Below are positions 1-64,000 of a stretch of 64,000 nt of DNA, in pieces. The notes beneath the pieces were generated by a model, which ran no database searches, had not been told where the DNA came from, and saw only the letters and a program-made list of their open reading frames with translations. The stretch comes from Saccharothrix deserti. Its GTDB lineage: Bacteria > Actinomycetota > Actinomycetes > Mycobacteriales > Pseudonocardiaceae. The stretch covers positions 1 to 64,000 of the forward strand of contig NZ_VKAB01000017.1 in the NCBI RefSeq assembly GCF_009769385.1, written 5' to 3'. Position numbers and translations under genes: made by a program. The number at the start of each line of letters is the position of its first letter. Within the stretch, counting starts at the first letter, position 1.

Positions 1-179
1 CCGAACCATCATCGGCCTGGAGATCGGCGGCACTCAACGTCACAGTCCCAAAAATCCTGTCTTCGCCCTACGAATTCCACAGAAGACTCAACTGATCCTG
101 TGTCTCACACCAGTCTGACAGAGAGGGCTCCCCCTGACTGCCACAGGAACACAGCAGGAACACAGAAGGAGCAGCCAGC
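1..179. other. Upstream region of the catalase gene; no gene seen
   Basis: This stretch shows no codon-biased reading frame on either strand. An AAGGAG Shine-Dalgarno core lies a few bases before the catalase GTG. Catalase genes of this clade in actinomycetes are often preceded by a Fur-type regulator, which would lie left of the window. A short minus-strand frame entering from position 33 cannot be judged because it leaves the window at once. Confidence 0.5.
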
Positions 180-1628
180 GTGACCGAAGCGCGTCACACC
201 ACCAACAACGCAGGCATCCCGGTCGCGAGCGACGACCACTCGCTGACCCTCGGCGCCAACGGCCCGATCCTGCTCCAGGACCACTACCTGATCGAGAAGA
301 ACGCCCAGTTCAACCGGGAGCGGGTGCCCGAGCGGGTCGTGCACGCCAAGGGTGGCGGTGCGTTCGGCTACTTCGAGACGACCGAGGACATCAGCCGGTT
401 CACCAAGGCGGCCCTGTTCCAGCCCGGCGTGAAGACCGAGACGCTGCTGCGCTTCTCGACCGTCGCCGGCGAGCTCGGCTCGCCCGACACGTGGCGGGAC
501 CCGCGCGGCTTCGCGCTGAAGTTCTACACGACCCAGGGCAACTACGACCTGGTCGGCAACAACACCCCGGTGTTCTTCCTGCGCGACCCGATCAAGTTCC
601 CGGACTTCATCCGCTCGCAGAAGCGCCGCGCCGACACCGGCCGTCGCGACCACGACATGCAGTGGGACTTCTGGACCCTCCAGCCGCAGACCGCGCACCA
701 GGTGACGTGGCTGATGGGCGACCGGGGCATCCCGAAGACCTGGCGGCACCAGAACGGCTACGGCTCGCACACCTACCTGTGGGAGAACGCGGCCGGCGAG
801 CGCTTCTGGGTCAAGTACCACTTCAAGACCGACCAGGGCATCGAGTGCCTGACCTCGGAAGAGGCCGCGAAGATCGCCGGTGAGGACGCCGACGCGCACC
901 GCGCCGACCTGTGGCACGCCATCGAGCGGGGCGAGTTCCCGTCGTGGACGCTGCACGTCCAGGTCATGCCGTACGAGGACGCGGCGTCGTACCGCTTCAA
1001 CCCGTTCGACCTGACCAAGGTGTGGCCGCACGCCGACTACCCGCTGATCAAGGTCGGCAGGCTGGTGCTGGACCGGAACCCGTCGGACTACTTCGCCGAG
1101 ATCGAGCAGGCCGCGTTCGAGCCGACGAACCTGGTGCCCGGCATCGGCACGTCGCCCGACAAGATGCTGATCGGCCGGATCTTCTCGTACCCGGACGCGC
1201 ACCGGTACCGGATCGGCGCGAACTACGCGCAGCTGCCGGTGAACCGGCCGAAGTCGCCGGTGAACTCGTACGCGAAGGACGGCGCGATGCGCTTCGCCAA
1301 CGCGGTCGACCCGGTGTACGCGCCCAACTCGTACGGCGGCCCGCACGCGTCGGTCGAGGCGGCCGGCGAGGTCGCGTCGTCGTACGGCGTCGAGGACGAG
1401 GTCACCCGTTCGGCTTACAAGCTGCACGCGGAGGACGACGACTGGGGCCAGGCCGGGACCCTGGTGCGCGAGATCATGGACGACGCGCAGCGCGAGCGCC
1501 TGGTGCAGACCGTGATCGCGCACGCGTCGAACGGCGTGTCCGAGCCGGTTCTGGAGCGCGTGTTCGAGTACTGGCGCAACATCGACAAGGAGACCGGCGA
1601 CAAGATCGCCGCCGCCTTCGGCAAGTGA
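180..1628 (+). CDS. katA: Monofunctional haem catalase (small-subunit, clade 3 type)
   Basis: The product is predicted to dismutate hydrogen peroxide to water and oxygen in the cytosol. The 482-residue length fits small-subunit catalases. The distal catalytic His is residue 55 in the motif [16 protein letters not shown]. The distal Asn is residue 128 in [12 protein letters not shown]. The proximal haem-ligand Tyr is residue 337 in the signature [14 protein letters not shown]. The GTG start is chosen because AAGGAG sits just upstream and the N-terminus matches the family. A GC-rich hairpin follows the stop, so the gene probably forms its own transcription unit. It is likely peroxide- or Fur-regulated, but I see no convincing operator inside the window. 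The family call is secure; the exact regulator is unknown. Confidence 0.95.
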
Positions 1629-1648
1629 TCACGCTCGACTGACGAGGA

Positions 1649-1670
1649 CCGCCCGGTGCACGCCGGGCGG
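1649..1670 (+). terminator. Hairpin terminator after katA
   Basis: CCGCCCGG and CCGGGCGG form a perfect 8-bp stem around a 6-nt loop, 20 bases after the katA stop. There is no clear T-run, as is common in actinomycetes. The convergent P450 gene ends just beyond, so the hairpin may act in both directions. Confidence 0.6.
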
Positions 1671-1692
1671 CCCTTCGTCGTGCCAAGCCTCC

Positions 1693-2826
1693 TCAGCCGC
1701 GCAACGCCACGGGCAGCGCCGTCAGCCGCGTTCCCTGGATACCGCCGACCCCGCTCTGCCGCAGTTCGCCGAACGGGACGGTGAGCCGGGCGTCCGGGAA
1801 ATCGGCCCGCAGCACCGCGACCGCCGCCCGCAGTTCGAGTTGGGCGAGTTGGGCGCCGATGCAGAAGTGCGGCCCGGCGCCGAAGCTCAGGTCCGCGCCG
1901 CCGTGGGCGTTGATCCCCTGGATGTCCACGAGCACCGGTGCCCCCGCCGGCAGCCGCACGCCGGCGAACTCGACCTCGGTGGTGGTGTACCGCCAGAGCG
2001 TGAACGGCGCGGGCGGGTAGCGGCGCAGGGTCGCGCGGACCAACTCGTCGTCCGGCGTTCCCCCGGGACCGTCCGCGAGCGCACGGGCGAGCAGGAAACC
2101 GAGGGAGGCGTCGGTGGTGAGCTGCCCGGCGAAGATCAACGCGAACAGGTGGTAGTTCACCTCGTCCGCGGTGGTCTCCGGGGGAACGCGCTCGCGCAGC
2201 TCGACGGCCAGACCGCGTTGACCGCTGTCGAGACCGGCCGCGCCCAGGTCCATGAGGGCGGAGATGGCGGCGCCCTGGTCGGCGGGGTCGGTGCCGAGCA
2301 TCAGGCGGCACGCCTCGGTGGCCCGGTCGACGCGGTCGAGGGGGACGCCGAGCAGGTCGAGCAGCACGGTGATCGGGTACCGGGTGGTGAAGTCCGCCGC
2401 CAGATCGACCTCCGCGGCCCCGGCCGACGCGGTGAGCAGGTCACGGGCGATCTCGTGGATCCGGTCGGACTGCTCGCGGATGCGCTTGCCGGTGAGCAGC
2501 GGGGCGTGTGCGCGACGCAGCCGGGCGTGCGCCGGCCCGTCGAGGGTGGTCAGCGAGGGCTGCTCGGCCGCGGTCCGCTCCAGGCCGGCCGTGCGGCGGT
2601 CCCAGGTCGGGGGTGCCTGCGCCGGGTCTTTGACCAGGCGCGGGTCGGCGAGGACCTGACGTGCGACGGCGTCGTCGGTGACGATCCACGCCCGACCGCC
2701 GGCCGGGGCGTCGACCTGGACGATCGGCCCGGCGGCGCGTAACGCGGCGCGATCGGGGGCCGGCTCGTCGATGCCGCGGCTCGTTGCGGCGAACGGATCG
2801 ACGTCCACGTGCGGTGCTTCGGTCAC
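1693..2826 (-). CDS. Cytochrome P450
   Basis: The product is a 377-residue soluble bacterial cytochrome P450, predicted to hydroxylate or otherwise oxidise a small molecule using ferredoxin-supplied electrons. The haem-binding loop FGAGPHFCIGAQLAQLEL carries the cysteine ligand at residue 322. The I-helix motif AGQLTT matches AGxxT, and the K-helix ExxR is ELVR. An ATG 21 bases upstream is possible, but the GTG used here has a GGGGGA ribosome-binding site at 2828-2835 and the ATG has none. The gene is transcribed away from a MarR regulator, with candidate operators between them, so that regulator probably controls it. No ferredoxin gene lies next to it. The substrate cannot be inferred. Confidence 0.9.
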   Translation of the reverse strand: MTEAPHVDVDPFAATSRGIDEPAPDRAALRAAGPIVQVDAPAGGRAWIVTDDAVARQVLADPRLVKDPAQAPPTWDRRTAGLERTAAEQPSLTTLDGPAHARLRRAHAPLLTGKRIREQSDRIHEIARDLLTASAGAAEVDLAADFTTRYPITVLLDLLGVPLDRVDRATEACRLMLGTDPADQGAAISALMDLGAAGLDSGQRGLAVELRERVPPETTADEVNYHLFALIFAGQLTTDASLGFLLARALADGPGGTPDDELVRATLRRYPPAPFTLWRYTTTEVEFAGVRLPAGAPVLVDIQGINAHGGADLSFGAGPHFCIGAQLAQLELRAAVAVLRADFPDARLTVPFGELRQSGVGGIQGTRLTALPVALRG

Positions 2827-2842
2827 GCTTCCCCCAGTTTGC

Positions 2843-2897
2843 TTCATTGAAAAGTAGCTTCACCATGAAGGTAAATTGGTCGCGGGTAGGTTGTCAA
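2843..2897 (-). promoter_or_regulatory. P450 promoter with overlapping MarR-type operators
   Basis: Reading the minus strand, TTGACA (plus 2892-2897) and TACCTT (plus 2868-2873) are 18 bp apart and form a good sigma-70-like promoter for the P450. The dyads TTCACCATGAA (2859-2869) and TTCATTGAA (2843-2851) share TTCA/TGAA half-sites. The first overlaps the -10 element. This is a typical arrangement for repression by the divergent MarR protein. The assignment is inference from pattern and position. Confidence 0.55.
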
Positions 2898-2933
2898 CGA
2901 CGACTGGTGATCTACAGCGGTGAAGGGGCGGCG

Positions 2934-3443
2934 GTGGAAGGGGAGCGGGTGGACGGCGGCGTCGCCGAACGGAGCGCACGCCTGCTGGACGGCCTGCGGG
3001 CGTTCGGCGCGCTCTACACCGACTTCACCGGCCGCTTCGCGGCGTGGCTCGGCCTGAACTCGACCGACGCCACCGCCCTCGTGGAGATCCTGTACGCGGA
3101 GGACAAGGGCACGCCCCTGTCCCCGACCCGCCTCAGCGAACGCCTCGGGCTGACCACGGGCGCGACCACGAACCTGATCAACCGCCTGGAAAAGCTCGGG
3201 CACGTCGTCCGCACGCGCGAACACGCCGACCGCCGCGTCGTGACCCTGCGCAGCAGCCCGCGCATCGAGAGGCCCGCGCGCGAGTTCTTCGGCCCGCTCG
3301 GCGCGCACTTCCAAGCCCTGGTCGCCCAGTACGAGCCCGCGGAGTTGGACCGGTTCGAGGACTTCCTCCACCGGCTGCACGCCACCATGGGCGACCTGCT
3401 CGCCGACCAGGGACCGGACCCCACCACCCGACCGCGTTCCTGA
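2934..3443 (+). CDS. MarR-family transcriptional regulator
   Basis: The product is about 169 residues, a winged-helix DNA-binding repressor of the MarR family. The region SPTRLSERLGLTTGATTN is the helix-turn-helix, followed by the recognition helix NLINRLEKLG and the wing TREHADRRVVTL with the usual D-R-R. Start choice is uncertain. The GTG at 2934 has AAGGGG at good spacing, but the GTGs at 2949 (after GGAAGGGGA) and 2907 are also in frame. It is divergent from the P450 gene, with TTCA/TGAA dyads between, so it probably represses that gene and responds to a small ligand. A link to the ebo-like operon downstream is possible but unsupported. Confidence 0.85.
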   Translation: MEGERVDGGVAERSARLLDGLRAFGALYTDFTGRFAAWLGLNSTDATALVEILYAEDKGTPLSPTRLSERLGLTTGATTNLINRLEKLGHVVRTREHADRRVVTLRSSPRIERPAREFFGPLGAHFQALVAQYEPAELDRFEDFLHRLHATMGDLLADQGPDPTTRPRS

Positions 3444-3454
3444 GCGCGAACGTC

Positions 3455-3510
3455 GGTGTAACCCACCTGGTGTGACCCGCTTGGTGTGACCCGCCTGGGG
3501 TGACCCGGCT
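3455..3510. repeat. 14-bp tandem repeat, four units, left of the ebo-like operon
   Basis: Four head-to-tail 14-bp units with consensus GGTGTGACCCGCCT start at 3455, 3469, 3483 and 3497. The middle two differ at one position. No frame through them is codon-biased. A comparable 14-bp tandem array lies at the other end of the operon. Confidence 0.8.
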
Positions 3511-3576
3511 GGGTGACATCGGTGACCGGCAGCCGTACCCCGCGAGGACCGCGTCGTCCGCTGACGGGTCGCGTGC

Positions 3577-3672
3577 CGGCGGAAGGCCACCGGTCCGGTG
3601 GTGCGCGACCTGCCCGTCGACGACACGAACGCGGCCATCGCCGCGTTGCGGGGCCTGCCCGGCGGTGGCTGA
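3577..3672 (+). pseudogene. Possible C-terminal relic of a zinc-type alcohol dehydrogenase
   Basis: A short open frame ending in TGA at 3670-3672 reads VVRDLPVDDTNAAIAALRG near its end. That resembles the C-terminus of medium-chain zinc alcohol dehydrogenases, in which a 'LPLDDTNAAL' segment precedes the terminal strand. Nothing recognisable precedes it because the frame is closed by a stop at 3562-3564. I read it as a decayed remnant, but a chance resemblance is possible. Confidence 0.25.
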
Positions 3673-3710
3673 CTGTTGCGGTGCGGTGCGGTCCGGACGA
3701 GGAGGCGGCC

Positions 3711-4868
3711 ATGACGGACGAACCCACTGGGCTCTGGCTGATCGGTGCGCGCGGATCGGTCGCGACGACGGCGATCAGCGGACTGCTCGCGCTGCGCGCC
3801 GGCCTCGCCCCACCGACCGGATGCGTCACCGGGCAGCCGGAGCTGGCCGACGTGCCGTTGCCGGGCTGGGACCACCTGGTCGTCGGTGGACACGACATCG
3901 TGCAGACGCCGTTGGTGAAACACGCCGAGGAGCTCGCCCACAGCGGTGTGCTGCCGCACGAGCTGCTCGTCCCGATCACGGCGGGTTTGCGCGCGGTCGA
4001 CGCCGAGATCCGCGACGGCTACCACCCCGAAACCCACCGGGGCAGCCAGGCGGAGGCGGCTCAGCGCCTGGTCGCGGACATCGCCGGGTTCCGCGAACGG
4101 CACCGCTTGGCGCGTGTCGTGGTGATCAACGTGGCCTCGACCGAGCCGCCGGTCGAGGCGGTCCCGGAGCACGGTGACCTCGCCGCGCTGGAGGCTGCGC
4201 TGGCCGACCCGCGGCGCTCGGTGCTGCCGCCCAGTTCGCTGGCCGCGTACGCGGCGCTGAGCGCGGACTGCCCGTTCGTCGACTTCACCCCGTCCACCGG
4301 TGTGGCTTTGCCCGCGCTCGACGAACTCGCCTGCCGACGGCGGCTGCCCTACGCGGGCCGGGACGGCAAGACGGGGGAGACGCTGGTGCGGACGGTGCTG
4401 GCGCCCATGTTCACCGCGCGGGCGCTGCACGTGCGGTCGTGGGCGGGCACCAACCTGCTCGGCGGTGGCGACGGCGCCACGTTGGACGACCCGGTGCGCG
4501 CGGTCAGCAAGCTGGAGTCGAAGGCACGCGGTCTCGCCGCGCTGCTGGGCAGTGACGTCACCGCGCCGCTGCACATCGACCACGTGCCGGATCTGCATGA
4601 GCAGAAGACGGCCTGGGACCACGTGTCGTTCGAGGGGTTCCTCGGCGCCCGGATGACCCTCGAGTTCACCTGGACCGGACTCGACTCGTCACTGGCCGCG
4701 CCGCTGGTGCTCGACCTCGCCCGCCTCGTCGCCGCCGCGCATGCCCACGGGCAGTGGGGCGCGCTCGGGTCGCTGGCGTTCTTCTTCAAAGACCCGATCG
4801 GCAGCGACGAACACCGGTTCGCCGAGCAGACCCGGGCGCTCTACCGCTGGGCACGGGAGTTGGCGTGA
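3711..4868 (+). CDS. Inositol-3-phosphate synthase homologue, first gene of the ebo-like operon
   Basis: The product is 385 residues, of the myo-inositol-1-phosphate synthase family. That family converts glucose 6-phosphate to inositol 3-phosphate using NAD. The N-terminal Rossmann segment LIGARGSVATTAISGLLAL binds NAD. Family motifs NVASTEPP, FTPSTGVALPALDEL, GRDGKTGETLVRTVLAPMF, SWAGTNLLGGGDG and HIDHVPDL follow in order. The start is the ATG with GAGGAGGCG upstream. Its stop overlaps the GTG of the next gene, which indicates translational coupling. Classical ebo clusters carry a dehydroquinate-synthase-like EboD. None is present here, so this NAD-dependent cyclase may take that place (inference). 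It may make a cyclitol other than the housekeeping inositol phosphate. Confidence 0.85.
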   Translation: MTDEPTGLWLIGARGSVATTAISGLLALRAGLAPPTGCVTGQPELADVPLPGWDHLVVGGHDIVQTPLVKHAEELAHSGVLPHELLVPITAGLRAVDAEIRDGYHPETHRGSQAEAAQRLVADIAGFRERHRLARVVVINVASTEPPVEAVPEHGDLAALEAALADPRRSVLPPSSLAAYAALSADCPFVDFTPSTGVALPALDELACRRRLPYAGRDGKTGETLVRTVLAPMFTARALHVRSWAGTNLLGGGDGATLDDPVRAVSKLESKARGLAALLGSDVTAPLHIDHVPDLHEQKTAWDHVSFEGFLGARMTLEFTWTGLDSSLAAPLVLDLARLVAAAHAHGQWGALGSLAFFFKDPIGSDEHRFAEQTRALYRWARELA

Positions 4869-5719
4869 AGGCCTACGCGGAACTGGTCAGGGCACCGGCC
4901 GCGTTGACCGTCCTCGGTGACACCGTCGCCGGGGCCGCCGCGTCCGGCAGGCCGTTGCGCGGCCGACGCCTGCTGCTGCCGCTGTCGTCGGTCGCGTTGT
5001 ACTGGTCCGGGATGGCGCTCAACGACTGGGCCGACCGCGACCTGGACGCGGTGGAGCGGCCTGAGCGCCCGATCCCGTCCGGCCGGATCAGCCCGCGTGC
5101 CGCGCTGGTCACCGCCGTTGCGCTCGGTGCGGCCGGCCTCCGTATCGCGGCGTATGCGGGTGGTCGCGACGCGCTCGGTGTCGCGGTGCCGCTGTCTGTT
5201 GCGGTCCTGTCCTACGACACGCTGCTGAAATCCACCGCGGCCGGACCGTTCGGCATGGCGGCCTGCCGTGCGCTCGACGTTCTCCTCGGGGCGGGTGGTG
5301 CGCGTGCGGGTGCGGCGGTGCCCGCGGCGATGGTCATGGCCGGCCACACGCTCGGCGTGACGGCGTTGTCGCGCGGCGAGGTCCACGGCACGTCGTCCGG
5401 TACCGCGAAGGCGGTGCTGGCGGGCACCGCCCTGACCGCGATCACCTCGGTCATCGGTCCGGTGGCCACCCGGCCGCACCGGCTGGCGGCGCTCGCCGGA
5501 GGCCTCGGGTACGCCGCGACGGTGGGGCGCGCCCAACTCGCGGCCGTCCGCGCGCCGGGGGCGGCGACGGTCCGTGCGGCGACGAAGACCGGCATCCACG
5601 GCATGGTGCTGCTGCAGTCCGCGCTGACCGCGCGAGGCGGGTCGCTGTTCGGCGCGGTCGCGGTCGCGGCCGCCCTGCCACTCGCCCGCCGGCTCGGCCG
5701 GAAGGTGGGTCCGACATGA
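4865..5719 (+). CDS. eboC: UbiA-family membrane prenyltransferase-like protein EboC
   Basis: The product is a 284-residue integral membrane protein of the UbiA superfamily, matching the EboC branch. The Asp-rich motif NDWADRDLDAVERPERP (about residues 55-71) is the usual metal and diphosphate site, and YDTLLK with CRALDVLLGAGG forms the second conserved region. Hydrophobic helices fill the rest, about eight to nine in total. The GTG start overlaps the preceding TGA, and the next ATG overlaps this stop. UbiA proteins transfer a prenyl group to an acceptor in the membrane. In ebo clusters the acceptor is unknown, and a role in membrane passage of a precursor has been proposed. Confidence 0.85.
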   Translation: MKAYAELVRAPAALTVLGDTVAGAAASGRPLRGRRLLLPLSSVALYWSGMALNDWADRDLDAVERPERPIPSGRISPRAALVTAVALGAAGLRIAAYAGGRDALGVAVPLSVAVLSYDTLLKSTAAGPFGMAACRALDVLLGAGGARAGAAVPAAMVMAGHTLGVTALSRGEVHGTSSGTAKAVLAGTALTAITSVIGPVATRPHRLAALAGGLGYAATVGRAQLAAVRAPGAATVRAATKTGIHGMVLLQSALTARGGSLFGAVAVAAALPLARRLGRKVGPT

Positions 5720-7131
5720 CGTTCCGCCTCGGTTACGGCACGAACGGGTTCGCCAACCACCGGCTTGGCGACGCCCTCGCGGTGATCGCCGATCTCGGCT
5801 ACACCGGGGTGGCGCTCACGCTCGACCACGCCCACCTCGACCCGTTCGCCGCCGACGTCGCACGGCAGACCGAGAAGGTCGCCGCACGACTGCGCGAACT
5901 GGACCTGGCAGTGGTGGTCGAGACCGGGGCCCGCTACCTGCTCGACCCGCGCCGCAAGCACCACCCGACGCTGGTCGGCGAGGACCGGGAAGTCCGGGTC
6001 GACTTCCTGCTGCGGGCCGTGCGGATCGCGGCCGACCTCGGCGCCGACTGCGTCTCCTTCTGGTCCGGTGTCCCGCCACCCGGCGTCGAGCCCGACGAGG
6101 CGTGGCGGCGGTTGCGCGCGGGCGTCGAGGCGGTGCTGGACGGCGCGGCCGGGCACGGGGTGCCGTTCGGGCTGGAGCCCGAGCCCGGCATGGTCGTCGA
6201 GCACGTGGCGCAGGCGTTGCGGCTGCACGCCGAACTCGGGTCACCGGAGCTGCTCGGGATCACCCTGGACGTGGGCCACTGCGTCGCCGTGGAGCCGGAG
6301 GACGCCGCCGCGTGCATCCGCCGAGTGGGAAACCTGCTGCTCAACGTGCAGCTCGACGACATGCTGCCCGGCGTCCACGAGCACCTGGAGTTCGGCGAAG
6401 GCACCCTGGACCTCCCCGCCACCCTCGGCGCGCTCGCGGAGATCGGCTACACCGGACTGGCCGCGGTCGAGCTGCCCAGGCACAGCCACGCCGCGCCCGA
6501 AGTCGCACGCAGGGCCATCGAAGCGCTCAAAGCGGCCCTACCCCCGGTCGACCACCCCTGGCTGGTGAAGGCCGAGCAGACCGTCCGCGCCGACCCCGCC
6601 TCGATCCGCACGCTCTTCCCCGCGGTCGGCCGCACGGTCGGCAGAACGCCGCTGCACGAGCACACCGACCCGCTCGGCGTCGTGCACGGCACCGTGGACG
6701 ACCTGGCCCGCACCCGGCTGCTGGTCGCCCTGGCCGGGGTGAGCGAGGACCTGGGCGCCGAACTGGTCTCCCTCTACCGCTTCGGCGACGACGCCGAACG
6801 GCGCGGTGTGCTGCGGGCACTCGCCGAGGTCGGGGACAAGGCCGTCACGCAGGGCGTCGAACTCGTCAAGGACGCACTGCGCACCAACGACACCAGGCTG
6901 GTCGCCGCCGCGCTCGGACCGTTCGCCGCGGACCACCTCGACCAACACACCTGGCGCCACGGCGTGTTGAAGTGCCTGTTCCTGGGAATCCCCCTCGCCG
7001 CCGTGGCCGGACTCGACCGGCGCGCGGACGCGGAACTGCTGCGCATGGTCGGCGCGTACGCCGACGAACGCCGTGCCGCCGGGCGCGACGTGCCGGCGGA
7101 GGCCGCCGAGTTGCTGAGGAGCGAGACCTGA
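5716..7131 (+). CDS. Xylose-isomerase-like TIM barrel fused to a C-terminal EboA domain
   Basis: The product is 471 residues in two parts. Residues about 1-275 are a sugar phosphate isomerase/epimerase-type TIM barrel. Its metal-site residues include EPEPGMVVEH, TLDVGHCVAVEPED, NVQLDDM, HLEFGEGTLD and AVELPRHSHAAP. Residues about 285-471 are EboA-like, with RADPASIRTLFPAVGRTVGR, DALRTNDTRLVAAALGPFAA and GVLKCLFLGIPLAAVAGLDR. EboA is usually a separate protein of about 200-250 residues, so this looks like a gene fusion. It would couple a sugar-acting enzyme to the EboA function, whose biochemistry is unknown. The ATG overlaps the previous stop and is preceded by GGAAGG. The last codons overlap the next ATG. 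Confidence 0.85.
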   Translation: MTFRLGYGTNGFANHRLGDALAVIADLGYTGVALTLDHAHLDPFAADVARQTEKVAARLRELDLAVVVETGARYLLDPRRKHHPTLVGEDREVRVDFLLRAVRIAADLGADCVSFWSGVPPPGVEPDEAWRRLRAGVEAVLDGAAGHGVPFGLEPEPGMVVEHVAQALRLHAELGSPELLGITLDVGHCVAVEPEDAAACIRRVGNLLLNVQLDDMLPGVHEHLEFGEGTLDLPATLGALAEIGYTGLAAVELPRHSHAAPEVARRAIEALKAALPPVDHPWLVKAEQTVRADPASIRTLFPAVGRTVGRTPLHEHTDPLGVVHGTVDDLARTRLLVALAGVSEDLGAELVSLYRFGDDAERRGVLRALAEVGDKAVTQGVELVKDALRTNDTRLVAAALGPFAADHLDQHTWRHGVLKCLFLGIPLAAVAGLDRRADAELLRMVGAYADERRAAGRDVPAEAAELLRSET

Positions 7132-7994
7132 TGCGCATCTTCGACCCGCACATCCACATGACCTCGCGCACGACGGACGACTACGAGGCGATGAGCCGGG
7201 CCGGGGTCCGCGCACTCGTCGAGCCCGCGTTCTGGCTCGGTCAGCCGCGCACGAGCGTCGCGTCGTTCACCGACTACTTCGACGGCCTGATCGGCTGGGA
7301 GAGGTTCCGGGCGGCGCAGTTCGGCATCCGGCACCACTGCGCGCTCGCGCTCAACCCCAAGGAAGCCAACGACCCGCGGTGCACGGGGGTGCTCGACGTG
7401 CTGCCGCGCTACCTCGAGAAGGACGGTGTCGTCGCGGTCGGCGAGGTCGGCTACGACTCGATGACCCCGGAGGAGGACGAGGCCTTCGCCCGACAGTTGC
7501 AACTCGCCGTCGAGCACGACCTCCCCGTGCTGGTGCACACGCCGCACCGGGACAAGGCGGCGGGCACGACGCGCACGCTCGACGTGGTCCGCGAGTCGGG
7601 CCTGCCACCCGAACGGGTCCTGGTGGACCACCTCAACGAGGTGACGGTGCGCGCCGTGGCCGACTCCGGCTGCTGGATGGGGTTCTCCATCTACCCGGAC
7701 ACCAAGATGGACGAGACCCGGATGGTGGCCGTCCTCGCCGAGTACGGCACGGACCGCGTCCTGGTGAACTCCGCCGCCGACTGGGGCCGGTCCGACCCGC
7801 TCAAGACCTACAAGACGGCGTTGGCGATGCTCGACGCGGGGTTCGGTGAAGCCGACGTGGACAAGGTGCTGTGGCGGAACCCGGTCGAGTTCTACGGCCA
7901 GAGCGGTCGCCTCAACCTGGACGACCCGTCCGGGACGTCCGACACGTCCGACACGTTCGCCGGGAACTCGGTCCTGAGAGGAGCACGACCGTGA
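7131..7994 (+). CDS. eboB: TatD-family metal-dependent hydrolase EboB
   Basis: The product is a 287-residue amidohydrolase-superfamily protein of the TatD/EboB type. The N-terminal metal motif is FDPHIHMTSR (HxH). VGEVGYDSMTPEEDEAF carries the bridging Glu. VLVHTPHRDK and VDHLNE carry the next His ligands, and VLVNSAADWGRSDPL carries the metal-binding Asp. It is expected to be cytosolic and to hydrolyse a phospho- or amide bond in the unknown ebo metabolite. The ATG lies in the TGATG overlap with the previous stop and has GAGGAG upstream. It precedes eboE, again with an overlapping GTGA. Confidence 0.88.
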   Translation: MRIFDPHIHMTSRTTDDYEAMSRAGVRALVEPAFWLGQPRTSVASFTDYFDGLIGWERFRAAQFGIRHHCALALNPKEANDPRCTGVLDVLPRYLEKDGVVAVGEVGYDSMTPEEDEAFARQLQLAVEHDLPVLVHTPHRDKAAGTTRTLDVVRESGLPPERVLVDHLNEVTVRAVADSGCWMGFSIYPDTKMDETRMVAVLAEYGTDRVLVNSAADWGRSDPLKTYKTALAMLDAGFGEADVDKVLWRNPVEFYGQSGRLNLDDPSGTSDTSDTFAGNSVLRGARP

Positions 7995-9112
7995 CCCCGC
8001 CGGCGTACTGCACCAACGTTCACCCGGCCGAGGACCTGCCCGGTGTCCTCGCCCAGCTCGACCGCTACGCCGTGCACGTGCGGGAGGACCTGGGGGTCGA
8101 CACGCTCGCGCTCGGCCTGTGGCTGGCCGAGCCGGTCGCGCACGGCCTCGCCAAGGACGAGACGGCCAGGCACGGTCTCGCGGCCGAACTGCGGGCCAGG
8201 GGGCTGACGGTGAGCACCCTCAACGCCTTTCCGTACGGCGGGTTCCACCAGGAGGTGGTCAAGCACTCGGTCTACCTGCCCCCGTGGACCGATCCGCGAC
8301 GGCTGGCGTACACGGCGGACTGCGCCGTCGTGCTGGCCGACCTGCTGCCCGACTCCGCCTCCTACGGCAGCATCTCGACGCTGCCGCTGGCCTGGCGGGA
8401 GCCGTGGACGGGCATCGACGACGAACGTGCGCGCGGCGCGCTCGACGCGTTCGCGCGCTTCCTGCGTGCCGAGGCGACCCGGAACGGCAGGCCGATCATG
8501 CTCGCGGTCGAGCCGGAGCCGGGCTGCGTGCTCGACACCGTCGCCGACGCCGTCGAGTGGATGGCCGGCCGCGTCGACCACGACCACATCGGCGTCTGCC
8601 TGGACACCTGCCACCTCGCCGTGTCGTTCGCCGACCCGGCGGAGGCCGTCGCGACGATCCACCGCGCCGGGCTGTCGGTGGTCAAGGTGCAGGCGTCGGC
8701 GGCGCTGGAGGTCGCCGAGCCGGGCACGGAGGAGGGCAGGCGGGCCATCGCCGCGTTCGCCGAACCCCGCTACCTGCACCAGGTCCGGGAGAACGACCCG
8801 GCGGGCGTGCTCGCGGCCGACGACCTGCCGGACGCGCTGGAGGAGTTGCCGGCGAAGCACCCGTGGCGGGTGCACTTCCACGTCCCGCTGCACGAGGCCC
8901 CGCCCGCGCCGCTCACCTCGACGACCGGTGTCCTGCTGGCGGCGACCGAAGCCCTGAGGGCGACGGTGGAGACCATGCCGCACTTCGAGGTGGAGACGTA
9001 CACGTGGACCGTCCTGCCCGGATCGCGCCACTCCGACGACGGACTGGCCAAGGGCATCGCGGCGGAACTGCGCTGGGCGATGGAGCACCTGGGCGAAGGG
9101 GTGTCGGCGTGA
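7991..9112 (+). CDS. eboE: Metabolite traffic protein EboE (xylose-isomerase-like TIM barrel)
   Basis: The product is a 373-residue TIM-barrel protein of the EboE family. It begins with the diagnostic YCTNVHPAEDLPGV and keeps LNAFPYGGFHQEVVK, AVEPEPGCVLD, GVCLDTCHLAVSF and KVQASAALEV, which are likely metal- and sugar-binding strands. The AP-endonuclease-2/xylose-isomerase fold predicts an isomerase, epimerase or lyase activity on a polyhydroxylated substrate. The start is the GTG overlapping the eboB stop, with AGAGGAG upstream. With the preceding fusion protein, the operon holds two distinct barrels of this fold. Confidence 0.88.
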   Translation: MTPPAYCTNVHPAEDLPGVLAQLDRYAVHVREDLGVDTLALGLWLAEPVAHGLAKDETARHGLAAELRARGLTVSTLNAFPYGGFHQEVVKHSVYLPPWTDPRRLAYTADCAVVLADLLPDSASYGSISTLPLAWREPWTGIDDERARGALDAFARFLRAEATRNGRPIMLAVEPEPGCVLDTVADAVEWMAGRVDHDHIGVCLDTCHLAVSFADPAEAVATIHRAGLSVVKVQASAALEVAEPGTEEGRRAIAAFAEPRYLHQVRENDPAGVLAADDLPDALEELPAKHPWRVHFHVPLHEAPPAPLTSTTGVLLAATEALRATVETMPHFEVETYTWTVLPGSRHSDDGLAKGIAAELRWAMEHLGEGVSA

Positions 9113-10512
9113 AACCGCTGGTCGTCGTGGACGTCGTCGGCATGACACCGGGTCTGCTGCGGCACATGCCCAACCTCGCCGCCTTGGGCCGTCACGGTTG
9201 GCAGGCCGCACTGGGGACCGTGTTGCCCGCCGTGACGTGCAGCGTCCAGTCCACGCTGCTCACCGGCCTCACCCCGGCGCGGCACGGCGTCGTCGGCAAC
9301 GGCTGGTACTTCCGCGACCTCGGCGAGGTCCACCTGTGGCGCCAGCACAACCGGCTGGTCGGCGGCGAGAAGGTGTGGGAGACCGCGCGCCGCGCGCACC
9401 CCGGCTACACGGCCGCCAACATCTGCTGGTGGTACGCCATGGGCGCGTCGACCGACGTCACCGTGACCCCGCGCCCGGTCTACCACGCGGACGGGCGCAA
9501 ATCGCCCGACTGCTACGTCCGCCCGCCCGAGCTGCACGACCGGCTCACCAGTGCCCTCGGTGAGTTCCCGCTGTTCCGGTACTGGGGGCCGACGGCCTCG
9601 CTCGCGTCGAGCGAGTGGATCGTGGGCGCGGCCCGGGAGGTGCTCGCGGAGCAGCGCCCCGACCTGCTGCTCGTCTACGTCCCGCACCTCGACTACGACC
9701 TCCAGCGGTTCGGTCCCGACAGCCCGCAGGCGGTGACGGCGGCGGCCGAGGTCGATGCGGCGCTCGCCCCGCTGCTCGTCGACGCCGACGCGGCCGGCGC
9801 GACCGTGGTGGCGTTGTCGGAGTACGGGATCACGGCGGCGCGCAGACCGGTCGACATCAACCGCCGACTGCGCGCCGAAGGGCTGCTGGAGGTCTACGCG
9901 CAGGCGGGCATGGAACTGCTGGACCCCTGGACGTCCCGCGCGTTCGCGGTGGCGGATCACCAGATCGCGCACGTCTACGTCGCGGATCCGGCCGACGTCC
10001 CGAGGGTCCGGGCGGTGCTCGACGAGTTGCCCGGCGTCGACGCGGTGCTCGACCGGGACGCCCAGGCCCTGGTGGACCTCGACCACGAACGGTCGGGCGA
10101 ACTGGTCGCCGTGGCCGAGCCCGACGCCTGGTTCACCTACTACTACTGGACCGACGACAGCCGTGCGCCGGACTTCGCCCGGGGTGTGGAGATCCACCGC
10201 AAGCCGGGGTACGACCCGGCCGAGCTGTTCTTCGACCCGGCGGACCGGTTCGCGAAGGCACGGGCCGGGCTCGCCCTGGCCCGCAAGAAGCTCGGCCTCC
10301 GCTACGCGATGAACGTGGTGCCGCTCGACCCGTCGTGCGTGCGGGGCACCCACGGCCGGCTGCCCGACCGCGTCGAGGACGGTCCGGTGCTGCTGTGCTC
10401 GAACGACGTCGTGCCGGCGGCGGTCGAGCGCGCCGGCCGGATCGCCGCCACCGATGTGCGGGACCTCCTGCTGGACCTCCAGGGGATACCCGCGACGGAA
10501 CCCGTTCGGTGA
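9109..10512 (+). CDS. eboF: EboF-like nucleotide pyrophosphatase/phosphodiesterase family protein
   Basis: The product is a 467-residue protein of the alkaline-phosphatase superfamily, nucleotide pyrophosphatase type. VVVDVVGMTPG supplies the first metal Asp. AVTCSVQSTLLTGLTPARHG carries the Thr nucleophile region. VYVPHLDYDLQRFGP carries Asp ligands, and VADHQIAHVYVAD supplies the last His region. Where many homologues have SDHG there is LSEYGI, a deviation at a metal site that may be typical of the ebo branch. It is the last gene of the operon, its GTG overlapping the eboE stop. It is presumably cytosolic, as no signal peptide is seen. The likely role is release of a phosphorylated or nucleotidyl group from the pathway intermediate. 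Confidence 0.85.
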   Translation: MKPLVVVDVVGMTPGLLRHMPNLAALGRHGWQAALGTVLPAVTCSVQSTLLTGLTPARHGVVGNGWYFRDLGEVHLWRQHNRLVGGEKVWETARRAHPGYTAANICWWYAMGASTDVTVTPRPVYHADGRKSPDCYVRPPELHDRLTSALGEFPLFRYWGPTASLASSEWIVGAAREVLAEQRPDLLLVYVPHLDYDLQRFGPDSPQAVTAAAEVDAALAPLLVDADAAGATVVALSEYGITAARRPVDINRRLRAEGLLEVYAQAGMELLDPWTSRAFAVADHQIAHVYVADPADVPRVRAVLDELPGVDAVLDRDAQALVDLDHERSGELVAVAEPDAWFTYYYWTDDSRAPDFARGVEIHRKPGYDPAELFFDPADRFAKARAGLALARKKLGLRYAMNVVPLDPSCVRGTHGRLPDRVEDGPVLLCSNDVVPAAVERAGRIAATDVRDLLLDLQGIPATEPVR

Positions 10513-10524
10513 CGGTGTGCCGGC

Positions 10525-10609
10525 GGATCAACGCGGTCGAATCAACGCGGTCGGATCGACGGCGTCGGGGTCAACGCGGTCGGGGTCAAGGGGTCGGGTC
10601 AACGGGGTG
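10525..10609. repeat. 14-bp tandem repeat, six units, right of the ebo-like operon
   Basis: Six degenerate units of 14-15 bp with consensus GGATCAACGCGGTC start at 10525, 10539, 10553, 10567, 10582 and 10596. They fill the gap after the phosphodiesterase stop and run into the 3' end of the convergent methyltransferase gene. No hairpin terminator is evident in this junction. Confidence 0.75.
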
Positions 10610-11780
10610 TCAGCTCCACGATCTCCGGGTGCAGGCCGGACAGGCTCACCGGTCGGCGGCTCCTGACGGCCAGCCCCGCCCGCGCCGCATCGGCCACGCG
10701 CTCGTCGGCGTCGGGCAGGAGCAGCAGGGCGCGTCCGTCCGGGCGGAGCACCCGGCGCAGCTCCCGCCAGAACCGCCCCGGCTCCCGGGCCAGGGTGCCG
10801 GTCGGGGGCACTTGCCGGGCCCACGGCGGGTTCGTCAGGACCAGGTCGATCGTGTCGTCGGCGATCGGCAGGCGGCCGGCGTCGGCGGTCGTCCAGGTGA
10901 TTCGCGGGGTGCCGGGGTGGTTCGGGGCGCCTCGTTCTAACCGAGGTACGAGAACAGTGTTTCCGTACATATTCCGGTGATGATCACCCAATCGTGTTGC
11001 GCTAGGGCCGGTTCCGGCAGCTTGTTCGGTGTTGGTCACGGCCGACGCCAATGCGGTCGGGTCGCGGTCGCCGGCCACGATCCGCAGGCTGTGGACAACT
11101 CGTGAGGCAGCCAGCGCCGCCTCGATCGGGATGGTCCCCGTCCCGCAGAACGGGTCCAGCACGGTCGCACCGGCCACCGGGCCGGCCAGCCTGACCATCG
11201 CGGCGGCCAGCGGCGGGTGCAGGCTCCCGGGCCGCGACCGCACCCGGTAGGACCTGCGGTGCAAGGGCCGGTCCGCGATGCGCAGGGCCAGCAGGGCGCG
11301 GTCGTCGGCGATGGTCACGCGCCACGACAGCCCTCCGGGCGGTGGCACCCCGCCCGCCCGTCTCGTCCGGTACGGGACCGCCAAGGCGGCGGCCAAAGCC
11401 GTGCCCACGGCGTCCTCCACGTCGTAACGCGTGTAGTTGCGGCGACCGAGGAACGACGCCGAGACGTCCACGCCCGCCGTCGTGACCACGCCGCCGCACC
11501 GTTCGCGCAGCTCCAACAGTCGAGAAATCGGCACGGCAGCGTCGGCCAACAAGCGGAGGTCCGCCTTGGCACGGCCCACGCCGGTGACCTCGGCGGCTAC
11601 CAGGAACACGTCGTCGGCGGTGCGGAGGGCGAGCACGTCCGGGCTCGGGTCGGCGCACCGGAACCACACCTCGCGGTGTCCGACCCGCTCCACCCGACCC
11701 AGCCCCAGGTGGCGGATCTCCGCCGCCACCACGTCCTCGACACCCCGAACCGTCCGCGCCACCAGGCGCGCGGCCGTCAC
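10599..11780 (-). CDS. THUMP-domain class I SAM-dependent RNA methyltransferase
   Basis: The product is 393 residues. It is a probable tRNA/rRNA guanine-N2 methyltransferase of the TrmN/RlmL type. Residues about 1-150 form the THUMP-like RNA-binding part (LVARTVRGVEDVVAAEIRHL). Motif I is LDPFCGTGTIPIEAAL, and the catalytic motif IV is LVLTNPPWARQ, near residue 330. Between them lies an unusual segment, GDHHRNMYGNTVLVPRLERG, encoded by low-G+C DNA (see findings). It would lengthen the loop between the SAM-binding strands without breaking the frame. The GTG start has no clear Shine-Dalgarno. A leaderless micro-ORF with a hairpin lies 160 bases upstream on the same strand. The gene is convergent with the ebo-like operon. 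Confidence 0.85.
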   Translation of the reverse strand: MTAARLVARTVRGVEDVVAAEIRHLGLGRVERVGHREVWFRCADPSPDVLALRTADDVFLVAAEVTGVGRAKADLRLLADAAVPISRLLELRERCGGVVTTAGVDVSASFLGRRNYTRYDVEDAVGTALAAALAVPYRTRRAGGVPPPGGLSWRVTIADDRALLALRIADRPLHRRSYRVRSRPGSLHPPLAAAMVRLAGPVAGATVLDPFCGTGTIPIEAALAASRVVHSLRIVAGDRDPTALASAVTNTEQAAGTGPSATRLGDHHRNMYGNTVLVPRLERGAPNHPGTPRITWTTADAGRLPIADDTIDLVLTNPPWARQVPPTGTLAREPGRFWRELRRVLRPDGRALLLLPDADERVADAARAGLAVRSRRPVSLSGLHPEIVELTPR

Positions 11781-11941
11781 GTCGTGACGACTGCGCCCGG
11801 ACGCGGCAGAACTCCGGCGCGCGCGAGCGCCGGTTCACGAGAGATCACTTGATCTACTCCCACGTCGCGACCCGGAGCGGCGTGATCACCGCCCCGCATC
11901 GCCGGCGAGGGGATTGTCCGCGCAACCCGCCGGCGGGCGCG

Positions 11942-11968
11942 TCAGACGAGGAAGAAGAAGAACTTCAT
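11942..11968 (-). CDS. Leaderless micro-ORF MKFFFFLV, possible leader peptide
   Basis: Reading the minus strand, TAGGAT (plus 11976-11981) lies seven bases before an ATG that opens an eight-codon frame, MKFFFFLV, then TGA. This is the spacing expected of a leaderless transcript. The dyad CCCGCCGGCGGG follows immediately, then about 160 bases to the methyltransferase start. Four consecutive phenylalanine codons followed by a GC-rich hairpin resemble an attenuation leader, but I know of no characterised family with this peptide. Translation and function are inference. Confidence 0.4.
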   Translation of the reverse strand: MKFFFFLV

Positions 11969-12011
11969 GCCCCCGATCCTAGCCGGCCGCCACCGCGGGA
12001 CGAGATCGGAT

Positions 12012-12323
12012 CTACGGATCGGTCTCGGTGGCCTTCTGCCACGGGTAACGCGGCACGACCAGTTCGAACGAGTCCACCAGCCACGTCTCCGGCGTCAGCG
12101 ACTCGGATTCGGGCTCGGACTCGGCGGAACGCGCGGGAGGGGGCGCGGCCGACACAACGGTACGGATGCCGGCCCGGACCCAACGGGGCTCACTGTCCGC
12201 AACCGGCCGGGCGGGCGGCGGCACGTCCCCGACCCTGACCCGTACCCAGTAGCCCACGATCTTCAGATTACCGTAGCCAAAACGGAACCGGACTCGGATG
12301 ATCTCCGTCCGAACGGGGAACAC
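12012..12323 (-). CDS. Hypothetical protein, about 103 residues
   Basis: The minus-strand frame has strong third-position G/C preference in its second half and ends SFELVVPRYPWQKATETDP. The middle is rich in Pro, Ala, Glu and Ser (SAESEPESESLTPETW). I do not recognise the family. The start is uncertain: GTG at 12323 is used here, and a GTG near 12258 would remove a basic N-terminal strand (RVRFRFGYGNLKIVGYW). The gene is divergent from the YbaB-like gene with almost no intergenic space, so the two promoters must overlap the coding starts. The 5' part is less G+C-rich than its neighbours. Confidence 0.5.
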   Translation of the reverse strand: MFPVRTEIIRVRFRFGYGNLKIVGYWVRVRVGDVPPPARPVADSEPRWVRAGIRTVVSAAPPPARSAESEPESESLTPETWLVDSFELVVPRYPWQKATETDP

Positions 12324-12349
12324 CGTGCCGCCGATCGGGGGACGCGCGC

Positions 12350-12652
12350 ATGACGGATCAGCCATCGCTGGACGAGTTGGCGGCCCGTGCCGAACGACTC
12401 GACCAGGCGCGTCTCGCGCTCAAACGCGACCTCGCCGAACGGGTCGTGTTCGGCCGCGACGACAGCGGCCTGGTCGAGATCGGCGTGGACCACACGGCGA
12501 AGGTCGTCGAAGTCGCGGTGAACGCGGCGCTGGTCGGGCGGGTCGACCCGAAGGTACTGGCCAACGCGGTCCTCCAGGCCGCGGGCGAGGCCCAGCGCAA
12601 GGCCCGTGAGCTGGTGGCCGAGCGGCGTTCGTACTACCTGGGCACGCAGTAG
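12350..12652 (+). CDS. YbaB/EbfC-family DNA-binding protein
   Basis: The product is a 100-residue, charged, mostly helical protein of the YbaB/EbfC nucleoid-associated family. The central strands RDDSGLVEIGVDHTAKVVEVAVN are the conserved tweezer-like sheet, flanked by an N-terminal helix and the C-terminal helix AVLQAAGEAQRKARELVAERR. In Pseudonocardiaceae-type genomes small YbaB-like genes commonly stand before type-VII-secretion-like small proteins, as here. The ATG follows GGGGGA with good spacing. It is not the recR-linked housekeeping copy, since recR and dnaX are absent. Confidence 0.8.
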   Translation: MTDQPSLDELAARAERLDQARLALKRDLAERVVFGRDDSGLVEIGVDHTAKVVEVAVNAALVGRVDPKVLANAVLQAAGEAQRKARELVAERRSYYLGTQ

Positions 12653-12677
12653 CGGAGCAATGGCAAGAGGGGGAGGC

Positions 12678-12998
12678 ATGGCAGGTTTCAGGGCCGACAC
12701 CGGCCGGATGCGCGAATCCGCCAACGGGTTCCGGCGCGCCGGCGACCACGCGGGCACGGCGGCGGGTTCGCTGGGTGCGACCACCGTCCCGAGCGGCGCG
12801 TTCGGCATCTCAGGTCCGGGACGAGGGCTGGCGGCGGACCTGGACGCGATCGTCGGACGTCGTCGTGACCGGGTCGCGCGGCGCCGCGACCGGCTGGCCG
12901 AGATCGCCGAACAGGTCCGCGCGGAAGCCGACGAGTACGACCGCGTCGACGCCGACAACACCGAGGACGTCAACCGATCCGGCGAGGGCCTGCGATGA
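12678..12998 (+). CDS. Small helical protein, type VII secretion (EspC/WXG100-like)
   Basis: The product is 106 residues, all-helical, with a Gly/Ser-rich turn (TAAGSLGATTVPSGAFGISG) between two amphipathic helices. That layout resembles the EspC/DUF2580 and WXG100-like secreted proteins of actinobacteria, although no WxG motif is present. An ATG at 12660 is in frame, but the one used here has AGAGGGGGAGG directly before it. The gene ends in an ATGA overlap with the next gene, so the two are translated together and may form a pair. The export apparatus is not in the window. Confidence 0.65.
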   Translation: MAGFRADTGRMRESANGFRRAGDHAGTAAGSLGATTVPSGAFGISGPGRGLAADLDAIVGRRRDRVARRRDRLAEIAEQVRAEADEYDRVDADNTEDVNRSGEGLR

Positions 12999-13696
12999 CC
13001 CACCCCGCACTCCAGAAGGCGATGGACGGCTGCGTGCGGCTCGCGCAGGCGGCAGGCCAGGTCGGTTCACCCGACCCGATCGCGGCGATCCGGCAGATCG
13101 ACTACGACCCGCAGGCGATCGAGGCCTACGTCCAGCAGCTCGGCACCGCCGCGGCCGACCTCGACAAGGCCATCGAGGAACAGGAGAAGGCGCAGGCCGA
13201 GCACGAGGCGAGCACCGAGGGTTCCGCGTCGGACTCGGCGAGCGCGGCCATGAGCGAGGAGCTGGCCGAGCTGCGCGACGAGCGCAAGCAGCTGGACACG
13301 CTGATCAATGAGGTCGCCAGGATCGCGCAGAAGATGGACGAGTTGGCGCGCGTCGCGTCCGACGAGATCCTGACCATCGCCGGGCAGGCCGACCCCGCCG
13401 TCTCCATGGTGCTCGACGGGAGCTGGCTCGAAGACGCGGTCGACGGCCCGGTGGCCGAGGAGACCGTGCACCTCGCCGTCGCCGACATCATCAAGGTGTG
13501 CCAGGCGACCCAGGACGAGGTCGCCGCGCTCCGGTCCGAGCTCAACGCGCAGATGGACGCCGCCGAGACCGGCGGCCAGGCGGAGGCCGGCACGTCACAG
13601 GGCGGTCCCGCGCAAAGCGGTCAGTCGCAAGGTGGCGAGTCACAACAAGGCCAGTCCGAGGGCGGCCCGTCCCAAGGCCAGTCCCAGGGCGGCTGA
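12995..13696 (+). CDS. Coiled-coil hypothetical protein with Gly/Gln/Ser-rich tail
   Basis: The product is 233 residues. Residues about 40-120 are predicted to form long charged helices (DLDKAIEEQEKAQAEHEAS, ELAELRDERKQLDTLINEV), a likely coiled coil. The last 40 residues are low-complexity Gln/Ser/Gly, for example SQGGESQQGQSEGGPSQGQ. No signal peptide or membrane segment is visible. It overlaps the EspC-like gene by ATGA and ends the three-gene unit before a hairpin. I do not recognise a family. By context it may be the partner or effector of the preceding small helical protein. Confidence 0.7.
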   Translation: MTHPALQKAMDGCVRLAQAAGQVGSPDPIAAIRQIDYDPQAIEAYVQQLGTAAADLDKAIEEQEKAQAEHEASTEGSASDSASAAMSEELAELRDERKQLDTLINEVARIAQKMDELARVASDEILTIAGQADPAVSMVLDGSWLEDAVDGPVAEETVHLAVADIIKVCQATQDEVAALRSELNAQMDAAETGGQAEAGTSQGGPAQSGQSQGGESQQGQSEGGPSQGQSQGG

Positions 13697-13717
13697 AAAC
13701 CCGGAGATCGACGACGG

Positions 13718-13743
13718 GCCGGTCGCCGACTGCGGCGACCGGC
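13718..13743. terminator. Hairpin between convergent genes
   Basis: GCCGGTCGCC and GGCGACCGGC form a 10-bp stem with a 6-nt loop between the YbaB-like operon and the convergent esterase gene. It probably stops transcription from both sides. Confidence 0.6.
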
Positions 13744-13751
13744 ACGTCACG

Positions 13752-14819
13752 TCACGCGGTCTCGGGGATGTCCTGCCGGGTGTTGGCCAACGCCAACCCG
13801 GTGCGCAGCGACCCGACCGCCTCGGCCACCGCCTCCCGGAACACACCACCCACACCCAGGATGTTCGCGTACCCGTGGAACAGCCCCTCGTACCGCCGCA
13901 ACACCACCGGCACGCCCTGCCGCGCGAGCTTCTCCGCGAACGCCTCGCCCTCGTCCCGCAACGGGTCGAAGCCGGCCGTCGCCAGGTACGTCGGCGGCAG
14001 CCCGCTGAGGTCCTCCGCCAGCAACACGGACAGCCGCGGATCGGTGTGCGCCTCGCGTGACGGCGCGTAGTGGTCGAGGAACCAGTCCATCTTCTCGTCG
14101 GTGAGGAAGAAGCCGTTGCCGAACAGCTCCCGCGACCGCCGCCGCACCGAAGCGTCCACCGCCGGGTAGAACAGCAGCAGGAACACCGGCTTCACCTCGC
14201 CCGCGTGCAACGCCGTCACGGCCGCCAGGTTGCCGCCCGCGCTGTCACCGCCCAACGCGATCCGACCCGGGTCGATGTTCAGCTCGTCGGCGTGCGCGAC
14301 GGCGTACTCGAACGCCGTCCGCGCGTCCTCCGCCGCTGCCGGGAACGGGTGTTCGGGCGCGAGCCGGTAGTCCGCCGACAGCACCCGCACACCACCCTCG
14401 ACGGCCAGGAACCGGCACAGGTTGTCGTGGCTGTCCAGGTCACCGCTGACCCACCCGCCACCGTGGTAGAAGACCAGCAGCGGCGAGCCGTCGGCCAGCC
14501 CGGTCGGCTCGTAGAACCGCGCGCCGACGCCGTCCAGCGACAGCGACCGCACCGCCACGCCGCCGATGACGGGACCGCGGACCAACGCGTTGCTGCGGGA
14601 CAGCGCGGAGCGGTTGGCGGCGGGCGTGGTCGTCTGCCACTCCTCACCGGTGAGCTGGCTCAACCGCAGCAGGAGCTGGGCTTCCGGGTGGAGCCGCTGA
14701 CCGTCGAGCGTGATCGGTCGGCCGGCGATCAGCCCGCGCAGCGGCGCGGGCAGACCGAACACGAAGCGCAGGGCGCCGGCGAGGACGCCGGGAGGGATCG
14801 ACTCGGCGAGCTTCGACAT
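13752..14819 (-). CDS. Alpha/beta-hydrolase of the hormone-sensitive-lipase (HSL) family
   Basis: The product is a 355-residue carboxylesterase/lipase of the HSL (bacterial family IV) type. The oxyanion motif is FYHGGGWVSGD and the nucleophile elbow is GGDSAGGN, with Ser catalytic. The acid lies in AGFDPLRDEG and the catalytic His in YEGLFHGYAN. It is expected to hydrolyse short-chain esters in the cytosol. An in-frame GTG nine bases upstream is an alternative start, and neither has a strong Shine-Dalgarno. The gene is divergent from the FMN reductase gene, with only about 80 bases between. Confidence 0.9.
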   Translation of the reverse strand: MSKLAESIPPGVLAGALRFVFGLPAPLRGLIAGRPITLDGQRLHPEAQLLLRLSQLTGEEWQTTTPAANRSALSRSNALVRGPVIGGVAVRSLSLDGVGARFYEPTGLADGSPLLVFYHGGGWVSGDLDSHDNLCRFLAVEGGVRVLSADYRLAPEHPFPAAAEDARTAFEYAVAHADELNIDPGRIALGGDSAGGNLAAVTALHAGEVKPVFLLLFYPAVDASVRRRSRELFGNGFFLTDEKMDWFLDHYAPSREAHTDPRLSVLLAEDLSGLPPTYLATAGFDPLRDEGEAFAEKLARQGVPVVLRRYEGLFHGYANILGVGGVFREAVAEAVGSLRTGLALANTRQDIPETA

Positions 14820-14898
14820 GAGACGCACGTTACTCGCCGGTAGGGACCGAAGCGAGTAGTGGACCTCGGCCTAGGTGGAGGTGGCAGGATCGGAAACC

Positions 14899-15459
14899 AT
14901 GACGGTCACCGTGGTGGGCATCGGCGGGTCCCTCCGCCCCAACTCGCAGTCCGAGCGCGCGATGCGGATCGCGTTGGAGGGCGCGATCGAGGCCGGCGCG
15001 AAGGTCGTCGAGATCGCCGGCCCCGACCTGGTGCTGCCGTTCTACGACCCTTCCATCCCCGACCGGCCGGACAACGCCCGCCGACTCGTGGAGGCGCTGC
15101 GCCTCGCGGACGGCGTGGTGCTGGTCTCACCCGGCTACCACGGCACGGTGTCCGGCCTGGTCAAGAACGCCCTCGACTACATCGAGGACCTGCGCGGCGA
15201 CGAGCGCCCCTACCTGGACGGCCGCGCGGTCGGCTGCGTGGCGGCGGCGCAGGGCTGGCAGGCGTCGGTGACCACGTTGACCGCGTTGCGCTCGATCGTG
15301 CACGCGCTGCGCGGCTGGCCCACGCCGTTGGGTGCGGCGGTGAACTCGCGTGAGGTCGAGTTCGACCTCGAAGGCGGGTGCTCGGTGCCGTCGGTGGCCG
15401 ACCAACTCCGCACGATCGGGCGACAGGTGACCGAGTTCGCAGTGTCGAGGACCAGCTGA
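14899..15459 (+). CDS. NAD(P)H-dependent FMN reductase
   Basis: The product is a 186-residue flavodoxin-fold NADPH-dependent FMN reductase family protein. VGIGGSLRPNSQSERAM is the FMN-phosphate loop, VVLVSPGYHGTVSGLVKNAL is the isoalloxazine-contacting segment, and GCVAAAQGWQ follows. Such enzymes supply reduced flavin to oxygenases or reduce quinones and azo compounds. The ATG follows CAGGAT with eight intervening bases, so the mRNA could be leaderless. It stands upstream of the ohr-dps pair but is separated from it by more than 100 bases with its own dyad. Confidence 0.85.
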   Translation: MTVTVVGIGGSLRPNSQSERAMRIALEGAIEAGAKVVEIAGPDLVLPFYDPSIPDRPDNARRLVEALRLADGVVLVSPGYHGTVSGLVKNALDYIEDLRGDERPYLDGRAVGCVAAAQGWQASVTTLTALRSIVHALRGWPTPLGAAVNSREVEFDLEGGCSVPSVADQLRTIGRQVTEFAVSRTS

Positions 15460-15517
15460 CGGGGTACCTGTGAGGGCGTGAGTTGCCACACGACCGGGTG
15501 TGGTTCGGCTTCGGCCG

Positions 15518-15547
15518 GGTGTTGGGTTCGATCGTCAGCCCAACACC
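15518..15547. promoter_or_regulatory. Inverted repeat upstream of ohr, candidate peroxide-regulator operator
   Basis: GGTGTTGGG (15518-15526) and CCCAACACC (15539-15547) are perfect 9-bp inverted arms around a 12-nt spacer, ending 22 bases before the ohr ATG. A smaller CCACAC/GTGTGG dyad lies just upstream. The position suits an OhrR-type operator or a 5' UTR hairpin. No ohrR gene is nearby. Confidence 0.45.
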
Positions 15548-15569
15548 AGCTCAAGGGAGAGCGTTCACC

Positions 15570-15992
15570 ATGCAGGTGCTCTACACCGCGGAAGCCATCG
15601 CAGTCGGAGACGGTCGCAACGGCGAGGTCCGGTCCTCGGACGGCGTGATCGACGAGCAGCTCTCCACGCCCAAGGAGTTGGGCGGTCCCGGCGGTGACAA
15701 GACCAACCCCGAGCAGCTCTTCGCCGCCGGGTACGCGGCGTGCTTCCACAGCGCGCTGAAGGTCGCCGCCCGCCAGGTCAAGACCAAGATCGGTGAGACG
15801 ACGGTGACCGCGAAGGTCGGTCTCGGCCCCAACGGCGAAGGCGGCTTCCAGCTGACCGTGGAGCTGGCGACGCACATCCCGGGCGTCGAGCAGGCCGTGG
15901 CCGAGCAGCTGGTGGCCGCCGCCCACCAGATCTGCCCGTACTCCAACGCGACGCGCGGCAACATCGAGGTGGCTCTCACGACCACCGTGTGA
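15570..15992 (+). CDS. ohr: Organic hydroperoxide resistance protein (Ohr/OsmC)
   Basis: The product is a 140-residue Ohr-subfamily thiol peroxidase, which reduces organic and lipid hydroperoxides in the cytosol using dihydrolipoyl electron donors. The two redox cysteines are C58 in GYAACFHSAL and C122 in HQICPYSNATRGN, both in canonical context. Length matches the family. The ATG follows AAGGGAGA. An inverted repeat just upstream probably controls expression. The dps gene follows after 14 bases, so the pair forms an oxidative-stress operon. Confidence 0.95.
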   Translation: MQVLYTAEAIAVGDGRNGEVRSSDGVIDEQLSTPKELGGPGGDKTNPEQLFAAGYAACFHSALKVAARQVKTKIGETTVTAKVGLGPNGEGGFQLTVELATHIPGVEQAVAEQLVAAAHQICPYSNATRGNIEVALTTTV

Positions 15993-16006
15993 GGAGGCGT
16001 CAGACC

Positions 16007-16483
16007 ATGAGCAAGTCCCCGATCACCAGTCCGCTGTCCGAGGCCGACAAGGTGTCGGTGGGTGCGGTCCTCCAGGCCACCCTGGTCGACCTGGTCGACC
16101 TGTCCCTGGTGGCCAAGCAGGCGCACTGGAACGTGGTCGGCAAGAACTTCCGGAGCGTGCACCTCCAGCTCGACGAGCTGGTGACGACCGCCCGCACCTA
16201 CACCGACGAGGTGGCCGAACGCGCCGCCGCGCTGGGCATCTCGCCCGACGGCAAGGCGCGGACCGTGGCCGAGGGCTCGGGTGTGCCGGAGTTCCCCGGC
16301 GGCTGGCTCAAGGAGGACGAGGTCGTCACGGCGATCGTGACCGCGCTGGCCGAGCTGGTCCAGCGGTTGCGCGGCCGGATCGACGAGACGGACAAGTCCG
16401 ACCTGGTCACCCAGGACCTGCTGATCGAGATCACCAAGAACGTCGAGCAGGCGCACTGGATGTGGCAGGCGCAGCAGGCGTGA
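16007..16483 (+). CDS. dps: Dps family DNA-protecting ferritin-like protein
   Basis: The product is a 158-residue Dps miniferritin, a dodecamer that oxidises and stores iron and shields DNA from peroxide damage. The intersubunit ferroxidase residues are visible: H40 in KQAHWNVVGKNF, H52 and D56 in SVHLQLDEL, with acidic residues in TYTDEVAERA. GAGGAGG lies nine bases before the ATG used, and an in-frame ATG is not found closer. It follows ohr directly, and a strong hairpin terminator closes the operon. Confidence 0.93.
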   Translation: MSKSPITSPLSEADKVSVGAVLQATLVDLVDLSLVAKQAHWNVVGKNFRSVHLQLDELVTTARTYTDEVAERAAALGISPDGKARTVAEGSGVPEFPGGWLKEDEVVTAIVTALAELVQRLRGRIDETDKSDLVTQDLLIEITKNVEQAHWMWQAQQA

Positions 16484-16494
16484 GGCGGGGTGAA

Positions 16495-16527
16495 CGGCCC
16501 CGGGCGTCCGTTGGACGCCCGGGGCCG
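16495..16527 (+). terminator. Strong hairpin terminator after dps
   Basis: CGGCCCCGGGCGTCC (16495-16509) pairs perfectly with GGACGCCCGGGGCCG (16513-16527) around a 3-nt loop, eleven bases after the dps stop. There is no T-run. Confidence 0.8.
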
Positions 16528-16535
16528 CGGTGTCG

Positions 16536-16769
16536 TCAGAGCATTTCGACGGCCTGTTCCTCCAGTTCACGCGCCTGGTCGACGAGTGTCGCCAGGCGCT
16601 TCAACAGCGCGCGGACGGTCGTCTCGGACGGCGGCGCGGCGGCCATCGCGGCCTGGAGCCCGTCCACCCGGTCGTTCAACGACCGGATCGCCGCCGTGGC
16701 CGCCGCGCCTTCGGTGAGCTGGAGGCGCAGGCGTTCGGTGACGATCTCGTCGTAGGCCCGGGCGACCGG
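16536..16769 (-). pseudogene. Start-less coding fragment, helical protein C-terminus
   Basis: The minus-strand frame ending in TGA at 16538-16536 has clear coding bias for 77 codons (AYDEIVTERLRLQLTEG, then LLKRLATLVDQARELEEQ and AVEML at the end). It would form charged helices. A TGA directly precedes its first codon, and the only internal ATG or GTG lies more than 35 codons in, so no full-length start is available. It is most likely the remnant of a truncated or frameshifted gene. A short product from the internal GTG cannot be excluded. Confidence 0.45.
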
Positions 16770-16806
16770 TCAGGAGGTAGGGCGCGGGACGGCGCCTGCC
16801 GGCACC

Positions 16807-18615
16807 TTAAAGCACGCGTCGCACGAACGCGACCTCGGCGGCCGTCTGCCGGATGGTCTCCGCGACCACCAGCGAGCCGTGCCCGGCGTCGTACCGGTAC
16901 ACCTCGTACGTCGCACCCCGTGCGGCCAGCCGTTCCAGGTAGTTGTCGATCTGCCGGATCGGGCAGCGCGGGTCGTTCTCGCCCGCCAGCACCATCACGG
17001 GCGCGCGCACCGCGTCCACGTACGTCAACGGCGAGCACTCGTGGTACCGGTCGGGCAGCTCCTCCGGCGAACCGCCGAACAGCGCCCGGTCGAACGCCCG
17101 CAGCGGCTCCATCTCGTCCTCGTAGGCGGCCAGGTAGTCGGCCACCGGCACGCCCGCGACACCGGCCGCCCACCGCTCCGGCTGCGTGCCGAGCGCCAGC
17201 AGTGACAGGTAACCGCCCCACGACGCGCCGTTGACCACGCACTTCGCCGGGTCGGCGAACCCGGACGAGACGGCCCAGTCGTGCACCGCCGCCACGTCCT
17301 CCAGCTCGGTCAGCCCCGGCCGGCCCTCGATCGCGTCGCGCCACTTCGAGCCGTACCCGGTGGAGCCCCGGTAGTTCACGTGCACCACGGCGAACCCGGC
17401 GTCCAGCCACACCGCGCGGTAGGCGGAGAACCGGTCCTCGTCCGACGAGTGCGGCCCGCCGTGCAGGTGGAATACGGTCGGCAATGGACCGTCGGGCGCG
17501 CCGGCCGGGCGTGCCACGAGCGCGTGCACGTCACCCACGAACACGTCGGTCAGGTCGACGGACGCCGGCGCCTTGTGGCCGGGCGGCTCCAGCAGCACGC
17601 GTTCGTCGCCGTCCGCGTCGAGCACCCGCACCACACCCGGCTGCCCGGCCGAGGACCACGAGTACTCCACCGCGCCGTTCGGCCGCACGTTCGCGCTGCC
17701 GACCGTCCCGTGTGGAGTGTCCAATGCATACAAAACACCGGTGCCGAGGTCGTAGCGGTGCAACGTGTTCCGCGCCTGGAACGTGTGCACGACCAGCAGC
17801 GACCGCGCGTCCGGGTACCAGTCGGCGCTGATCTCGCCGGGCAGGTCGATCACGATCTCGATCTCGGTGTCCGCCGCGACGTCCCAGATCAGCAGCTCGT
17901 CCTTGCCGCGCCGCTCGTGCCCGACCAGCAGCCGGTTGTCACCGCGCACCGGGCTGAACGCGATCGCGTCCAGGCCCTTGCCCGGCCCGTCCCACTTCTC
18001 GGCGACCGTCTCGCCGGACGGCGTCACCACGCGCAGCGCGGCGTGCCGGTTATCGCCGTGCTCTGAGTGCGACAGCACGACCAGCGTCTCGTCCTTGGAC
18101 AGCGCGGACACGCCGCCGTCGTTCTCGTGCTGGTAGATCACCTCGGCCGAGCCGCCGCCACGCGCGACGTACACCGTCGTGCCGTCGTCGGTGGACGTGC
18201 CGACCGCGACCACCTCGTGCCCGATCTCCAACCCCGCCGGGTACCCGGCCTGCACGCCGTCCACGGCGGGCTTCGGGTCACCGCCCCGCTCGAACGGCTC
18301 GCTGACCCACGTGCCGAACTCGTCGCCGTCCGTGTCGGCGAACCACCAGATGGTCTCGCCGTCCGGGCTCAGCGCGGCGTGCGACGTGCCGTTCGGGCGG
18401 TCGGTGACCTTGCGGTGGCTGTCCGTGGCGCGGTCCCAGGCGTAGATCTCCCACACGCCGCTGGAGTTCGACAGGTACAGGCTGCGGTCCGGCGCGTCGT
18501 CCGCCCAACCGGGCAGGCTCACGCGCGGTGCCGTGAAGCGGGCCCGCCAGCGGGCTTCGGCCTCGGCGTCGGCGAACAGCTGGTCGGGCACTTCGGCGGT
18601 CGGGTGCGTCGTCAC
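16807..18615 (-). CDS. S9-family prolyl oligopeptidase-like serine peptidase
   Basis: The product is 602 residues. The N-terminal two-thirds form a beta-propeller (repeated strands such as HAALSPDGETIWWFAD and LDAIAFSPVRGDNRLLVG). The C-terminal alpha/beta-hydrolase carries the triad: Ser in NGASWGGYLSL, Asp in LAGENDPRCPI and His in YDAGHGSLV. HLHGGPHS supplies the oxyanion strand. Such enzymes cleave peptides after Pro or remove acyl-amino acids, and no signal peptide is seen. The GTG start overlaps the TGA of the upstream methyltransferase gene (GTGA) with a G-rich ribosome-binding site, so the two are coupled. Confidence 0.9.
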   Translation of the reverse strand: MTTHPTAEVPDQLFADAEAEARWRARFTAPRVSLPGWADDAPDRSLYLSNSSGVWEIYAWDRATDSHRKVTDRPNGTSHAALSPDGETIWWFADTDGDEFGTWVSEPFERGGDPKPAVDGVQAGYPAGLEIGHEVVAVGTSTDDGTTVYVARGGGSAEVIYQHENDGGVSALSKDETLVVLSHSEHGDNRHAALRVVTPSGETVAEKWDGPGKGLDAIAFSPVRGDNRLLVGHERRGKDELLIWDVAADTEIEIVIDLPGEISADWYPDARSLLVVHTFQARNTLHRYDLGTGVLYALDTPHGTVGSANVRPNGAVEYSWSSAGQPGVVRVLDADGDERVLLEPPGHKAPASVDLTDVFVGDVHALVARPAGAPDGPLPTVFHLHGGPHSSDEDRFSAYRAVWLDAGFAVVHVNYRGSTGYGSKWRDAIEGRPGLTELEDVAAVHDWAVSSGFADPAKCVVNGASWGGYLSLLALGTQPERWAAGVAGVPVADYLAAYEDEMEPLRAFDRALFGGSPEELPDRYHECSPLTYVDAVRAPVMVLAGENDPRCPIRQIDNYLERLAARGATYEVYRYDAGHGSLVVAETIRQTAAEVAFVRRVL

Positions 18616-19406
18616 ACCCCCGATCCTGCCGGCTTCCGCGCGGTGATCAGGTAGTAGTCGACCAGACCCCGCTCGAACGCGCGCAACCAGTTGCGGTCCC
18701 ACCGGTCCGGGCGCGGTCCCAGTTCGAGCCACCGGTCCAGGCCCCGCCAGACGTGCTCGCCGATGCTGTGCGCGGTCACCTGCTCGAACCCGGCTTCGCG
18801 GAGGTGGTCCAGCACGTCGTCGACCGGGTGGGCGAGGTCGAGGCCGGAGGCGAACGTCTTCAGCAGCTCGGCTAGCTGCTGCCCGGCCCGGTCGTGCCGG
18901 GCGAAGAAGGTGGTCAGCGCGAACCGGCCGCCGGGTGCGAGCACACGGGCGCTCTCGCGCGCGAACCCCGGGACGTCCTCGAAGTGCTGGGCGGCCTCGA
19001 CGGACAGCAGGGCGTCGAACGAGGCGTCGGGGAACGGCAGGTCGCTGGACGAGCCCTGGACGAACGCCACCCGCGGGTCGTCGTTGGCTGCTGTCGCCCG
19101 CGCCACCTGCTCCGGCGTCAGGTCCACACCGCGCACGAGGCCGGGGTCGCGGTGCAGGACGCGGCGCGCACCCAGCCCGCGTCCGCAGCCCACTTCGAGC
19201 ACGTGGTCTCCCGCGCGCACCGGCAAGGCGTCCAAGACGACGTCGTACAGGGCTTCCTGGGTGGCGACGCGCTGCTCGACGGTCAGGTCGCCGTCCAACG
19301 GGATGCCCGCCCAGTACCCGAAGTTGATGAAGCCGCCCGCGAACACCGGCAACGCCGCCAGGTCGCCCGCGCCGTACACCCGCTGCACTTCCGTCCGGTC
19401 TGCCAC
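18612..19406 (-). CDS. SAM-dependent methyltransferase (UbiE/sterol-methyltransferase-like)
   Basis: The product is a 264-residue class I methyltransferase. HVLEVGCGRGLGARRVL is motif I, GVDLTPEQVARA motif II, and FPDASFDALLSVEAAQHFED with ESARVLAPGGRFALTTFF the post-I and motif III region. The arrangement is like small-molecule C- or O-methyltransferases acting on lipophilic substrates. The start is a GTG giving VADRTEVQRVYG, since the longer upstream frame lacks coding character. It is translationally coupled to the downstream S9 peptidase and divergent from the DUF3291 gene. The substrate is unknown. Confidence 0.85.
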   Translation of the reverse strand: MADRTEVQRVYGAGDLAALPVFAGGFINFGYWAGIPLDGDLTVEQRVATQEALYDVVLDALPVRAGDHVLEVGCGRGLGARRVLHRDPGLVRGVDLTPEQVARATAANDDPRVAFVQGSSSDLPFPDASFDALLSVEAAQHFEDVPGFARESARVLAPGGRFALTTFFARHDRAGQQLAELLKTFASGLDLAHPVDDVLDHLREAGFEQVTAHSIGEHVWRGLDRWLELGPRPDRWDRNWLRAFERGLVDYYLITARKPAGSGV

Positions 19407-19436
19407 ACCCCGATCTTGCCGATTAACGTGCGGGGC

Positions 19437-19943
19437 ATGACTGGGGAGAGCTTCGACTTGGCGCAGGTGAACATCGGCCGGATGCTCGCGCCGCTGGACA
19501 GTCCGCGGATGGCGGGTTTCGTGGCGGCGTTGGAGCCGGTGAACGCGGTGGCCGACCGGGCGGCGGGTTTCCGGTGGCGGTTGCAGACCGAGGACGGCGA
19601 CGCGACCGCGATGCGGGTCTTCGACGACGAGTGGCTGCTGGTGAACATGTCGACGTGGGCGTCGCACCAGGCGCTGGTCGACTACGTGTACGGGCCGGAG
19701 CACGTGGCCGTGCTGCGGGAGCGGCGGCAGTACTTCGAGCGGCCGGCCGAGGCGATGACCGCGCTCTGGTGGGTGCCGGCGGGCCACCGGCCGACCGTGG
19801 CGGAGGCGCAGGAACGGCTGGTGAGGCTGCGGGAGCAGGGTCCGACGCCGTTCGCGTTCACGTTGCGTGAGACGTTCCCGGCGCCGGACGCGACGGAGGG
19901 TGACCTGGTCGTGCGCGACCTGACGGGCTGCGGGGTGGACTAG
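19437..19943 (+). CDS. DUF3291-domain protein
   Basis: The product is a 168-residue protein of the DUF3291 family (AQVNIGRMLAPLDSPRMAGFV at the N-terminus, then FRWRLQTEDGDATAM, NMSTWASHQALVDYVY and TALWWVPAGHRPTV). This is a dimeric alpha-beta-barrel-like fold of unknown function, resembling antibiotic-biosynthesis monooxygenase domains. TAACGT at 19424-19429 lies seven bases before the ATG, so translation is probably leaderless. The stop shares CTAG with the convergent membrane-protein gene. Confidence 0.85.
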   Translation: MTGESFDLAQVNIGRMLAPLDSPRMAGFVAALEPVNAVADRAAGFRWRLQTEDGDATAMRVFDDEWLLVNMSTWASHQALVDYVYGPEHVAVLRERRQYFERPAEAMTALWWVPAGHRPTVAEAQERLVRLREQGPTPFAFTLRETFPAPDATEGDLVVRDLTGCGVD

Positions 19944-20152
19944 CGGTCGAGTTCCTCGGCCAGGATCCGGTCCAGCTTGTGGGACGCCCTGACCGTGGCG
20001 CGGCAGGTCAGGGCGACGAGCGCGGCGGCCGTCGCGAAGACCACTGCCACCACGGGCGAGGTCAGGAGCGCGAGGACACCGGCTAAGCCGAGCGCGACCT
20101 GGGTCCAGGCCACGACGGGGACCCAGCTCTTGGTGGTGGTCGTGATGATCAT
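19940..20152 (-). CDS. Small two-helix membrane protein
   Basis: The product is 70 residues with two adjacent hydrophobic helices (WTQVALGLAGVLALLTSPVV and AVVFATAAALVALTC) and a charged C-terminal tail ending LDRILAEELDR. No family is recognised. AGGGAG stands about eight bases before the ATG, and a promoter with TTGACG and TAACAA lies upstream. The gene is convergent with, and overlaps by four bases, the DUF3291 gene. Confidence 0.75.
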   Translation of the reverse strand: MIITTTTKSWVPVVAWTQVALGLAGVLALLTSPVVAVVFATAAALVALTCRATVRASHKLDRILAEELDR

Positions 20153-20227
20153 GTGAGTTTCTCCCTGTGTCGCGGCGGGGGGCGCTGGAGCGGGCGCGTT
20201 GACTCGTCGTCGTCCGAACCCCGCCGC

Positions 20228-20256
20228 TTGTTACGCACCGTGATTTGAATCGTCAA
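20228..20256 (-). promoter_or_regulatory. Probable promoter of the small membrane protein gene
   Basis: On the minus strand TTGACG (plus 20251-20256) and TAACAA (plus 20228-20233) are 17 bp apart, about 75 bases upstream of the ATG at 20152. The surrounding DNA is less G+C-rich than the genes. The remainder of 20153-20409 shows no gene. Confidence 0.5.
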
Positions 20257-20409
20257 CTTTCACCTGATCGGGTCAACGGAACGTGACGAACCTTCGGGTG
20301 GTTGGCGTAGTGGGGCACTTAATCAACAGCGGGGAGTGACTCGTAACGTCCTCGTTGGTCCGAACGAATCACGGATTACACGGTGGTGACTACAGGGGAG
20401 GTCTGACCG

Positions 20410-20610
20410 ATGATCGAGAACACGGTTCGGCAGGGCGGTCGCGTCGGGTGTGTTGATGCCCTGGGTCGTCGGCGGACGCTGGAGGTCACGCTCACCGAAG
20501 AGGGCAACGTCTGCATCCACACCCCGCCCGGCGAGTCGGCGAAGCTCGACTGGAACGAGGTCGGCGAACTCCTCCGACGCCTGGCCGAACTCCGCCCGCA
20601 CGTGAAGTAA
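20410..20610 (+). CDS. Small conserved-looking hypothetical protein
   Basis: The product is 66 residues, beginning MIENTVRQGGRVGCVDALG and ending WNEVGELLRRLAELRPHVK. It reads as a small beta-sheet (RTLEVTLTEEGNVCIHTPPG) followed by one amphipathic helix. GGGGAGG precedes the ATG with good spacing, and a perfect terminator hairpin follows the stop. That supports a genuine, separately transcribed small gene. I do not recognise a function. Two Cys residues are present but not in a metal-binding pattern. Confidence 0.75.
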   Translation: MIENTVRQGGRVGCVDALGRRRTLEVTLTEEGNVCIHTPPGESAKLDWNEVGELLRRLAELRPHVK

Positions 20611-20615
20611 CGCCT

Positions 20616-20645
20616 GGTCGGGAGGGTCGGCGGACCCTCCCGACC
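20616..20645. terminator. Perfect hairpin between convergent genes
   Basis: GGTCGGGAGGGTC and GACCCTCCCGACC form a 13-bp perfect stem with a GGCG loop between the small hypothetical gene and the convergent TetR gene. It probably serves both. Confidence 0.8.
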
Positions 20646-20659
20646 ACCGCGCTCGTCCG

Positions 20660-21250
20660 TCAAGCCCGCTCGCGTCCCTTGAGCAGGGGCAGGAAGACCT
20701 CGTCCACGATCTCCACGATCGTGGCGTCCGGCACGGTGGCCAGGCCTTGTGTCAGGTATTCGTTGCGCAGCAACCCGATCGCCACGGTCGCGACCCGCGG
20801 GTGCAGGGCCTCCGCTGACAACTCGCCGCGTGCGACCGCCCGGACCAGCATCGTCAGCCACGCTTTCAAGCCGCCGTCGCCCAACTGGTTCTGCAGCTGC
20901 GCGAGCAGCTCGGGTTCGTCGCCGATGCCCGCCAGCAGGCCGCGCAGGACGTCGCCGCGTGGTGACGACTGGTCGCCGTTGATCCGGCGCAGCATCGTCA
21001 GCACGTCGGTGCGCAGGTCACCCGTGTCCGGCGGGTGGAGTTCGACCTCGGCCAGCTGCCGGTAGGCGGCGACGCCGAGCGCCGCGCGGTTCGGCCAACG
21101 CCGGTAGATCGCGTTCTTGTTGGTGCCCGCGCGTTTGGCGACGCGGTCCATGGTGAGCCCGGCGTACCCCGACTCGATCAGTTCGTCGGCCGCCGCGTTC
21201 AGGATCGCCTGCTCCAGCGCCGCGCCGCGCCGCCTGGTCGCACCTTCCAC
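20660..21250 (-). CDS. TetR-family transcriptional regulator
   Basis: The product is 196 residues. The N-terminal helix-turn-helix is typical: ILNAAADELIESGYAGLTMD, then RVAKRAGTNKNAIYRRWPNR. The C-terminal two-thirds is a TetR_C ligand domain (LRRINGDQSSPRGDVLRGLL). A second GTG six bases upstream abuts the GGAGGA element with no spacer, so the inner GTG is preferred. The gene is divergent from the gene at 21354. Three GTACCTTA half-sites in the intergenic region make it the likely repressor of both directions. Confidence 0.9.
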   Translation of the reverse strand: MEGATRRRGAALEQAILNAAADELIESGYAGLTMDRVAKRAGTNKNAIYRRWPNRAALGVAAYRQLAEVELHPPDTGDLRTDVLTMLRRINGDQSSPRGDVLRGLLAGIGDEPELLAQLQNQLGDGGLKAWLTMLVRAVARGELSAEALHPRVATVAIGLLRNEYLTQGLATVPDATIVEIVDEVFLPLLKGRERA

Positions 21251-21274
21251 GTGCACTCCTCCTGGGTACTGGAA

Positions 21275-21338
21275 GTACCTTACTGAAGTCGGTGACGTAC
21301 TAGGTAGACATGGGTTTAAGGTACTTGACGTACCTTAA
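21275..21338. promoter_or_regulatory. TetR operator region with three GTACCTTA boxes
   Basis: TTAAGGTAC (21316-21324) and GTACCTTAA (21330-21338) are perfect 9-bp arms around TTGAC. A third half-site GTACCTTA occurs at 21275-21282 next to the tetR start. The dyad lies about 20 bases before the divergent gene's start and includes the -35-like TTGACG. Confidence 0.7.
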
Positions 21339-21353
21339 CTTGAGAGGGTGGAC

Positions 21354-22343
21354 ATGCGAGCCAAGGGCATCACCTACGACACCGGTTTCCTCAACGGGGG
21401 CGTGAGCACGCACCCGTCGTTCGACCTGGCGACCGTGCGGGAGGACATGCGCGTGATCCGCGAGGAACTGCACTGCACGGCGGTGCGCGTCACCGGCGGC
21501 GACCCCGACCGGCTCGAACTGGCCGCCACGATCGCGGCGGACGTGGGCTTGGAGGTGTGGTTCTGACCGTTCACGTGCGACCTGACCCGGGACGAGCTGC
21601 TGGACCTGCTGGCCGACTGCGCCACCCGCGCCGAGCGGCTGCGCGCGGCCGGGGCGGAGGTCGTGTTCGTCACCGGCGCGGAGTTGAGCCTGTTCACCAA
21701 GGGCTTCCTGCCCGGTGACGACCTCGACGAACGACTGGGACTGCTGGCCGACCGCGGCCGGCTGGTCGCGGCGCTGCCCACGGTCCCGTCGCTGATCAAC
21801 GACTTCCTCGGCAAGGCGGTCGCCGTGGTGCGCGAGCGGTTCGGCGGCAAGGTCACGTACGCGTCCATCCAGTTCGAGGGCGTCGACTGGGAGCCGTTCG
21901 ACTTCCTCTCGATCGACCTGTACCGGACGGCCGGGATCGCGGACCGGTTCGTGCCCGCCGTGCGCCGACTGGTGGCGTCCGGCAAACCGGTCGCGATCAC
22001 CGAGTTCGGCAGCGCGACGTTCCGGGGCGCGGCGGCGCGGGGCGCGGAGGGCGGCATGATCGTCGTGTACGAGGGCGCGGAGCCGGTCGGGCTGGACGGC
22101 GACTACACGCGTGACGAGGACGAGCAGGCCGCCGTGATCCGCGAACTGCTGGAGGTCTTCGAGGCGGAGGACGTCGACAGCGCGTTCCTGTGCACCTTCG
22201 CCTGCTACCACCTGCCGCACCGCCCCGACGACCCGCGTCGCGACCTCGACCTGGGCGGCTACGGCGTGGTGAAGGTGCTGGACGACGGCACGTGGCGGCG
22301 GAAGGCCGCGTTCGGCTCCGTCGCCGAGCACTACCGGGGCTGA
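21354..22343 (+). pseudogene. TIM-barrel-like protein (labelled 'abortive phage infection protein' in relatives), interrupted by one TGA
   Basis: A 330-codon frame is interrupted only at 21564-21566 by TGA, between GLEVWF and PFTCDLTRDELLD. The same frame resumes with full coding bias to 22343. I recognise the family from actinobacterial proteins annotated as abortive phage infection protein. The fold looks like a glycoside-hydrolase-type TIM barrel, with PVAITEFGSATFRG resembling a nucleophile strand. Relatives, as I recall them, continue with a serine where the TGA stands. Possible explanations are a nonsense mutation, read-through of the leaky UGA-C context, or a sequencing error. The start ATG follows GAGAGGG. 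The gene is under the divergent TetR repressor's operators. A defence role is not shown. Confidence 0.6.
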
Positions 22344-22385
22344 AAAGGGTTGGCGGATCGACGTGCGCACCACTCCAATGGATCC

Positions 22386-23135
22386 GTGATCAACCACACG
22401 GAACTGAACCGCCGCTACTGGGAGGACAGCGCCGCCGCCTGGCACGGGCCGTTGGCCCGGGAGCACTGGGCGCGCACGGAACCCCGCTGGGGCCTGTGGG
22501 CGACGCCGGAGTCGCAGGTCTCGGCGCTGCCCCCGGACCTGTCCGGGATGGACGTGATCGAACTCGGCTGCGGCACCGCGTACGTGTCGGCGTGGCTGGC
22601 CAGGCTGGGCGCCCGGCCCGTCGGCATCGACATCTCGGCCAAGCAACTCGCCACCGCCCGCACCATGCAGGCCGAGTTCGGCCTGGAGTTCCCGCTGATC
22701 CTCGGCGACGCCGAACAGGTGCCGCGCGACGACGCCACGTTCGACCTCGCGATCAGCGAGTACGGCGCGTCCCTGTGGTGCGACCCGTACCGCTGGATCC
22801 CGGAAGCCGCCCGCCTGCTCAGGCCCGGCGGACACCTGGTCTTCCTGCACCGGTCGCCGCTGTTCGCCCTGTGCACCCGCGAGGGCGGCACGGCGTCGAC
22901 GTCGTTGCAGCGCCCCCAGTTCGGCCTGCGGCGGGTGGACTACAGCACGTCGGCGGAGTTCACCCTGGGCCACGGCGAGATGCTGCGGCTGCTCCGGTCG
23001 TCCGGCTTCACCGTCGAGGACCTGATCGAGATCCAGGCCCCGGACCCCGCGCACCGCGAGTACGACGACGTCTCGTCGTCGTGGGCGCACCAGTGGCCGA
23101 GCGAGGAGATCTGGAAGGCCCGCCTGACCACCTGA
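22386..23135 (+). CDS. Class I SAM-dependent methyltransferase
   Basis: The product is 249 residues. DVIELGCGTAYVSAWLARLG is motif I, PVGIDISAKQLATARTM motif II, and LILGDAEQVPRDDATFDLAI the acidic loop, followed by EAARLLRPGGHLVFL. The N-terminus NRRYWEDSAAAWHGPLARE is typical of UbiE/YcgJ-like methyltransferases of unknown substrate. The GTG start lacks a strong ribosome-binding site and lies 40 bases after the interrupted gene, so the two may share a transcript. A GC hairpin follows the stop after about 30 bases. Confidence 0.85.
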   Translation: MINHTELNRRYWEDSAAAWHGPLAREHWARTEPRWGLWATPESQVSALPPDLSGMDVIELGCGTAYVSAWLARLGARPVGIDISAKQLATARTMQAEFGLEFPLILGDAEQVPRDDATFDLAISEYGASLWCDPYRWIPEAARLLRPGGHLVFLHRSPLFALCTREGGTASTSLQRPQFGLRRVDYSTSAEFTLGHGEMLRLLRSSGFTVEDLIEIQAPDPAHREYDDVSSSWAHQWPSEEIWKARLTT

Positions 23136-23168
23136 CCGCTGACCACCTGACCGCGGATTGCTGCTGTA

Positions 23169-23186
23169 CCGGGGTTGTACCCCCGG
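23169..23186 (+). terminator. Hairpin after the methyltransferase gene
   Basis: CCGGGG and CCCCGG pair around TTGTAC shortly after the methyltransferase stop. It is a modest stem without a T-run. Confidence 0.4.
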
Positions 23187-23603
23187 ATGCTCTGCTGGCC
23201 ACCGGCTTGTCGACAGGCGGTTCTCATGGCCCTCAACAAGCTCGCCGCCGAGCGGTGGTTCAACCGCTGAACCCCCGGCAGGCCACCAGGTCGTGCTCTT
23301 CGTCCCGAACCGGGGCGGGTGCGTCGACGCACCCGTCGAACAGGTCGACTTGGGTTACCAGGACGCGGCGGGCGTACTGCGGCGCCTGCACGAGGCCTGG
23401 CACGGCACGACGTCCACGGCACGGATCACCGCGGCGGCCTGCTCCTCCCGCTCGCCCTGCTCCTGGCGGGCGCGGTGGTCTCCGCGCAGCCGGCGGCGCC
23501 ACGCCGATCGGGGCCGGGCGAGGAGATCCGGAAGGCGCGTCTGCCATCTCCGCAGGTGAGGTAGGTGGACTCACTCGAACGAGCAAATCTATGATCGCTG
23601 GGG
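23187..23603. other. Region of decayed coding sequence; no intact gene
   Basis: About 400 bases carry no complete gene. Short stretches look coding, such as QVVLFVPNRGGCVDAP and LLLPLALLLAGAVVSAQPA, but they lie in different frames without starts. GAGGAGATCCGGAAGGC near 23520 echoes the 3' end of the preceding methyltransferase gene (EEIWKARL). This could be a relic of duplication or chance. Confidence 0.4.
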
Positions 23604-23633
23604 TAGACATTCGCACGTGATCGTGTGTAGTGT
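23604..23633 (+). promoter_or_regulatory. Promoter of the putative structured RNA
   Basis: TAGACA (23604-23609) and TAGTGT (23628-23633) are 18 bp apart and form a recognisable -35/-10 pair. Transcription would begin near 23640, at the start of a 540-base stretch without codon bias that ends in a perfect hairpin. Confidence 0.5.
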
Positions 23634-23639
23634 TCTCCT

Positions 23640-24175
23640 TGTACGAGAGAGAACGTCCGATCGGCACGGGAGATGACGAACTACCCGTGCAGCAAGGGCA
23701 GTCGGCAGGCAAGTACCGGGAGCGCAACCGAATTACGCACGACAGCAATGCCGCAGTACGCAGTACAGCAATGCGCAAGACCCGGAGCCGACAGCCGCAG
23801 GTGGTAGTCGAAGGACGGTCAGGCGAGCTGGGGCCGATCAGTGGAAGGGGTTCCAGCCGGTGGCCGAGGACGGTCGGCGAGGTGAGCCGGAGCGGGCGAG
23901 AAGTCCGGTGCCGATCGTCGAGTGGTGACAGGCAAGTCGATAACCAGAGGAGAAGGGAAGGGTTTTACACCATCGGATCGCCTGCCTCGGGCTGAAGTCG
24001 GCCGGGCGGGTACCGCAGTCCAAGAAGATTGGAAGGTGGTCTCCGGTTACGCGAATGCGATCCACGCAGTCTCCGCTGCTCGTGCGGATGACGCGGAAGC
24101 AGTAAGCCGACCTCGCGGTCGGTTGGTGGGAACCCATAACCCCGGGGCCCCGGTGCCGAACGGCACCGGGGCCCC
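23640..24175 (+). ncRNA. Putative structured non-coding RNA or long 5' UTR, about 535 nt
   Basis: The interval runs from a promoter-like pair to the GGGGCCCCGGTGCCG/CGGCACCGGGGCCCC terminator hairpin and contains no codon-biased frame. Its G+C is visibly lower than the genes. Local stems include GCACGGG/CCCGTGC near its 5' end with a 13-nt loop, GGAA-GGGG-TTCC, and CCGACC-TCGC-GGTCGG near its 3' end. The purine-rich segment AACCAGAGGAGAAGGGAAGG is unstructured. It does not carry the signatures I know for RNase P RNA, tmRNA or SRP RNA. It lies immediately before a MerR-like gene, so it could be an independent RNA or a regulatory leader of that gene. Confidence 0.45.
24144..24175 (+). terminator. 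Perfect 15-bp hairpin before the MerR-like gene
   Basis: GGGGCCCCGGTGCCG (24144-24158) and CGGCACCGGGGCCCC (24161-24175) pair perfectly around AA, only 19 bases before the next ATG. No T-run follows. It may end the putative RNA or control read-through into the regulator gene. Confidence 0.75.
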
Positions 24176-24193
24176 TCGTGGCGCGGAGGTGCG

Positions 24194-24550
24194 ATGACCC
24201 CAGAAACAAACGAGCCGCGACCTGCGGCTGACAAGTTCGACGACGACCACTACCCCGCTTACACGATGGGCAGAGCAGCGGAGATGCTCGGCACCACGCC
24301 GGGATTCCTGCGCAGCCTGGACGAGGCGAAGCTGATCGAGCCGGAACGCTCGTCAGGCGGCCACCGCCGCTACTCCCGGTACCAACTGCGGTTGGCGTCC
24401 CGGGTCAGGGAATTGGTCGATCAGGGCATGGGTCTGGACGCCGCGTGCCGCATCGTCACCCTCGAGGACCAACTCGAGGAAGCCCGCAACCTCAACAAGC
24501 AGCCCCCGCCGGCTCCCGATCAGCCGTACCCGCCGTTGCGGGGCATGTGA
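24194..24550 (+). CDS. MerR-family helix-turn-helix regulator
   Basis: The product is 118 residues with a MerR-type winged helix: YTMGRAAEMLGTTPGFLRSL, then DEAKLIEPERSSGGHRRYSR, with the usual G-G-H-R-R-Y wing. A short helix (ELVDQGMGLDAACRIVTLED) and a Pro-rich tail follow. No C-terminal effector domain or metal-binding Cys is present, which places it in the small actinobacterial MerR/HspR-like group. GGAGG precedes the ATG. A strong hairpin and the putative RNA stand directly upstream, suggesting attenuation or leader control. Targets are unknown. Confidence 0.88.
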   Translation: MTPETNEPRPAADKFDDDHYPAYTMGRAAEMLGTTPGFLRSLDEAKLIEPERSSGGHRRYSRYQLRLASRVRELVDQGMGLDAACRIVTLEDQLEEARNLNKQPPPAPDQPYPPLRGM

Positions 24551-24711
24551 CCCGTCGAGGGGCCGGGGACGTCGACCGGACACATCCAAGGGGCGCGCGT
24601 CACGGATTCCTACTCCGTGACCCGCCGTCCCGTCGCCGTCCCGGTTCCCGCGTCTGCTCCCGAACGGAATCTCAGCCGCACCTCTTGCGCTTCTGTCACC
24701 AGCCCAGACGA
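24551..24711. other. Intergenic region without recognisable features
   Basis: Between the MerR-like gene and the tRNA terminator I see no codon-biased frame, repeat or clear promoter on either strand. Confidence 0.5.
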
Positions 24712-24749
24712 CTCAGGGCCTTACCGAAGGATCTCGGTAAGGCCCTGAG
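24712..24749 (-). terminator. Terminator hairpin downstream of tRNA-Pro
   Basis: CTCAGGGCCTTACCGA and TCGGTAAGGCCCTGAG form a perfect 16-bp stem with a 6-nt loop, starting five bases after the 3' end of the tRNA gene on the minus strand. Confidence 0.8.
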
Positions 24750-24753
24750 CTGC

Positions 24754-24828
<75 letters not shown>

Positions 24829-24852
24829 GCGTGGGATCGAACGAGGTGAACT

Positions 24853-25812
24853 CTACCTGATGCTCCGACCCACTCCGAACCGGGTATCACTTTCTGCCTC
24901 GGACGGGGTTTGACCTGCGTCGACGGGGCGCGCGACCAAGGTCAGCAGGCTCGCCTCCGGAGGGCAGGCGAAGCGCACCGGGGCGTACGGCGACGTGCCC
25001 AGGCCGGCGGAGACGTTCAGCCACGTGTGCGCGCCCCAGCGGGAGACGCCGCGGGCGCGTGAGCGGTCCAGTTCGCAGTTCGTCACGAGTGCGCCGTAGC
25101 CGGGGATGCGGAGTTGGCCGCCGTGCGTGTGGCCGGCCAGCACGAGGTCGTAGCCCTCGGCGGCGAACGGGTCCAGGACGCGGGGCTCGGGCGAGTGGGT
25201 CACGCCCAGGCGCAGCGGGACGTCCGGGATCGGGCCGCTGATCTCGTCGAACCGGTCGCGCTTGAGGTGCGGGTCGTCCAGACCGGCGGCGAAGATCTCC
25301 TGGCCGTTCACCTCGAACCGGACGCGGGTGTGGGTCAGGTCCAGCCAGCCGCGCTCGATCATCGCCGCACGCAGGTCCCGCCACGGCAGCGGGATGCCGT
25401 GGATGCGCTTCGTCTTCGCCGACGGCAGCAGGTAGCGGGCCGGGTTCTTCGGGCGCGGCGCGTAGTAGTCGTTGCTGCCGAACACGAACACACCCGGACG
25501 GTTCAGCAGCGGGCCCAGGGCGCGGACGACGGCGGGCACGGCCTGCTGGTGCGCCAGGTTGTCCCCGGTGTTCACCACGAGGTCCGGCTCCAGCTCGTCC
25601 AGCGCGGCGACCCAGCGCTGCTTGGACTTCTGGCCCGGCATCATGTGCAGGTCCGACAGGTGCAGCACGCGCAACGGCGACGAGCCGGGCGCGAGCACCG
25701 GCACCGTCGCTTCGCGCAACGTCCACCGCCTGCGCTCGATGCCCGCCGCGTACGCGAGCGTGGCGGTGCCCAGGGCGGTGGTGGCTAGCAGCGTTCGGCC
25801 GAGCGTCTTCAC
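24853..25812 (-). CDS. Membrane-anchored metallophosphoesterase (Rv3683-like)
   Basis: The product is 319 residues with an N-terminal membrane anchor ([17 protein letters not shown]) and a calcineurin-like phosphoesterase domain. Metal motifs are [27 protein letters not shown] and [11 protein letters not shown]. It probably acts at the outer face of the membrane on a phosphodiester such as a lipid or UDP-sugar. In mycobacteria the homologue Rv3683 neighbours ponA2, as it does here with a few insertions, which suggests an envelope role. It starts the conserved backbone region of the window. Confidence 0.92.
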
Positions 25813-25876
25813 GTGGTCGAGGGTAGGGCGTTAACCGATTCGGGGTGCGACGGGCCGCCCGGTACCGTTCCGGCTC

Positions 25877-26344
25877 ATGGCGGAGTTGAAGGCGAAGTTG
25901 CAGGCGGATCTGACAGTGGCGATCAAGAACCGGGAGACGGTTCGGGCGGGCGCGCTGCGGATGACGTTGGCCGCCCTCACCACCGAAGAGGTCTCCGGCA
26001 AGACCGCTCGCGAGCTGAGCGACGACGAGGTGCTGAAGGTCATCACCCGCGAGGTGAAGAAGCGCAAGGAGGCGGCGGAGGCGTTCGCCGGCGCCGGGCG
26101 GACCGAGCAGGCCGAGTTGGAGCAGGCCGAGTCCAAGGTGCTGGAGGCCTACCTGCCCGCGCAGCTCGGTGACGACGAGCTGGCCGCGCTGGTCGACGCC
26201 GCGATCGCCCAGGTGGCGGAGCAGATCGGCGAGCAGCCGGGGCAGCGGCAGATGGGCCAGGTCATGAAGGCCGTCAACGCGCAGGTCGCGGGGCGTGCCG
26301 AGGGTGGGCGAGTGGCGGCGGCGGTCAAGGCGAAGCTGGCGTAG
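25877..26344 (+). CDS. GatB/YqeY-domain protein
   Basis: The product is 155 residues of the GatB/YqeY family, related to the tRNA-binding tail of the GatB amidotransferase subunit. It opens LKAKLQADLTVAIKNRE, has the TLRM-like GALRMTLAALTTEEVSG, and continues EVLKVITREVKKRKEAAEAF and YLPAQLGDDEL. The function is not settled, and an accessory role in tRNA-dependent amidation is assumed from homology. TACCGT at 25863-25868 lies eight bases before the ATG, which indicates a leaderless transcript. It is divergent from the metallophosphoesterase gene, a common actinobacterial arrangement. Confidence 0.92.
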   Translation: MAELKAKLQADLTVAIKNRETVRAGALRMTLAALTTEEVSGKTARELSDDEVLKVITREVKKRKEAAEAFAGAGRTEQAELEQAESKVLEAYLPAQLGDDELAALVDAAIAQVAEQIGEQPGQRQMGQVMKAVNAQVAGRAEGGRVAAAVKAKLA

Positions 26345-26371
26345 GCCGGCGGGGCAGAGCCGCGAGACGGG

Positions 26372-26806
26372 TCAGCAGGTGTCCGTCTCGTGCTGGTGCA
26401 CGACCGCGTCCGTGATCGGCAGCGGGATCTCGTACACCGAGCACAGCCAGACGCTGCTGCCACCGATCACGGCCCCCGGGCCCAAGCCGTTCACCCGGGC
26501 GGTGATCACAACCCGGTCGGGTGAACGGCTGACGTCCAGCACCTTGTTGGACGAGGAGTCGACCGACGCGACATCGGCGTCGGTCAGCTCGCCGTCGGCG
26601 ATCGCGGCGCGCAGGTCCTCCACGACGCCGGCCATGACCATCCGCGCGTCCTCCTCGGCGAACCGCCTGCCGCGCTCGCCGGAGTCGTGCACGGCCACGA
26701 AGAACCACGTGGCGACGCCGACCAAGACGACGAGGACCCCGCCGAGCACCCACCACGAGAGCGTGGTGAGTGCTCGGCCGAGGCGCCACTCGCGGGAACC
26801 GGTCAT
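26372..26806 (-). CDS. Single-pass membrane protein, hypothetical
   Basis: The product is 144 residues. A hydrophobic helix (TTLSWWVLGGVLVVLVGVAT) follows a short basic N-terminus. The rest is an extracytoplasmic domain with RVVITARVNGLGPGAVIGG, two Cys residues, and a C-terminal ETDTC. The ATG overlaps the stop of the large upstream secreted-protein gene (ATGA), so the two are coupled and probably work together at the cell surface. No family is recognised. Confidence 0.8.
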   Translation of the reverse strand: MTGSREWRLGRALTTLSWWVLGGVLVVLVGVATWFFVAVHDSGERGRRFAEEDARMVMAGVVEDLRAAIADGELTDADVASVDSSSNKVLDVSRSPDRVVITARVNGLGPGAVIGGSSVWLCSVYEIPLPITDAVVHQHETDTC

Positions 26807-29800
26807 GAACCTTGATACTCGATCGAGTCAAGCTTGTGCTGGAAAAGCAGCGAATAGCCCGACGCACCCGGCGTGTTGGGGTGGAACGACTCCCGGCTGG
26901 TGCACGGGTCCTCCCCGCCGACCGAGGGGATGCAGAACGGCGACGGCGCGTCGCCCTCGTGGTAGTCGCCCTCGCCGTTGGCTCCGAGGCGCGGACCGTG
27001 GAGCCACGCCGACGAATCGCAGATCCGGTGGCCGGTGAAGTGGTCGATCGCCGCCGCGTAGTGGACCTTCCGGCCCAGCGCGGCCTGCTCTTCGACGGCT
27101 TCCCGTTGCCGGAGGGTGATGTGCGCGGCGAGATCGTTCAGGGCCTTGGCGTGGATGCTGCTGAACAGTTGGCCGCTGCACGCGTTCTCCTCGACGAACA
27201 GCTTCGGGTAGCCCATGAGCACGATGTCCGCGTTGGGTGCGCGCGACGCGATGGTGCGCAGGGTGGCCGAAATACCCGACTTGTTGTTGTCGATCAGCGT
27301 TTTGTACTTCTCGACGAACTCCGCGATGCTGCCGCTGCCGCAGGCGGTGTGCTCGATGCAGTTCGAGATGGCGCCGCCGAACATGTTCTCGTCGTTGGCG
27401 CCGATGGTCAGGCCGACGAGCGTGGTGTTGGCGTCCAGCACACCGGAGTCGACCTGCGCGATCTCCCGGAACTGGCCCTCGCCCGCCGTGTACTGGGCGG
27501 GGTTGCCCCACGACGTCGGGACTCGGGTGCCCAGCACCGACCACGTCCGCGCGCCCGAGCACGCCACGAAGCCGAGTTCGGCGCGGGGGTTGAACTCGTC
27601 GGCCAGTTGGCCGAGGTTGTCCTCCTCCCCGAACAGCACCGTCTTGCGCGCCCACGCGTCACGGCTGCGCCGGCACGCGGCCCAGTCGGGCGTCCCGTGG
27701 TTGTTGTCCGTCTCGCGGTAGTAGTTCCCCACGCCCTCACCGGACGTGTAGGAGTCGCCGAGCACGGCCACGATGTGCCGTGGCTTGGCGGGCAGCGGCT
27801 GGAACGCGACCGCGTCCCACGCCACGTCGTTGACGCCCCGGCCCTCCTCGGTGATGTTGCTCAACCGCACCTGCGGCGTGCCGGTGAACTGGTACACGCC
27901 CAGCGACACCCACTTGTTCTGCTCGGTGCCCTGTGGCAGGTACCGGTTCTTGTCGAACGACCCACCGCCCCGGTTGACCTCGTAACGGGCCTGCTGCGTG
28001 TGCGCGCCGTGGTCCGGGGTGTGGACCAGGACCCGCGCCCAGCCGTTCAACGGCCGGTTGAGCGTCCACGTGCCGGTGACCTCGAGCTTGGCGCCCACGG
28101 CATCGGCGCGGTTGGTGTGGGAGAACCAGAAGTGCCCGCCGAACCCGGCGCCGAGCTGGTGGAAGTCCGCTTTGGACGGATACCGGCCGGCGGAGTCGGC
28201 GCCGAACGCCAGCGAGAACGAGCCCTCGCTGGTCCACTGCACGCCGCACGGTCGCTGGGTCGTCGAGTGCGGCGGCACGGACGTCGTGACGTCGTCCACG
28301 ACCAGCGCGCCGTCGGGCAGGCCGTCGCGCCTGCAGTTCGGCGGGTAGCTGCGGCCGTCGGGCTGGTAGGCCACATCGGGCTCGCGGAACCGGATGATCT
28401 CGTGGCCGCACTTGGCGGCGCAGTCGTCCTTCCACTGCGCCGGGTAGTGCCACCAGCACTTCAGGTCGTAGTAGCCCTGCGCGTCGCGGTGCACGCACGG
28501 CCCCGCCGGCTCACCGATCGTCGACTCGTCCTCGGGCGTGTTCGGGTCGTCCGGCTTGTTCGGCAGCTCCGACCGGGTGGTGTCGCAGCCGTTCTTCAGG
28601 ACCTCGCAGAACAGGGTCGTCGGCGGCTTCACCGCGCGCCGGTTCGCCTCGGCGCTGGGGCCGGTCTGCGGCGGGTCGATGCCCTCACGCCACCCGTTCC
28701 AGTAGGACGCGACGTAGCCGTGCACCAGCTTGCCGGGTGATTCCACCGACTCGATCGGGTGGCCCGCCCAGCCGAGCACCTTCTCCTGGTACGGCCAGCG
28801 CTCGGGGTTCGCCGCGTCGGCGTAGCTGATGTCCAGGAACGACGCGCGGTTGGCCGGGTAACGCGGGTTGACCGGGTTGTTGGCCCAGCCGACGCCCCAC
28901 GGCGAGTCGCTCGGCGGGTTCTGCGGGTTGAACCCCGAGTTGTACGCCCAGATCGCGAAGAACCAGTTCTCCAGGTACTGCGGGTCGCCGTCGTTGACGA
29001 GCATCCCGGCGTTGCGGGTCTGGTTCCACTTCTCCTGGAGGATGCGCAGTCCGGCGGCGATGTTGGTGGCGAAGTCGACCGCGACCGCTTTCTGCTGGTT
29101 CGCGGGCAGCGCGGTCTCGCCCGGCTTGGTGCGCCCGGCCATCCGCATGCCGTCGGTCACCTGCGCCACGCCGTAGCCGCAGTCCGCTTCGTTCCAGCGG
29201 ATGTCCCAGTCGTCGCCGGGGTCCGTGTTGTAGATGTCGGTGCCGTAGAAGTTGCCGATCAGCGGGTTGGCCGTGACGCCGGGCAGCGCGAACCGCGCGG
29301 CCTGCCACAGGTTCGACTCCTGGGCGAGGATGCCCAGCATCACCTGCGACGGCACCCGGCCGCCGCCCGTCAGCGCGCGCGGCGGGAACATCTGCTGCGG
29401 CTGCCACGCGGGCAGGCCGGAGTGCTTCCAGTTGGCCTCCCGCTGGATGTAGAGGCCGTTCGTGACGGCGTAGTTCACCGCCCACTCCACCTGGCGCGCG
29501 GTGGGTTGGTAGACCTGCACGTTCGGGTCGTTGCGGGCGATGGCGCAGGTCTGCTCGGCGTCCAGCGGGGTGTCCGGGGAGCCCGCCGCGCCGATGGTGG
29601 CGGCGGTCAGCTCGGGGTGGCGGACCCGGCCGGTGTCGGACATCGGGGACGGGGTGGCGGCCGGGTCGACGGTGAACGCGGTCTGCTTGCCGGTGGCCGT
29701 CACCTTCGCCTCGACGCGGACCGGCCGTGCCGCCGCCAGGTCTTGCACCGCCGCACGCGGGTCGGAGTTCCCGGCCCGCAGCACCGAGGTCACGGCCACC

Positions 29801-30816
29801 TCGCCGAGCGTCGACATCTCGCTGTCCTTGGGCACGTCCAGCCGCGCCACCGTGCGCGGCAGGCCCTTCACCTCGTCGGCCTTGCCGGTGACGAACACCC
29901 GGCCCGCCGCGCTCGCGGCCAGGCCCAGTTCGCTGAGCGGACCCTTGGCGAGGGTGTCGACCTGCGCGTTCTTCTCGGCCTTCGCGAGCCTGCGGACGAA
30001 CGCCGTGTCGCCCTCGCGGTCGAGGAACACGACACCGCCGTCGGCATCGGCCTTGAGGTGGAAGGGCAGTTCGGACGTCGGCGCGAGCAGCCGCCGCGCG
30101 CCCGCCCGGTCGACCGACACCAGACCGGCGGAGTCGGCCGCGACGATGCCGCCCGGCGTGGGAACCGCCGAGGTCAGCTGGCCGGGCACAGCGACGGGCG
30201 CGCCGAGCGTCCCGGCCGCCGCGTCCACCTCCAGGAGCCTGGTCCGGCCGAGCGAGTCCACACCGTCCTGCGTGATCACGGCGGTCTCACCGGCGCCGCA
30301 ACCGGGGTTGTAGTACGCCAGGCTGCTCTGCACCGGCAGCTTGGTCACCGCGCCGGAGTCCAGGTTGACGGTCGCGGTGAACCCGCCCCGGTCGAACAGG
30401 TCCGTCTCGTTCGTGAACGTGCGCGGCGCGTAGACGACCACCAGGCGTCGGCCGGACCCGGTGGCGCAGGCGTTGCCGATCCACTGGTCGACGTCGAAGC
30501 CGGGCTCGGACAGGGTCGCGACGGTGCGCCAGGCGTAGCCGTCGGCCGCCCGCGCGGCGAGCAGGTGGAAGCCGTCGGCGTCGCCGGACGTTGTCCAGGC
30601 CACGTCGGCGGACTCGCGCCAGTTCTTGCCCAGCACCTCGGTCCGCTTGTCCGGAGGCACCGTTCGGGGTTCCGCGCTCGCCACCTCGGCGGGCGAACCG
30701 GCCCGTTCGGCGGTCTTGTCGGTCTTCTGGTCGGGAGCCGCCTGGGCAGCCGTGACGGGGAGCAGCGCGAGGATCATCGCGGCGCCCAACCGTCTGGTCG
30801 ATTTCCACCGGAGCAA
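26803..30816 (-). CDS. Very large secreted protein: propeller-like N-terminus, lysozyme-like domain, golvesin-like domain, SGNH hydrolase
   Basis: The product is 1,337 residues. The TTG start with GGGGGA upstream gives a signal peptide (RRLGAAMILALLPVTAAQA). Residues about 40-400 contain repeated beta strands, propeller-like. A lytic-transglycosylase-like domain follows (VMLGILAQESNLWQAARF, GVAQVTDGMRMAG, FAIWAYNSGFNP). Next come Cys-rich linkers, then a golvesin/CBM-like beta-sandwich (FWFSHTNRADAVGAKLEVTG). The C-terminal 350 residues are an SGNH esterase with AVLGDSYTSGEG, LTIGANDENMFGG and SFHPNTPGASGY. It would act outside the cell on peptidoglycan and acylated glycans. It is coupled to a small membrane-protein gene and has a clear promoter upstream. 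Confidence 0.88.
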   Translation of the reverse strand: MLRWKSTRRLGAAMILALLPVTAAQAAPDQKTDKTAERAGSPAEVASAEPRTVPPDKRTEVLGKNWRESADVAWTTSGDADGFHLLAARAADGYAWRTVATLSEPGFDVDQWIGNACATGSGRRLVVVYAPRTFTNETDLFDRGGFTATVNLDSGAVTKLPVQSSLAYYNPGCGAGETAVITQDGVDSLGRTRLLEVDAAAGTLGAPVAVPGQLTSAVPTPGGIVAADSAGLVSVDRAGARRLLAPTSELPFHLKADADGGVVFLDREGDTAFVRRLAKAEKNAQVDTLAKGPLSELGLAASAAGRVFVTGKADEVKGLPRTVARLDVPKDSEMSTLGEVAVTSVLRAGNSDPRAAVQDLAAARPVRVEAKVTATGKQTAFTVDPAATPSPMSDTGRVRHPELTAATIGAAGSPDTPLDAEQTCAIARNDPNVQVYQPTARQVEWAVNYAVTNGLYIQREANWKHSGLPAWQPQQMFPPRALTGGGRVPSQVMLGILAQESNLWQAARFALPGVTANPLIGNFYGTDIYNTDPGDDWDIRWNEADCGYGVAQVTDGMRMAGRTKPGETALPANQQKAVAVDFATNIAAGLRILQEKWNQTRNAGMLVNDGDPQYLENWFFAIWAYNSGFNPQNPPSDSPWGVGWANNPVNPRYPANRASFLDISYADAANPERWPYQEKVLGWAGHPIESVESPGKLVHGYVASYWNGWREGIDPPQTGPSAEANRRAVKPPTTLFCEVLKNGCDTTRSELPNKPDDPNTPEDESTIGEPAGPCVHRDAQGYYDLKCWWHYPAQWKDDCAAKCGHEIIRFREPDVAYQPDGRSYPPNCRRDGLPDGALVVDDVTTSVPPHSTTQRPCGVQWTSEGSFSLAFGADSAGRYPSKADFHQLGAGFGGHFWFSHTNRADAVGAKLEVTGTWTLNRPLNGWARVLVHTPDHGAHTQQARYEVNRGGGSFDKNRYLPQGTEQNKWVSLGVYQFTGTPQVRLSNITEEGRGVNDVAWDAVAFQPLPAKPRHIVAVLGDSYTSGEGVGNYYRETDNNHGTPDWAACRRSRDAWARKTVLFGEEDNLGQLADEFNPRAELGFVACSGARTWSVLGTRVPTSWGNPAQYTAGEGQFREIAQVDSGVLDANTTLVGLTIGANDENMFGGAISNCIEHTACGSGSIAEFVEKYKTLIDNNKSGISATLRTIASRAPNADIVLMGYPKLFVEENACSGQLFSSIHAKALNDLAAHITLRQREAVEEQAALGRKVHYAAAIDHFTGHRICDSSAWLHGPRLGANGEGDYHEGDAPSPFCIPSVGGEDPCTSRESFHPNTPGASGYSLLFQHKLDSIEYQGS

Positions 30817-30917
30817 GGTGTTCCCCCACGGTTTTCGGGCGCGCCGAAGCACACCGAACGGCAAGTGCGGTGGTGTCGGAGCTGGGTGCGGTGGCCGTGC
30901 CACCCGTGATCGAACCG

Positions 30918-30947
30918 AATATAGGGACGCGCCGAACGCGGTGTCCA
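30918..30947 (-). promoter_or_regulatory. Promoter of the large secreted SGNH protein gene
   Basis: On the minus strand TGGACA (plus 30942-30947) and TATATT (plus 30918-30923) are 18 bp apart, about 100 bases before the TTG start. TATATT is conspicuous in this G+C-rich DNA. Confidence 0.6.
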
Positions 30948-31017
30948 GGAAGCGGTCGGCCGTCCACACCTGCCTCTAGCAGGCATTTCCCGCCGGCGGG
31001 ACAGTCACGGCGATGGT

Positions 31018-31033
31018 GTGAGAGCGCTCTCAC
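31018..31033. promoter_or_regulatory. 16-bp perfect palindrome resembling a LacI-family operator
   Basis: GTGAGAGCGCTCTCAC is a perfect palindrome. LacI-type sugar regulators of actinomycetes such as CebR and CelR bind closely similar GAGCGCTC-centred sites. It lies about 70 bases upstream of the -35 element of the SGNH protein gene and just past the ponA2 stop. No LacI gene is in the window. Confidence 0.45.
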
Positions 31034-31035
31034 GA

Positions 31036-31060
31036 CCGCGCGGCGACCCTCGCCGCGCGG
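31036..31060 (-). terminator. Hairpin after the PonA2-like gene
   Basis: CCGCGCGGCG and CGCCGCGCGG form a 10-bp stem with loop ACCCT just downstream of the PonA2 stop on the minus strand. Confidence 0.6.
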
Positions 31061-31075
31061 GCTCTTCCGCCCGGA

Positions 31076-33565
31076 CTACCTGCGCGGCGGGTCGGTGGGG
31101 AGGGTGATCGGCGGGTCGTTCGGACGGCCCGGGAAGCCCGGGATGCCCGGTGCGCCCGGCCGCCCGGGGGTCGGCACCTCGGTGGTCGGGGCCGGCTCGG
31201 TCGGCTGCGGTGGCGGGACGTAGCCGGTCGACACCAGCAGCGTGATCACGGTGCCGCGCAGCGCGCTGCCGCGTGGCGTCTGGCTGACGACCTGGCCCTT
31301 CGGCTGCTCCGAATTCCGGTTCTGCGCGGACACCTTGTACCCGGCCTGCTCCAGGATGCGCGTCGCCTCGTTCACGTTGCGACCCACCACATCCGGGATC
31401 CGGATCTCCGCGCCACCCTTGAGGTAACGCTCCTCGACCGGCGGCAACCCGCGCACCGGCAGTCCTTCGTGGACCTTCGTCATGGTGTCGAACCACGTCC
31501 GCGCGGGCACCGTGCCGCCGAAGATGTTCCCCTCGGCGCACAGCCTGGGAGCGCCGGTGACGCAGATCCCGCGCGGCTCGACGCCGTCGTTGAACGTCTG
31601 CACCGCACCGGCGAAGTCCGGCGTGGCGCCGATGAACGCCGCCGACTTGTAGTCCTCCGTCGTCCCCGTCTTGCCCAGCATCGGCCGCGTCCACTTGAAC
31701 TGCTGCGCCGCCCGCGCCGCCGTGCCGCGGCCCTGGTCGTCCTTCGACATCCCGACCGCCAACCCGTTGGCCAGCGGCTCCGCCACGACCTGCTCGCACG
31801 GCGCCTCGTTGACCTGCACCGGCTGACCGTTGCGGTCCAGGATCTGGCCGATCGGCGACGGCGGGCACCACACCCCGCCGCTGATGATCGTCGCCGCCAC
31901 GTTCGCCAGCTCCAACGTGCTCACCGGCGCCGGGCTCAACGTGAAGGAGGCGTTGCCGCCGTTGGACTTGTAGAACTCCGTCTGCGAGATCCGCAGCTCC
32001 CGGTTCTTCGCCTTCGGGTCGGGCCGCACGCCCGCGATGTTCGTCGCCATCGTCTCGCGCATCCCCAGCCGGGACGCCATGTCCACCACCGGGTCCATGC
32101 CCAGCTGCTCTTCCAGGATCACGAACCCCGTGTTCGGGGAGGTCTGCAACGCCGTCTGCAACGACATCTGCGGCGGGTACGACGAGTCGAAGTTGCTCAG
32201 GCAGTACCACCGCGTGTTCGGCTCACCGGTGGGGCGGCACTTGTCGCCACCGCCCTTGAACACCCGGGACTCGTAGGAGCTCGGCGTGGCCATCGTGCTC
32301 TCGATGCCCATGCCCTTCTCCAACGCCGCCGCCGCCGTGAACACCTTGTAGATCGAGCCGGCGCCGAACTTGTTCTCCACCCCGGACGGCAGGTCGAACT
32401 GGGTCTGGAACTGGTCGCTCTTCAACCCGTAGTCGCGGTTCGCCACCAACGCCACGACCTCGTGCCGCTCCTTGCCCGGCCGCACGATCGCCATCGTGTT
32501 CGCGATCCCCTCGGTCGATTTCGCGACCTGGGCCTCCGCGGCGACCTTCGCCTGCTGCGTGATCGTCCGGTCCAAAGTGGTCCGAATGGTGTAACCGCCG
32601 GTTTTCAACTGCTCCTGGCTGAAACCGTTCCGCTCCAGGTAGTTCAGCACGTACGAGCAGAAGAACCCGTGCTCCGGACCCGCACCGACGCACCCGCTCG
32701 GCGGCGTCCGCACCGGCGTCGCCAACCCGAGCGGCTCCTGTTTGGAGGCTTCGGCGGCGTCACGGGACAGCTTGTCGTTCTCGACCATCTTGTCGATGAC
32801 CTGGTTGCGCCGCTCCAACGCCTTCTCCGGGAACACCTCCGGGTTCAACGCCGACGGGCTGTTGACCATGCCCGCGAGCATCGCCGACTGGGCCACGGTC
32901 AACTTGTCCGGCGTGGTGTTGAAGTACGCCTGCGCCGCCGCCGCGATCCCGTAGATCGTCGAGCCGAACGGCACCACGTTCAGGTAGCCGGCGAGGATTT
33001 CCTCCTTGCCCAGTTGGCGTTCCAATTGCAAGGAGATGCGCCATTCACGGCCTTTTCGCGCAACAGTTTGCTCCTGCGCCTTCTGCTGCTCCACCTGGTT
33101 GTTCCGCGCGACCACGTGCACGAGGTAGTTCTTCACGTATTGCTGCGTGAGCGTGGAGGCACCCTGGGTGACGGAACCGCTGAACTGGTTCGTCAACCCG
33201 GCGCGGATCGTGCCCCGCCAGTCCACGCCCTGGTGCTCGTAGAACCTGCGGTCCTCCACCGAGACCAGCGCGGCCTTCATGGTGGGGGAGATCTTCTCCG
33301 GCGGCACCAGCACCCGGTACTGGTCGTACAGGTACGCGATCGGCGTGCCGTCCTTGTCCGTGATCGTGGAGATCAACGGCGGGTCGGTGGTGACCAGGTC
33401 CGAGGAGATGCTGTCCACCGTGTCGCTGGCTCTGTTCGACACCAGCCCCAGCGAACCGACGACAGGGAACAACATGCCTGCCAGCAGCACTCCCGCTAGC
33501 AGACACAGGCCGAGAAGTTTCAGCACGCCGTTCCTGGCTCGCATGCGGGTCAGCGTACGCGGCAT
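31076..33565 (-). CDS. ponA2: Bifunctional penicillin-binding protein with PASTA domain (PonA2 type)
   Basis: The product is an 829-residue class A PBP. A short cytoplasmic stretch and one transmembrane helix (LLGLCLLAGVLLAGMLFPVV) lead to the GT51 glycosyltransferase (SVEDRRFYEHQGVDWRG carries the catalytic Glu; QGASTLTQQYVKN). The transpeptidase has SIYK (SxxK), SPN in LQTSPNTGFVI, and KTG in LGKTGTTEDYKS. A single PASTA domain follows (IPDVVGRNVNEATRILEQAG), then a Pro-rich tail with collagen-like GRPGAPGIPGFPGRP. It polymerises and cross-links peptidoglycan outside the membrane. It is divergent from whiB4, the same order as Rv3682/Rv3681c. Start choice between ATG 33565 and ATG 33544 is uncertain. 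Confidence 0.95.
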   Translation of the reverse strand: MPRTLTRMRARNGVLKLLGLCLLAGVLLAGMLFPVVGSLGLVSNRASDTVDSISSDLVTTDPPLISTITDKDGTPIAYLYDQYRVLVPPEKISPTMKAALVSVEDRRFYEHQGVDWRGTIRAGLTNQFSGSVTQGASTLTQQYVKNYLVHVVARNNQVEQQKAQEQTVARKGREWRISLQLERQLGKEEILAGYLNVVPFGSTIYGIAAAAQAYFNTTPDKLTVAQSAMLAGMVNSPSALNPEVFPEKALERRNQVIDKMVENDKLSRDAAEASKQEPLGLATPVRTPPSGCVGAGPEHGFFCSYVLNYLERNGFSQEQLKTGGYTIRTTLDRTITQQAKVAAEAQVAKSTEGIANTMAIVRPGKERHEVVALVANRDYGLKSDQFQTQFDLPSGVENKFGAGSIYKVFTAAAALEKGMGIESTMATPSSYESRVFKGGGDKCRPTGEPNTRWYCLSNFDSSYPPQMSLQTALQTSPNTGFVILEEQLGMDPVVDMASRLGMRETMATNIAGVRPDPKAKNRELRISQTEFYKSNGGNASFTLSPAPVSTLELANVAATIISGGVWCPPSPIGQILDRNGQPVQVNEAPCEQVVAEPLANGLAVGMSKDDQGRGTAARAAQQFKWTRPMLGKTGTTEDYKSAAFIGATPDFAGAVQTFNDGVEPRGICVTGAPRLCAEGNIFGGTVPARTWFDTMTKVHEGLPVRGLPPVEERYLKGGAEIRIPDVVGRNVNEATRILEQAGYKVSAQNRNSEQPKGQVVSQTPRGSALRGTVITLLVSTGYVPPPQPTEPAPTTEVPTPGRPGAPGIPGFPGRPNDPPITLPTDPPRR

Positions 33566-33608
33566 GCAAAGAGGTGATCGAGATCGCGCAAGAGTGATTA
33601 CGCAGGAT

Positions 33609-33622
33609 GAGTACTCGTACTC
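33609..33622. promoter_or_regulatory. GAGTAC dyad between ponA2 and whiB4
   Basis: GAGTAC and GTACTC are complementary arms around TC in the divergent intergenic region, in a locally A+T-richer stretch. The dyad could be an operator for either gene. No regulator is known to me for this motif. Confidence 0.35.
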
Positions 33623-33800
33623 AAGACAGGTAACAGGTGGGCAACCCAGGGTTGGAGGTGGAACCAGAAGGCTCTACAGTCCGTCACTGTCCAAGACAGC
33701 ACGCCGACGGCTGACCACTCGATGGTGAGCCTACGGCATCCGCGGCAGGGGTGTGGCGGATTTAGGAAGTCTGGGCACTGTGTGAACTGAGGTGGGGGCT

Positions 33801-34091
33801 ATGCAGCAGGGGGATTGGCGTATCAAGGCTTCGTGCCGTGATGAGGAGCCGGATCAGCTCTTCGTCCGCGGAGCGGAGCAGCGCAAGGCCAAGTTGGTGT
33901 GCCTGGGATGCCCGGTGCGCACCGAGTGCCTTGCCGAGGCCCTGGACAACCGGATCGAGTTCGGTGTCTGGGGCGGCATGACGGAACGTGAACGGCGGGC
34001 GTTGCTGCGGCGTCGCCCGGACGTCACGTCATGGCACGAGCTCCTGGACACCGCACGTCAGGAGCACCACGAAGAGTCCAAGGTCGGTTAG
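33801..34091 (+). CDS. whiB4: WhiB-family iron-sulfur transcription factor (WhiB4 position)
   Basis: The product is 96 residues. The four cluster-binding cysteines are C12, C34, C37 and C43 (ASCRDEEPDQLF and KLVCLGCPVRTECL). The turn FGVWGGMTERERR is followed by a basic tail (RALLRRRPDV) for DNA contact. WhiB proteins sense oxygen, NO or redox state through a [4Fe-4S] cluster and bind sigma factor region 4. The location between PonA2 and the two ArsA-type ATPases matches mycobacterial whiB4. The ATG has GAGGTGGGGG upstream. A GTG three codons earlier is possible. Confidence 0.93.
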   Translation: MQQGDWRIKASCRDEEPDQLFVRGAEQRKAKLVCLGCPVRTECLAEALDNRIEFGVWGGMTERERRALLRRRPDVTSWHELLDTARQEHHEESKVG

Positions 34092-34108
34092 GCCGGAAGG
34101 CCCGACCC

Positions 34109-35224
34109 CTATTCGCCCGCCAGCCGCCGACCGATCTCGTGCAGGCCGTCCAGGTCGTGCACGTCGGTCGGCAGCGCGGGCACACCGATCAGCGGAACAC
34201 CGGGGTGCGCACGGGTGAACCGCGCGAGCAGTCGCTTCTCCCGATCGGCGACGGCCACGCGATCCGCGTGCACCCGCAACACCGCGGCAGCCAGCGGGGC
34301 GTCCCCAGTGCGCTCCAACCGGTCCGCCGCCGCCAACGCGCCTGGTGCGGGCAAGGGGGCCAGCACCGGGTGCGTCCGGTTCGCCACCAGACCGGTCAAC
34401 GGCATCCGTTCCGCGCTCAACCGCTCCACGAAGTAGCTGGCCTCGCGCAACGCGTCCGGTTCGGCCGCCGCGACCACCAGGAACCCCGTGCCCGGTGATC
34501 GCAGCAGCTCGTAGGTGGCCTGGGCGCGTTGCCGGAAGCCGCCGAACATGCTGTCGAACGCCTGCACGAACGTGGAAGCGTCGTGCAGGAGTTGGCCGCC
34601 CACGATGGTCGACACGGCTTTGGTGAACAGGCCGAAGCCCGCGCCGACGATCTTGCGGATGCCGCGCCCGCCCGCACGGGCGGGCGCCGACAGCATCCGG
34701 ATGAGCTTGCCGTCCAGCACCGTCGACAGCCGCTGCGGCGCGTCCAGGAAGTCCAGCGCCGAGCGGCTCGGCGGCGTGTCCACGACCACCAGGTCCCACT
34801 CGTCGCGCTCGACCAGCTGGCCGAGCTTCTCCATCGCCATGTACTCCTGCGTGCCGGAGAACGACGTGGAAATCGTCTGGTAGAACGGGTTCGCCAGGAT
34901 CTGCTCGGCCCGCTCGCGGCCGGCGTGCTGCCACACCATGTCGTCGAACGTGCGGCGCATGTCCAGCATCATCGCGTGCAGCTCGCCCTTGAAGCCCTCC
35001 ACGTCGACGCGCCGCGGCTGGTTGTCCAGCTCACCCAGGCCCAGCGACTGCGCGAGCCTGCGCGCCGGGTCGATCGTCAGCACGACCGCCCGCCTGCCGC
35101 GTTCGGCCGCCCGCACGGCCAGCGCCGCCGCCGTGGTCGTCTTGCCGACGCCACCCGAGCCGCAGCACACCAGCACCCGCGTCTCCGGGTTGTCCAGCAA
35201 CGCGTCCACGTCCAGCCGGTTCAC
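34109..35224 (-). CDS. ArsA-family ATPase (Rv3680-like)
   Basis: The product is a 371-residue deviant-Walker P-loop ATPase of the ArsA/Get3 type. The P-loop is [18 protein letters not shown], switch II is [16 protein letters not shown], and the [14 protein letters not shown] strand is conserved. The tandem ArsA pair in M. tuberculosis (Rv3679-Rv3680) has the same order and has been linked to membrane-associated stress tolerance rather than arsenic export. The arsenite-binding Cys set is not evident here. The GTG overlaps the stop of the upstream ArsA gene (GTGA), so the two subunits are co-translated and probably form a heteromer. Confidence 0.92.
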
Positions 35225-36213
35225 CGCACACCTCGCCCGACCAGCACCTCGGCCAGCTCGTAGAGCGCGGCCACGTCAACCCCGTCGGTCAGCTCCGGCA
35301 GCTCCACTGTGGGCAGATCGGCTTCGGCCAGCTTCTCCTTGGCCCGCTGCTCCATTCGGACGCGCAGGGCGTGCTCCACGGTCTGCTCGACCAGCCCGTC
35401 CAGCACCTCCTCCTCCACGTCGAGGCCACCCGCCTGCAACCCGGCGCGGATCCGGCCGGCGTCGACCCGGCCTTCGGACGCCGACGCCACCGACCGCGCG
35501 GGCAGCCTCGGCGGGCTGACCCGGTTCACGAACACCGCGCCCGGCCTCAGGTCCGCCGCGTCCAGCTCGGCGACCGCGTCCAACGTCTCGCGCACCGGCA
35601 TCTCCTCCAGCAGCGCCACCAGGTGCACCGCGGTGTCACCGGAGTGCAGCAGGTTCACCACGCCCTCGCTCTGGCCCTTGATCGGCCCGACCTTGGCGAG
35701 GTCGGCCATGGCCCTGGTGACGTCCAGGAACCGGACCACGCGGCCCGTCGGCGGCGCGTCGAGCACCACGGCGTCGTACTCGTGCCGGCCGGTCTTGCCC
35801 GCGCGGCGCACGCACTCCTTGACCTTGCCGGTGAGCAGCACGTCGCGCAGGCCCGGTGCGAGGGTGGTGGCGAACTCGATCGCGCCCATCTTCTTCAACG
35901 TCCGGCCGGCGAAGCCGAGGTTGTAGAACATGGCGAGGTATTCGAGCAACGCCGCCTCGGGGTCCACGGCCAGCGCACGCACTTCGCCGCCACCGGGCGC
36001 GGACGCGATCCGTTCCTCGGAGTACGGCAGCGGCGGGCGGTCGAACAGCTGCGCGATGCCCTGCCGGTTCTCCACCTCCACCAGCAGCACGCGCCGTCCG
36101 CCGGTGGCCAGCGCCAGCGCGAGCGCGGCGGCGACCGTGGTCTTGCCGGTCCCGCCCTTGCCCGTCACCACGTGCAGTCGCGCGCGGGTGAGTTCGTCGG
36201 TCCAGCCGTTCAC
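35221..36213 (-). CDS. ArsA-family ATPase (Rv3679-like)
   Basis: The product is 330 residues. The P-loop [19 protein letters not shown] lies near residue 15-33, with [29 protein letters not shown] (switch II) and [11 protein letters not shown]. It is paralogous to the next gene and coupled to it by a GTGA overlap. The GTG start has TAGGCT six bases upstream (36220-36225), indicating leaderless transcription of the pair. It probably acts with its partner as a cytosolic ATPase delivering or sensing membrane or redox clients. Confidence 0.92.
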
Positions 36214-36285
36214 CAGATCAGCCTATGCGCGCCGGCCTGAGAACCGCGGGCCACGCCGTCAAGCCGGCCACGCCGTCGAGCACGG

Positions 36286-36537
36286 TCAGTCCATCATGGT
36301 GACGAACACCACCGCGATCGCGGTCGCGGCGACGATCCCCCACGCGATCACCGACGGCAGCACGTACGCGATGAGCACCGCCACCACCGCGACCATCACC
36401 GCGCCGATCAGCAGCGCCCGCCACACGTCGGACGGCATGGCCCCCTTGCGATCCCGCGCCTGCGCCATGCCGACGAGGATCATCACCAGCCCGCCCAGGA
36501 GGAACGAGCCGGTGGCGACGATCCGCCATGTTTCCAC
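36286..36537 (-). CDS. Small multi-pass membrane protein
   Basis: The product is 83 residues with an N-terminal helix (IVATGSFLLGGLVMILVGMA), a short charged loop (QARDRKGAMPSDVW) and two further helices (ALLIGAVMVAVVAVLIAYVL and AWGIVAATAIAVVFV). The fold is unknown. It sits just before the ArsA promoter, in the same orientation but upstream-independent. No family is recognised, although small membrane proteins are common at this point of the conserved region. Confidence 0.75.
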   Translation of the reverse strand: METWRIVATGSFLLGGLVMILVGMAQARDRKGAMPSDVWRALLIGAVMVAVVAVLIAYVLPSVIAWGIVAATAIAVVFVTMMD

Positions 36538-36568
36538 GTGAGCAAGCTAGCCCGGCGTGATCGCGCCG

Positions 36569-36766
36569 TCACGCCTTGACGCCCGGATCGGCCCCACTTT
36601 CCACCCACACGAGGCGCGCCTCGGCCGTCTTGTCGATCGTGAAGTACCAGAGCGCCCGCTCCGCGCTCGTGGTCGAGATCCGGAGACCGCCGTCCGGCCG
36701 GGTCACCTCCGTCGATCCGTCACCGAAGTCCAGACCCAGGCAGCCGCCGAGCGGTCCGACCGCCAA
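36569..36766 (-). pseudogene. Possible truncated gene, C-terminal fragment of an unknown protein
   Basis: The minus-strand frame reads GGCLGLDFGDGSTEV, then RPDGGLRISTTSAERALWYF and ARLVWVESGADPGVKA, with strong coding bias. Further upstream the frame loses codon bias and runs through lower-G+C DNA without a convincing start. A TTG at 36766 would give a 65-residue product but has no clear ribosome-binding site. I read it as the surviving end of a decayed gene, or a small gene with an unusual start. The remaining part of 36767-36959 shows no gene. Confidence 0.4.
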
Positions 36767-36972
36767 GGGGCTCTGACGCGCAGTGTGTCGAGTTGGTCGT
36801 GACCGAGCGTGTCGCCGGTGTACGGGATACAAAAACCGTGATGGCGGGACGTTGGTGTTCGGGGCGCGGGCGTACTCCGCGTTCCTCGCTGATGTGAAGA
36901 ACACTCGCCTATGACCCGAACGGAGGTACTCGGTCGGGTGCCCCCGTTCGATCTCCCGCTAGGCTGCGGCCC

Positions 36973-37128
36973 ATGCAGAAGTGGGAGTACGCGACCGTCC
37001 CGCTGTTGATCCACGCCACCAAGGCGATCCTGGATCAGTGGGGCGCGGACGGGTGGGAGCTGGTCACCGTTCTGCCCAACCCGAGCGGTGAGCAGCACGT
37101 CGCCTACCTGAAGCGACCCAAGGCATGA
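36973..37128 (+). CDS. DUF4177 small protein (Rv3678A-like)
   Basis: The product is 51 residues: MQKWEYATVPLLIHATKAIL, DQWGADGWELVTVLPNPSG, then a basic end YLKRPKA. This is the whole of a DUF4177 domain, a small alpha-beta fold of unknown function. TAGGCT (36960-36965) lies seven bases before the ATG, so the mRNA is probably leaderless. The stop overlaps the next ATG (ATGA), coupling it to the RidA gene, as in mycobacteria. Confidence 0.9.
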   Translation: MQKWEYATVPLLIHATKAILDQWGADGWELVTVLPNPSGEQHVAYLKRPKA

Positions 37129-37583
37129 GCTGGACGGCGCGTCTCGCCGAGCTGGGTGTCGAACTGCCCGAGGTCGCGGCTCCGGTCGCGGCCTACGTGC
37201 CCGCCGTGCGCACCGGGCAGCTGGTGTACACGTCCGGGCAGCTGCCGTTCGTCAACGGCTCGCTCGCGGCCACCGGCAAGGTCGGCGGCGACATCAGCCC
37301 GGAGGAGGCCAAGGCGCAGGCCCGCACCTGCGCGCTGAACGCGTTGGCCGCCGTCGACGCGCTGGTGGGCCTGGACTCGGTGGTGCGCGTCGTCAAACTG
37401 GTCGGGTTCGTCGCCTCCGCCGAGGGCTTCACCGGCCAACCCGCCGTGATCAACGGCGCGTCGGACCTCCTGGGCGAGGTCTTCGGCGAGGCCGGTCGGC
37501 ACGCGCGGGCCGCGGTCGGCGTGGCCGAGTTGCCGTTGGGCGCGCCGGTCGAGGTGGAACTGATCGTCGAGATCGGGGAGTGA
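37125..37583 (+). CDS. RidA/YjgF-family protein (Rv3678c-like)
   Basis: The product is 152 residues of the RidA superfamily, a trimeric deaminase that typically hydrolyses reactive enamine/imine intermediates. It has VRTGQLVYTSGQLPFVNG, ARTCALNALAAVDALVG, and VGVAELPLGAPVEVELIVE. This longer actinobacterial type (about 150 residues) belongs to a RidA side branch, so deaminase activity is not certain. It is coupled to DUF4177 upstream, and its stop is one base before the next ATG. Confidence 0.93.
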   Translation: MSWTARLAELGVELPEVAAPVAAYVPAVRTGQLVYTSGQLPFVNGSLAATGKVGGDISPEEAKAQARTCALNALAAVDALVGLDSVVRVVKLVGFVASAEGFTGQPAVINGASDLLGEVFGEAGRHARAAVGVAELPLGAPVEVELIVEIGE

Positions 37584-37584
37584 G

Positions 37585-38187
37585 ATGTCGGACACGTGCC
37601 ACGAGCTGTTGCTGAGGCTGGCCGGGCGGCTGCCGGACGAAGTCCTCTGGAGGTTCCGCGACTGGGCCGCCACGGACGCCGTCAAGGTGCTCGCACGAGC
37701 CCTGCCGCGCACGTTGCTGCACGACAGGGTCGGTCTGACGGACTACGAGCAGAGGCTCCTCGCGGACGCCCTCGTGCCGCACGGGGCCGACCGGTCCACG
37801 ATCAGTTCGGTCAAAGGGCTGGACGAACTGCCCGATTCCGGCTACACCTTCTCCCCGGAATCACCCGAACGGGTGGCGATGGGTGATTCCGCGACCGTGG
37901 TGCTCGGAGCGACCTTGCGTGGACGCCCCGGGGTCGGCGAAGTCCGGTCCTCGTGGCGGCTGGGCAGGGGCGAACCCAGGAGGCTGATCCTGGTCACCGC
38001 TTCGACCGGGGAAGCCCGGTTGACCGGTGAGCTCCAGCGGGTGCTGCGGGCGCTCGGCGAGCACGACCCGTGTGTCGAGGTCCTGCCCGCCGGATTGGAC
38101 CTGTCGCCCTACCACAGGGCGGCGTTGGCGGCTTCGGAGCTGGTGTGCGCCGGCGCCGATGCCGATGGGCACCTGGTGCCCGTTTAG
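37585..38187 (+). CDS. Hypothetical protein, first of a paralogous pair
   Basis: The product is 200 residues, cytosolic and without motifs I recognise. The N-terminal helix region HELLLRLAGRLPDEVLWRF and the C-terminal alpha/beta part LVTASTGEARLTGELQRVLR and LDLSPYHRAALAASELVCAG align by eye with the product of the next gene, in the same order. The ATG follows GGGGAG and lies one base after the RidA stop, placing it in the DUF4177-RidA operon. The pair is not part of the mycobacterial version of this region. Confidence 0.75.
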   Translation: MSDTCHELLLRLAGRLPDEVLWRFRDWAATDAVKVLARALPRTLLHDRVGLTDYEQRLLADALVPHGADRSTISSVKGLDELPDSGYTFSPESPERVAMGDSATVVLGATLRGRPGVGEVRSSWRLGRGEPRRLILVTASTGEARLTGELQRVLRALGEHDPCVEVLPAGLDLSPYHRAALAASELVCAGADADGHLVPV

Positions 38188-38225
38188 AGCTCGGCGCTCC
38201 CGCGCGGGCCGGAAGGAGAACAGGC

Positions 38226-39572
38226 GTGACGAACGACGGAGTGGGACTCCCCGTCCGTTTACACGACCTCCTGTTGGCGCTGGCCGGACGCGTCGACGAC
38301 GACGCGCTGACCCAGGCTCGGGAGCTGTTGGCGGTTGCCGAGCTGGACAGAGCCGTGGAGCTCGTCGTCGGCTGCCTGCTGGCCGGGCGCATCCCGGTGT
38401 CGCCGGAGGAGCGCCACGAGATCGGCTGGTTGCTCAGCGAGGTCCGCTCGGACCGCACGCTGGCCGACCGGCTGTTCGCGGTCGAGCAGGTGCCGGTGGT
38501 GAGGCACCGCTTCAGCGTCGAGTCCGACCCGGCCGACGGCCTCGGTGACGTGCTGGGCAAGACCGTGTCGGTGCTGCCGGACGTGCGCGGCGTGCGTGCG
38601 ACGTGGCGGTCCACCCCGGCCGGTGCGACGCCCGGACCGCTGCCGCAGCGGGTCGTCCTGGTGGACATCGGCCCGGCGGGTTTCGCGCCCGCCACCGCCT
38701 ACCGGGTGGACACCGTGCTGCGCAAGGCGGGCATCCGGGCCGCGGTCGAGGTGCTGACCGTGGGCAACCAGCTCGGCGAGTACCACGCGGCGGCCGTCAC
38801 CACGGCCCGCGAGGTGTTCTTCTCGTCCGGGTCCACGAGCCCACAGCCACCACCGGACTCCGGCGCGTGGTTCGACGGTGAAGTGCGGGGCCAGGCACCG
38901 GTAGTCGAGCCGGAACCGGTGCCTGTCGAACCCCAGAACGGCTCCAAGTCACGTCGTGCGCGCGTCGAGTCGTACGAGGGGGCGCAGCCGTTCCCGCCCA
39001 AGCCGGTGAAGCGGCTGCCGGTGCGCGAACCGGTCGAGGACGTCCGCGTGAACGACGTTCGGGCGAATGACGTCCGGGTGAACGACGTTCGGGTGGACGA
39101 CGTCCGCGTCGACGAGCCGCGTGTGGAGGAGGTGCGCGTCGAGGAGATGCGTGCCGACGAGATGCGTGCCGACGAGGTGCACGTCGAGGACGTCCGGGTC
39201 GAGGCCGTCCCGGAAGCCCTCGTCGAGCCGCCGCCCGTGGTCGAGCCCGTGGCCGAGGAGCGGCAGGCGCCCGTTCCGCCACCGATGTTCGCGTTCCCGT
39301 TCCCGGACGACCACCCGTTGTCCCGGGCCGAGGTGACCACCGAACTGGGGCCGGACGACCTGGCCGCGCTGCAGGCGGCGTTGGCCGAGGGCCAAGCCCC
39401 GGCTGCCGTCCAGCTACCGCCGACCGTGGACGCCAAGCTCAGCGACCGGGAACGGGCGTTGTTGCAGCAGCTGCACGAGGAGCTGGCGCAGCGCGAACAG
39501 CAGGCGTGGCCCGCCGGACCGGAGTTCGTCAACGGCGTGCCGAAGCCTTCGAACGGCAAGTACCCCGGCTAG
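38226..39572 (+). CDS. Hypothetical protein with five-residue repeats, second of a paralogous pair
   Basis: The product is 448 residues. Residues about 1-200 are homologous to the preceding protein (RLHDLLLALAGRVDDDAL; VVLVDIGPAGFAPATAYRVD; NQLGEYHAAAVTTAREV). A Pro-rich linker follows, then about eleven tandem five-residue units of the kind NDVRV/DDVRV/EEVRV/DEMRA (roughly residues 272-330). A Gln/Leu-rich C-terminal helix (LSDRERALLQQLHEELAQRE) ends it. The repeat DNA is about 15 bp per unit. The GTG start has GGAAGGAG upstream. The charged repeat may form a stalk or coiled segment. No function is recognised. A good terminator with a T-run follows. Confidence 0.8.
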   Translation: MTNDGVGLPVRLHDLLLALAGRVDDDALTQARELLAVAELDRAVELVVGCLLAGRIPVSPEERHEIGWLLSEVRSDRTLADRLFAVEQVPVVRHRFSVESDPADGLGDVLGKTVSVLPDVRGVRATWRSTPAGATPGPLPQRVVLVDIGPAGFAPATAYRVDTVLRKAGIRAAVEVLTVGNQLGEYHAAAVTTAREVFFSSGSTSPQPPPDSGAWFDGEVRGQAPVVEPEPVPVEPQNGSKSRRARVESYEGAQPFPPKPVKRLPVREPVEDVRVNDVRANDVRVNDVRVDDVRVDEPRVEEVRVEEMRADEMRADEVHVEDVRVEAVPEALVEPPPVVEPVAEERQAPVPPPMFAFPFPDDHPLSRAEVTTELGPDDLAALQAALAEGQAPAAVQLPPTVDAKLSDRERALLQQLHEELAQREQQAWPAGPEFVNGVPKPSNGKYPG

Positions 39573-39593
39573 AGGCTCCTCGGTTTCGTCAAC

Positions 39594-39645
39594 AGCTCGG
39601 CCCTGGCGTCCGTTGTGAGCGGGCGGTAGGGCCGAGCTGCTTTTT
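39594..39645 (+). terminator. Rho-independent terminator with T-run
   Basis: AGCTCGGCCCT (39594-39604) pairs with AGGGCCGAGCT (39628-39638), followed by GC and five Ts. It closes the DUF4177-RidA-hypothetical operon on the plus strand. Confidence 0.8.
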
Positions 39646-39667
39646 CGGTCCTACCGGTGGCTGGGCT

Positions 39668-40567
39668 TCACGCTTGCGACTTCCGCCGCGCCAGGTCGAT
39701 GATCCGCTGGAGGTGCAGGCCGCGGCCGACGTCCAGCGGGTGCTCGGTGGTGCCGCTGTCGACCATGGCCACGAAATCGTCCAGCAGGTTCGTGAAGCAC
39801 TGCTGCGCGGTCGTGCCGCGGTCGGCCAGGACGCGGTGGCCGTGCTCGCCGTACACGATCACCTCGGAGATGCCCGGGTTCAGCGGCAACGTCATGGTCA
39901 TCGTGGCCACGCTGGTCGCGCCGCCCTCGTGCTGGAAGACGACCTGCCACAGGCCGTGCTCGGACCGGTTGGCCGCGATGACGTCGGTGATCGTGCCCAG
40001 GGCCGCGTCGAGCAGGTCGAACGCGTGCGGGCCGACGTCGTCCAGCGGGCCCCGGTCGTGCCGCCACGGCGAGTTCGAGAACGGGCCGCCGAGCAGCGCG
40101 CCGGTCAGCCAGCGGGCGCTGCCGCCGACCCAGCCGCCGGCCGCGCGGAGCTGGTCCAACTGCTCGCGGGTCTCCGGGGCGAACCTCTTGGTGAGCATCA
40201 CGAGTGAGGCGACGTCGTTGCTCCGCACGGCGTCGGCGAGGCGTTCCGCGTCGTCGAGGGTGGCCGCGATCGGCTTCTCCAGGATGAGGTGTTTGCCCTG
40301 TTCAGCGGCCTTGATGGCGATCCCGGCCTGGATCTCGGGCGGCACCGCGAACGCCACCGCGTCGACCTGGTCCAGCAGTTCCTCGGGGGTCTTCGCGGTG
40401 GTCGCGCCGTAGGTGTTGGCCAGCTCGGTCGCGGCCTCTTCCCGGCGGGCCCAGACCGTGGCCAGGCGGGTGCCCGGGTGATCGGCGATGCCCGGGGCGT
40501 GCACCATGTTCGCCCAGGGGCCGGCACCGATGAGTCCTACGCGCAGCTGTTCGTCCACCTGGCCCAT
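39668..40567 (-). CDS. Gfo/Idh/MocA-family oxidoreductase
   Basis: The product is a 299-residue NAD(P)-dependent sugar or cyclitol dehydrogenase-like protein. The Rossmann motif is VGLIGAGPWANMVHAPGIAD. The family lysine lies in LILEKPIAATLDDAE. The C-terminal domain contains GPHAFDLLDAALG with the usual catalytic-region His. The ATG at 40567 is preferred over an in-frame GTG four codons upstream. The substrate is unknown. It overlaps the start region of the small membrane-anchored protein gene upstream, so the two are probably transcribed together. Confidence 0.88.
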   Translation of the reverse strand: MGQVDEQLRVGLIGAGPWANMVHAPGIADHPGTRLATVWARREEAATELANTYGATTAKTPEELLDQVDAVAFAVPPEIQAGIAIKAAEQGKHLILEKPIAATLDDAERLADAVRSNDVASLVMLTKRFAPETREQLDQLRAAGGWVGGSARWLTGALLGGPFSNSPWRHDRGPLDDVGPHAFDLLDAALGTITDVIAANRSEHGLWQVVFQHEGGATSVATMTMTLPLNPGISEVIVYGEHGHRVLADRGTTAQQCFTNLLDDFVAMVDSGTTEHPLDVGRGLHLQRIIDLARRKSQA

Positions 40568-40575
40568 CCTGCCTT

Positions 40576-40956
40576 TCACCGGCCGCCGAGGTAACTCGAT
40601 TCGGGGACGAAGATCCGGCCGCCGTTGTCGAACCTGAGCTCCACGCCGTTGGCCTGGCGTTCGACCTCGGGGGTGTTGTCCCAGCCGCTGGGGATGAGGA
40701 TCCGGTGCCCGTAGTCGGGTGTCCGGCCGAGCCAGACCTCGTGGTCGGTGCCGCCCATCAGGCTGGACCGCTCCTTGACGTAGACGTTGGGCGTGCCCTC
40801 GTTCGTGCTGGTCGTCGTGGTGGAGGGCAGGAAGAGGAGCACGGCGGCCGTTGCCGTCAGGCCGGTGCCCACGATCGCGCCGACGACGAACAGGGTGATG
40901 TTGACCAGGCAGCCTTTGCCCGTGGTGCTTCCTGCGGTGCTTTTCGTGGTGTCCAC
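40576..40956 (-). CDS. Membrane-anchored hypothetical protein
   Basis: The product is 126 residues. A short cytoplasmic stretch is followed by one hydrophobic helix (VNITLFVVGAIVGTGLTATA, continuing AVLLFLP), a Thr-rich spacer (STTTTSTNEG) and a small external domain (DHEVWLGRTPDYGHRILIP, NGVELRFDNGGRIFVPESSY). No family is recognised. The GTG start follows GAGGATC. It is divergent from the NUDIX gene 30 bases away and upstream of the oxidoreductase gene. Confidence 0.75.
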   Translation of the reverse strand: MDTTKSTAGSTTGKGCLVNITLFVVGAIVGTGLTATAAVLLFLPSTTTTSTNEGTPNVYVKERSSLMGGTDHEVWLGRTPDYGHRILIPSGWDNTPEVERQANGVELRFDNGGRIFVPESSYLGGR

Positions 40957-40986
40957 GGGGGGTGATCCTCGTCGTAGGCTCGGGTC

Positions 40987-41790
40987 GTGCGTGAACTCCC
41001 CGAGGAACTCGTGTTGCCGGCGGGCATGGTCCCGGAGACCTTCACCGGGCCGCCGGTCGAACCGCGTGACGCCGCGACGGTGGTGTTGGTGCGGGACGGT
41101 GCGGCCGGGGTCGAGGCGTTCCTGCTGCGGCGGGTGGCCGGGATGGCGTTCGCGGGCGGGATGACGGTGTTCCCCGGTGGCGGGGTCGATCCGCGTGACG
41201 CGGACACGTCGGTGGCTTGGGCCGGGCCTCCGCCTTCGTGGTGGGCTGAGCGGTTCTCGTGCTCGGTGGAGTTGGCGACGGCGCTGGTGTGCGCGGCGGT
41301 GCGGGAGACGTTCGAGGAGTCCGGGGTGCTGTTGGCCGGGCCTTCGGCTTCGTCGGTGGTGGCTTCCACGGCTCGGTACGCCTCCGCGCGAGCGGCGTTG
41401 GTGGCGCGGGAGCTGTCGTTGGCGCAGTTCCTCGCCTCCGAGGGGTTGGTGCTGCGGGCGGACCTGCTGCGGCCGTGGGCGAACTGGGTGACGCCGGTCG
41501 AGGAGCCGCGGCGGTACGACACGCGGTTCTTCGTGGCGGTGCTGCCTGGCGGGCAGAGTGCGGACGGGATGACTTCCGAGGCTTCGGACGCGGCGTGGCA
41601 GCGGCCGGTCGACGCGTTGGCGGACTGGAAGGCCGGGCGGCGGGCGTTGCTGCCGCCTACTTGGGTGACGTTGTCGGAGTTGGACGAGCTGGGGTCGGTG
41701 TCGGCCGTGCTGGAGTCGCCGCGGACGGTGTCGAAGATCATTCCGAAGTTGGTCCGGGAGGGCGGGGCAGTGCGGGTGGTCGTGCCGTGA
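40987..41790 (+). CDS. NUDIX hydrolase (NUDT19-like CoA/NADH-diphosphatase group)
   Basis: The product is 267 residues. The NUDIX box is split by an insert: TVFPGGGVDPRDAD precedes and AAVRETFEESGVLL completes the G-x5-E-x7-REUxEExGU signature. That is the NUDT19/acyl-CoA-diphosphatase style. The substrate is probably a nucleoside diphosphate linked to another moiety. TAGGCT (40975-40980) six bases before the GTG suggests leaderless translation. Its stop overlaps the next GTG, coupling it to the MBL-fold hydrolase as in mycobacteria. Confidence 0.9.
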   Translation: MRELPEELVLPAGMVPETFTGPPVEPRDAATVVLVRDGAAGVEAFLLRRVAGMAFAGGMTVFPGGGVDPRDADTSVAWAGPPPSWWAERFSCSVELATALVCAAVRETFEESGVLLAGPSASSVVASTARYASARAALVARELSLAQFLASEGLVLRADLLRPWANWVTPVEEPRRYDTRFFVAVLPGGQSADGMTSEASDAAWQRPVDALADWKAGRRALLPPTWVTLSELDELGSVSAVLESPRTVSKIIPKLVREGGAVRVVVP

Positions 41791-42560
41791 GCGCGTTGGC
41801 TTATGGGGTGTTGCGGCAGGTCACGCCTACGGCGGCGGTGTTGTTGGCGGAGAACCCCGGTGTGATGACGTTGGACGGGACGAACACCTGGGTGCTGCGT
41901 GCGCCGGGGTCGTCGTCGTGCGTGGTGGTCGATCCGGGGCCGGCGGACCCGGCGCACCTCGGGCGGATCGCGTTGCAGGCGCCGGTGGAGGTCGTGCTCC
42001 TCACCCACGGTCATCCCGATCACTCGGAGGGGGCGCGTTCGTTCGGGCGACAGGTCGACGCGCCAGTGCGGTCCGTCGATCCGGCGTTCAGGCTGGGCGG
42101 GCAGGGGTTGGCCGAGGGCGAGGTGATCGAGGCGGCCGGTCTGTCGATCCGGGTGCTGCCGACGCCGGGGCACACGGCCGACTCGGTGTGCTTCCAGTTG
42201 GACGACGCGGTGCTGACCGGCGACACCGTGCTGGGTCGCGGCACGACCGTCGTGGCCCACCCGGATGGCAAGCTGGGTGACTACCTGGCGTCGTTGCGCC
42301 TCCTGGCGGCCCTGCCTTCGGGCACGATCGGACTGCCGGGCCACGGCCCCGAACTACCGGACGTGGTGTCAGCCGCCGACGCCTACCTGACCCACCGCGA
42401 ACAGCGGTTGGCGCAGGTCAAGGCAGCGGTGGCCCGACTAGGCGGCGCACCGACCGCCCGCGAGGTGGTCGAACTCGTGTACGCCGACGTCGACCGTTCC
42501 CTGTGGCCGGCGGCGGAGTGGTCGGTCCGGGCCCAGCTGGAGTACCTGCGCAACGCCTGA
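41787..42560 (+). CDS. MBL-fold metallo-hydrolase (Rv3677c-like)
   Basis: The product is 257 residues, a metallo-beta-lactamase fold hydrolase of the LACTB2/glyoxalase-II-like group. The metal motif is LLTHGHPDHSEGA, with further ligands in PTPGHTADSVCF, LTGDTVLGRG and GLPGHGPEL. LACTB2-type proteins can act as endoribonucleases, so the substrate is open. It is cytosolic. The GTG overlaps the NUDIX stop (GTGA). The position next to crp matches the mycobacterial order except for the inserted clamp and MFS genes. Confidence 0.92.
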   Translation: MSALAYGVLRQVTPTAAVLLAENPGVMTLDGTNTWVLRAPGSSSCVVVDPGPADPAHLGRIALQAPVEVVLLTHGHPDHSEGARSFGRQVDAPVRSVDPAFRLGGQGLAEGEVIEAAGLSIRVLPTPGHTADSVCFQLDDAVLTGDTVLGRGTTVVAHPDGKLGDYLASLRLLAALPSGTIGLPGHGPELPDVVSAADAYLTHREQRLAQVKAAVARLGGAPTAREVVELVYADVDRSLWPAAEWSVRAQLEYLRNA

Positions 42561-42795
42561 CGGATTGTCGATCGCATACAACCACCCGGTGGCCGGACGG
42601 CGCGCCGGTTCGGGCAGATCGCGGAGGCGGGCGGCGCGGCTGGGCAGGGCGACGGCCGTCCTGGCGCGGCGTGCTGAGGCCTGTGTGGGTCCTGGGCTGC
42701 GTGAGCCGTGGTGGGTGGGGTTCTTTGTGGGGCGGGGCGTGTGGGCCGTTGTCCGGCGACGGTGGCGGTACCCGAGCGCCTTGCCCCGGCAGTGG
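42561..42795. other. Intergenic region without recognisable features
   Basis: Between the MBL-fold gene and the convergent sliding-clamp gene, 235 bases of T/G-rich sequence on the plus strand show no credible gene, hairpin with T-run, or repeat. Confidence 0.5.
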
Positions 42796-43899
42796 TCAGG
42801 AGACCGTTCGCAGGGGGACGACCAGGTAAGTCAGCTCCACGCCGTCGTCCCCTGCCTGGGACGTCAGCACCGTGGAACGGAGACCGTCCTGGATCCGGAG
42901 TTCCACCCGCCGGCCGCTGAAGGCACGCAGGGCATCGGCCAGGTACCTGGCCTGGAAGGTCTTCGTGACCCTGTTGCCGTCGATGGTCGCCTTGATCGAC
43001 TCCTCCGACTCGCCGTTCTGCGGATCACTGCCGCGCACCCGCAGCTCCCCGTCATCCACCTGGAGCGTGACCGAGCCGTGCGGCCCGGCGTACGGGACTG
43101 CCCGTCGCACCGCGCCCGCCAGCACATCAGCCTCCACCAACACCGTGCTGTCGATGACCGCCTCCAGCAGCTTCCGTACTCGATCGTCGGGGAACGGGGC
43201 CGCCAGCAGCGCCGTGCTCACGCTCCCGCCCGCCCACGACAGGGCGATGCGGTCGGCATCTGCGTGCACTGCCACCTCGGCATCGCGGTCCGGCTGCCTC
43301 GACGCCTCGGCCAGCACCACCGCCGGCGCCAGGACGTCCAGCTCGCCTGTCGGCACCCACGGTAGCGAAGCGAATGCCATTCGGTAACGATCTGTGGCAA
43401 TCAACTCCAGCCGCCCACCCGCGCCGTGGAGCCGGACGCCGGTGAACATCGGCAGTGCGTCGTCCTTGGACGCCGCGCCGGACACGGGCACCAGAGCCGA
43501 CGTGAGAGTCCGCGCCGGTAGCGAACCCACCTCGGGCGGGGGCGGCGGGATGCCGGGGTGGGACGCCAGGTCCAGCAACGGCAGGGCGAAGCGGGCCGTC
43601 GACGTGCGCACGGCCAGGCGCGAACCCTCCACGACCAGCCTCACCTGCGGATCTTCCAGGCTGCGGAGGGTGTCCGCCAGCGGCTTGGCCGGCACCACCA
43701 CCGCGCCGTCCACGTGCACCGTCGCGGGACGTGTCAGGCGGACGGCGTGTTCACGATCACTGCCCGCCAGCTCGACCCCGTGGCCGTCGGCGCGCAGCAC
43801 GAGGCCGGCCAGCACGGGGTCGAACACCCTCGTGGGCAGCAGGCGGGCGACATCGGCGGCGGCGCCGGCCAGGTCGGCCGTGGTGGCGGTCAGGTCCAT
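42796..43899 (-). CDS. DNA polymerase III beta (sliding clamp) paralogue
   Basis: The product is 367 residues with the three-domain clamp layout: LAGAAADVARLLPTRVFDPV at the N-terminus, PAKPLADTLRSLEDPQVRLV, TDRYRMAFASLPWV in the middle domain, and KTFQARYLADALRAFSGRRV and TYLVVPLRT at the C-terminus. It is slightly shorter than the chromosomal DnaN, and the usual dnaA-dnaN-recF context is absent, so it is a second clamp. Extra clamps occur in actinomycetes, and one (GriR) gives self-resistance to the clamp inhibitor griselimycin. Whether this one has such a role is unknown. The ATG follows TAGCGT by seven bases (leaderless). It lies within the conserved crp region as an insertion. Confidence 0.85.
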   Translation of the reverse strand: MDLTATTADLAGAAADVARLLPTRVFDPVLAGLVLRADGHGVELAGSDREHAVRLTRPATVHVDGAVVVPAKPLADTLRSLEDPQVRLVVEGSRLAVRTSTARFALPLLDLASHPGIPPPPPEVGSLPARTLTSALVPVSGAASKDDALPMFTGVRLHGAGGRLELIATDRYRMAFASLPWVPTGELDVLAPAVVLAEASRQPDRDAEVAVHADADRIALSWAGGSVSTALLAAPFPDDRVRKLLEAVIDSTVLVEADVLAGAVRRAVPYAGPHGSVTLQVDDGELRVRGSDPQNGESEESIKATIDGNRVTKTFQARYLADALRAFSGRRVELRIQDGLRSTVLTSQAGDDGVELTYLVVPLRTVS

Positions 43900-43947
43900 G
43901 TCGGCGACGCTAGACCCGACCACCGACAATTCCCGGATAAGACCAGG

Positions 43948-45186
43948 TCAGCGGCCCGCCAGTGCCAGTTCGTCCTGCCTCGGCAACGGCACGCCGGCCG
44001 CCACCGTGCCGCGGAACACCCACACCAGCACCGCGATCGCGAAGCCGGACAACGCCGCCGCGACGAACGCCACACCGGTGCCGTACGACTCGACCAGCTG
44101 ACCGCTCGCCGACTGGCCGATCGCCAACCCCACGGTCACCGCCGTCACCACCCAGCCGAACGCCTCGGTGGCCGTCCCAGGGGGCGCGACCTGCTCGATC
44201 GCGGCCGAGTGGCTGGTGGCCTGCGGCGTGATCAGGGTGCCGACCACGAGCAGCGCGGCACCGAGCCCGATCAGCCCGGTCGGCACGGCGAGCAGCAGCG
44301 ACAGCACCGCGAACCCACCGAGCAGCACCGGCAGCCGCAGGTGCATCGCCCGCGGGAACGGCTTCATCGAGTACAAGATCCCGAACATCACCGAGCTCAC
44401 CGACCAAAGGCTCAGCAGCAGCCCGCCCATGCCGACGTGACCGGCCTGCGCCGCCGCGGCGGGCACCGCCACCTCGATGAACCCGATCGTCACACCGAAG
44501 CCCAACGCCGCCAACGCCACCGTGCGCATCCCGGGCGACGCCAACGCGCCCAGCAAGCTCCGCCCGATGGGCGTAGGCCGCACCCCGCGCACCGTCGGGT
44601 TCAGGGCGAACCACAGCGCGCCGACCGCCATCGACACCGCGCCGATCACCACACCGGTACCCGCCCACGGCGCCGCGACCAGCAGCCCGGCCAGACCGGG
44701 ACCGAGGATGAAGAACACCTCCATGCTGATCGCCTCGTAGGCGTACCCGGCGAGCCGCGCGGGCCCGGCGGGCAGCACCTGCGACCACAGCGCGCGGGAC
44801 GCGGAACCGACCATCGGCTCGGTCAGCCCGACCGCGAACGCGACCGGCACCAGCACGGCCAGCGCCGCGCCCGCCTCGACCGCGGCGATCGCCAGCGTCA
44901 CGAACACCGCGAACAACGACACCGCGCCGAGCAACGGGCGGGTCGGCCCCATCCGGTCCATCAACCTGCCCTGCACGATCGACCCGACCGCGACACCCAC
45001 CAGCGACGACGCCGACACCAGACCCGCCGCGGCGAACGAACCGGTCTCGCGCTGCACGTACAGCAGCAGCGAGAGGCCGACCATCGCGATCGGCAGGCGG
45101 GCGAGCAGGGACGCGACCACGGGGCCGCGCATTCCGGGTGTGGTCAGGGCGGTGCGGTAGTCGGAGAGGCGAGCAGAGTGGGACAT
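43948..45186 (-). CDS. MFS transporter
   Basis: The product is a 412-residue integral membrane protein with about twelve hydrophobic helices and the central loop typical of the major facilitator superfamily. It has the motif-A-like GRLMDRMGPTRPLLGAVSLF, and its N-half runs FAAAGLVSASSLVGVAVGSI. The YceL/arabinose-efflux-like type suggests drug or metabolite export. Three GTACCAGT half-sites lie directly upstream of its start and make local regulation likely, but no regulator gene adjoins. With the second clamp gene it forms an insertion between the MBL-fold and crp genes. Confidence 0.88.
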   Translation of the reverse strand: MSHSARLSDYRTALTTPGMRGPVVASLLARLPIAMVGLSLLLYVQRETGSFAAAGLVSASSLVGVAVGSIVQGRLMDRMGPTRPLLGAVSLFAVFVTLAIAAVEAGAALAVLVPVAFAVGLTEPMVGSASRALWSQVLPAGPARLAGYAYEAISMEVFFILGPGLAGLLVAAPWAGTGVVIGAVSMAVGALWFALNPTVRGVRPTPIGRSLLGALASPGMRTVALAALGFGVTIGFIEVAVPAAAAQAGHVGMGGLLLSLWSVSSVMFGILYSMKPFPRAMHLRLPVLLGGFAVLSLLLAVPTGLIGLGAALLVVGTLITPQATSHSAAIEQVAPPGTATEAFGWVVTAVTVGLAIGQSASGQLVESYGTGVAFVAAALSGFAIAVLVWVFRGTVAAGVPLPRQDELALAGR

Positions 45187-45188
45187 GT

Positions 45189-45224
45189 GTACCAGTATGC
45201 CCTGACTGGTACGCCCGTACCAGT
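45189..45224 (-). promoter_or_regulatory. Operator-like repeats upstream of the MFS gene
   Basis: GTACCAGT (45189-45196), ACTGGTAC (45205-45212) and GTACCAGT (45217-45224) are perfect 8-mers in alternating orientation, immediately before the MFS start. TTGACT overlaps the outermost repeat on the minus strand. The spacing suits a TetR- or MarR-type repressor encoded elsewhere. Confidence 0.6.
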
Positions 45225-45399
45225 CAATTGTCGGTGCGATCCGTCACCCGGTGATCACTACAAGCGATCACTCGAACCGTCACGCTGGAGATCGCCCTGG
45301 AGGTCACCCCCGGCCGGCACCGCGGCGATCGGCCGAACGGCGACGGGCTGTGACCCTCCACCTCGGCGTCACCCGGTCTGACCGCGTCCACCACCTGGG

Positions 45400-45708
45400 A
45401 GTGGATTGCAGTTCGGTTACAACAATGGGATGACCGGGTGAAAGCATGCGGCAAAACCGCTGAACAGAGGGTCCTTGAGGGTGAACGGGCTTGAGTTGCG
45501 GGGGAGGTGACGTGCGATCGTTGAGGCACCCACTGCCTGCCCGTTTCGTGCGTGACAGCAGCGGGTAACCAAGCCTCCTTCCGGCGCTACGAGGGTCGGG
45601 GCCTGCGGGCGCCGGATGTGTGGAAAGGTGCGGTCTGTCGGGGGATGGGCCGCGCGACAACAAGACCGGTGCGCCGCGTCGGGGGCGGCGCCCGGTCTTG
45701 TTGTTTTT
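45400..45708 (+). ncRNA. Possible terminated small RNA between the MFS gene and crp
   Basis: The 530 bases between the MFS start and the crp stop hold no codon-biased frame. On the plus strand the 3' part contains a stem TCCGGCGC/GCGCCGGA and ends in a long terminator with a T-run that points away from crp. That suggests a plus-strand transcript ending at about 45708. I cannot identify a convincing promoter, so the 5' end is a guess. It could be an unlinked small RNA convergent with crp. Confidence 0.3.
45657..45708 (+). terminator. Strong intrinsic terminator with T-run, convergent with crp
   Basis: ACAACAAGACCGG and CCGGTCTTGTTGT, extended by GCGCCGC/GCGGCGC with one bulged T, form a stem of about 20 bp around GTCGGGG. 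TTTTT follows on the plus strand. It lies 11 bases beyond the crp stop, so the stem may also terminate crp, although the T-run serves only the plus strand. Confidence 0.75.
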
Positions 45709-45718
45709 CTACTACGAC

Positions 45719-46393
45719 CTAGCGGGCGCGGCGAGCCAAGCGCTCGGGGTCGAGGATGAGCACGCTCTTGCCCTCGAGCCGGAGCCAACCGCGGTGGGCG
45801 AAGTCGGCGAGTGCCTTGTTCACCGTCTCGCGCGAGGCGCCGACGAACTGGGCGATCTCCTCCTGCGTCAGGTCGTGGGTGACCCGGAGCAGGCCGGCCT
45901 CCTGGCTGCCGAAGCGTTGCGCGAGCTGCAACAACGCCTTCGCCACGCGGCCGGGCACGTCGGTGAAGATCAGGTCCGCCAGCATGGAGTTCGTCCGGCG
46001 CAGCCTGCGGGCCAGGGCCCTCAGCAACTGCTCGGCGATCTCCGGCCGGTTGGTGATCCACTGCCGCAGCGCGGGGCGGTCCATGCTGACGGCGCGCACC
46101 TCGGTCACCGTGGTGGCGGTGGACGTGCGGGGACCGGGGTCGAAGATCGACAGCTCGCCGAACATGTCGGACGGGCCGAAGATCCCCAACAGGTTCTCCC
46201 GGCCGTCCGGCGACTTCCGGCCGATCTTCACCTTGCCGGACTGGATGATGTAGAGCCGGTCTCCCGGCTCGCCTTCCGCGAAGATCACGTGGCCACGCGG
46301 GAATTCAACAGACTCCAGCGTTTGCGCCAGTGCCTCCGCTGCGGCCTGTTCAACCCCCTGGAAAATGCCCGCGCGGGCCAGGGTCTCGTCCAC
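45719..46393 (-). CDS. crp: Crp/Fnr-family cyclic-AMP receptor protein
   Basis: The product is 224 residues, the length I recall for M. tuberculosis Crp (Rv3676), and it reads very similarly. The cyclic-nucleotide pocket contains [19 protein letters not shown] and [19 protein letters not shown]. The dimer helix is [15 protein letters not shown]. The helix-turn-helix is [20 protein letters not shown]. The GTG start is preferred because GGAGGG lies five bases upstream. The longer frame would add ten residues. It is a global regulator responding to cAMP and flanks the nth/marP operon, as in mycobacteria. Confidence 0.96.
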
Positions 46394-46546
46394 CTCGTCC
46401 CTCCTGTCGAGACGCGGCGGCATGGTTGAGCGCGTTCCGCCTTCTGGCGGATCTGCGCCTGCCGCCGATCACTGAGTGCAGTCTAAGGGCTGTGGTGTGG
46501 ATCGCCGTCCGGCGCGCCGTCCCACATGGCCCGGACAGCCCGATAA

Positions 46547-46573
46547 GGCCCGCGGGGGTTGACCCCGTGGGCC
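46547..46573 (-). terminator. Hairpin after the small membrane protein gene
   Basis: GGCCCGCGGGG and CCCCGTGGGCC pair with one G-T wobble around a 5-nt loop, shortly downstream of the stop at 46592 on the minus strand and upstream of crp. Confidence 0.5.
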
Positions 46574-46591
46574 TCGCCGGTCCTTCCCCGC

Positions 46592-46843
46592 TTAGCGGCG
46601 GGTACGCCGCTGACGCAGGTTCCTGGCACGACCGCCCAGCCTGCGCAGCCGGAACAGTTCCAGCGCGCGGCCGATGCCGTGCCCGTAGAGCGCCCTGACC
46701 TCGTCGGGACGGGCCGACTCCAGGAACTCCTCGACCTCGTCCTCCTGCACGGCGACGTGCCGAAGACGAGCTTCAACGCGCTCCATGAAGAGCGCGAAGA
46801 ACATGATCACGATCGGAACGGCGATGACGAACCAGGCAGTCAT
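46592..46843 (-). CDS. Small single-pass membrane protein (Rv3675 position)
   Basis: The product is 83 residues. The N-terminal helix AWFVIAVPIVIMFFALFME is followed by a charged cytoplasmic part (EDEVEEFLESARPDEVRALY) and a strongly basic tail (LRRLGGRARNLRQRRTRR). The ATG has GGAG seven bases upstream. A small membrane protein between crp and nth occurs at this place in mycobacteria. No function is known to me. The basic tail might contact nucleic acid or lipid head groups. Confidence 0.8.
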   Translation of the reverse strand: MTAWFVIAVPIVIMFFALFMERVEARLRHVAVQEDEVEEFLESARPDEVRALYGHGIGRALELFRLRRLGGRARNLRQRRTRR

Positions 46844-47154
46844 GATGGCTCCGATCCTTGCGCATCCGGTTCGGCGCGCGGTGAAGGGGGGTCGTTCCGG
46901 CGTGTCGGTTCGAGGTCGTTCAAAGGACGTGCGCACTCGGCACGAGGTTGCTTCGCCGTTGCTTCGCCGTGTTGATCGCGCCGCCTCCGGCGTCGCGGGG
47001 GGACGAGATCGCCGGGGAAGACGCGAGGTCGCGTCGGTCGTTCGCGACTCATTTCCCGGCGATCACGCCCTTCGATCGTCGGGAAATCAGGCGCGAGCGG
47101 CCGACCTCCAGGCGACCGAGCCCGCGACGCCAGAGGCGGCGCAATCGGACGCAG
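46844..47154. other. Intergenic region with repeats, no gene
   Basis: This stretch contains a direct repeat of TTGCTTCGCCG around 46948-46970. It also has perfect 10-bp inverted arms GATCGCCGGG (47007-47016) and CCCGGCGATC (47055-47064). No frame has a credible start and coding bias. Confidence 0.5.
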
Positions 47155-47166
47155 TAATCTCGCAGC

Positions 47167-47934
47167 ATGGCGAAGAGCGCGGTGAAGCAGCCGGAGACGC
47201 GGCTGGGGCTGGTCCGCCGGGCGCGTCGCATGGTGCGGGTCCTCGGTGAGGGCTACCCGGACGCGCACTGCGAGCTGGACTTCGAAGATCCGCTGCAGCT
47301 CCTGGTCGCCGTCGTGCTTTCGGCGCAGACCACCGACGTCCGCGTGAATCAGGTCACACCCAAGCTGTTCCACCGCTACCGCACGGCGGCCGACTACGCC
47401 TCCTCCGACCGCACCGAGCTGGAGGAGCTGATCAGGCCGACCGGCTTCTACCGCAACAAGGCGACGTCCCTGATGGGCCTGGGCGCCGCGCTGGTGGAAC
47501 GGTTCGACGGCGAGGTTCCCGGCAACCTCAAGGACCTGGTCACGCTGCCCGGCGTGGGCCGCAAGACCGCGAACGTGGTGCTGGGCGACGCTTTCGGTGT
47601 GCCGGGGATCACGGTCGACACCCACTTCGGCCGGCTCGTCCGCCGCTGGGGCTGGACCCAGGAGGAGGACCCGGTCAAGGTCGAGCACGCCATCGGGGAA
47701 CTGGTCGAGCGCAAGGAGTGGACCAAGCTCTCGCACCGCACGATCTTCCACGGCCGCCGCGTCTGCCACGCCCGCACGCCCGCGTGCGGCGCGTGCCTGC
47801 TGGCGCCGCAGTGCCCGTCCTACGGCATCGGCCAGGTAGACCCGGCCAAGGCGCAGAAGCTGGTCAAGGGCGAGGAAGCGCCGCACCTGATCGAACTCGC
47901 CGAACGCGTGCGGGCCGGGGAGAAACTGGCGTGA
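47167..47934 (+). CDS. nth: Endonuclease III (base-excision DNA glycosylase/AP lyase)
   Basis: The product is 255 residues. It removes oxidised pyrimidines from DNA and cleaves the abasic site. The helix-hairpin-helix [17 protein letters not shown] carries the catalytic Lys, and [16 protein letters not shown] the catalytic Asp. The [4Fe-4S] cluster cysteines follow C-x6-C-x2-C-x5-C in [23 protein letters not shown] (47155-47160) lies six bases before the ATG, so the operon is probably leaderless. It is coupled by overlaps to the thioredoxin-like, NUDIX and marP genes, an oxidative/acid-stress operon as in mycobacteria. Confidence 0.96.
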
Positions 47935-48557
47935 GCGCCGGAGCGCGGTGGGCCGTCGTCGTCCTGGTGCTGGCGGTGGCGGGGGTGGTCGCGCTGTGGC
48001 CGCGTTCGGCGGACCCGGTCGGCCAGGGCCCAGGCCCGGGGTCGGGCCAGCCGCACGTCCAGACCCGGCCGACACCGGATTTGGGCGTCGTGCGCGGCCG
48101 AGCGGCGCTGCGGCCGTGCCCCCGGAACGCACCGGCGCCGGAGGCGCGAGGACCTCAGGCGCTGCGCGGCGTCGCGGCCGTGTGCCTCGGCGACGGCAGC
48201 CCCGTGGACATGGCGTCCACTTTGTCCGGCCGGGTTCTGGTGAACTTCTGGGCCACCTGGTGCGTTCCCTGTCAAGAGGAACTGAAGGTGCTCGACACCT
48301 ACTCGCAGCAACCGGGCGCGGTGCCGGTGGTGACGATCCTGGTGGAGAGCAAGGAGGCTGACGGTCTGGAGCTGATGGCGAAACTCGGTGTTCACCTGCC
48401 GTCGGTCTTCGACCCGGCCGACGGGGCGCGCAAGGCCGTGCGCCCGCCGCCGAGGCTGCCCTTGAGCTACGTCGTCGAGGCGGACGGATCACTGACCGAG
48501 GTGACCGAGCCGCTGGTGTTCAAGTCGGTGGACCAGGTGCGCGAGGTGGTCGGATGA
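47931..48557 (+). CDS. TlpA-like membrane-anchored thioredoxin (Rv3673c-like)
   Basis: The product is 208 residues. An N-terminal membrane anchor ([18 protein letters not shown]) is followed by a Pro/Gly linker and a TlpA/ResA-type thioredoxin domain with active site [14 protein letters not shown]. Two other cysteines (LRPCPRNAP and AAVCLGDG) may form a structural disulfide. It would act outside the membrane on disulfides of envelope proteins or cytochrome c maturation. The GTG overlaps the nth stop, and its stop overlaps the NUDIX ATG. Confidence 0.92.
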
Positions 48558-49225
48558 CCGCCCTGGTGGACCCGGACGACGTGCCGGAGTGGATGAGCGG
48601 GCTCGTCAAGGCCACCGCCGAGATCGACGCCCGCGCCTTCAGCCGCATCTCGCCGCCGCCCGACGGCACCGGACGGCCCGCCGCCGTGCTCATGCTGTTC
48701 GGCGACGGCCCGGACGGTCCCGACGTGCTGCTGCTGCGCCGCGCCGACACCCTCGGCTCGCACCCCGGCCAGGTCGCCTTCCCCGGCGGCGCGTCCGACC
48801 CGACCGACGACGGCCCGGTGGACACGGCGCTGCGCGAGGCGTTCGAGGAGACCGGTGTGCTGCGCGAGGGCGTCCGGCCCGTCGCGACGCTGCCGCAGCT
48901 GTACGTGCCGGTGTCCGGGTTCGTCGTCACGCCGGTGCTGGCGCACTGGGACGAGCCGTCACCGGTCGCGCCGGTCGACCCGGCGGAGACCGCCGCCGTG
49001 GCCCGGGTGCCGATCGCGCACCTGTCGGATCCGACGAACAGGTTCCGCGTGAGCCACCCGTCGGGTTACATCGGTCCGGCTTTCTCCGCACCGGGCATGC
49101 TGGTGTGGGGCTTCACCGCCGGTCTGCTCAACGGGCTGCTCGCGTTGGGCGGCTGGGAACGGCCGTGGGACACCGCGGACGTGCGTGATCTCGACCTGGC
49201 CTTGCGTGCGACGGAGGTTTCGTGA
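48554..49225 (+). CDS. CoA-type NUDIX hydrolase (Rv3672c-like)
   Basis: The product is 223 residues. The CoA-pyrophosphatase signature LGSHPGQVAFPGGASDP is followed by the NUDIX box ALREAFEETGVLREG. This matches the UPF0035/NudL group, which hydrolyses CoA to 4'-phosphopantetheine and 3',5'-ADP. ATG overlaps the previous stop and the stop overlaps the marP GTG, so it belongs to the nth operon. It is cytosolic and probably limits damaged or excess CoA. Confidence 0.93.
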   Translation: MTALVDPDDVPEWMSGLVKATAEIDARAFSRISPPPDGTGRPAAVLMLFGDGPDGPDVLLLRRADTLGSHPGQVAFPGGASDPTDDGPVDTALREAFEETGVLREGVRPVATLPQLYVPVSGFVVTPVLAHWDEPSPVAPVDPAETAAVARVPIAHLSDPTNRFRVSHPSGYIGPAFSAPGMLVWGFTAGLLNGLLALGGWERPWDTADVRDLDLALRATEVS

Positions 49226-50409
49226 ACTGGGTTGACCTGCTCGTGCTGGCGCTGGCCGCCTTCGCCGCGGTCTCGGGCGCCCGGCAGGGCATGGTCGTGG
49301 CGCTGCCGGCGTTCGTCGGCGTGCTCATCGGCCTGCTGCTCGGCACGCAACTCGCGCCGCTGGTGGTCGCCCAGTTCGACAACGTGGTGACCAAGGTCGT
49401 GTTCGCGGTCGGCGTCGTGGTGCTGCTGGTCGCGTTGGGCGAGACCCTGGGCGTGTACGTCGGCCGGACCATCAAACCGCGGGTCAACTCCAGCCCTTTG
49501 CGCGGCGTGGACAACGCGTTGGGCGCGATCGTGCAGGGCGCCGTGGTGTTCGTGGTGGCCTGGATGATCGCGCTGCCGCTGACCATGGTCGCGGGCCTGC
49601 CGTCGTTGGCGAAGGCGCTGAACCAGTCGGTGATCCTGTCCACGGTGGACGAGACCATGCCGCAGGCGGCGCGGACGTTGTCCGACGACCTGCAGAACCT
49701 GTTCGACGTGTCCGGTTTCCCGGCCGCGATGGACCCGTTCAACCAGACCCCGTTGCGGGAGGTCGGTCCGCCGAACCCGGCGTTGATCAGGGACCCGATC
49801 GTGCGGAAGCTGGAACCCAGTGTGCTGAAGGTGCGCGGGCGCGCGCCGTCCTGCTCACGTGCTCTCGAAGGGACCGGGTTCGTCATCTCGCCGGAGCGGG
49901 TCATGACGAACGCGCACGTGGTCGCGGGCACCACCGACGTGACGGTCGAGGTCGGACCGGGCGAGTTCGACGCGACGGTCGTGCACTACGACGCGCAGAC
50001 CGACATCGCGATCCTGGCCGTGCCGGACCTGGAGGCGACGCCGCTCAAGTTCCGCGCCGACGAGATCGCGCCGGGCGAGGACGGGATCGTGCTGGGCTAC
50101 CCGCTGGACGGCCCGTACACGGCGTCCGAGGCGCGGGTCCGGGAGCGGATCAAGATGCTGCGCGGACCGGACATCTACGACGCGCAGACCGTGACGCGGG
50201 ACGTGTACACGGTGCGGGCGACGGTGCGCAGCGGCAACTCCGGCGGCCCGCTGGTCGACCCGCAGGGCCGGGTGATGGGCGTGGTGTTCGGCGCGGCCGT
50301 GGACGACCAGGAGACCGGTTTCGTGCTGACCGCGCAGGAAGTCGCGGAGGAAGTGGCGAAGGCGCCGACGATGGTGCGGCGGGCGTCCACCCAGACCTGC
50401 GCCTCGTAA
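49222..50409 (+). CDS. marP: Membrane serine protease MarP (acid/oxidative stress)
   Basis: The product is 395 residues. Four N-terminal membrane helices form a CvpA-like anchor (LLVLALAAFAAVSGARQGMV onward). The C-terminal chymotrypsin-like protease domain has His232 in TNAHVVAGT, Asp261 in QTDIAILAV and Ser340 in SGNSGGPLVD. Cysteines in APSCSRAL and near the C-terminus (TQTCAS) match the disulfide that activates the mycobacterial enzyme. It acts in the periplasmic space to keep cytoplasmic pH under acid stress by processing a peptidoglycan hydrolase. It is the last gene of the nth operon. Confidence 0.94.
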   Translation: MNWVDLLVLALAAFAAVSGARQGMVVALPAFVGVLIGLLLGTQLAPLVVAQFDNVVTKVVFAVGVVVLLVALGETLGVYVGRTIKPRVNSSPLRGVDNALGAIVQGAVVFVVAWMIALPLTMVAGLPSLAKALNQSVILSTVDETMPQAARTLSDDLQNLFDVSGFPAAMDPFNQTPLREVGPPNPALIRDPIVRKLEPSVLKVRGRAPSCSRALEGTGFVISPERVMTNAHVVAGTTDVTVEVGPGEFDATVVHYDAQTDIAILAVPDLEATPLKFRADEIAPGEDGIVLGYPLDGPYTASEARVRERIKMLRGPDIYDAQTVTRDVYTVRATVRSGNSGGPLVDPQGRVMGVVFGAAVDDQETGFVLTAQEVAEEVAKAPTMVRRASTQTCAS

Positions 50410-50462
50410 CCGTTCGCCGTGGGTGCGGCGGCCTGATCCGCTGCCGCCTCACACCCGCCGGT

Positions 50463-51389
50463 TCAGATCTCGGCGAGGAAGTCGGTCATGATCCGGCTCG
50501 TCGTGTGCGGCGTCTCCTGGTGCGGGAAATGCCCCACTTCGGGCAGCACCCGGTACGACGAGCGCGCACCGGTCCACGCGTCCGAACCGGACACCGTCGA
50601 CTCCAGCATCACCGGGTCGAGCGCGCCGTGGAGCTGGAGCACCGGGACCTCCAGCCGGCGGTCGACGGCCTCGGCGAAGCGCCGTCCGTCACTGCGCAGC
50701 TGGGAACGCACCGCCCAGCGGTAGTACTCCATCGAGCTGTGCGCGACACCGGGCACCATCACCGCCTCGCGGTTGCGGCGCACCACCTCGTCGAACTCCG
50801 GCGACACCGTCCACTTCGGACCGCCCCAGGCGCGGAGCATCCCGACCACCGCCGCGCCGCGCTCCTTGGTCAGCCACCGCTCCGGGTACATCGGGAGCTG
50901 GAACCGGAACAGGTGCGCGCTGGCCCGTCCCTGACCGCGGGGATCACGGCGGATCGCACGGCGCAGCGCCAGCGGGTGCGGCGCGGACAGGGCCGTCACC
51001 GAGTAGACCAGGCGGGGGTGCATGGCGCCGACCGTCCAAGCCAGCATGCCGCCCCAGGCGTGGCCGACGAGGTGCGCGCGCGGTTCACCGAGCGCCTTGA
51101 CCAGGCCCGCGACATCGCCCGCCAGCGTGAACCCGTCGTACCCGCGCGGCGGTTTGTCCGAATCGCCGTAACCGCGCAGGTCCACGGCCACCGCCCGGTA
51201 GCCCGCCTCGGCGAGCGCGACCAGCTGGTGCCGCCACGACCACCAGAACTCCGGGAACCCGTGCAGCAGCAGCACGAGCGGCCCTTCGCCCATCTCGGCG
51301 ACGTGCAGGCGGATGCCGTTCGCGGACACGTCGCGGTGCGCCCACGGGCCTGGCACCCGTGCGGTCGACGGGTCCGGTGGCAGCCGCAC
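50463..51389 (-). CDS. Alpha/beta hydrolase of the epoxide-hydrolase family (EphE-like)
   Basis: The product is 308 residues. HGFPEFWWSWRHQ supplies the oxyanion HGxP motif, DLRGYGDSDKPPRGYDGF is the family strand, and LPEVGHFPHQE holds the catalytic His. The nucleophile elbow, however, is VGHAWGG, with Ala where classical epoxide hydrolases have Asp, so hydrolase activity by the standard mechanism is doubtful. Its position opposite marP matches mycobacterial ephE. It is convergent with marP, with a weak GGCGGC/GCCGCC hairpin between. Confidence 0.85.
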   Translation of the reverse strand: MRLPPDPSTARVPGPWAHRDVSANGIRLHVAEMGEGPLVLLLHGFPEFWWSWRHQLVALAEAGYRAVAVDLRGYGDSDKPPRGYDGFTLAGDVAGLVKALGEPRAHLVGHAWGGMLAWTVGAMHPRLVYSVTALSAPHPLALRRAIRRDPRGQGRASAHLFRFQLPMYPERWLTKERGAAVVGMLRAWGGPKWTVSPEFDEVVRRNREAVMVPGVAHSSMEYYRWAVRSQLRSDGRRFAEAVDRRLEVPVLQLHGALDPVMLESTVSGSDAWTGARSSYRVLPEVGHFPHQETPHTTSRIMTDFLAEI

Positions 51390-51397
51390 GGCGCGGC

Positions 51398-51874
51398 TCA
51401 GCGGCCTTCGCCGCGGTGCGTGAGGGCGGCGACGGTGTCCCTGGCCGAGTCGATGGTCCGCTGCGGCGCGCGCAGCTTCTTCACCTTGCGGTAGCCGAGG
51501 AAGGCGAAGAAGCCCGCCGTGGCCAGCATCAGCAGGAACGTGATCAGGAACGAGAACGACACCGCCCAGCCGAACACGTCACTGAAGAAGAAGCCCAGGG
51601 CCATGAACGCGAAGAACGTGCTGAACAGCAGCACCGTCAGCGCGACGATGAAGTAGACGCTGCCCTTCACACCCTTCTTGATCTCGCCCGCGACCTCGGA
51701 CTTGGCGAGCTCGACCTCGGCCCTGACCAACGTGGACAGGTGGGCCGTCGCGTCGCGCACCAGGCCGCCGATGGACGTTTCCTCCGCGATCTTCGCCGCG
51801 CTCTCCGCGGTCAACGGGATCGACGGAACAGGTGGCAGTCCGCTGCCGTTGGTGTTCTCCCGAGCGCTGGTCAC
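51398..51874 (-). CDS. Phage-holin-superfamily (DUF1469-type) membrane protein (Rv3669-like)
   Basis: The product is 158 residues. An amphipathic segment (LVRDATAHLSTLVRAEVELA, KSEVAGEIKKGVKGS) precedes two membrane helices (YFIVALTVLLFSTFFAFMAL and SFLITFLLMLATAGFFAFLG) and a basic tail. The actinobacterial family is named after phage holins but is a chromosomal core gene. The role is unknown, perhaps in envelope stress. GTG 51874 is chosen over an upstream in-frame start. It is eight bases from the EphE-like gene start region and probably co-transcribed with it. Confidence 0.85.
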   Translation of the reverse strand: MTSARENTNGSGLPPVPSIPLTAESAAKIAEETSIGGLVRDATAHLSTLVRAEVELAKSEVAGEIKKGVKGSVYFIVALTVLLFSTFFAFMALGFFFSDVFGWAVSFSFLITFLLMLATAGFFAFLGYRKVKKLRAPQRTIDSARDTVAALTHRGEGR

Positions 51875-51943
51875 CGGGTCATCGTGCCATGCACGCTTCA
51901 CCGGGGCCGTTCGACTGGCTGATCTCCACCGATCTGCGCGTCT

Positions 51944-53140
51944 CTACGCGTCGTCGTCGGCGCTCTGGTGCACCCGACTGCGCCGGACCAACAAAACCGA
52001 GGCCAGCAACGAGGCCGCCAACGACGCCAGCAGCACCGCCGCCTTGGCCTGTTCGGCGGCTGCGCCGTCCAGCGCCAGATCGGAGATCAACAGGCTCACC
52101 GTGAAGCCGACACCGCCGAGCATGGCCACCGCGATGATGTCGCGCGGCCCGGCACCGTTGGGCCACACGGCGGCCTTGAGCAGGACCGCCAACGCGGACG
52201 CGCCCACGATGCCGACCAGCTTGCCCACCACCAGACCGAGCATCACGCCCAGCGCCAGCCGGTCGGAGAACAACGCGCCCAACGCCTCGCCGTTCACCGG
52301 CACACCGGCCGCGAACAGCGCGAACACCGGCACGGCCACGGCCGCCGACCACGGCTGCAACCGGTGCTCCAGCCGCAACGCCGGTGCCTCGTGCTCGTAG
52401 TGGTCCTTGCGCACGCGGGTCAGCAGCGCCAACGCGACGCCCGCGATGGTGGCGTGCACGCCCGCCTCGTGCACGGCGACCCAAGTGCCGATCGCGATCG
52501 GCACGTACAGCAACGGCGTCGTCACCCGCTTGTGCTGGAGGAACGCGTACAGCGCCAGCAACGCCACCGCGACGGCCGCCGCGACCAGGTTGAACGAGGC
52601 CGTGAACAGCACCGCGATCAGCAGGATGGCGCCCAGGTCGTCCACCACGGCCAGGCTGAGCAGGAACAACCGCAGGCTGTTCGGCAGACCGGACGCGGTG
52701 ATCGCCAGCACGCCCAGCGCGAACGCGATGTCCGTGGCCACCGGGATCGCCCACGCCCGTTCGATCCCCGGCTCACCCCAGCCGACGCCGAGCGCGACCG
52801 CCGCGGGCACGACCATGCCGCCGACCGCGGCCACCACCGGCAGGATCGCCGCCTTGAAGTTGTTCAGCTCGCCGATCACCAGCTCGCGTTTGAGCTCGAG
52901 TCCGGCGACGAAGAAGAAGATCGCGAGCAGCCCGTCCTTGGCCCAGTCGCCGACGCTCAGGCTCAGGTGCAGCGACTCCGGGCCGACGTGGAAGTCGCGC
53001 AACGCCGTGTACGCACCGGACACGGGCGAGTTCGCCCAGATCAGGGCTACGGCGGTGGCGGCGAGCAGGATCATCCCGCCGACCGTCTCGGTGCGCAGGA
53101 AGCGCGCGAACTCGGTGGCGGCGTTGCGCGTGCGGTTCAA
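51944..53140 (-). CDS. nhaA: Na+/H+ antiporter NhaA
   Basis: The product is 398 residues with about eleven membrane helices. The ion-binding aspartate pair is in LAVVDDLGAILLIAVLF, and the NhaA signatures GLLAIFFFVAGLELKREL and ATDIAFALGVLAI are present. It exchanges Na+ for H+ across the cytoplasmic membrane and supports pH and salt homeostasis. The gene is an insertion relative to the mycobacterial order between the Rv3669-like gene and acs. The ATG at 53140 opens the family N-terminus. Confidence 0.95.
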   Translation of the reverse strand: MNRTRNAATEFARFLRTETVGGMILLAATAVALIWANSPVSGAYTALRDFHVGPESLHLSLSVGDWAKDGLLAIFFFVAGLELKRELVIGELNNFKAAILPVVAAVGGMVVPAAVALGVGWGEPGIERAWAIPVATDIAFALGVLAITASGLPNSLRLFLLSLAVVDDLGAILLIAVLFTASFNLVAAAVAVALLALYAFLQHKRVTTPLLYVPIAIGTWVAVHEAGVHATIAGVALALLTRVRKDHYEHEAPALRLEHRLQPWSAAVAVPVFALFAAGVPVNGEALGALFSDRLALGVMLGLVVGKLVGIVGASALAVLLKAAVWPNGAGPRDIIAVAMLGGVGFTVSLLISDLALDGAAAEQAKAAVLLASLAASLLASVLLVRRSRVHQSADDDA

Positions 53141-53215
53141 GATCGACTCCGGTGGGTCGGCTACGGATCATCCTCGTGCCGACCAGGCTTCCCGGCTCTC
53201 CGGAGACAACCCTAA

Positions 53216-53259
53216 CCCAGGCGGGTGCCTGCCGACGAACGGAAGGGCACCCGCCTGGG
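53216..53259 (-). terminator. Long hairpin after acsA
   Basis: CCCAGGCGGGTGCC (53216-53229) and GGCACCCGCCTGGG (53246-53259) form a perfect 14-bp stem just downstream of the acsA stop on the minus strand. Confidence 0.8.
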
Positions 53260-53267
53260 ACGTGCTC

Positions 53268-55247
53268 TCAGTCCTCGGACGCGCCGGACTTCAGGCCACT
53301 GGAGATGAGGTCCATCACGGACGAGTCCGCGAGCGTGGTCACGTCACCGACCTGCCGGTTCTCCGCCACGTCGCGCAGCAGCCGGCGCATGATCTTGCCT
53401 GACCGGGTCTTCGGCAGCTCCGGCACGACCATGATCTGCCGCGGCTTCGCGATCGGGCCGATCTCCTTGGCCACGTGCTCGCGCAGCGCCTTGATGGCCT
53501 CCGCGCCGTCCGAGCCCTCGGCCACCCCGCCGCGCAGGATCACGAACGCCACGATGCCCTGGCCGGTGGTGGGGTCGGTCGCGCCGACCACCGCCGCCTC
53601 GGCCACCGTCGGGTGCGAGACCAGCGCGGACTCGACCTCGGTGGTGGAGATCCGGTGCCCGGACACGTTCATCACGTCGTCCACCCGGCCCAGCAGCCAG
53701 ATGTCGCCGTCCGCGTCGTACTTCGCGCCGTCACCGGCGAAGTAGAAGCCCTGGTCGGCGAACCGCGACCAGTACGTCTCGCGGTAGCGCTCCTCGTCGC
53801 CCCAGATGCCGCGCAGCATCCCCGGCCACGGCTGGTCGAGCACCAGGTAGCCGCCGCCGCCCTTGGGGACCTCGTTGCCCTGGTCGTCCACGACCTTCGC
53901 GCCGATGCCGGGCAGCGGGCGCTGCGCCGAGCCGGGCTTGGTGGACGTCGCGCCGGGCAGGGGCGAGATCATGATCGCGCCGGTCTCGGTCTGCCACCAG
54001 GTGTCCACCACGGGGGTCTTGCCCGCGCCGATGGTCTCCCGGTACCAGATCCACGCCTCGGGGTTGATCGGCTCGCCGACGCTGCCCAGCACGCGCAGCG
54101 ACGACAGGTCGTACTTGGCGGGGATGTCCGCGCCCCACTTCATGAACGTGCGGATCAGCGTCGGCGCGGTGTAGTAGATCGAGACGCCGTACTTCTGCAC
54201 GATCTCCCAGTGCCTGCCCTCGTGCGGGGTGTTGGGCGTGCCCTCGTAGACGACCTGCGTGACGCGGTTGGACAGCGGGCCGTACACGATGTAGCTGTGG
54301 CCGGTGACCCAGCCGATGTCGGCGGTGCACCAGTACACGTCGGTGTCCGGCTTGAGGTCGAACACGTTGTGGTGCGTGTACGACGCCTGGGTCAGGTAGC
54401 CGCCCGAGGTGTGCAGGATGCCCTTGGGGCGGCCCGTGGTGCCCGAGGTGTAGAGGATGAACAGCGGGTGCTCGGAGTCGAACGCCTCCGGCGTGTGCTG
54501 GTCGGCCTGCCGGTCCACGACGTCGTGCCACCACAGGTCGCGGCCCTCGGTCCACTCCACGTCGGAGTTCGTCCGCTTGACCACCAGCACGTGCTCGACG
54601 CTCTTCGCGTTGGCCACGGCCTCGTCCACGGCGGGCTTGAGCGCCGCCGGGTTGCCGCGCCGGTACTGGCCGTCGGTGGTGATCACGAGCTTGGCCTGCG
54701 AGTCCTCGATGCGGGTGCGCAGGGCCTCGGCGGAGAAGCCGCCGAACACCACGCTGTGCATCGCGCCCACGCGCGCGCAGGCGAGCATGGAGAAGATGGC
54801 CTCGGGGACCATCGGCATGTAGATGGCGACCCGGTCCTCGGCGCCGACACCCAGTTCGATCAGGGCGTTGGCGGCCTTGGAGACCTCGCGCTGGAGTTCG
54901 GCGTAGGTGATGGCGCGGCTGTCACCGGGCTCGCCCTCCCAGTGGATCGCGACCTGGTCGCCGTGGCCGGACTCGACGTGCCGGTCGACGCAGTTGTAGG
55001 CGACGTTCAGCTTGCCGCCGACGAACCACTTCGCGAACGGGGCTTGCGACCAGTCGAGGACCTGGTCCCACTTGGTGGCCCAGGACAGCCGCTCGGCCTG
55101 CTTCGCCCAGAACGCCTCGCGGTCGGCATCCGCCTCCTCGTACAGCGCGGCGGTGGCGTTGGCCTGCGCGGCGAAGTCCTCGCTCGGCGGGAACGTCCTG
55201 TTCTCCGTCAACAGGTTGTCCAGGGCGGCGGCTTGCGGCTCTGTCAT
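53268..55247 (-). CDS. acsA: Acetyl-CoA synthetase
   Basis: The product is 659 residues of the ANL superfamily, which activates acetate to acetyl-AMP and then acetyl-CoA. The AMP-binding motif is LYTSGTTGRPKGILH. The acetate pocket region is VDTWWQTETGAIMISPLPG. The C-terminal lysine regulated by acetylation lies in PKTRSGKIMRRLLRDV. The ATG at 55247 follows AGGAGGT. A longer frame upstream is not supported. In mycobacteria acs is cAMP- and Crp-linked and lies in the same neighbourhood. A CGTGAC/GTCACG dyad upstream is a weak candidate site. Confidence 0.96.
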   Translation of the reverse strand: MTEPQAAALDNLLTENRTFPPSEDFAAQANATAALYEEADADREAFWAKQAERLSWATKWDQVLDWSQAPFAKWFVGGKLNVAYNCVDRHVESGHGDQVAIHWEGEPGDSRAITYAELQREVSKAANALIELGVGAEDRVAIYMPMVPEAIFSMLACARVGAMHSVVFGGFSAEALRTRIEDSQAKLVITTDGQYRRGNPAALKPAVDEAVANAKSVEHVLVVKRTNSDVEWTEGRDLWWHDVVDRQADQHTPEAFDSEHPLFILYTSGTTGRPKGILHTSGGYLTQASYTHHNVFDLKPDTDVYWCTADIGWVTGHSYIVYGPLSNRVTQVVYEGTPNTPHEGRHWEIVQKYGVSIYYTAPTLIRTFMKWGADIPAKYDLSSLRVLGSVGEPINPEAWIWYRETIGAGKTPVVDTWWQTETGAIMISPLPGATSTKPGSAQRPLPGIGAKVVDDQGNEVPKGGGGYLVLDQPWPGMLRGIWGDEERYRETYWSRFADQGFYFAGDGAKYDADGDIWLLGRVDDVMNVSGHRISTTEVESALVSHPTVAEAAVVGATDPTTGQGIVAFVILRGGVAEGSDGAEAIKALREHVAKEIGPIAKPRQIMVVPELPKTRSGKIMRRLLRDVAENRQVGDVTTLADSSVMDLISSGLKSGASED

Positions 55248-55449
55248 GGTGGGCGGACCTCCTGAATCCGTGGGGATGCGCACTGACCGTAGTGCGGTTC
55301 AGGTCACTGCGCACCCAAAAGGTTCAGACCAATTTCGGCCGAGTTCGAAACGCGTGGGTAACTGTGTAACCCGACCCGTGCCCCTTGACCACCGCGATTC
55401 CGCCGAACGACACGTAGGTTGCGACCAGCGGCACCTGGCGTGACTCGCG

Positions 55450-56019
55450 TCACGTGGTGAGCTTGGCCTTCAGGTCGGGCCACTCGGCCGCCGTCATCGA
55501 GTACACCACTGTGTCGCGCAGCGTGCCGTCCGGTCTGACCCGGTGCACCCGGAGGACGCCCTCGCGGGTCGCGCCCAGGCGTTCGATGGCTCGTTGGGAG
55601 CGCTCGTTGCGCAGGTCGGTGTGCCAGCCGACGCGGTGCGCTCCCAGGTCTTCGAACGCGCGTTGGAGCAGGAGGAACTTGGCGTTGGTGTTCAGCGCGG
55701 TGCGCTGCCAGCGCGTGCCGATCCACGTGTGGCCGATGTAGAGGCCGCGGTGCTTCGGGTCGATCTCGTAGTACGACGTCGTGCCGGCGACCTCGTTCGT
55801 CCGCGGGTCGATCTGCGCCCAGACCACTTGCGTGCGGTCGGCCAGGCGCTGCTCGATGTAGGCGCGGGTGCCCTCGACGGTGACCGGTTGGCGGGTGCTG
55901 AGCCAGGTCCAGATCTCCGGGTCCTTGCCCGCCGCGTGCAGGCCCTCGGCGTGATCCGTGGACAGGGGTTCGAGGCGGACGTGGTTGCCGATGAGCACCG
56001 GGCGGTCGTACCAGTTCAT
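55450..56019 (-). CDS. GNAT-family N-acetyltransferase (RimJ/RimL-like)
   Basis: The product is 189 residues of the RimJ/RimL-type GNAT family. NHVRLEPLSTDHAEGLHAA is at the N-terminus, IGHTWIGTRWQRTALNTNAK is the acetyl-CoA-binding strand-loop-helix, and RVGWHTDLRNERSQRAIERL is the C-terminal helix pair. The substrate is unknown; protein N-termini or small amines are possible. TACCGT (plus 56027-56032 complement) lies seven bases before the ATG, indicating leaderless translation. It is divergent from the Fic-like gene. Confidence 0.9.
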   Translation of the reverse strand: MNWYDRPVLIGNHVRLEPLSTDHAEGLHAAGKDPEIWTWLSTRQPVTVEGTRAYIEQRLADRTQVVWAQIDPRTNEVAGTTSYYEIDPKHRGLYIGHTWIGTRWQRTALNTNAKFLLLQRAFEDLGAHRVGWHTDLRNERSQRAIERLGATREGVLRVHRVRPDGTLRDTVVYSMTAAEWPDLKAKLTT

Positions 56020-56111
56020 GCCTTGGACGGTAGTTGCGTTAGTGGCTACTTTGAATAGCCATTTCCGGTTCGTTCCTCGTGGCCACTTACCGGCGGGTAG
56101 TGTGCTCCGGC

Positions 56112-56837
56112 GTGACCGATCCGCTTGCCCCGTTGCTGGACCTGCCCGGTGTGGCCGACGCCGTCGCGGCGGCGCGTGACGCCGTGTTCCAGGTGCACCG
56201 GCACCGGGTGAACCTGCGTGGCTGGGCGACCACCGCGGCCGAGGCGTCCGTGCGTGCCGCCCGTGCGTCGGCGGCCCTGGACGGCGGGCCGACCGCCATC
56301 CCGTTCGACGGATCGGTGTCCGATCCGGTGCTGGCGGGTGCGCTGCGGGTGGCCGAGGCGCTGGGCGTGGTGCTGCCGACGTGGCAGCGGGCGCCGTTGC
56401 AGGCTCTGGCGCGGTTGCACGTCCTGGCCGGCGCCGACCTGGGCGGCGAACTCGGCCGCCCCCGCTTGGCCCCGGGCGTTTCCGAGCGCCTGGACCTGCT
56501 GGCCCACCTGGTGACCGGCGGTACGTCCGTCCCCGGTCCCCTCCACGTGGCCGTGGTGCACGGCGAGCTGATGTCGATGGCACCGTTCGACACCGCCAAC
56601 GGCGTCGTCGCGCGCGCCGCGTCCCGCCTGGCCTCCATCGCCACCGGCCTGGACCCCAAATCCCTGGGCGTCCCCGAGGTCCTGTGCCTACGTCGTCAAA
56701 ACGACTACGCCTCAGCCCTGCACGGCTTCTCAACGGGCGACCCCGAAGGCATCACCCGCTGGATCCTCTTCTGGTGCGAAGCCCTCGAAGCCGGCGCCCG
56801 CGAAGCCCGCAGCATCGCCGACACCGCCACCCCCTAA
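56112..56837 (+). CDS. Fic-domain-like protein with degenerate motif
   Basis: The product is 241 residues, mostly helical. The N-terminal part (TTAAEASVRAARASAALDGG) resembles the segment preceding Fic domains. The would-be Fic loop reads MAPFDTANGVVARAASRL, against the consensus HPFxxGNGRxxR. The catalytic His is Ala, while Pro-Phe, Asn-Gly and the final Arg remain. AMPylation by the normal mechanism is therefore unlikely, although this degenerate form recurs in actinobacterial relatives. TAGTGT (56098-56103) lies eight bases before the GTG (leaderless). A striking inverted-repeat array follows the stop. Confidence 0.8.
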   Translation: MTDPLAPLLDLPGVADAVAAARDAVFQVHRHRVNLRGWATTAAEASVRAARASAALDGGPTAIPFDGSVSDPVLAGALRVAEALGVVLPTWQRAPLQALARLHVLAGADLGGELGRPRLAPGVSERLDLLAHLVTGGTSVPGPLHVAVVHGELMSMAPFDTANGVVARAASRLASIATGLDPKSLGVPEVLCLRRQNDYASALHGFSTGDPEGITRWILFWCEALEAGAREARSIADTATP

Positions 56838-56838
56838 C

Positions 56839-56983
56839 CGCGAGAGTCGAACGTTCAGGTCCCGAGAGTCGAACGCTCAGAACACCCGAGTTCAACGCTC
56901 ACGACAGCGGCCGCCGAACCTGAGTGTTGAACTCGGGGTACCTGAACGTTCGACTCTCGCGTTCTGAGCGTTCGACTCTCGGG
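56839..56983. repeat. Composite inverted-repeat array between convergent genes
   Basis: Six related blocks are arranged A-B-C-C'-A'-B'. A (56839-56860) is the exact 22-bp complement of A' (56940-56961). B (56861-56883) is the exact 23-bp complement of B' (56961-56983). C (56885-56901) matches C' (56921-56937) with one mismatch. All share a GAGTCGAACG- or GAGTTCAACGCTCA-like core. The array fills the whole gap between the Fic-like gene and the kynU stop codon. It may act as a bidirectional terminator or belong to an intergenic repeat family. No ORF crosses it. Confidence 0.9.
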
Positions 56984-58129
56984 TTAGAGGAGTTCTTTTA
57001 GGGTGGTGGCGGCGCGTTCGGCGTCGTCGAAGGTGTTGTAGAGCGGGGCGAAGCCGAAGCGGAGGACGTCGGGCGGGCGGTGGTCGCCGATGACCTGGCG
57101 TTCGATCAGCTGGTCGATGAGGCGGCCGGCTTCGGGGTGGCGGAGGGAGATCTGGTGGCCGCGCCACTCGTCGGCCGGGGTGATCACCTCGATGCCCGGG
57201 AGGTCTTGGACAAGGCCGCGGAAGTGGTCAGTCAGGCGTAGGCCCTTGGCGCGCACGTCCTTGAGGTCTACGTGGTCCCAGACGTCCAGGGCGGCGTCCA
57301 GCGCGAGCATCGAGATGATGTCCGGTGTGCCGACGCGGGCGCGGGACACGCCGGGGTCGGGGGTGTACTCCGGCGACATCGCGAACGGCACCTCGTGGCC
57401 CGTCCACCCGGTCAACGGCTGCTCGAACGCGTGCTGGGCGGCCTTCGGCACGTAGATGAACGCGGGCGAGCCCGGTCCGCCGTTGAGGAACTTGTACGTG
57501 CACCCCACCGCGAGGTCGACACCGAGAGCGTCCAGCTCGATCGGCAGCACGCCCGCGCTGTGGCACAGGTCCCACACGACCTTCGCGCCCACCGCGTGCA
57601 CCTGCTCGGTCAGCTTCGCCATGTCCAGCAACCGACCCGTGCGGTAGTCGACGTGGTTCAGCAGCACGACCGCCGTCGTGTCACGCAGGTCCAGCTCCTC
57701 CGGCGGCGCCGGGCGCAAAGCCAGACCCGTCAGCTCGGCGACCGACCGCGCGATGTACCCGTCGGTCGGGAACGTCCCGGCGTCCACGACGATCTCCATG
57801 CGATCGGTGTTGCGCACCGCCGCCATCAGCGCCTTGAACAGGTTCACGCTGGTCGAGTCCGCGACCACGACCTGCCCCGGCTTGGCGCCGACGAGCCGCC
57901 CGATCCGGTTGCCGACCCGTTCCGGCGCCTCCCACCAGCCCTCCGACCAGCTCCGGATGAGCCGTCGGCCCCACTGGTTGCGCACCACGTCCTGCACCCG
58001 CTCGGCAACGGCCTTCGGCGGCGCACCCAGCGAGTTGCCGTCCAGGTACACCACGTCGTCGTCGAGGTCGAACAGGTCGCGGGTGTGCGCCAACGGGTCG
58101 GTCGCCAACGGGTCGGTCATACGCGTCAT
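56984..58129 (-). CDS. kynU: Kynureninase
   Basis: The product is 381 residues, a fold-type I PLP enzyme that cleaves L-kynurenine to anthranilate and alanine. The N-terminus has VVYLDGNSLGAPPKAV. The PLP lysine is in VGCTYKFLNGGPGSP. The Asp contacting the cofactor ring lies in VVWDLCHSAGVLPIEL. The substrate loop is FAMSPEYTPDPGVSRARVGT. GGAG precedes the ATG, which overlaps the kynA stop (ATGA), so the two form an operon. The divergent Lrp-type gene is the probable regulator. Confidence 0.96.
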   Translation of the reverse strand: MTRMTDPLATDPLAHTRDLFDLDDDVVYLDGNSLGAPPKAVAERVQDVVRNQWGRRLIRSWSEGWWEAPERVGNRIGRLVGAKPGQVVVADSTSVNLFKALMAAVRNTDRMEIVVDAGTFPTDGYIARSVAELTGLALRPAPPEELDLRDTTAVVLLNHVDYRTGRLLDMAKLTEQVHAVGAKVVWDLCHSAGVLPIELDALGVDLAVGCTYKFLNGGPGSPAFIYVPKAAQHAFEQPLTGWTGHEVPFAMSPEYTPDPGVSRARVGTPDIISMLALDAALDVWDHVDLKDVRAKGLRLTDHFRGLVQDLPGIEVITPADEWRGHQISLRHPEAGRLIDQLIERQVIGDHRPPDVLRFGFAPLYNTFDDAERAATTLKELL

Positions 58130-58941
58130 ACGTGACTCCTAGCCGTCCACAGCTCGGGGAAGACAGAGCGTTGCGTGCGCTTCTCCAGCCACGCAACCCC
58201 CGCGGAACCACCGGTTCCGGTTTTCGCGCCCATCGAACGGCGGGTGGCGAGCAGGTGGTCGTAACGCCAGCGGGCGAACTCCTCGGCGATGTCGGTCAAC
58301 GCCTCGCCCAGTTCGAGCAGGTCACGGGACCCGCTGCGGTAGATGTCCGCCCACACGGCCTCCACCTGGGCGTTCGGCTCGTACGCCTGGCTGACGTCCC
58401 GCTCCAGCACCTCGGCGGGGATCGGCAGGCCCTGGCGGTGCAGGGCGGCGAGCACGTCGTCGTACAGGCTCGGCTCGTGCAGCAGCGCTTCGAGCGCGTC
58501 GTGCTGCCGCGGCACGGCCCGGTGCGGCACGAGCAGCGACCGGGACTTCTCGCCGAGCAGGAACTCCACCTCGCGGTACCGGCCGGACTGGAAGCCGGAG
58601 CCCTCGCCGAGGGCGTCGCGGAACGAGTTGAACTCGGCGGGCGTCATCCGGGCGATCGGCCGCCACGCCGCGTTGAGGGCCTGCATGTGCAGATCGCTGC
58701 GGCGCAGGGTGCGGACGGCGGCGCGCACGTCGTCGGCGCGCAGTTCCTTCTTGGCCTGCCGCCACTCGAAGCACAGCAGCCCGAAGTACAGCTCCATGAC
58801 CTGCGTGATCACCAGGAACGACATCTCACGCGGGTCGTCGGACCACTGCTGCTGCAGCGAGTGCAGCACGGAGGCGTGCACGTAGTCCTCGTAGGGCGTC
58901 GTGCCGCCGAAATCAAGTTTGGGTGCGACCGGGCAAGTCAT
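58126..58941 (-). CDS. kynA: Tryptophan 2,3-dioxygenase
   Basis: The product is a 271-residue haem dioxygenase converting L-tryptophan to N-formylkynurenine. Family motifs are TTPYEDYVHASVLHSLQQQW, FLVITQVMELYFGLLCFEWR, SGFQSGRYREVEFLLGEKS, and the haem-ligand His region ARWRYDHLLATRRSMG. It is first in the kynA-kynU operon. A kynurenine formamidase gene is not present next to it and must lie elsewhere. The gene starts opposite the Lrp regulator gene, with a dyad TTCAG/CTGAA between the starts. Confidence 0.95.
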   Translation of the reverse strand: MTCPVAPKLDFGGTTPYEDYVHASVLHSLQQQWSDDPREMSFLVITQVMELYFGLLCFEWRQAKKELRADDVRAAVRTLRRSDLHMQALNAAWRPIARMTPAEFNSFRDALGEGSGFQSGRYREVEFLLGEKSRSLLVPHRAVPRQHDALEALLHEPSLYDDVLAALHRQGLPIPAEVLERDVSQAYEPNAQVEAVWADIYRSGSRDLLELGEALTDIAEEFARWRYDHLLATRRSMGAKTGTGGSAGVAWLEKRTQRSVFPELWTARSHV

Positions 58942-58961
58942 GTCTTCATCATGACGGCGTG

Positions 58962-58976
58962 TTCAGGTGATCTGAA
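58962..58976. promoter_or_regulatory. Lrp-type dyad in the kynA intergenic region
   Basis: TTCAGGTGATCTGAA is a dyad with perfect 5-bp arms, 21 bases upstream of the kynA start. Lrp/AsnC proteins often bind imperfect 15-bp dyads next to their own divergent gene, so this is a good candidate site for the regulator encoded opposite. Confidence 0.5.
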
Positions 58977-59047
58977 TGGCCAACAAAAGGTCTTTCACCG
59001 GCAAGTTCTTACGACCGGCAAGCATCAGGGCCAATAGCTTTGCAGTC

Positions 59048-59497
59048 ATGAGCATCGAACTGGACGGCGTGGACTGGGCCCTGTTGGAGGCCCTGCAGGA
59101 GGACGCGCGGCTGTCGTACAACGAGCTGGCGCGGCGCGTGCACGTGTCGCCGCCGACGGTGGCGCAGCGGGTGCGGCGGCTGGAGAACGCGGGCGTCATC
59201 ACCGGCTACCGCGCCACCGTCGACCCCACGGCGGTGGGGCGGTCGGTGGTCGCCCTGGTGCGGATGAAGTGCTACGGGCCGCGGTGCATCACGGTGCACC
59301 CGGAGCTGCTGGACGACTGCCCCGAGGTGGTGGAGGTGGTGCGGCTGACCGGCGACATCTGCTCGGTGGTGAAGGTGGTGACCACGTCGATCAGCGAGTT
59401 GGAGCGGTTGCTCGTGCGGCTGGGCGGCTACGGCGAGACGTCCAGCGCGATGGTGCTCTCGACGCCTATCCCGTGGCGCCCTGTGCTAGCTGGCTGA
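59048..59497 (+). CDS. Lrp/AsnC-family regulator of the kynurenine pathway
   Basis: The product is 149 residues. The helix-turn-helix is DARLSYNELARRVHVSPPTV with recognition helix AQRVRRLENAGVITGYRA. The C-terminal RAM ligand domain contains VEVVRLTGDICSVVKVVTTS. Divergence from kynA-kynU is the arrangement seen for KynR-type activators that sense kynurenine, so that role is inferred. TAGCTT (59035-59040) lies seven bases before the ATG, hence leaderless. The 3' end overlaps the convergent murQ gene by about 30 bases. Confidence 0.9.
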   Translation: MSIELDGVDWALLEALQEDARLSYNELARRVHVSPPTVAQRVRRLENAGVITGYRATVDPTAVGRSVVALVRMKCYGPRCITVHPELLDDCPEVVEVVRLTGDICSVVKVVTTSISELERLLVRLGGYGETSSAMVLSTPIPWRPVLAG

Positions 59498-60401
59498 GCG
59501 CCAGCCGGACGTGACCCTGGTTGCGTTCCAACGCCTCCGCAGCGCGCGCTGCGGGCACGTCGGCCAACAGGTGCACGAGGGCCACCTTCAGGTCGCCGCC
59601 CGCGTCGGCCAACGCGGTCGTGCACTCCTGCTCGCCCAGACCGGTCGCCTCACGTAGGATGCGCACGGTGCGTCCGCGCAGCTTGGCGTTGGTGGCGCGC
59701 ATCGACACCATGAGGTTCGAGTACGTGCGGCCGAGCCGGATCATCACGGCGGTGGAGAACGACGTCAGCACCAGCTTCTGCGAGGTGCCCGCCTTCATCC
59801 GGGTGGAACCCGCGATCGCCTCCGGCCCGGTGTCGACCGCGATCAGCACGTCCACCTCGACCGGTGGCGGCGCGGTCGGGTTGTTGGACACCAGGACCGT
59901 GTGCGCGCCGATCGTGCGGGCCTCTTCCAGCGCGGCCACCACGAACGGCGTGCGGCCGGACGCCGTGACGCCCAGCACGAGGTCACCGGCCGCCGCGTGC
60001 CGACGGATCTCGGCGGCGCCGTTCGACGCCTGGTCCTCCACGTCCTCCACCGCGTTGACCAGGGCTTCCCGGCCGCCCGCGTGGTGGGCGACGAACCAGT
60101 CCGGCGGCGCGTTGAACGTCGGCACCAACTCGGCGGCGTCGAGCGTGGCCAGCCGGCCGGACGTGCCCGCGCCGACGTAGTGCACCCGGCCGCCCGCGCG
60201 CAGCGCGCCGACGGCGAGGTCCGCGGCGCGCGCCAGTTCGGGCAGCACGGCGGCGACGGCGTCGGGGACGAGGTGGTCCTCGGTGTTGATCAGACGGAGC
60301 ACGTCCAGCGTGGAGAGCCGGTCGATGTCCTCGGTGCGCGGGTTCCTGGCCTCGGTGGGGGATTCCACGCGGACCGCGACATCGTGCCGGGGCGGCGTCA
60401 T
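59466..60401 (-). CDS. murQ: N-acetylmuramic acid 6-phosphate etherase
   Basis: The product is 311 residues with a SIS fold. It removes lactate from MurNAc-6-phosphate to give GlcNAc-6-phosphate in peptidoglycan recycling. The signatures are HYVGAGTSGRLATLDAAEL, GDLVLGVTASGRTPFVVAAL, GSTRMKAGTSQKLVL and the C-terminal UBA-like helix pair. The ATG overlaps the murR stop (TAAATG), so the two are co-translated. Its 3' end overlaps the Lrp gene on the other strand. A MurNAc kinase or PTS transporter is not visible in the window. Confidence 0.96.
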   Translation of the reverse strand: MTPPRHDVAVRVESPTEARNPRTEDIDRLSTLDVLRLINTEDHLVPDAVAAVLPELARAADLAVGALRAGGRVHYVGAGTSGRLATLDAAELVPTFNAPPDWFVAHHAGGREALVNAVEDVEDQASNGAAEIRRHAAAGDLVLGVTASGRTPFVVAALEEARTIGAHTVLVSNNPTAPPPVEVDVLIAVDTGPEAIAGSTRMKAGTSQKLVLTSFSTAVMIRLGRTYSNLMVSMRATNAKLRGRTVRILREATGLGEQECTTALADAGGDLKVALVHLLADVPAARAAEALERNQGHVRLALSQLAQGATG

Positions 60402-61315
60402 TTACCGGACTCCCGGCGCCGCCTGCCGTCCGGACGCGCCCCGAGGCGATGCCCCGAGACCGCGTCGTACGTCGCTTCGAGGGCCGTCTTGGCGCTGTCC
60501 ACGTGCCGCTGCGCGACCCCGATGAACAGGCAGTCGATCACGGTGAGCTGGGCGATCCGGCTGGCCATCGCGCCCGAGCGGAACGTGGTCTCGCGCGCCG
60601 CCGTGGTCAGCACGTGGTCGGCGACCTCGCTGATCGGCGAGCGCGGGAAGTTGGTGAGCGCCACCGTGGTCGCGCCGTGCTCCTTGGCCACCCTCAGCGC
60701 CTCGACGGTCTCCGAGGTGGAGCCGGTGTGCGATATCCCGACCGCGACGTCGGCCTCGGTGAGCACGGCGGCGGACGTGAGCGCGATGTGCGTGTCGTTC
60801 CAGGCGAAGCACACTCGCCCGATCCGGTGAAGCTTCTGCTGGAGGTCGAACGCGACGAACGCGCTGGCCCCGAACCCGTAGACGTCCACCCGGCCCGCGC
60901 CCGCGACCGCCTCGACCACCGCTTCGAGCGTTTCCACGTTCAGCTGCTCGGCGGTCTCCTCGACCGCCCGCGCGTCCGCGAACGCGACCTTGCCCACCAC
61001 CTGCCGCAGGTCGTCACCGGGGCCGATGTCGCCGCCCAGGTCGCGGTCCGTGCGCATGGACGTCCGGGCCGTGTCGGCGGCCAGCGCTATGCGCAGCTCG
61101 GGGTAGCCGCCGACGCCGATGGCCTTGCAGAACCGGGTCACCGTGGTCTCGCTGGTGCCCGCGGCCTCGGCGACCTCGGTGATGCTGCGGTGTGCGACGG
61201 TCGCCGGGTTGTCCAGCACGACCTTGGCGACCCGCTGTTCCGCGCGGGCCAGGCCCGGCAGGAGTGAACGGATCTTGACCAGGGGGCTCGAGTCGGCGGT
61301 ACTTTCGGTGGACAC
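60398..61315 (-). CDS. murR: MurR/RpiR-family regulator (HTH plus SIS domain)
   Basis: The product is 305 residues. The N-terminal RpiR-type helix-turn-helix is SITEVAEAAGTSETTVTRFC, followed by the SIS sugar-phosphate domain with VDVYGFGASAFVAFDLQQKL and VAVGISHTGSTSETVEALRV. It probably senses MurNAc-6-phosphate or a related sugar phosphate and controls murQ, with which it overlaps. TAAGTT ends six bases before the GTG, and TTGACC lies 17 bp further upstream, so the mRNA is leaderless from a strong promoter. Confidence 0.92.
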   Translation of the reverse strand: MSTESTADSSPLVKIRSLLPGLARAEQRVAKVVLDNPATVAHRSITEVAEAAGTSETTVTRFCKAIGVGGYPELRIALAADTARTSMRTDRDLGGDIGPGDDLRQVVGKVAFADARAVEETAEQLNVETLEAVVEAVAGAGRVDVYGFGASAFVAFDLQQKLHRIGRVCFAWNDTHIALTSAAVLTEADVAVGISHTGSTSETVEALRVAKEHGATTVALTNFPRSPISEVADHVLTTAARETTFRSGAMASRIAQLTVIDCLFIGVAQRHVDSAKTALEATYDAVSGHRLGARPDGRRRRESGK

Positions 61316-61321
61316 GTGGGA

Positions 61322-61350
61322 AACTTACTAACCGCTCAACGTGCGGTCAA
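61322..61350 (-). promoter_or_regulatory. Promoter of murR-murQ
   Basis: On the minus strand TTGACC (plus 61345-61350) and TAAGTT (plus 61322-61327) are exactly 17 bp apart. The GTG start of murR follows six bases after the -10, which fits a leaderless start. Confidence 0.7.
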
Positions 61351-61424
61351 CGCAGGGTGGGCCTAACTCACCCCAACCGTGACCGAATCGCACCGCTTGG
61401 CGGGATCCCGCTGTCCGTGTGTGA

Positions 61425-63086
61425 CTAACGGGCCGCAGAGCGCCACCCTTCGGGGTGCAAACCCGCTGGCTCGCGCTCGCCGTCGAGTGCCACACCCCGT
61501 TGGTCGGTGACCCGCACGGCGTCCACGTACACACCGCGCCCGCCGTAGGAGGTCGTGCCCCGGACGTACCGCCAGCGGTACTTCACCGCCGACGCCGTCT
61601 CGACCTCGACCTTGTGCCACCGCCGCTGCCCGTAACCGGCCAACACCTGGACGTCGCGCCAGGTGGCCCCGTCGTCAGTCGCCTCGAGCACGACCTTGTC
61701 GCCGGGGTCCAGGTCGACGAACGCCCAGAACGACAGCCGCTGCGTCGCGGACCGCTGCGGGAGGTCGCGCGTGGTCAACGTGGCGCCGTCCGCCTCCGGC
61801 GTCCACGCCGTGCCGTGCCGCGGTTGCACCGCCAGCGCCTGCGCCAGCCCGTTGGCCACCACGCGCCGCGCCGGGTTGATCGAGCCCCAGTTGCGGGTCG
61901 GGTGCACCCGGTTGGTCAGCAGGATCGCGATCGACCGCGACAACGGGTCCAGCACCAGCGTGGTGCCCGTGTAGCCGGTGTGCCCGGCGGACCTCGGCGA
62001 CGTCAGCGCGCCCATGTACCAGCGCTGGTCCAGCTCGAAGCCCAGGCCGTGCGAGTTGCCGGGGAAGCCCTGGTTGAAGTCGGTGAGCATGAGCCGGACG
62101 GTGTCCTCGCGCAGGATCCGCCTGCCCGCGTGAACGCCGCCGTTGAGGATCGTCTGGCCGAGCGTGGCCAGCTCGCGCGCCGTGGAGAACACGCCCGCGT
62201 GGCCCGCGACCCCGCCCAGCGACCAGGCGTTCTCGTCGTGGACCGTGCCGCGGATGACGCCCCGGCCCGCCTGGTACTCGGTGGCCGCGATCCGGTCGAG
62301 CTTGGCGGCGGGCGGGTTGTAGCCGGTGTCCTGGAGGCCCAGCGGACGCGCGATGTCGTCGCGGACCAGCTCGTCCAGCTCCTTGCCGGACCACTTCTCG
62401 GCCAGCAGGCCCAGCGTGATCAGGTTCAGGTCCGAGTACAGGTACGTGGCGCCGGGCGCGCTGCGGGGCTTCGTGTCCATCACGGCTTTGAGCCGGGACG
62501 GGACGTCCGGGTACTGCGACCACAGCGGCAGCCACGCCACCAGGCCCGACGTGTGGGTCAGCAGCTGCCGGACGGTGATCGACTCCTTGCCGTTGACCGC
62601 GAACTCCGGCAGGTGGCGGGCCACCGGGTCGTCCAGCCCGAACCGGCCCAGCTCGTGCTGCCGCATCACCACGACCGAGGTGAACAGCTTGGAGATCGAG
62701 GCCAGGTCGAAGATCGTGTCCCGGTCCATCGGCACCCGCTCGGCCTCGGGCAGCTCGGTGCCCGCCGCGTCGGCGTAGCGGACCGCCCAGCCCGCCGGCT
62801 CGTGCGTGACCACGACGCCGTCGTGCGCGTAGAGCGTGACGGCGCCTGAGAACAGGGGGTGCCCGGTGGCGTCGGGGACGGTGTAGCGCTCGATCTGCGC
62901 CAGTGCGGCGTCCAGCGGAGCCGGGTCGAGTCCCACGCGCTCTGGTGTACCCGGTCGGAGCACGCTGTGCGACCAGCCGTCGTGCGGCTGGTCGAAGCGG
63001 GCCTCGCGGCGGTCGGCGTGCGCCGGCGTGGTGAGCAGCGTCGTGACGAACGTGGTCGTAGCGATCAGCAGGGCAGGGATGCGCAT
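61425..63086 (-). CDS. Secreted serine hydrolase, beta-lactamase/S12 family (AmiE/YbbE-like)
   Basis: The product is 553 residues. A signal peptide (LLIATTTFVTTLLTTPAHA) precedes a class-C-beta-lactamase-type domain with SISK (SxxK), YSDLN (YxN) and HTGYTG. A C-terminal beta-sandwich (FWAFVDLDPGDKVVLEATDD) of about 120 residues follows. In Bacillus a member of this family (AmiE/YbbE) stands in the MurNAc-recycling cluster as a MurNAc-L-Ala amidase, and the neighbours here support a similar role. The inner ATG is preferred because GGAG lies six bases before it. It overlaps or abuts the namZ stop, so the two are co-transcribed. Confidence 0.88.
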   Translation of the reverse strand: MRIPALLIATTTFVTTLLTTPAHADRREARFDQPHDGWSHSVLRPGTPERVGLDPAPLDAALAQIERYTVPDATGHPLFSGAVTLYAHDGVVVTHEPAGWAVRYADAAGTELPEAERVPMDRDTIFDLASISKLFTSVVVMRQHELGRFGLDDPVARHLPEFAVNGKESITVRQLLTHTSGLVAWLPLWSQYPDVPSRLKAVMDTKPRSAPGATYLYSDLNLITLGLLAEKWSGKELDELVRDDIARPLGLQDTGYNPPAAKLDRIAATEYQAGRGVIRGTVHDENAWSLGGVAGHAGVFSTARELATLGQTILNGGVHAGRRILREDTVRLMLTDFNQGFPGNSHGLGFELDQRWYMGALTSPRSAGHTGYTGTTLVLDPLSRSIAILLTNRVHPTRNWGSINPARRVVANGLAQALAVQPRHGTAWTPEADGATLTTRDLPQRSATQRLSFWAFVDLDPGDKVVLEATDDGATWRDVQVLAGYGQRRWHKVEVETASAVKYRWRYVRGTTSYGGRGVYVDAVRVTDQRGVALDGEREPAGLHPEGWRSAAR

Positions 63087-63098
63087 CGCTGTCTCCAT

Positions 63099-64000
63099 CT
63101 ACCGGTAGCGCAGGTACGGCCGGCGGGTGCGTTCGAACGCGGCCAGCTCGTCGGCCCAGGCGCCGACCACCTCGTCGGTGCCCGCGCCCGCGTCCACCAT
63201 GCGGCGCAGCCGGTCCGAGCCGCTGAGCTTGTCGATCCAGTTGTCCGGCCGCCAGGCGAAGACCTCCGGGTACCGGGCCTTCGCCGTGACGATCATGGCC
63301 ACCGCGGTGCGGACCGCGTCGAACCTGTGCGGGTCGGTGAGGTGCAGGGCTGCACCGCCGCACAGCTTGTTCGCGAACTTGTTGAACGTGGGCGTGAAGT
63401 AGGTCTCCCGGAACCGGACGCCCGGTAGCGCCAGCGCGTTGAGGTCCTCGGCCCACCGCCAGTCCAGGCCGGGCGCGCCGATCGTCTCGAACGGGCGGGT
63501 GGTGCCGCGGCCCTCGGAGAACACGAGCCCTTCGAACAGGCACGTGCCGGGGTAGACGAGCGCGGTGTCGTGCGTGGGCATGTTCGGGCTCGGCGCGATC
63601 CAGGGGATGCCGGAGTGCAGGTCGTCCCGCTTCCAGCCCTTCACGTCGACCACTTCGAGGCTGCTGAGCCCGCCGCCGTCGACGGGCAGGAACTCGGCGT
63701 CGAACAGGCGGGCCAGCTCGCCGATCGTCATGCCGTGCTGCTGGACCACGGGTTTGCGGCCGACACCGGTCGCGTAGGCCGGGTCGAGCTGCGGGCCCCT
63801 GGCCGTGCCGCCGACCGGGTTCGGGCGGTCGAGCACCACGAACCGCGCGCCGGTCGCGGCGGCGGCCTGCATCGCCGTGTACATGGTCCAGATGTAGGTG
63901 TAGAAACGCGCGCCGACGTCCGCGATGTCGAACACGAGCGTGTCGACGCCCGCCTTGGCGACCATGCCGGCGAGCTTGGTGGCGTTCGCGCCGTACGCGT
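63099..64000 (-). CDS. namZ: Exo-beta-N-acetylmuramidase NamZ-like protein (DUF1343), 5' end outside the window
   Basis: The visible 300 residues are the C-terminal part of a DUF1343 (NamZ) protein, which releases terminal MurNAc from peptidoglycan fragments. Recognisable segments are VFDIADVGARFYTYIWTMYT, VVLDRPNPVGGTARGPQLDP, QQHGMTIGELARLFDAEFLP, GIPWIAPSPNMPTHDTALVY and FSEGRGTTRPFETIGAPGLD. The frame is open to the window edge without a start I would accept, so the N-terminus and any signal peptide lie to the right. It is followed closely by the S12 hydrolase gene. Confidence 0.93.
   Translation of the reverse strand, partial: AYGANATKLAGMVAKAGVDTLVFDIADVGARFYTYIWTMYTAMQAAAATGARFVVLDRPNPVGGTARGPQLDPAYATGVGRKPVVQQHGMTIGELARLFDAEFLPVDGGGLSSLEVVDVKGWKRDDLHSGIPWIAPSPNMPTHDTALVYPGTCLFEGLVFSEGRGTTRPFETIGAPGLDWRWAEDLNALALPGVRFRETYFTPTFNKFANKLCGGAALHLTDPHRFDAVRTAVAMIVTAKARYPEVFAWRPDNWIDKLSGSDRLRRMVDAGAGTDEVVGAWADELAAFERTRRPYLRYR

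Follow-up and report, generated by a model that had tools for sequence, protein, structure and literature searches.

An ebo-type operon that carries an inositol-phosphate-synthase homolog in Saccharothrix deserti and other Actinobacteria

Introduction

What does a homolog of myo-inositol-phosphate synthase (MIPS) do at the head of an operon whose other genes resemble the ebo genes, and what kind of compound might such an operon make? The question is raised by a 64,000-nucleotide stretch of the Saccharothrix deserti genome (the window, i.e., the whole stretch that was analyzed), in which six open frames, each overlapping the next, occupy positions 3711 to 10512. The ebo genes were named in 2016 (excerpts of PMC5133447), and the label "metabolite traffic" was inherited from the work on scytonemin (excerpts of PMC6282210). 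As described in the same excerpts, the ebo operon of eustigmatophyte plastids, cyanobacteria, and Bacteroidota likewise unites an EboA domain, a TatD-like EboB, a UbiA-like EboC, EboE, and an EboF-type phosphodiesterase. In the S. deserti operon, however, a MIPS homolog and an extra isomerase domain replace EboD, the prenyltransferase belongs to the SCO3242 family, and EboA is fused to the isomerase. No description of a MIPS-containing ebo operon was found among the literature matches listed, and the word "inositol" had no match in the main texts of PMC5133447, PMC6282210, and PMC9235831.

Gene content of the operon

The preliminary description had read the locus as six genes linked end to end, and all six open frames, on the forward strand, and all five overlaps were found. 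The first gene (3711 to 4868) encodes the MIPS homolog, which was matched by the Pfam models PF07994 (174 bits) and PF01658 (103 bits). It overlaps (GTGA, 4865 to 4868) the second gene (4865 to 5719), encoding an EboC-like, UbiA-type prenyltransferase that scored 353.5 bits on the model SCO3242_trans (cut-off, 260) and 150 bits on the EboC model NF035940 (cut-off, 250). At 96 bits, the EboC encoded by the EboD-type locus L033 likewise fell below the latter cut-off. The first aspartate-rich motif of the prenyltransferase, NDxxDxxxD at residues 53 to 61 (N53, D54, D57, and D61), was identical in all 79 aligned rows. The namesake of the matching NCBIfam model is SCO3242 of Streptomyces coelicolor; in excerpts of PMC3610822, SCO3243 is listed as a myo-inositol phosphate synthase, like the MIPS of our operon, but both SCO3242 and SCO3243 are listed among the genes of the CDA cluster, unlike the window operon.

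The third gene (5716 to 7131, sharing ATGA at 5716 to 5719 with the second) joins a sugar-isomerase-type TIM barrel (AP_endonuc_2, residues 22 to 273 by Pfam) to an EboA domain (residues 328 to 466) within a single protein. The EboA domain scored 158 bits on NF035938 (cut-off, 50), and the EboA-family model gave the fusion protein 62 bits, below its cut-off of 320. An AlphaFold model of the whole fusion had a pLDDT of 91.8 and a pTM of 0.62, and its structural matches fell on the isomerase part. A single open frame encodes both parts at 44 of 82 loci, and other loci have two frames. In six annotated Streptomyces plasmid loci, the parts are separate genes. An EboA fusion in Actinobacteria is already mentioned, as "data not shown," in the available text of PMC5133447.

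The fourth gene (7131 to 7994, overlapping at 7131 within TGATG) encodes an EboB-like, TatD-like metal-dependent hydrolase (PF01026, TatD_DNase, 54 bits), whose closest solved relative by sequence was AF_1765 (3guw; E value, 4e-28). It is followed, with an overlap at 7991 to 7994 (GTGA), by the gene for EboE (7991 to 9112), a xylose-isomerase-like TIM barrel that scored 420.5 bits on NF035939 (cut-off, 250). Both EboE and the N-terminal domain of the fusion matched ketose 3-epimerases, although such matches do not indicate the substrate. The last gene (9109 to 10512, overlapping EboE by GTGA at 9109 to 9112) encodes an EboF-like type I phosphodiesterase/nucleotide pyrophosphatase (PF01663, 217 bits) with an invariant T43. 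Compared with phosphonoacetate hydrolase, a DH pair is replaced by E238-Y239 and a further H by Q199 in all 81 rows. We take these to be metal-ligand positions; with the three replaced, the EboF-like protein lacks the full two-metal ligand set of the type I phosphodiesterase/NPP enzymes.

The kinship to ebo that had been proposed for these genes was thus confirmed by Pfam and NCBIfam profiles. The assignment of the individual members stood for the EboA domain and the EboB-, EboE-, and EboF-type proteins, but not for EboC proper, given the score on NF035940. The S. deserti genome also contains a second complete copy of the operon (locus L024, on contig C16).

The MIPS homolog

Seven residues of the MIPS homolog (K220, N248, D254, K271, K299, D325, and K360) were invariant in all 75 aligned rows, 74 of which also had K267. 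The alanine-substituted positions of three Archaeoglobus fulgidus MIPS entries align with the invariant K271, K360, and N248, and the window protein retains the lysines and the asparagine that are catalytic in A. fulgidus MIPS. The two belong to the same family, with the catalytic residues common to both (217 bits against the archaeal structure 1u1i). Mycobacterium tuberculosis-type Ino1 also has PF01658 in common with the window protein, but its similarity was only 30 bits (1gr0), and it belongs to a separate tree group. The homolog may carry out the NAD-dependent cyclization of glucose 6-phosphate that marks the MIPS family. MIPS homologs can also make other rings, as in the case of 6k96, a relative that synthesizes a five-membered cyclitol phosphate and has low similarity to the window protein (43 bits); this counts against the reading of the operon that we favor below.

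We asked whether the homolog might simply be a housekeeping enzyme that covers the ordinary inositol phosphate needs of the cell and is found next to the ebo genes by accident. Its catalytic residues are indeed those of a true MIPS, and in one of 36 ebo genomes (G268) the ebo-linked gene is the sole MIPS gene. However, two or more MIPS genes were present in 34 of the 36 genomes, and MIPS is linked to ebo genes in 74 of 81 distinct loci. In a tree with housekeeping Ino1, moreover, all 30 other MIPS rows of the ebo-bearing genomes formed a group of their own with a support of 100, these rows being partial (256 to 280 aa) and very distant and their alignment rough. Ordinary inositol supply is therefore a very improbable explanation, and the separate tree group together with the conserved linkage bears out the dedicated role previously suggested for this gene.

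Occurrence of MIPS and EboD at ebo loci

The search for EboE gave 86 rows, of which 82 were neither own matches nor weak fragments, and 59 of those were fetched. Among the actinobacterial loci, L009 and L080 denote a single site, and the 82 loci therefore correspond to 81 distinct ones. The whole gene set was found in one order and on one strand in 72 of the 82 loci (71 of the 81 distinct ones), a recurrence indicating that the operon did not arise by chance. MIPS occurred with a partial set in three further loci, and the check for co-occurrence in actinobacterial genomes thus found it linked in the 74 of 81 mentioned above. EboD was present in 1 of the 81, and MIPS and EboD occurred together in none. 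Counting against a MIPS-type variant, L030 and L081 have all the other genes but no MIPS within the fetched stretch. Planctomycete loci (L012 to L019, L022, and L023) showed EboE without any other ebo gene by the profiles used; the same profiles also missed EboA in L020, L021, and L033, and these EboE-only loci were excluded from the operon counts. EboE had no match in the phage collection.

No EboD lies inside the operon. Elsewhere in the genome, there are two genes of the 3-dehydroquinate (DHQ)-synthase type, and an EboD hidden among them was rejected, as they scored 173 and 223 bits on NF004852, below a cut-off of 333 that three ebo-linked EboD proteins exceeded (491 to 563 bits). The absence of EboD noted from the window alone therefore extends to the genome. 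The second of these genes (L028) is presumably a valiolone-type cyclase, because the frame adjoining it resembles, by eye, a ROK-type kinase. The NF004852 cut-off was exceeded in none of 150 genomes of the family and in 1 of 396 genomes of the phylum, namely, G381, whose EboD-type locus is the sole one among the 81.

The same either-or pattern was seen on plasmids. Plasmid records with an eboE match numbered 48 and 47, mostly identical; 21 were opened, of which 16 were annotated over the stretch and five were not. Nine annotated loci from Pseudomonadota, Deinococcota, and Bacteroidota had a DHQ-synthase-type gene and no inositol-3-phosphate synthase, six from Streptomyces had inositol-3-phosphate synthase and no DHQ-synthase-type gene, and one record had eboE alone. 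In an EboE tree, the MIPS-type loci, a label that takes in three loci in which no MIPS was found (L030, L054, and L081), and the EboD-type loci lay on opposite sides of one well-supported split. This suggests that the cyclases were exchanged in one ancient swap, so that the locus counts are not independent and the either-or pattern may represent a single event.

Between the MIPS-type loci and seven EboD-type loci, EboB, EboE, and EboF retained most of their near-invariant positions (71 shared versus 1 type-specific, 59 versus 6, and 122 versus 6, respectively). Prenyltransferase C, on the other hand, had 22 shared versus 10 type-specific positions, among the latter D138, which is present in 82 of 82 MIPS-type and 0 of 7 EboD-type proteins. 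Such a ratio is expected if the prenyl acceptor has changed, although, given the split in the EboE tree, the differences may also be plain divergence.

Neighboring genes

Neighbors were compared in 79 loci, a set that leaves out L009, L033, and L047. A gene for a predicted secreted GSDH-type beta-propeller protein lay on the same strand in 53 of them, and relatives of a ThuA/GSDH/3-keto-disaccharide-hydrolase/CBM6 protein adjoined 58. Two further AP_endonuc_2 genes were found downstream in 32 and 40 of the 79 loci, and sugar-type ABC genes flank the second S. deserti copy (L024) as well as some other loci. These neighbors would fit a catabolic pathway for oxidized sugars, in which the secreted protein oxidizes and cleaves glycosides via 3-keto forms, an ABC importer takes up the sugars, and these are then processed by the isomerases and the MIPS-like enzyme, with no prenylated cyclitol exported. 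However, sugar breakdown offers no evident role for a UbiA prenyltransferase whose NDxxDxxxD motif is invariant, the window copy is without such neighbors, and the same genes lie inside a type II polyketide synthase cluster on a Streptomyces plasmid and beside a nonribosomal peptide synthetase gene on another, all of which makes a catabolic role rather unlikely.

In four of the six annotated MIPS-type plasmid loci, all from Streptomyces, a ScyE-family gene lies directly upstream of MIPS, and ScyD/ScyE genes accompany the MIPS-ebo genes on these four plasmids as they do in scytonemin clusters. According to excerpts of PMC6282210, the ebo deletion mutants of Nostoc (eboD not among them) all held the scytonemin monomer in the cytoplasm. 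Together with the differing kinds of biosynthetic clusters that host the operon, this would agree with a system that helps various small molecules to cross the membrane, in the way suggested for the scytonemin monomer, and in which MIPS supplies only the head group of a lipid carrier. Against such a traffic role, no transporter family was recognized among the six genes by Pfam or NCBIfam, a lipid-linked monomer was not seen in Nostoc (excerpts of PMC6282210), and the strong link to GSDH-type genes is left unexplained; we hold it to be improbable.

The beta-propeller neighbors also allow a broader proposal, in which the ebo pathway, whether of the EboD or the MIPS type, would provide secreted beta-propeller oxidoreductases with an accessory or cofactor that is derived from a cyclitol and prenyl-assembled. 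The oxidoreductases would be GSDH/ThuA proteins in Actinobacteria, ScyE in scytonemin synthesis, and PQQ- and PVC-type dehydrogenases in Alphaproteobacteria. In addition to the GSDH and ScyE genes, the proposal is favored by a gene for a PQQ-type dehydrogenase (PF01011, 634.7 bits) that follows EboB in Salipiger at a distance of about 500 bases and by a PVC-type heme-binding "dehydrogenase" and a cytochrome c near the ebo genes in Ketogulonicigenium. The cut-off for PqqE was exceeded in 15 of the 36 ebo genomes; among the 25 with an ebo-adjacent GSDH gene, counted by hand, it was above cut-off in 11 and not in 14, where PQQ is probably not made by the known route, in favor of the proposal. Against it, the other 11 do have PqqE, PQQ could be imported, and a neighbor of this kind was found in only 3 of 12 EboD-type loci (seven scanned with profiles and five judged by annotation). 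If the proposal were true, the "export" phenotype would result from the loss of a periplasmic reaction, but the monomer stayed in the cytoplasm of the mutants. We consider this proposal decidedly doubtful.

As a genome-wide partner of ebo, ScyE was rejected as weak. Among the matches listed and by hand count, strong ScyE matches (E value under 1e-20) occurred in at least 26 of 396 genomes, comprising at least 5 of the 19 EboE-positive genomes and at least 21 of the remaining 377. In the five that were EboE-positive, ScyE never lay beside the ebo locus.

Discussion

The place taken in other lineages by the sugar-phosphate cyclase EboD is filled here by a dedicated MIPS-type enzyme, and the proteins B, E, and F retain most near-invariant residues in both types. 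In the reading that we consider best, EboC would prenylate a cyclitol that derives from a sugar phosphate, for use at the membrane or beyond it. Starting from glucose 6-phosphate or some comparable sugar phosphate, the MIPS homolog would form a cyclitol phosphate by cyclization, and the TIM-barrel isomerases (the N-terminal domain of the fusion and EboE) would rearrange the ring or its keto form. The membrane prenyltransferase would join the cyclitol to a prenyl chain, ester or phosphate groups may be cleaved by EboB and EboF, and EboA may organize the complex. The prenylated cyclitol would act at or outside the membrane, often with a secreted GSDH- or ScyE-type beta-propeller partner, as a carrier or accessory. 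We give this predicted chemistry about an even chance of being correct, and the same balanced estimate applies to the operon as a MIPS-type variant of the ebo pathway, which we judge jointly with the mechanism. Two further observations weigh against the prenylated-cyclitol reading: no such beta-propeller gene adjoins the window copy or its nearest relative, and, in excerpts of PMC9235831, the in vitro substrates farnesylated by an EboC-type enzyme were quinolines such as 8-HQA, not a cyclitol.

The GSDH-type neighbor in 53 of 79 loci and the ScyD/ScyE genes on four plasmids are new, and this tight link to beta-propeller proteins offers a second handle on the purpose of the compound. The presence of MIPS for EboD amounts to a natural swap test, which hints at a ring of sugar origin as the core of the ebo compound. 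Should EboC be fed by MIPS as well as by EboD, the compound would be a prenylated cyclitol, and genetically easy Streptomyces hosts, together with the well-understood chemistry of the cyclase, would open a route to it.

The MIPS-type operon and its surroundings

The operon at the start of contig C12 of the 10.8-Mb Saccharothrix deserti draft genome consists of six genes with head-to-tail overlaps, spanning 3711 to 10512 as given in the preliminary description. They encode, in order, an inositol-phosphate-synthase homologue (MIPS), a UbiA prenyltransferase of the SCO3242 family, a sugar-isomerase-type TIM barrel fused to an EboA domain, a TatD-like hydrolase, EboE, and a type I phosphodiesterase. 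The gene assignments made earlier also hold, except that the prenyltransferase, although EboC-like, falls below NCBI's EboC cut-off. The part families are already known, and NCBI annotates the genes singly; the EboA fusion was mentioned already in 2016, in PMC5133447.

Upstream lie catalase-like and P450-like genes (judged by eye) and a MarR gene, spanning 157-3272, and downstream a methyltransferase-like gene (by eye). The nearest named locus is that of Saccharothrix sp. ALI-22-I (EboE identity, 91%). At the same place in the nearest relative, locus L009, the catalase-like, P450-like, and MarR genes are absent and their flanks adjoin.

A second complete MIPS-type operon (L024) is present on contig C16 of the same genome at about 160-167 kb, preceded by sugar-type ABC genes and followed by an isomerase and a LacI-type regulator. 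We failed to find EboD in this genome, its two DHQ-synthase-type genes scoring 173 and 223 bits on the EboD profile NF004852 (cut-off, 333). On contig C2, a DHQ-synthase-type cyclase (L028) adjoins a frame resembling a ROK-type kinase by eye, a neighborhood that we take to be possibly a valiolone-type pathway.

Distribution across Actinobacteria

EboE scored above its cut-off in 18 of 396 phylum genomes and 79 of 150 family genomes. The actinobacterial set comprised 82 loci (81 distinct), whose frames we scanned with iterated profiles built from the window proteins. MIPS, C, isomerase, EboA, B, E, and F were all found in the same order on one strand in 72/82 loci (71/81 distinct), and three further loci had MIPS with only a partial set. 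The seven loci without MIPS comprise L033, with an EboD-type gene in its place; L054 and L096, which run off the contig end; L030 and L081, where the remaining ebo genes are present; L047, with EboE in pieces; and L091, with EboE alone. In the stretch fetched for L091, this sole EboE is flanked by long same-strand ThuA/GSDH-type proteins. Ten planctomycete loci (L012-L019, L022, and L023) had EboE and no other ebo gene nearby by the profiles used, in agreement with the absence of clustering described in PMC5133447.

The ebo-linked MIPS and its exclusion of EboD

At least two PF01658 matches were found in 34 of the 36 ebo genomes. In the 4.3-Mb genome G268 (locus L029), the ebo-linked MIPS is the sole match. 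Thirty non-ebo MIPS rows, all partial (256-280 aa), formed one group in the tree (support, 100) against the ebo-type and archaeal MIPS. Against solved structures, the window MIPS scored 217 bits with Archaeoglobus fulgidus MIPS but 30 bits with Mycobacterium tuberculosis Ino1. Its K271, K360, and N248 align with positions mutated to alanine in three A. fulgidus entries, and these residues, together with K220, D254, K299, and D325, are identical in 75/75 MIPS rows. The window MIPS should therefore be an active cyclase of the MIPS family.

MIPS and EboD are mutually exclusive among the ebo loci compared. The ebo-linked EboD proteins from L020, L021, and L033 score 491-563 bits on NF004852; none of the 150 family genomes exceeded the cut-off, and among the 396 phylum genomes only G381, which holds L033, did so. 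We opened 21 plasmid records, 16 of which were annotated over the stretch. Nine of these, all non-actinobacterial, carry, judged by annotation, a 3-dehydroquinate synthase gene and no inositol-3-phosphate synthase; six, all from Streptomyces, carry the reverse, and one has eboE alone. On both a Mycetohabitans plasmid (L187) and an Aureibacter plasmid (L202), the EboD-type ebo genes are immediately preceded by genes for a ferritin-like protein (PF12902) and a hypothetical protein.

In an EboE tree of 84 rows, made by a quick method and including three MIPS-labelled rows in which no MIPS was found, one strongly supported branch separated the MIPS-type from the EboD-type loci. The cyclase exchange is therefore best seen as one ancient event, not many.

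Residues that follow the cyclase type

We aligned MIPS-type rows against seven EboD-type loci, counting as shared those positions near-invariant in both (at least 95% in the MIPS type and at least 6/7 in the EboD type) and as type-specific those near-invariant in the MIPS type and absent from the EboD type. Shared and type-specific positions numbered 71 and 1 in EboB, 59 and 6 in EboE, 122 and 6 in EboF, and 22 and 10 in prenyltransferase C. One of these ten prenyltransferase positions, D138, lies close to the invariant R135; the aspartate is present in 82/82 MIPS-type rows and replaced by V or S in 7/7 EboD-type rows. From these alignments, the type-specific C positions would fit a changed prenyl acceptor; they could also stem from overall divergence of C.

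EboF retains one aspartate, and a threonine aligned with the residue mutated in 3t02. Its Q199, E238, and Y239, found in 81/81 rows of both types, occupy the metal-ligand positions of phosphonoacetate hydrolase, and EboF may have a chemistry other than plain phosphodiester cleavage.

Beta-propeller and predicted secreted neighbors

A relative of protein L066:1-4149, which combines ThuA, GSDH, PKD, CBM6, 3-keto-disaccharide hydrolase, and FIMAH domains, adjoins the operon in 58/79 loci, many of these relatives having only part of its domains. Proteins of this type are predicted from their domain types to be secreted. A GSDH domain lies near the operon in 53/79 loci, always on the operon's strand, upstream (at most 600 bases away) in 39 and downstream in 13. 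The S. deserti genome has about 12 GSDH genes (14 matches) in 10.8 Mb, so roughly 2 in 100 loci would be expected by chance. No GSDH-, ScyE-, or dehydrogenase-type neighbor stands beside the window copy; contig C16, which carries the second copy, has GSDH genes at 177 kb and 186 kb. Downstream of EboF, two extra AP_endonuc_2 genes occur, one in 32 and the other in 40 of the 79 loci.

In four Streptomyces plasmids, a ScyD/ScyE-family gene immediately precedes MIPS, an assignment profile-tested on L190 (255 bits; cut-off, 80) and made by annotation for the others. In L193, an unannotated Streptomyces plasmid stretch, eboE is followed after about 3.7 kb by a ScyE-type frame on the opposite strand. 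Among EboD-type loci, Salipiger has a PQQ-type dehydrogenase after EboB, Ketogulonicigenium has a PVC-type heme-binding "dehydrogenase" and a cytochrome c near its ebo cluster, and L021 has a weak GSDH match (63 bits) about 7 kb from the ebo genes on the other strand. A type II PKS cluster, presumably of kinamycin-like make-up, is present on two Streptomyces plasmids, of which L188 carries the whole MIPS-ebo operon and L191 eboE alone. ScyE belongs to the beta-propeller clan, is predicted to be periplasmic, and is required for scytonemin, according to PMC4870267 and PMC12188702.

A possible prenylated cyclitol

We found no description of the MIPS-type operon, the EboD exclusion, or the GSDH/ScyE link among the matches listed from the open-licence literature. 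Cyclase, prenyltransferase, isomerases, and hydrolases have been kept as a group across a change of cyclase type. The simplest way to account for this is a prenylated cyclitol pathway, all of whose chemical steps are inferred. A cyclitol as the EboD product was already proposed in PMC5133447, and the ebo product was proposed as a carrier in PMC6282210. The association with GSDH/ScyE proteins suggests a site of action for the product, which may serve as a carrier or as an accessory of the secreted protein.
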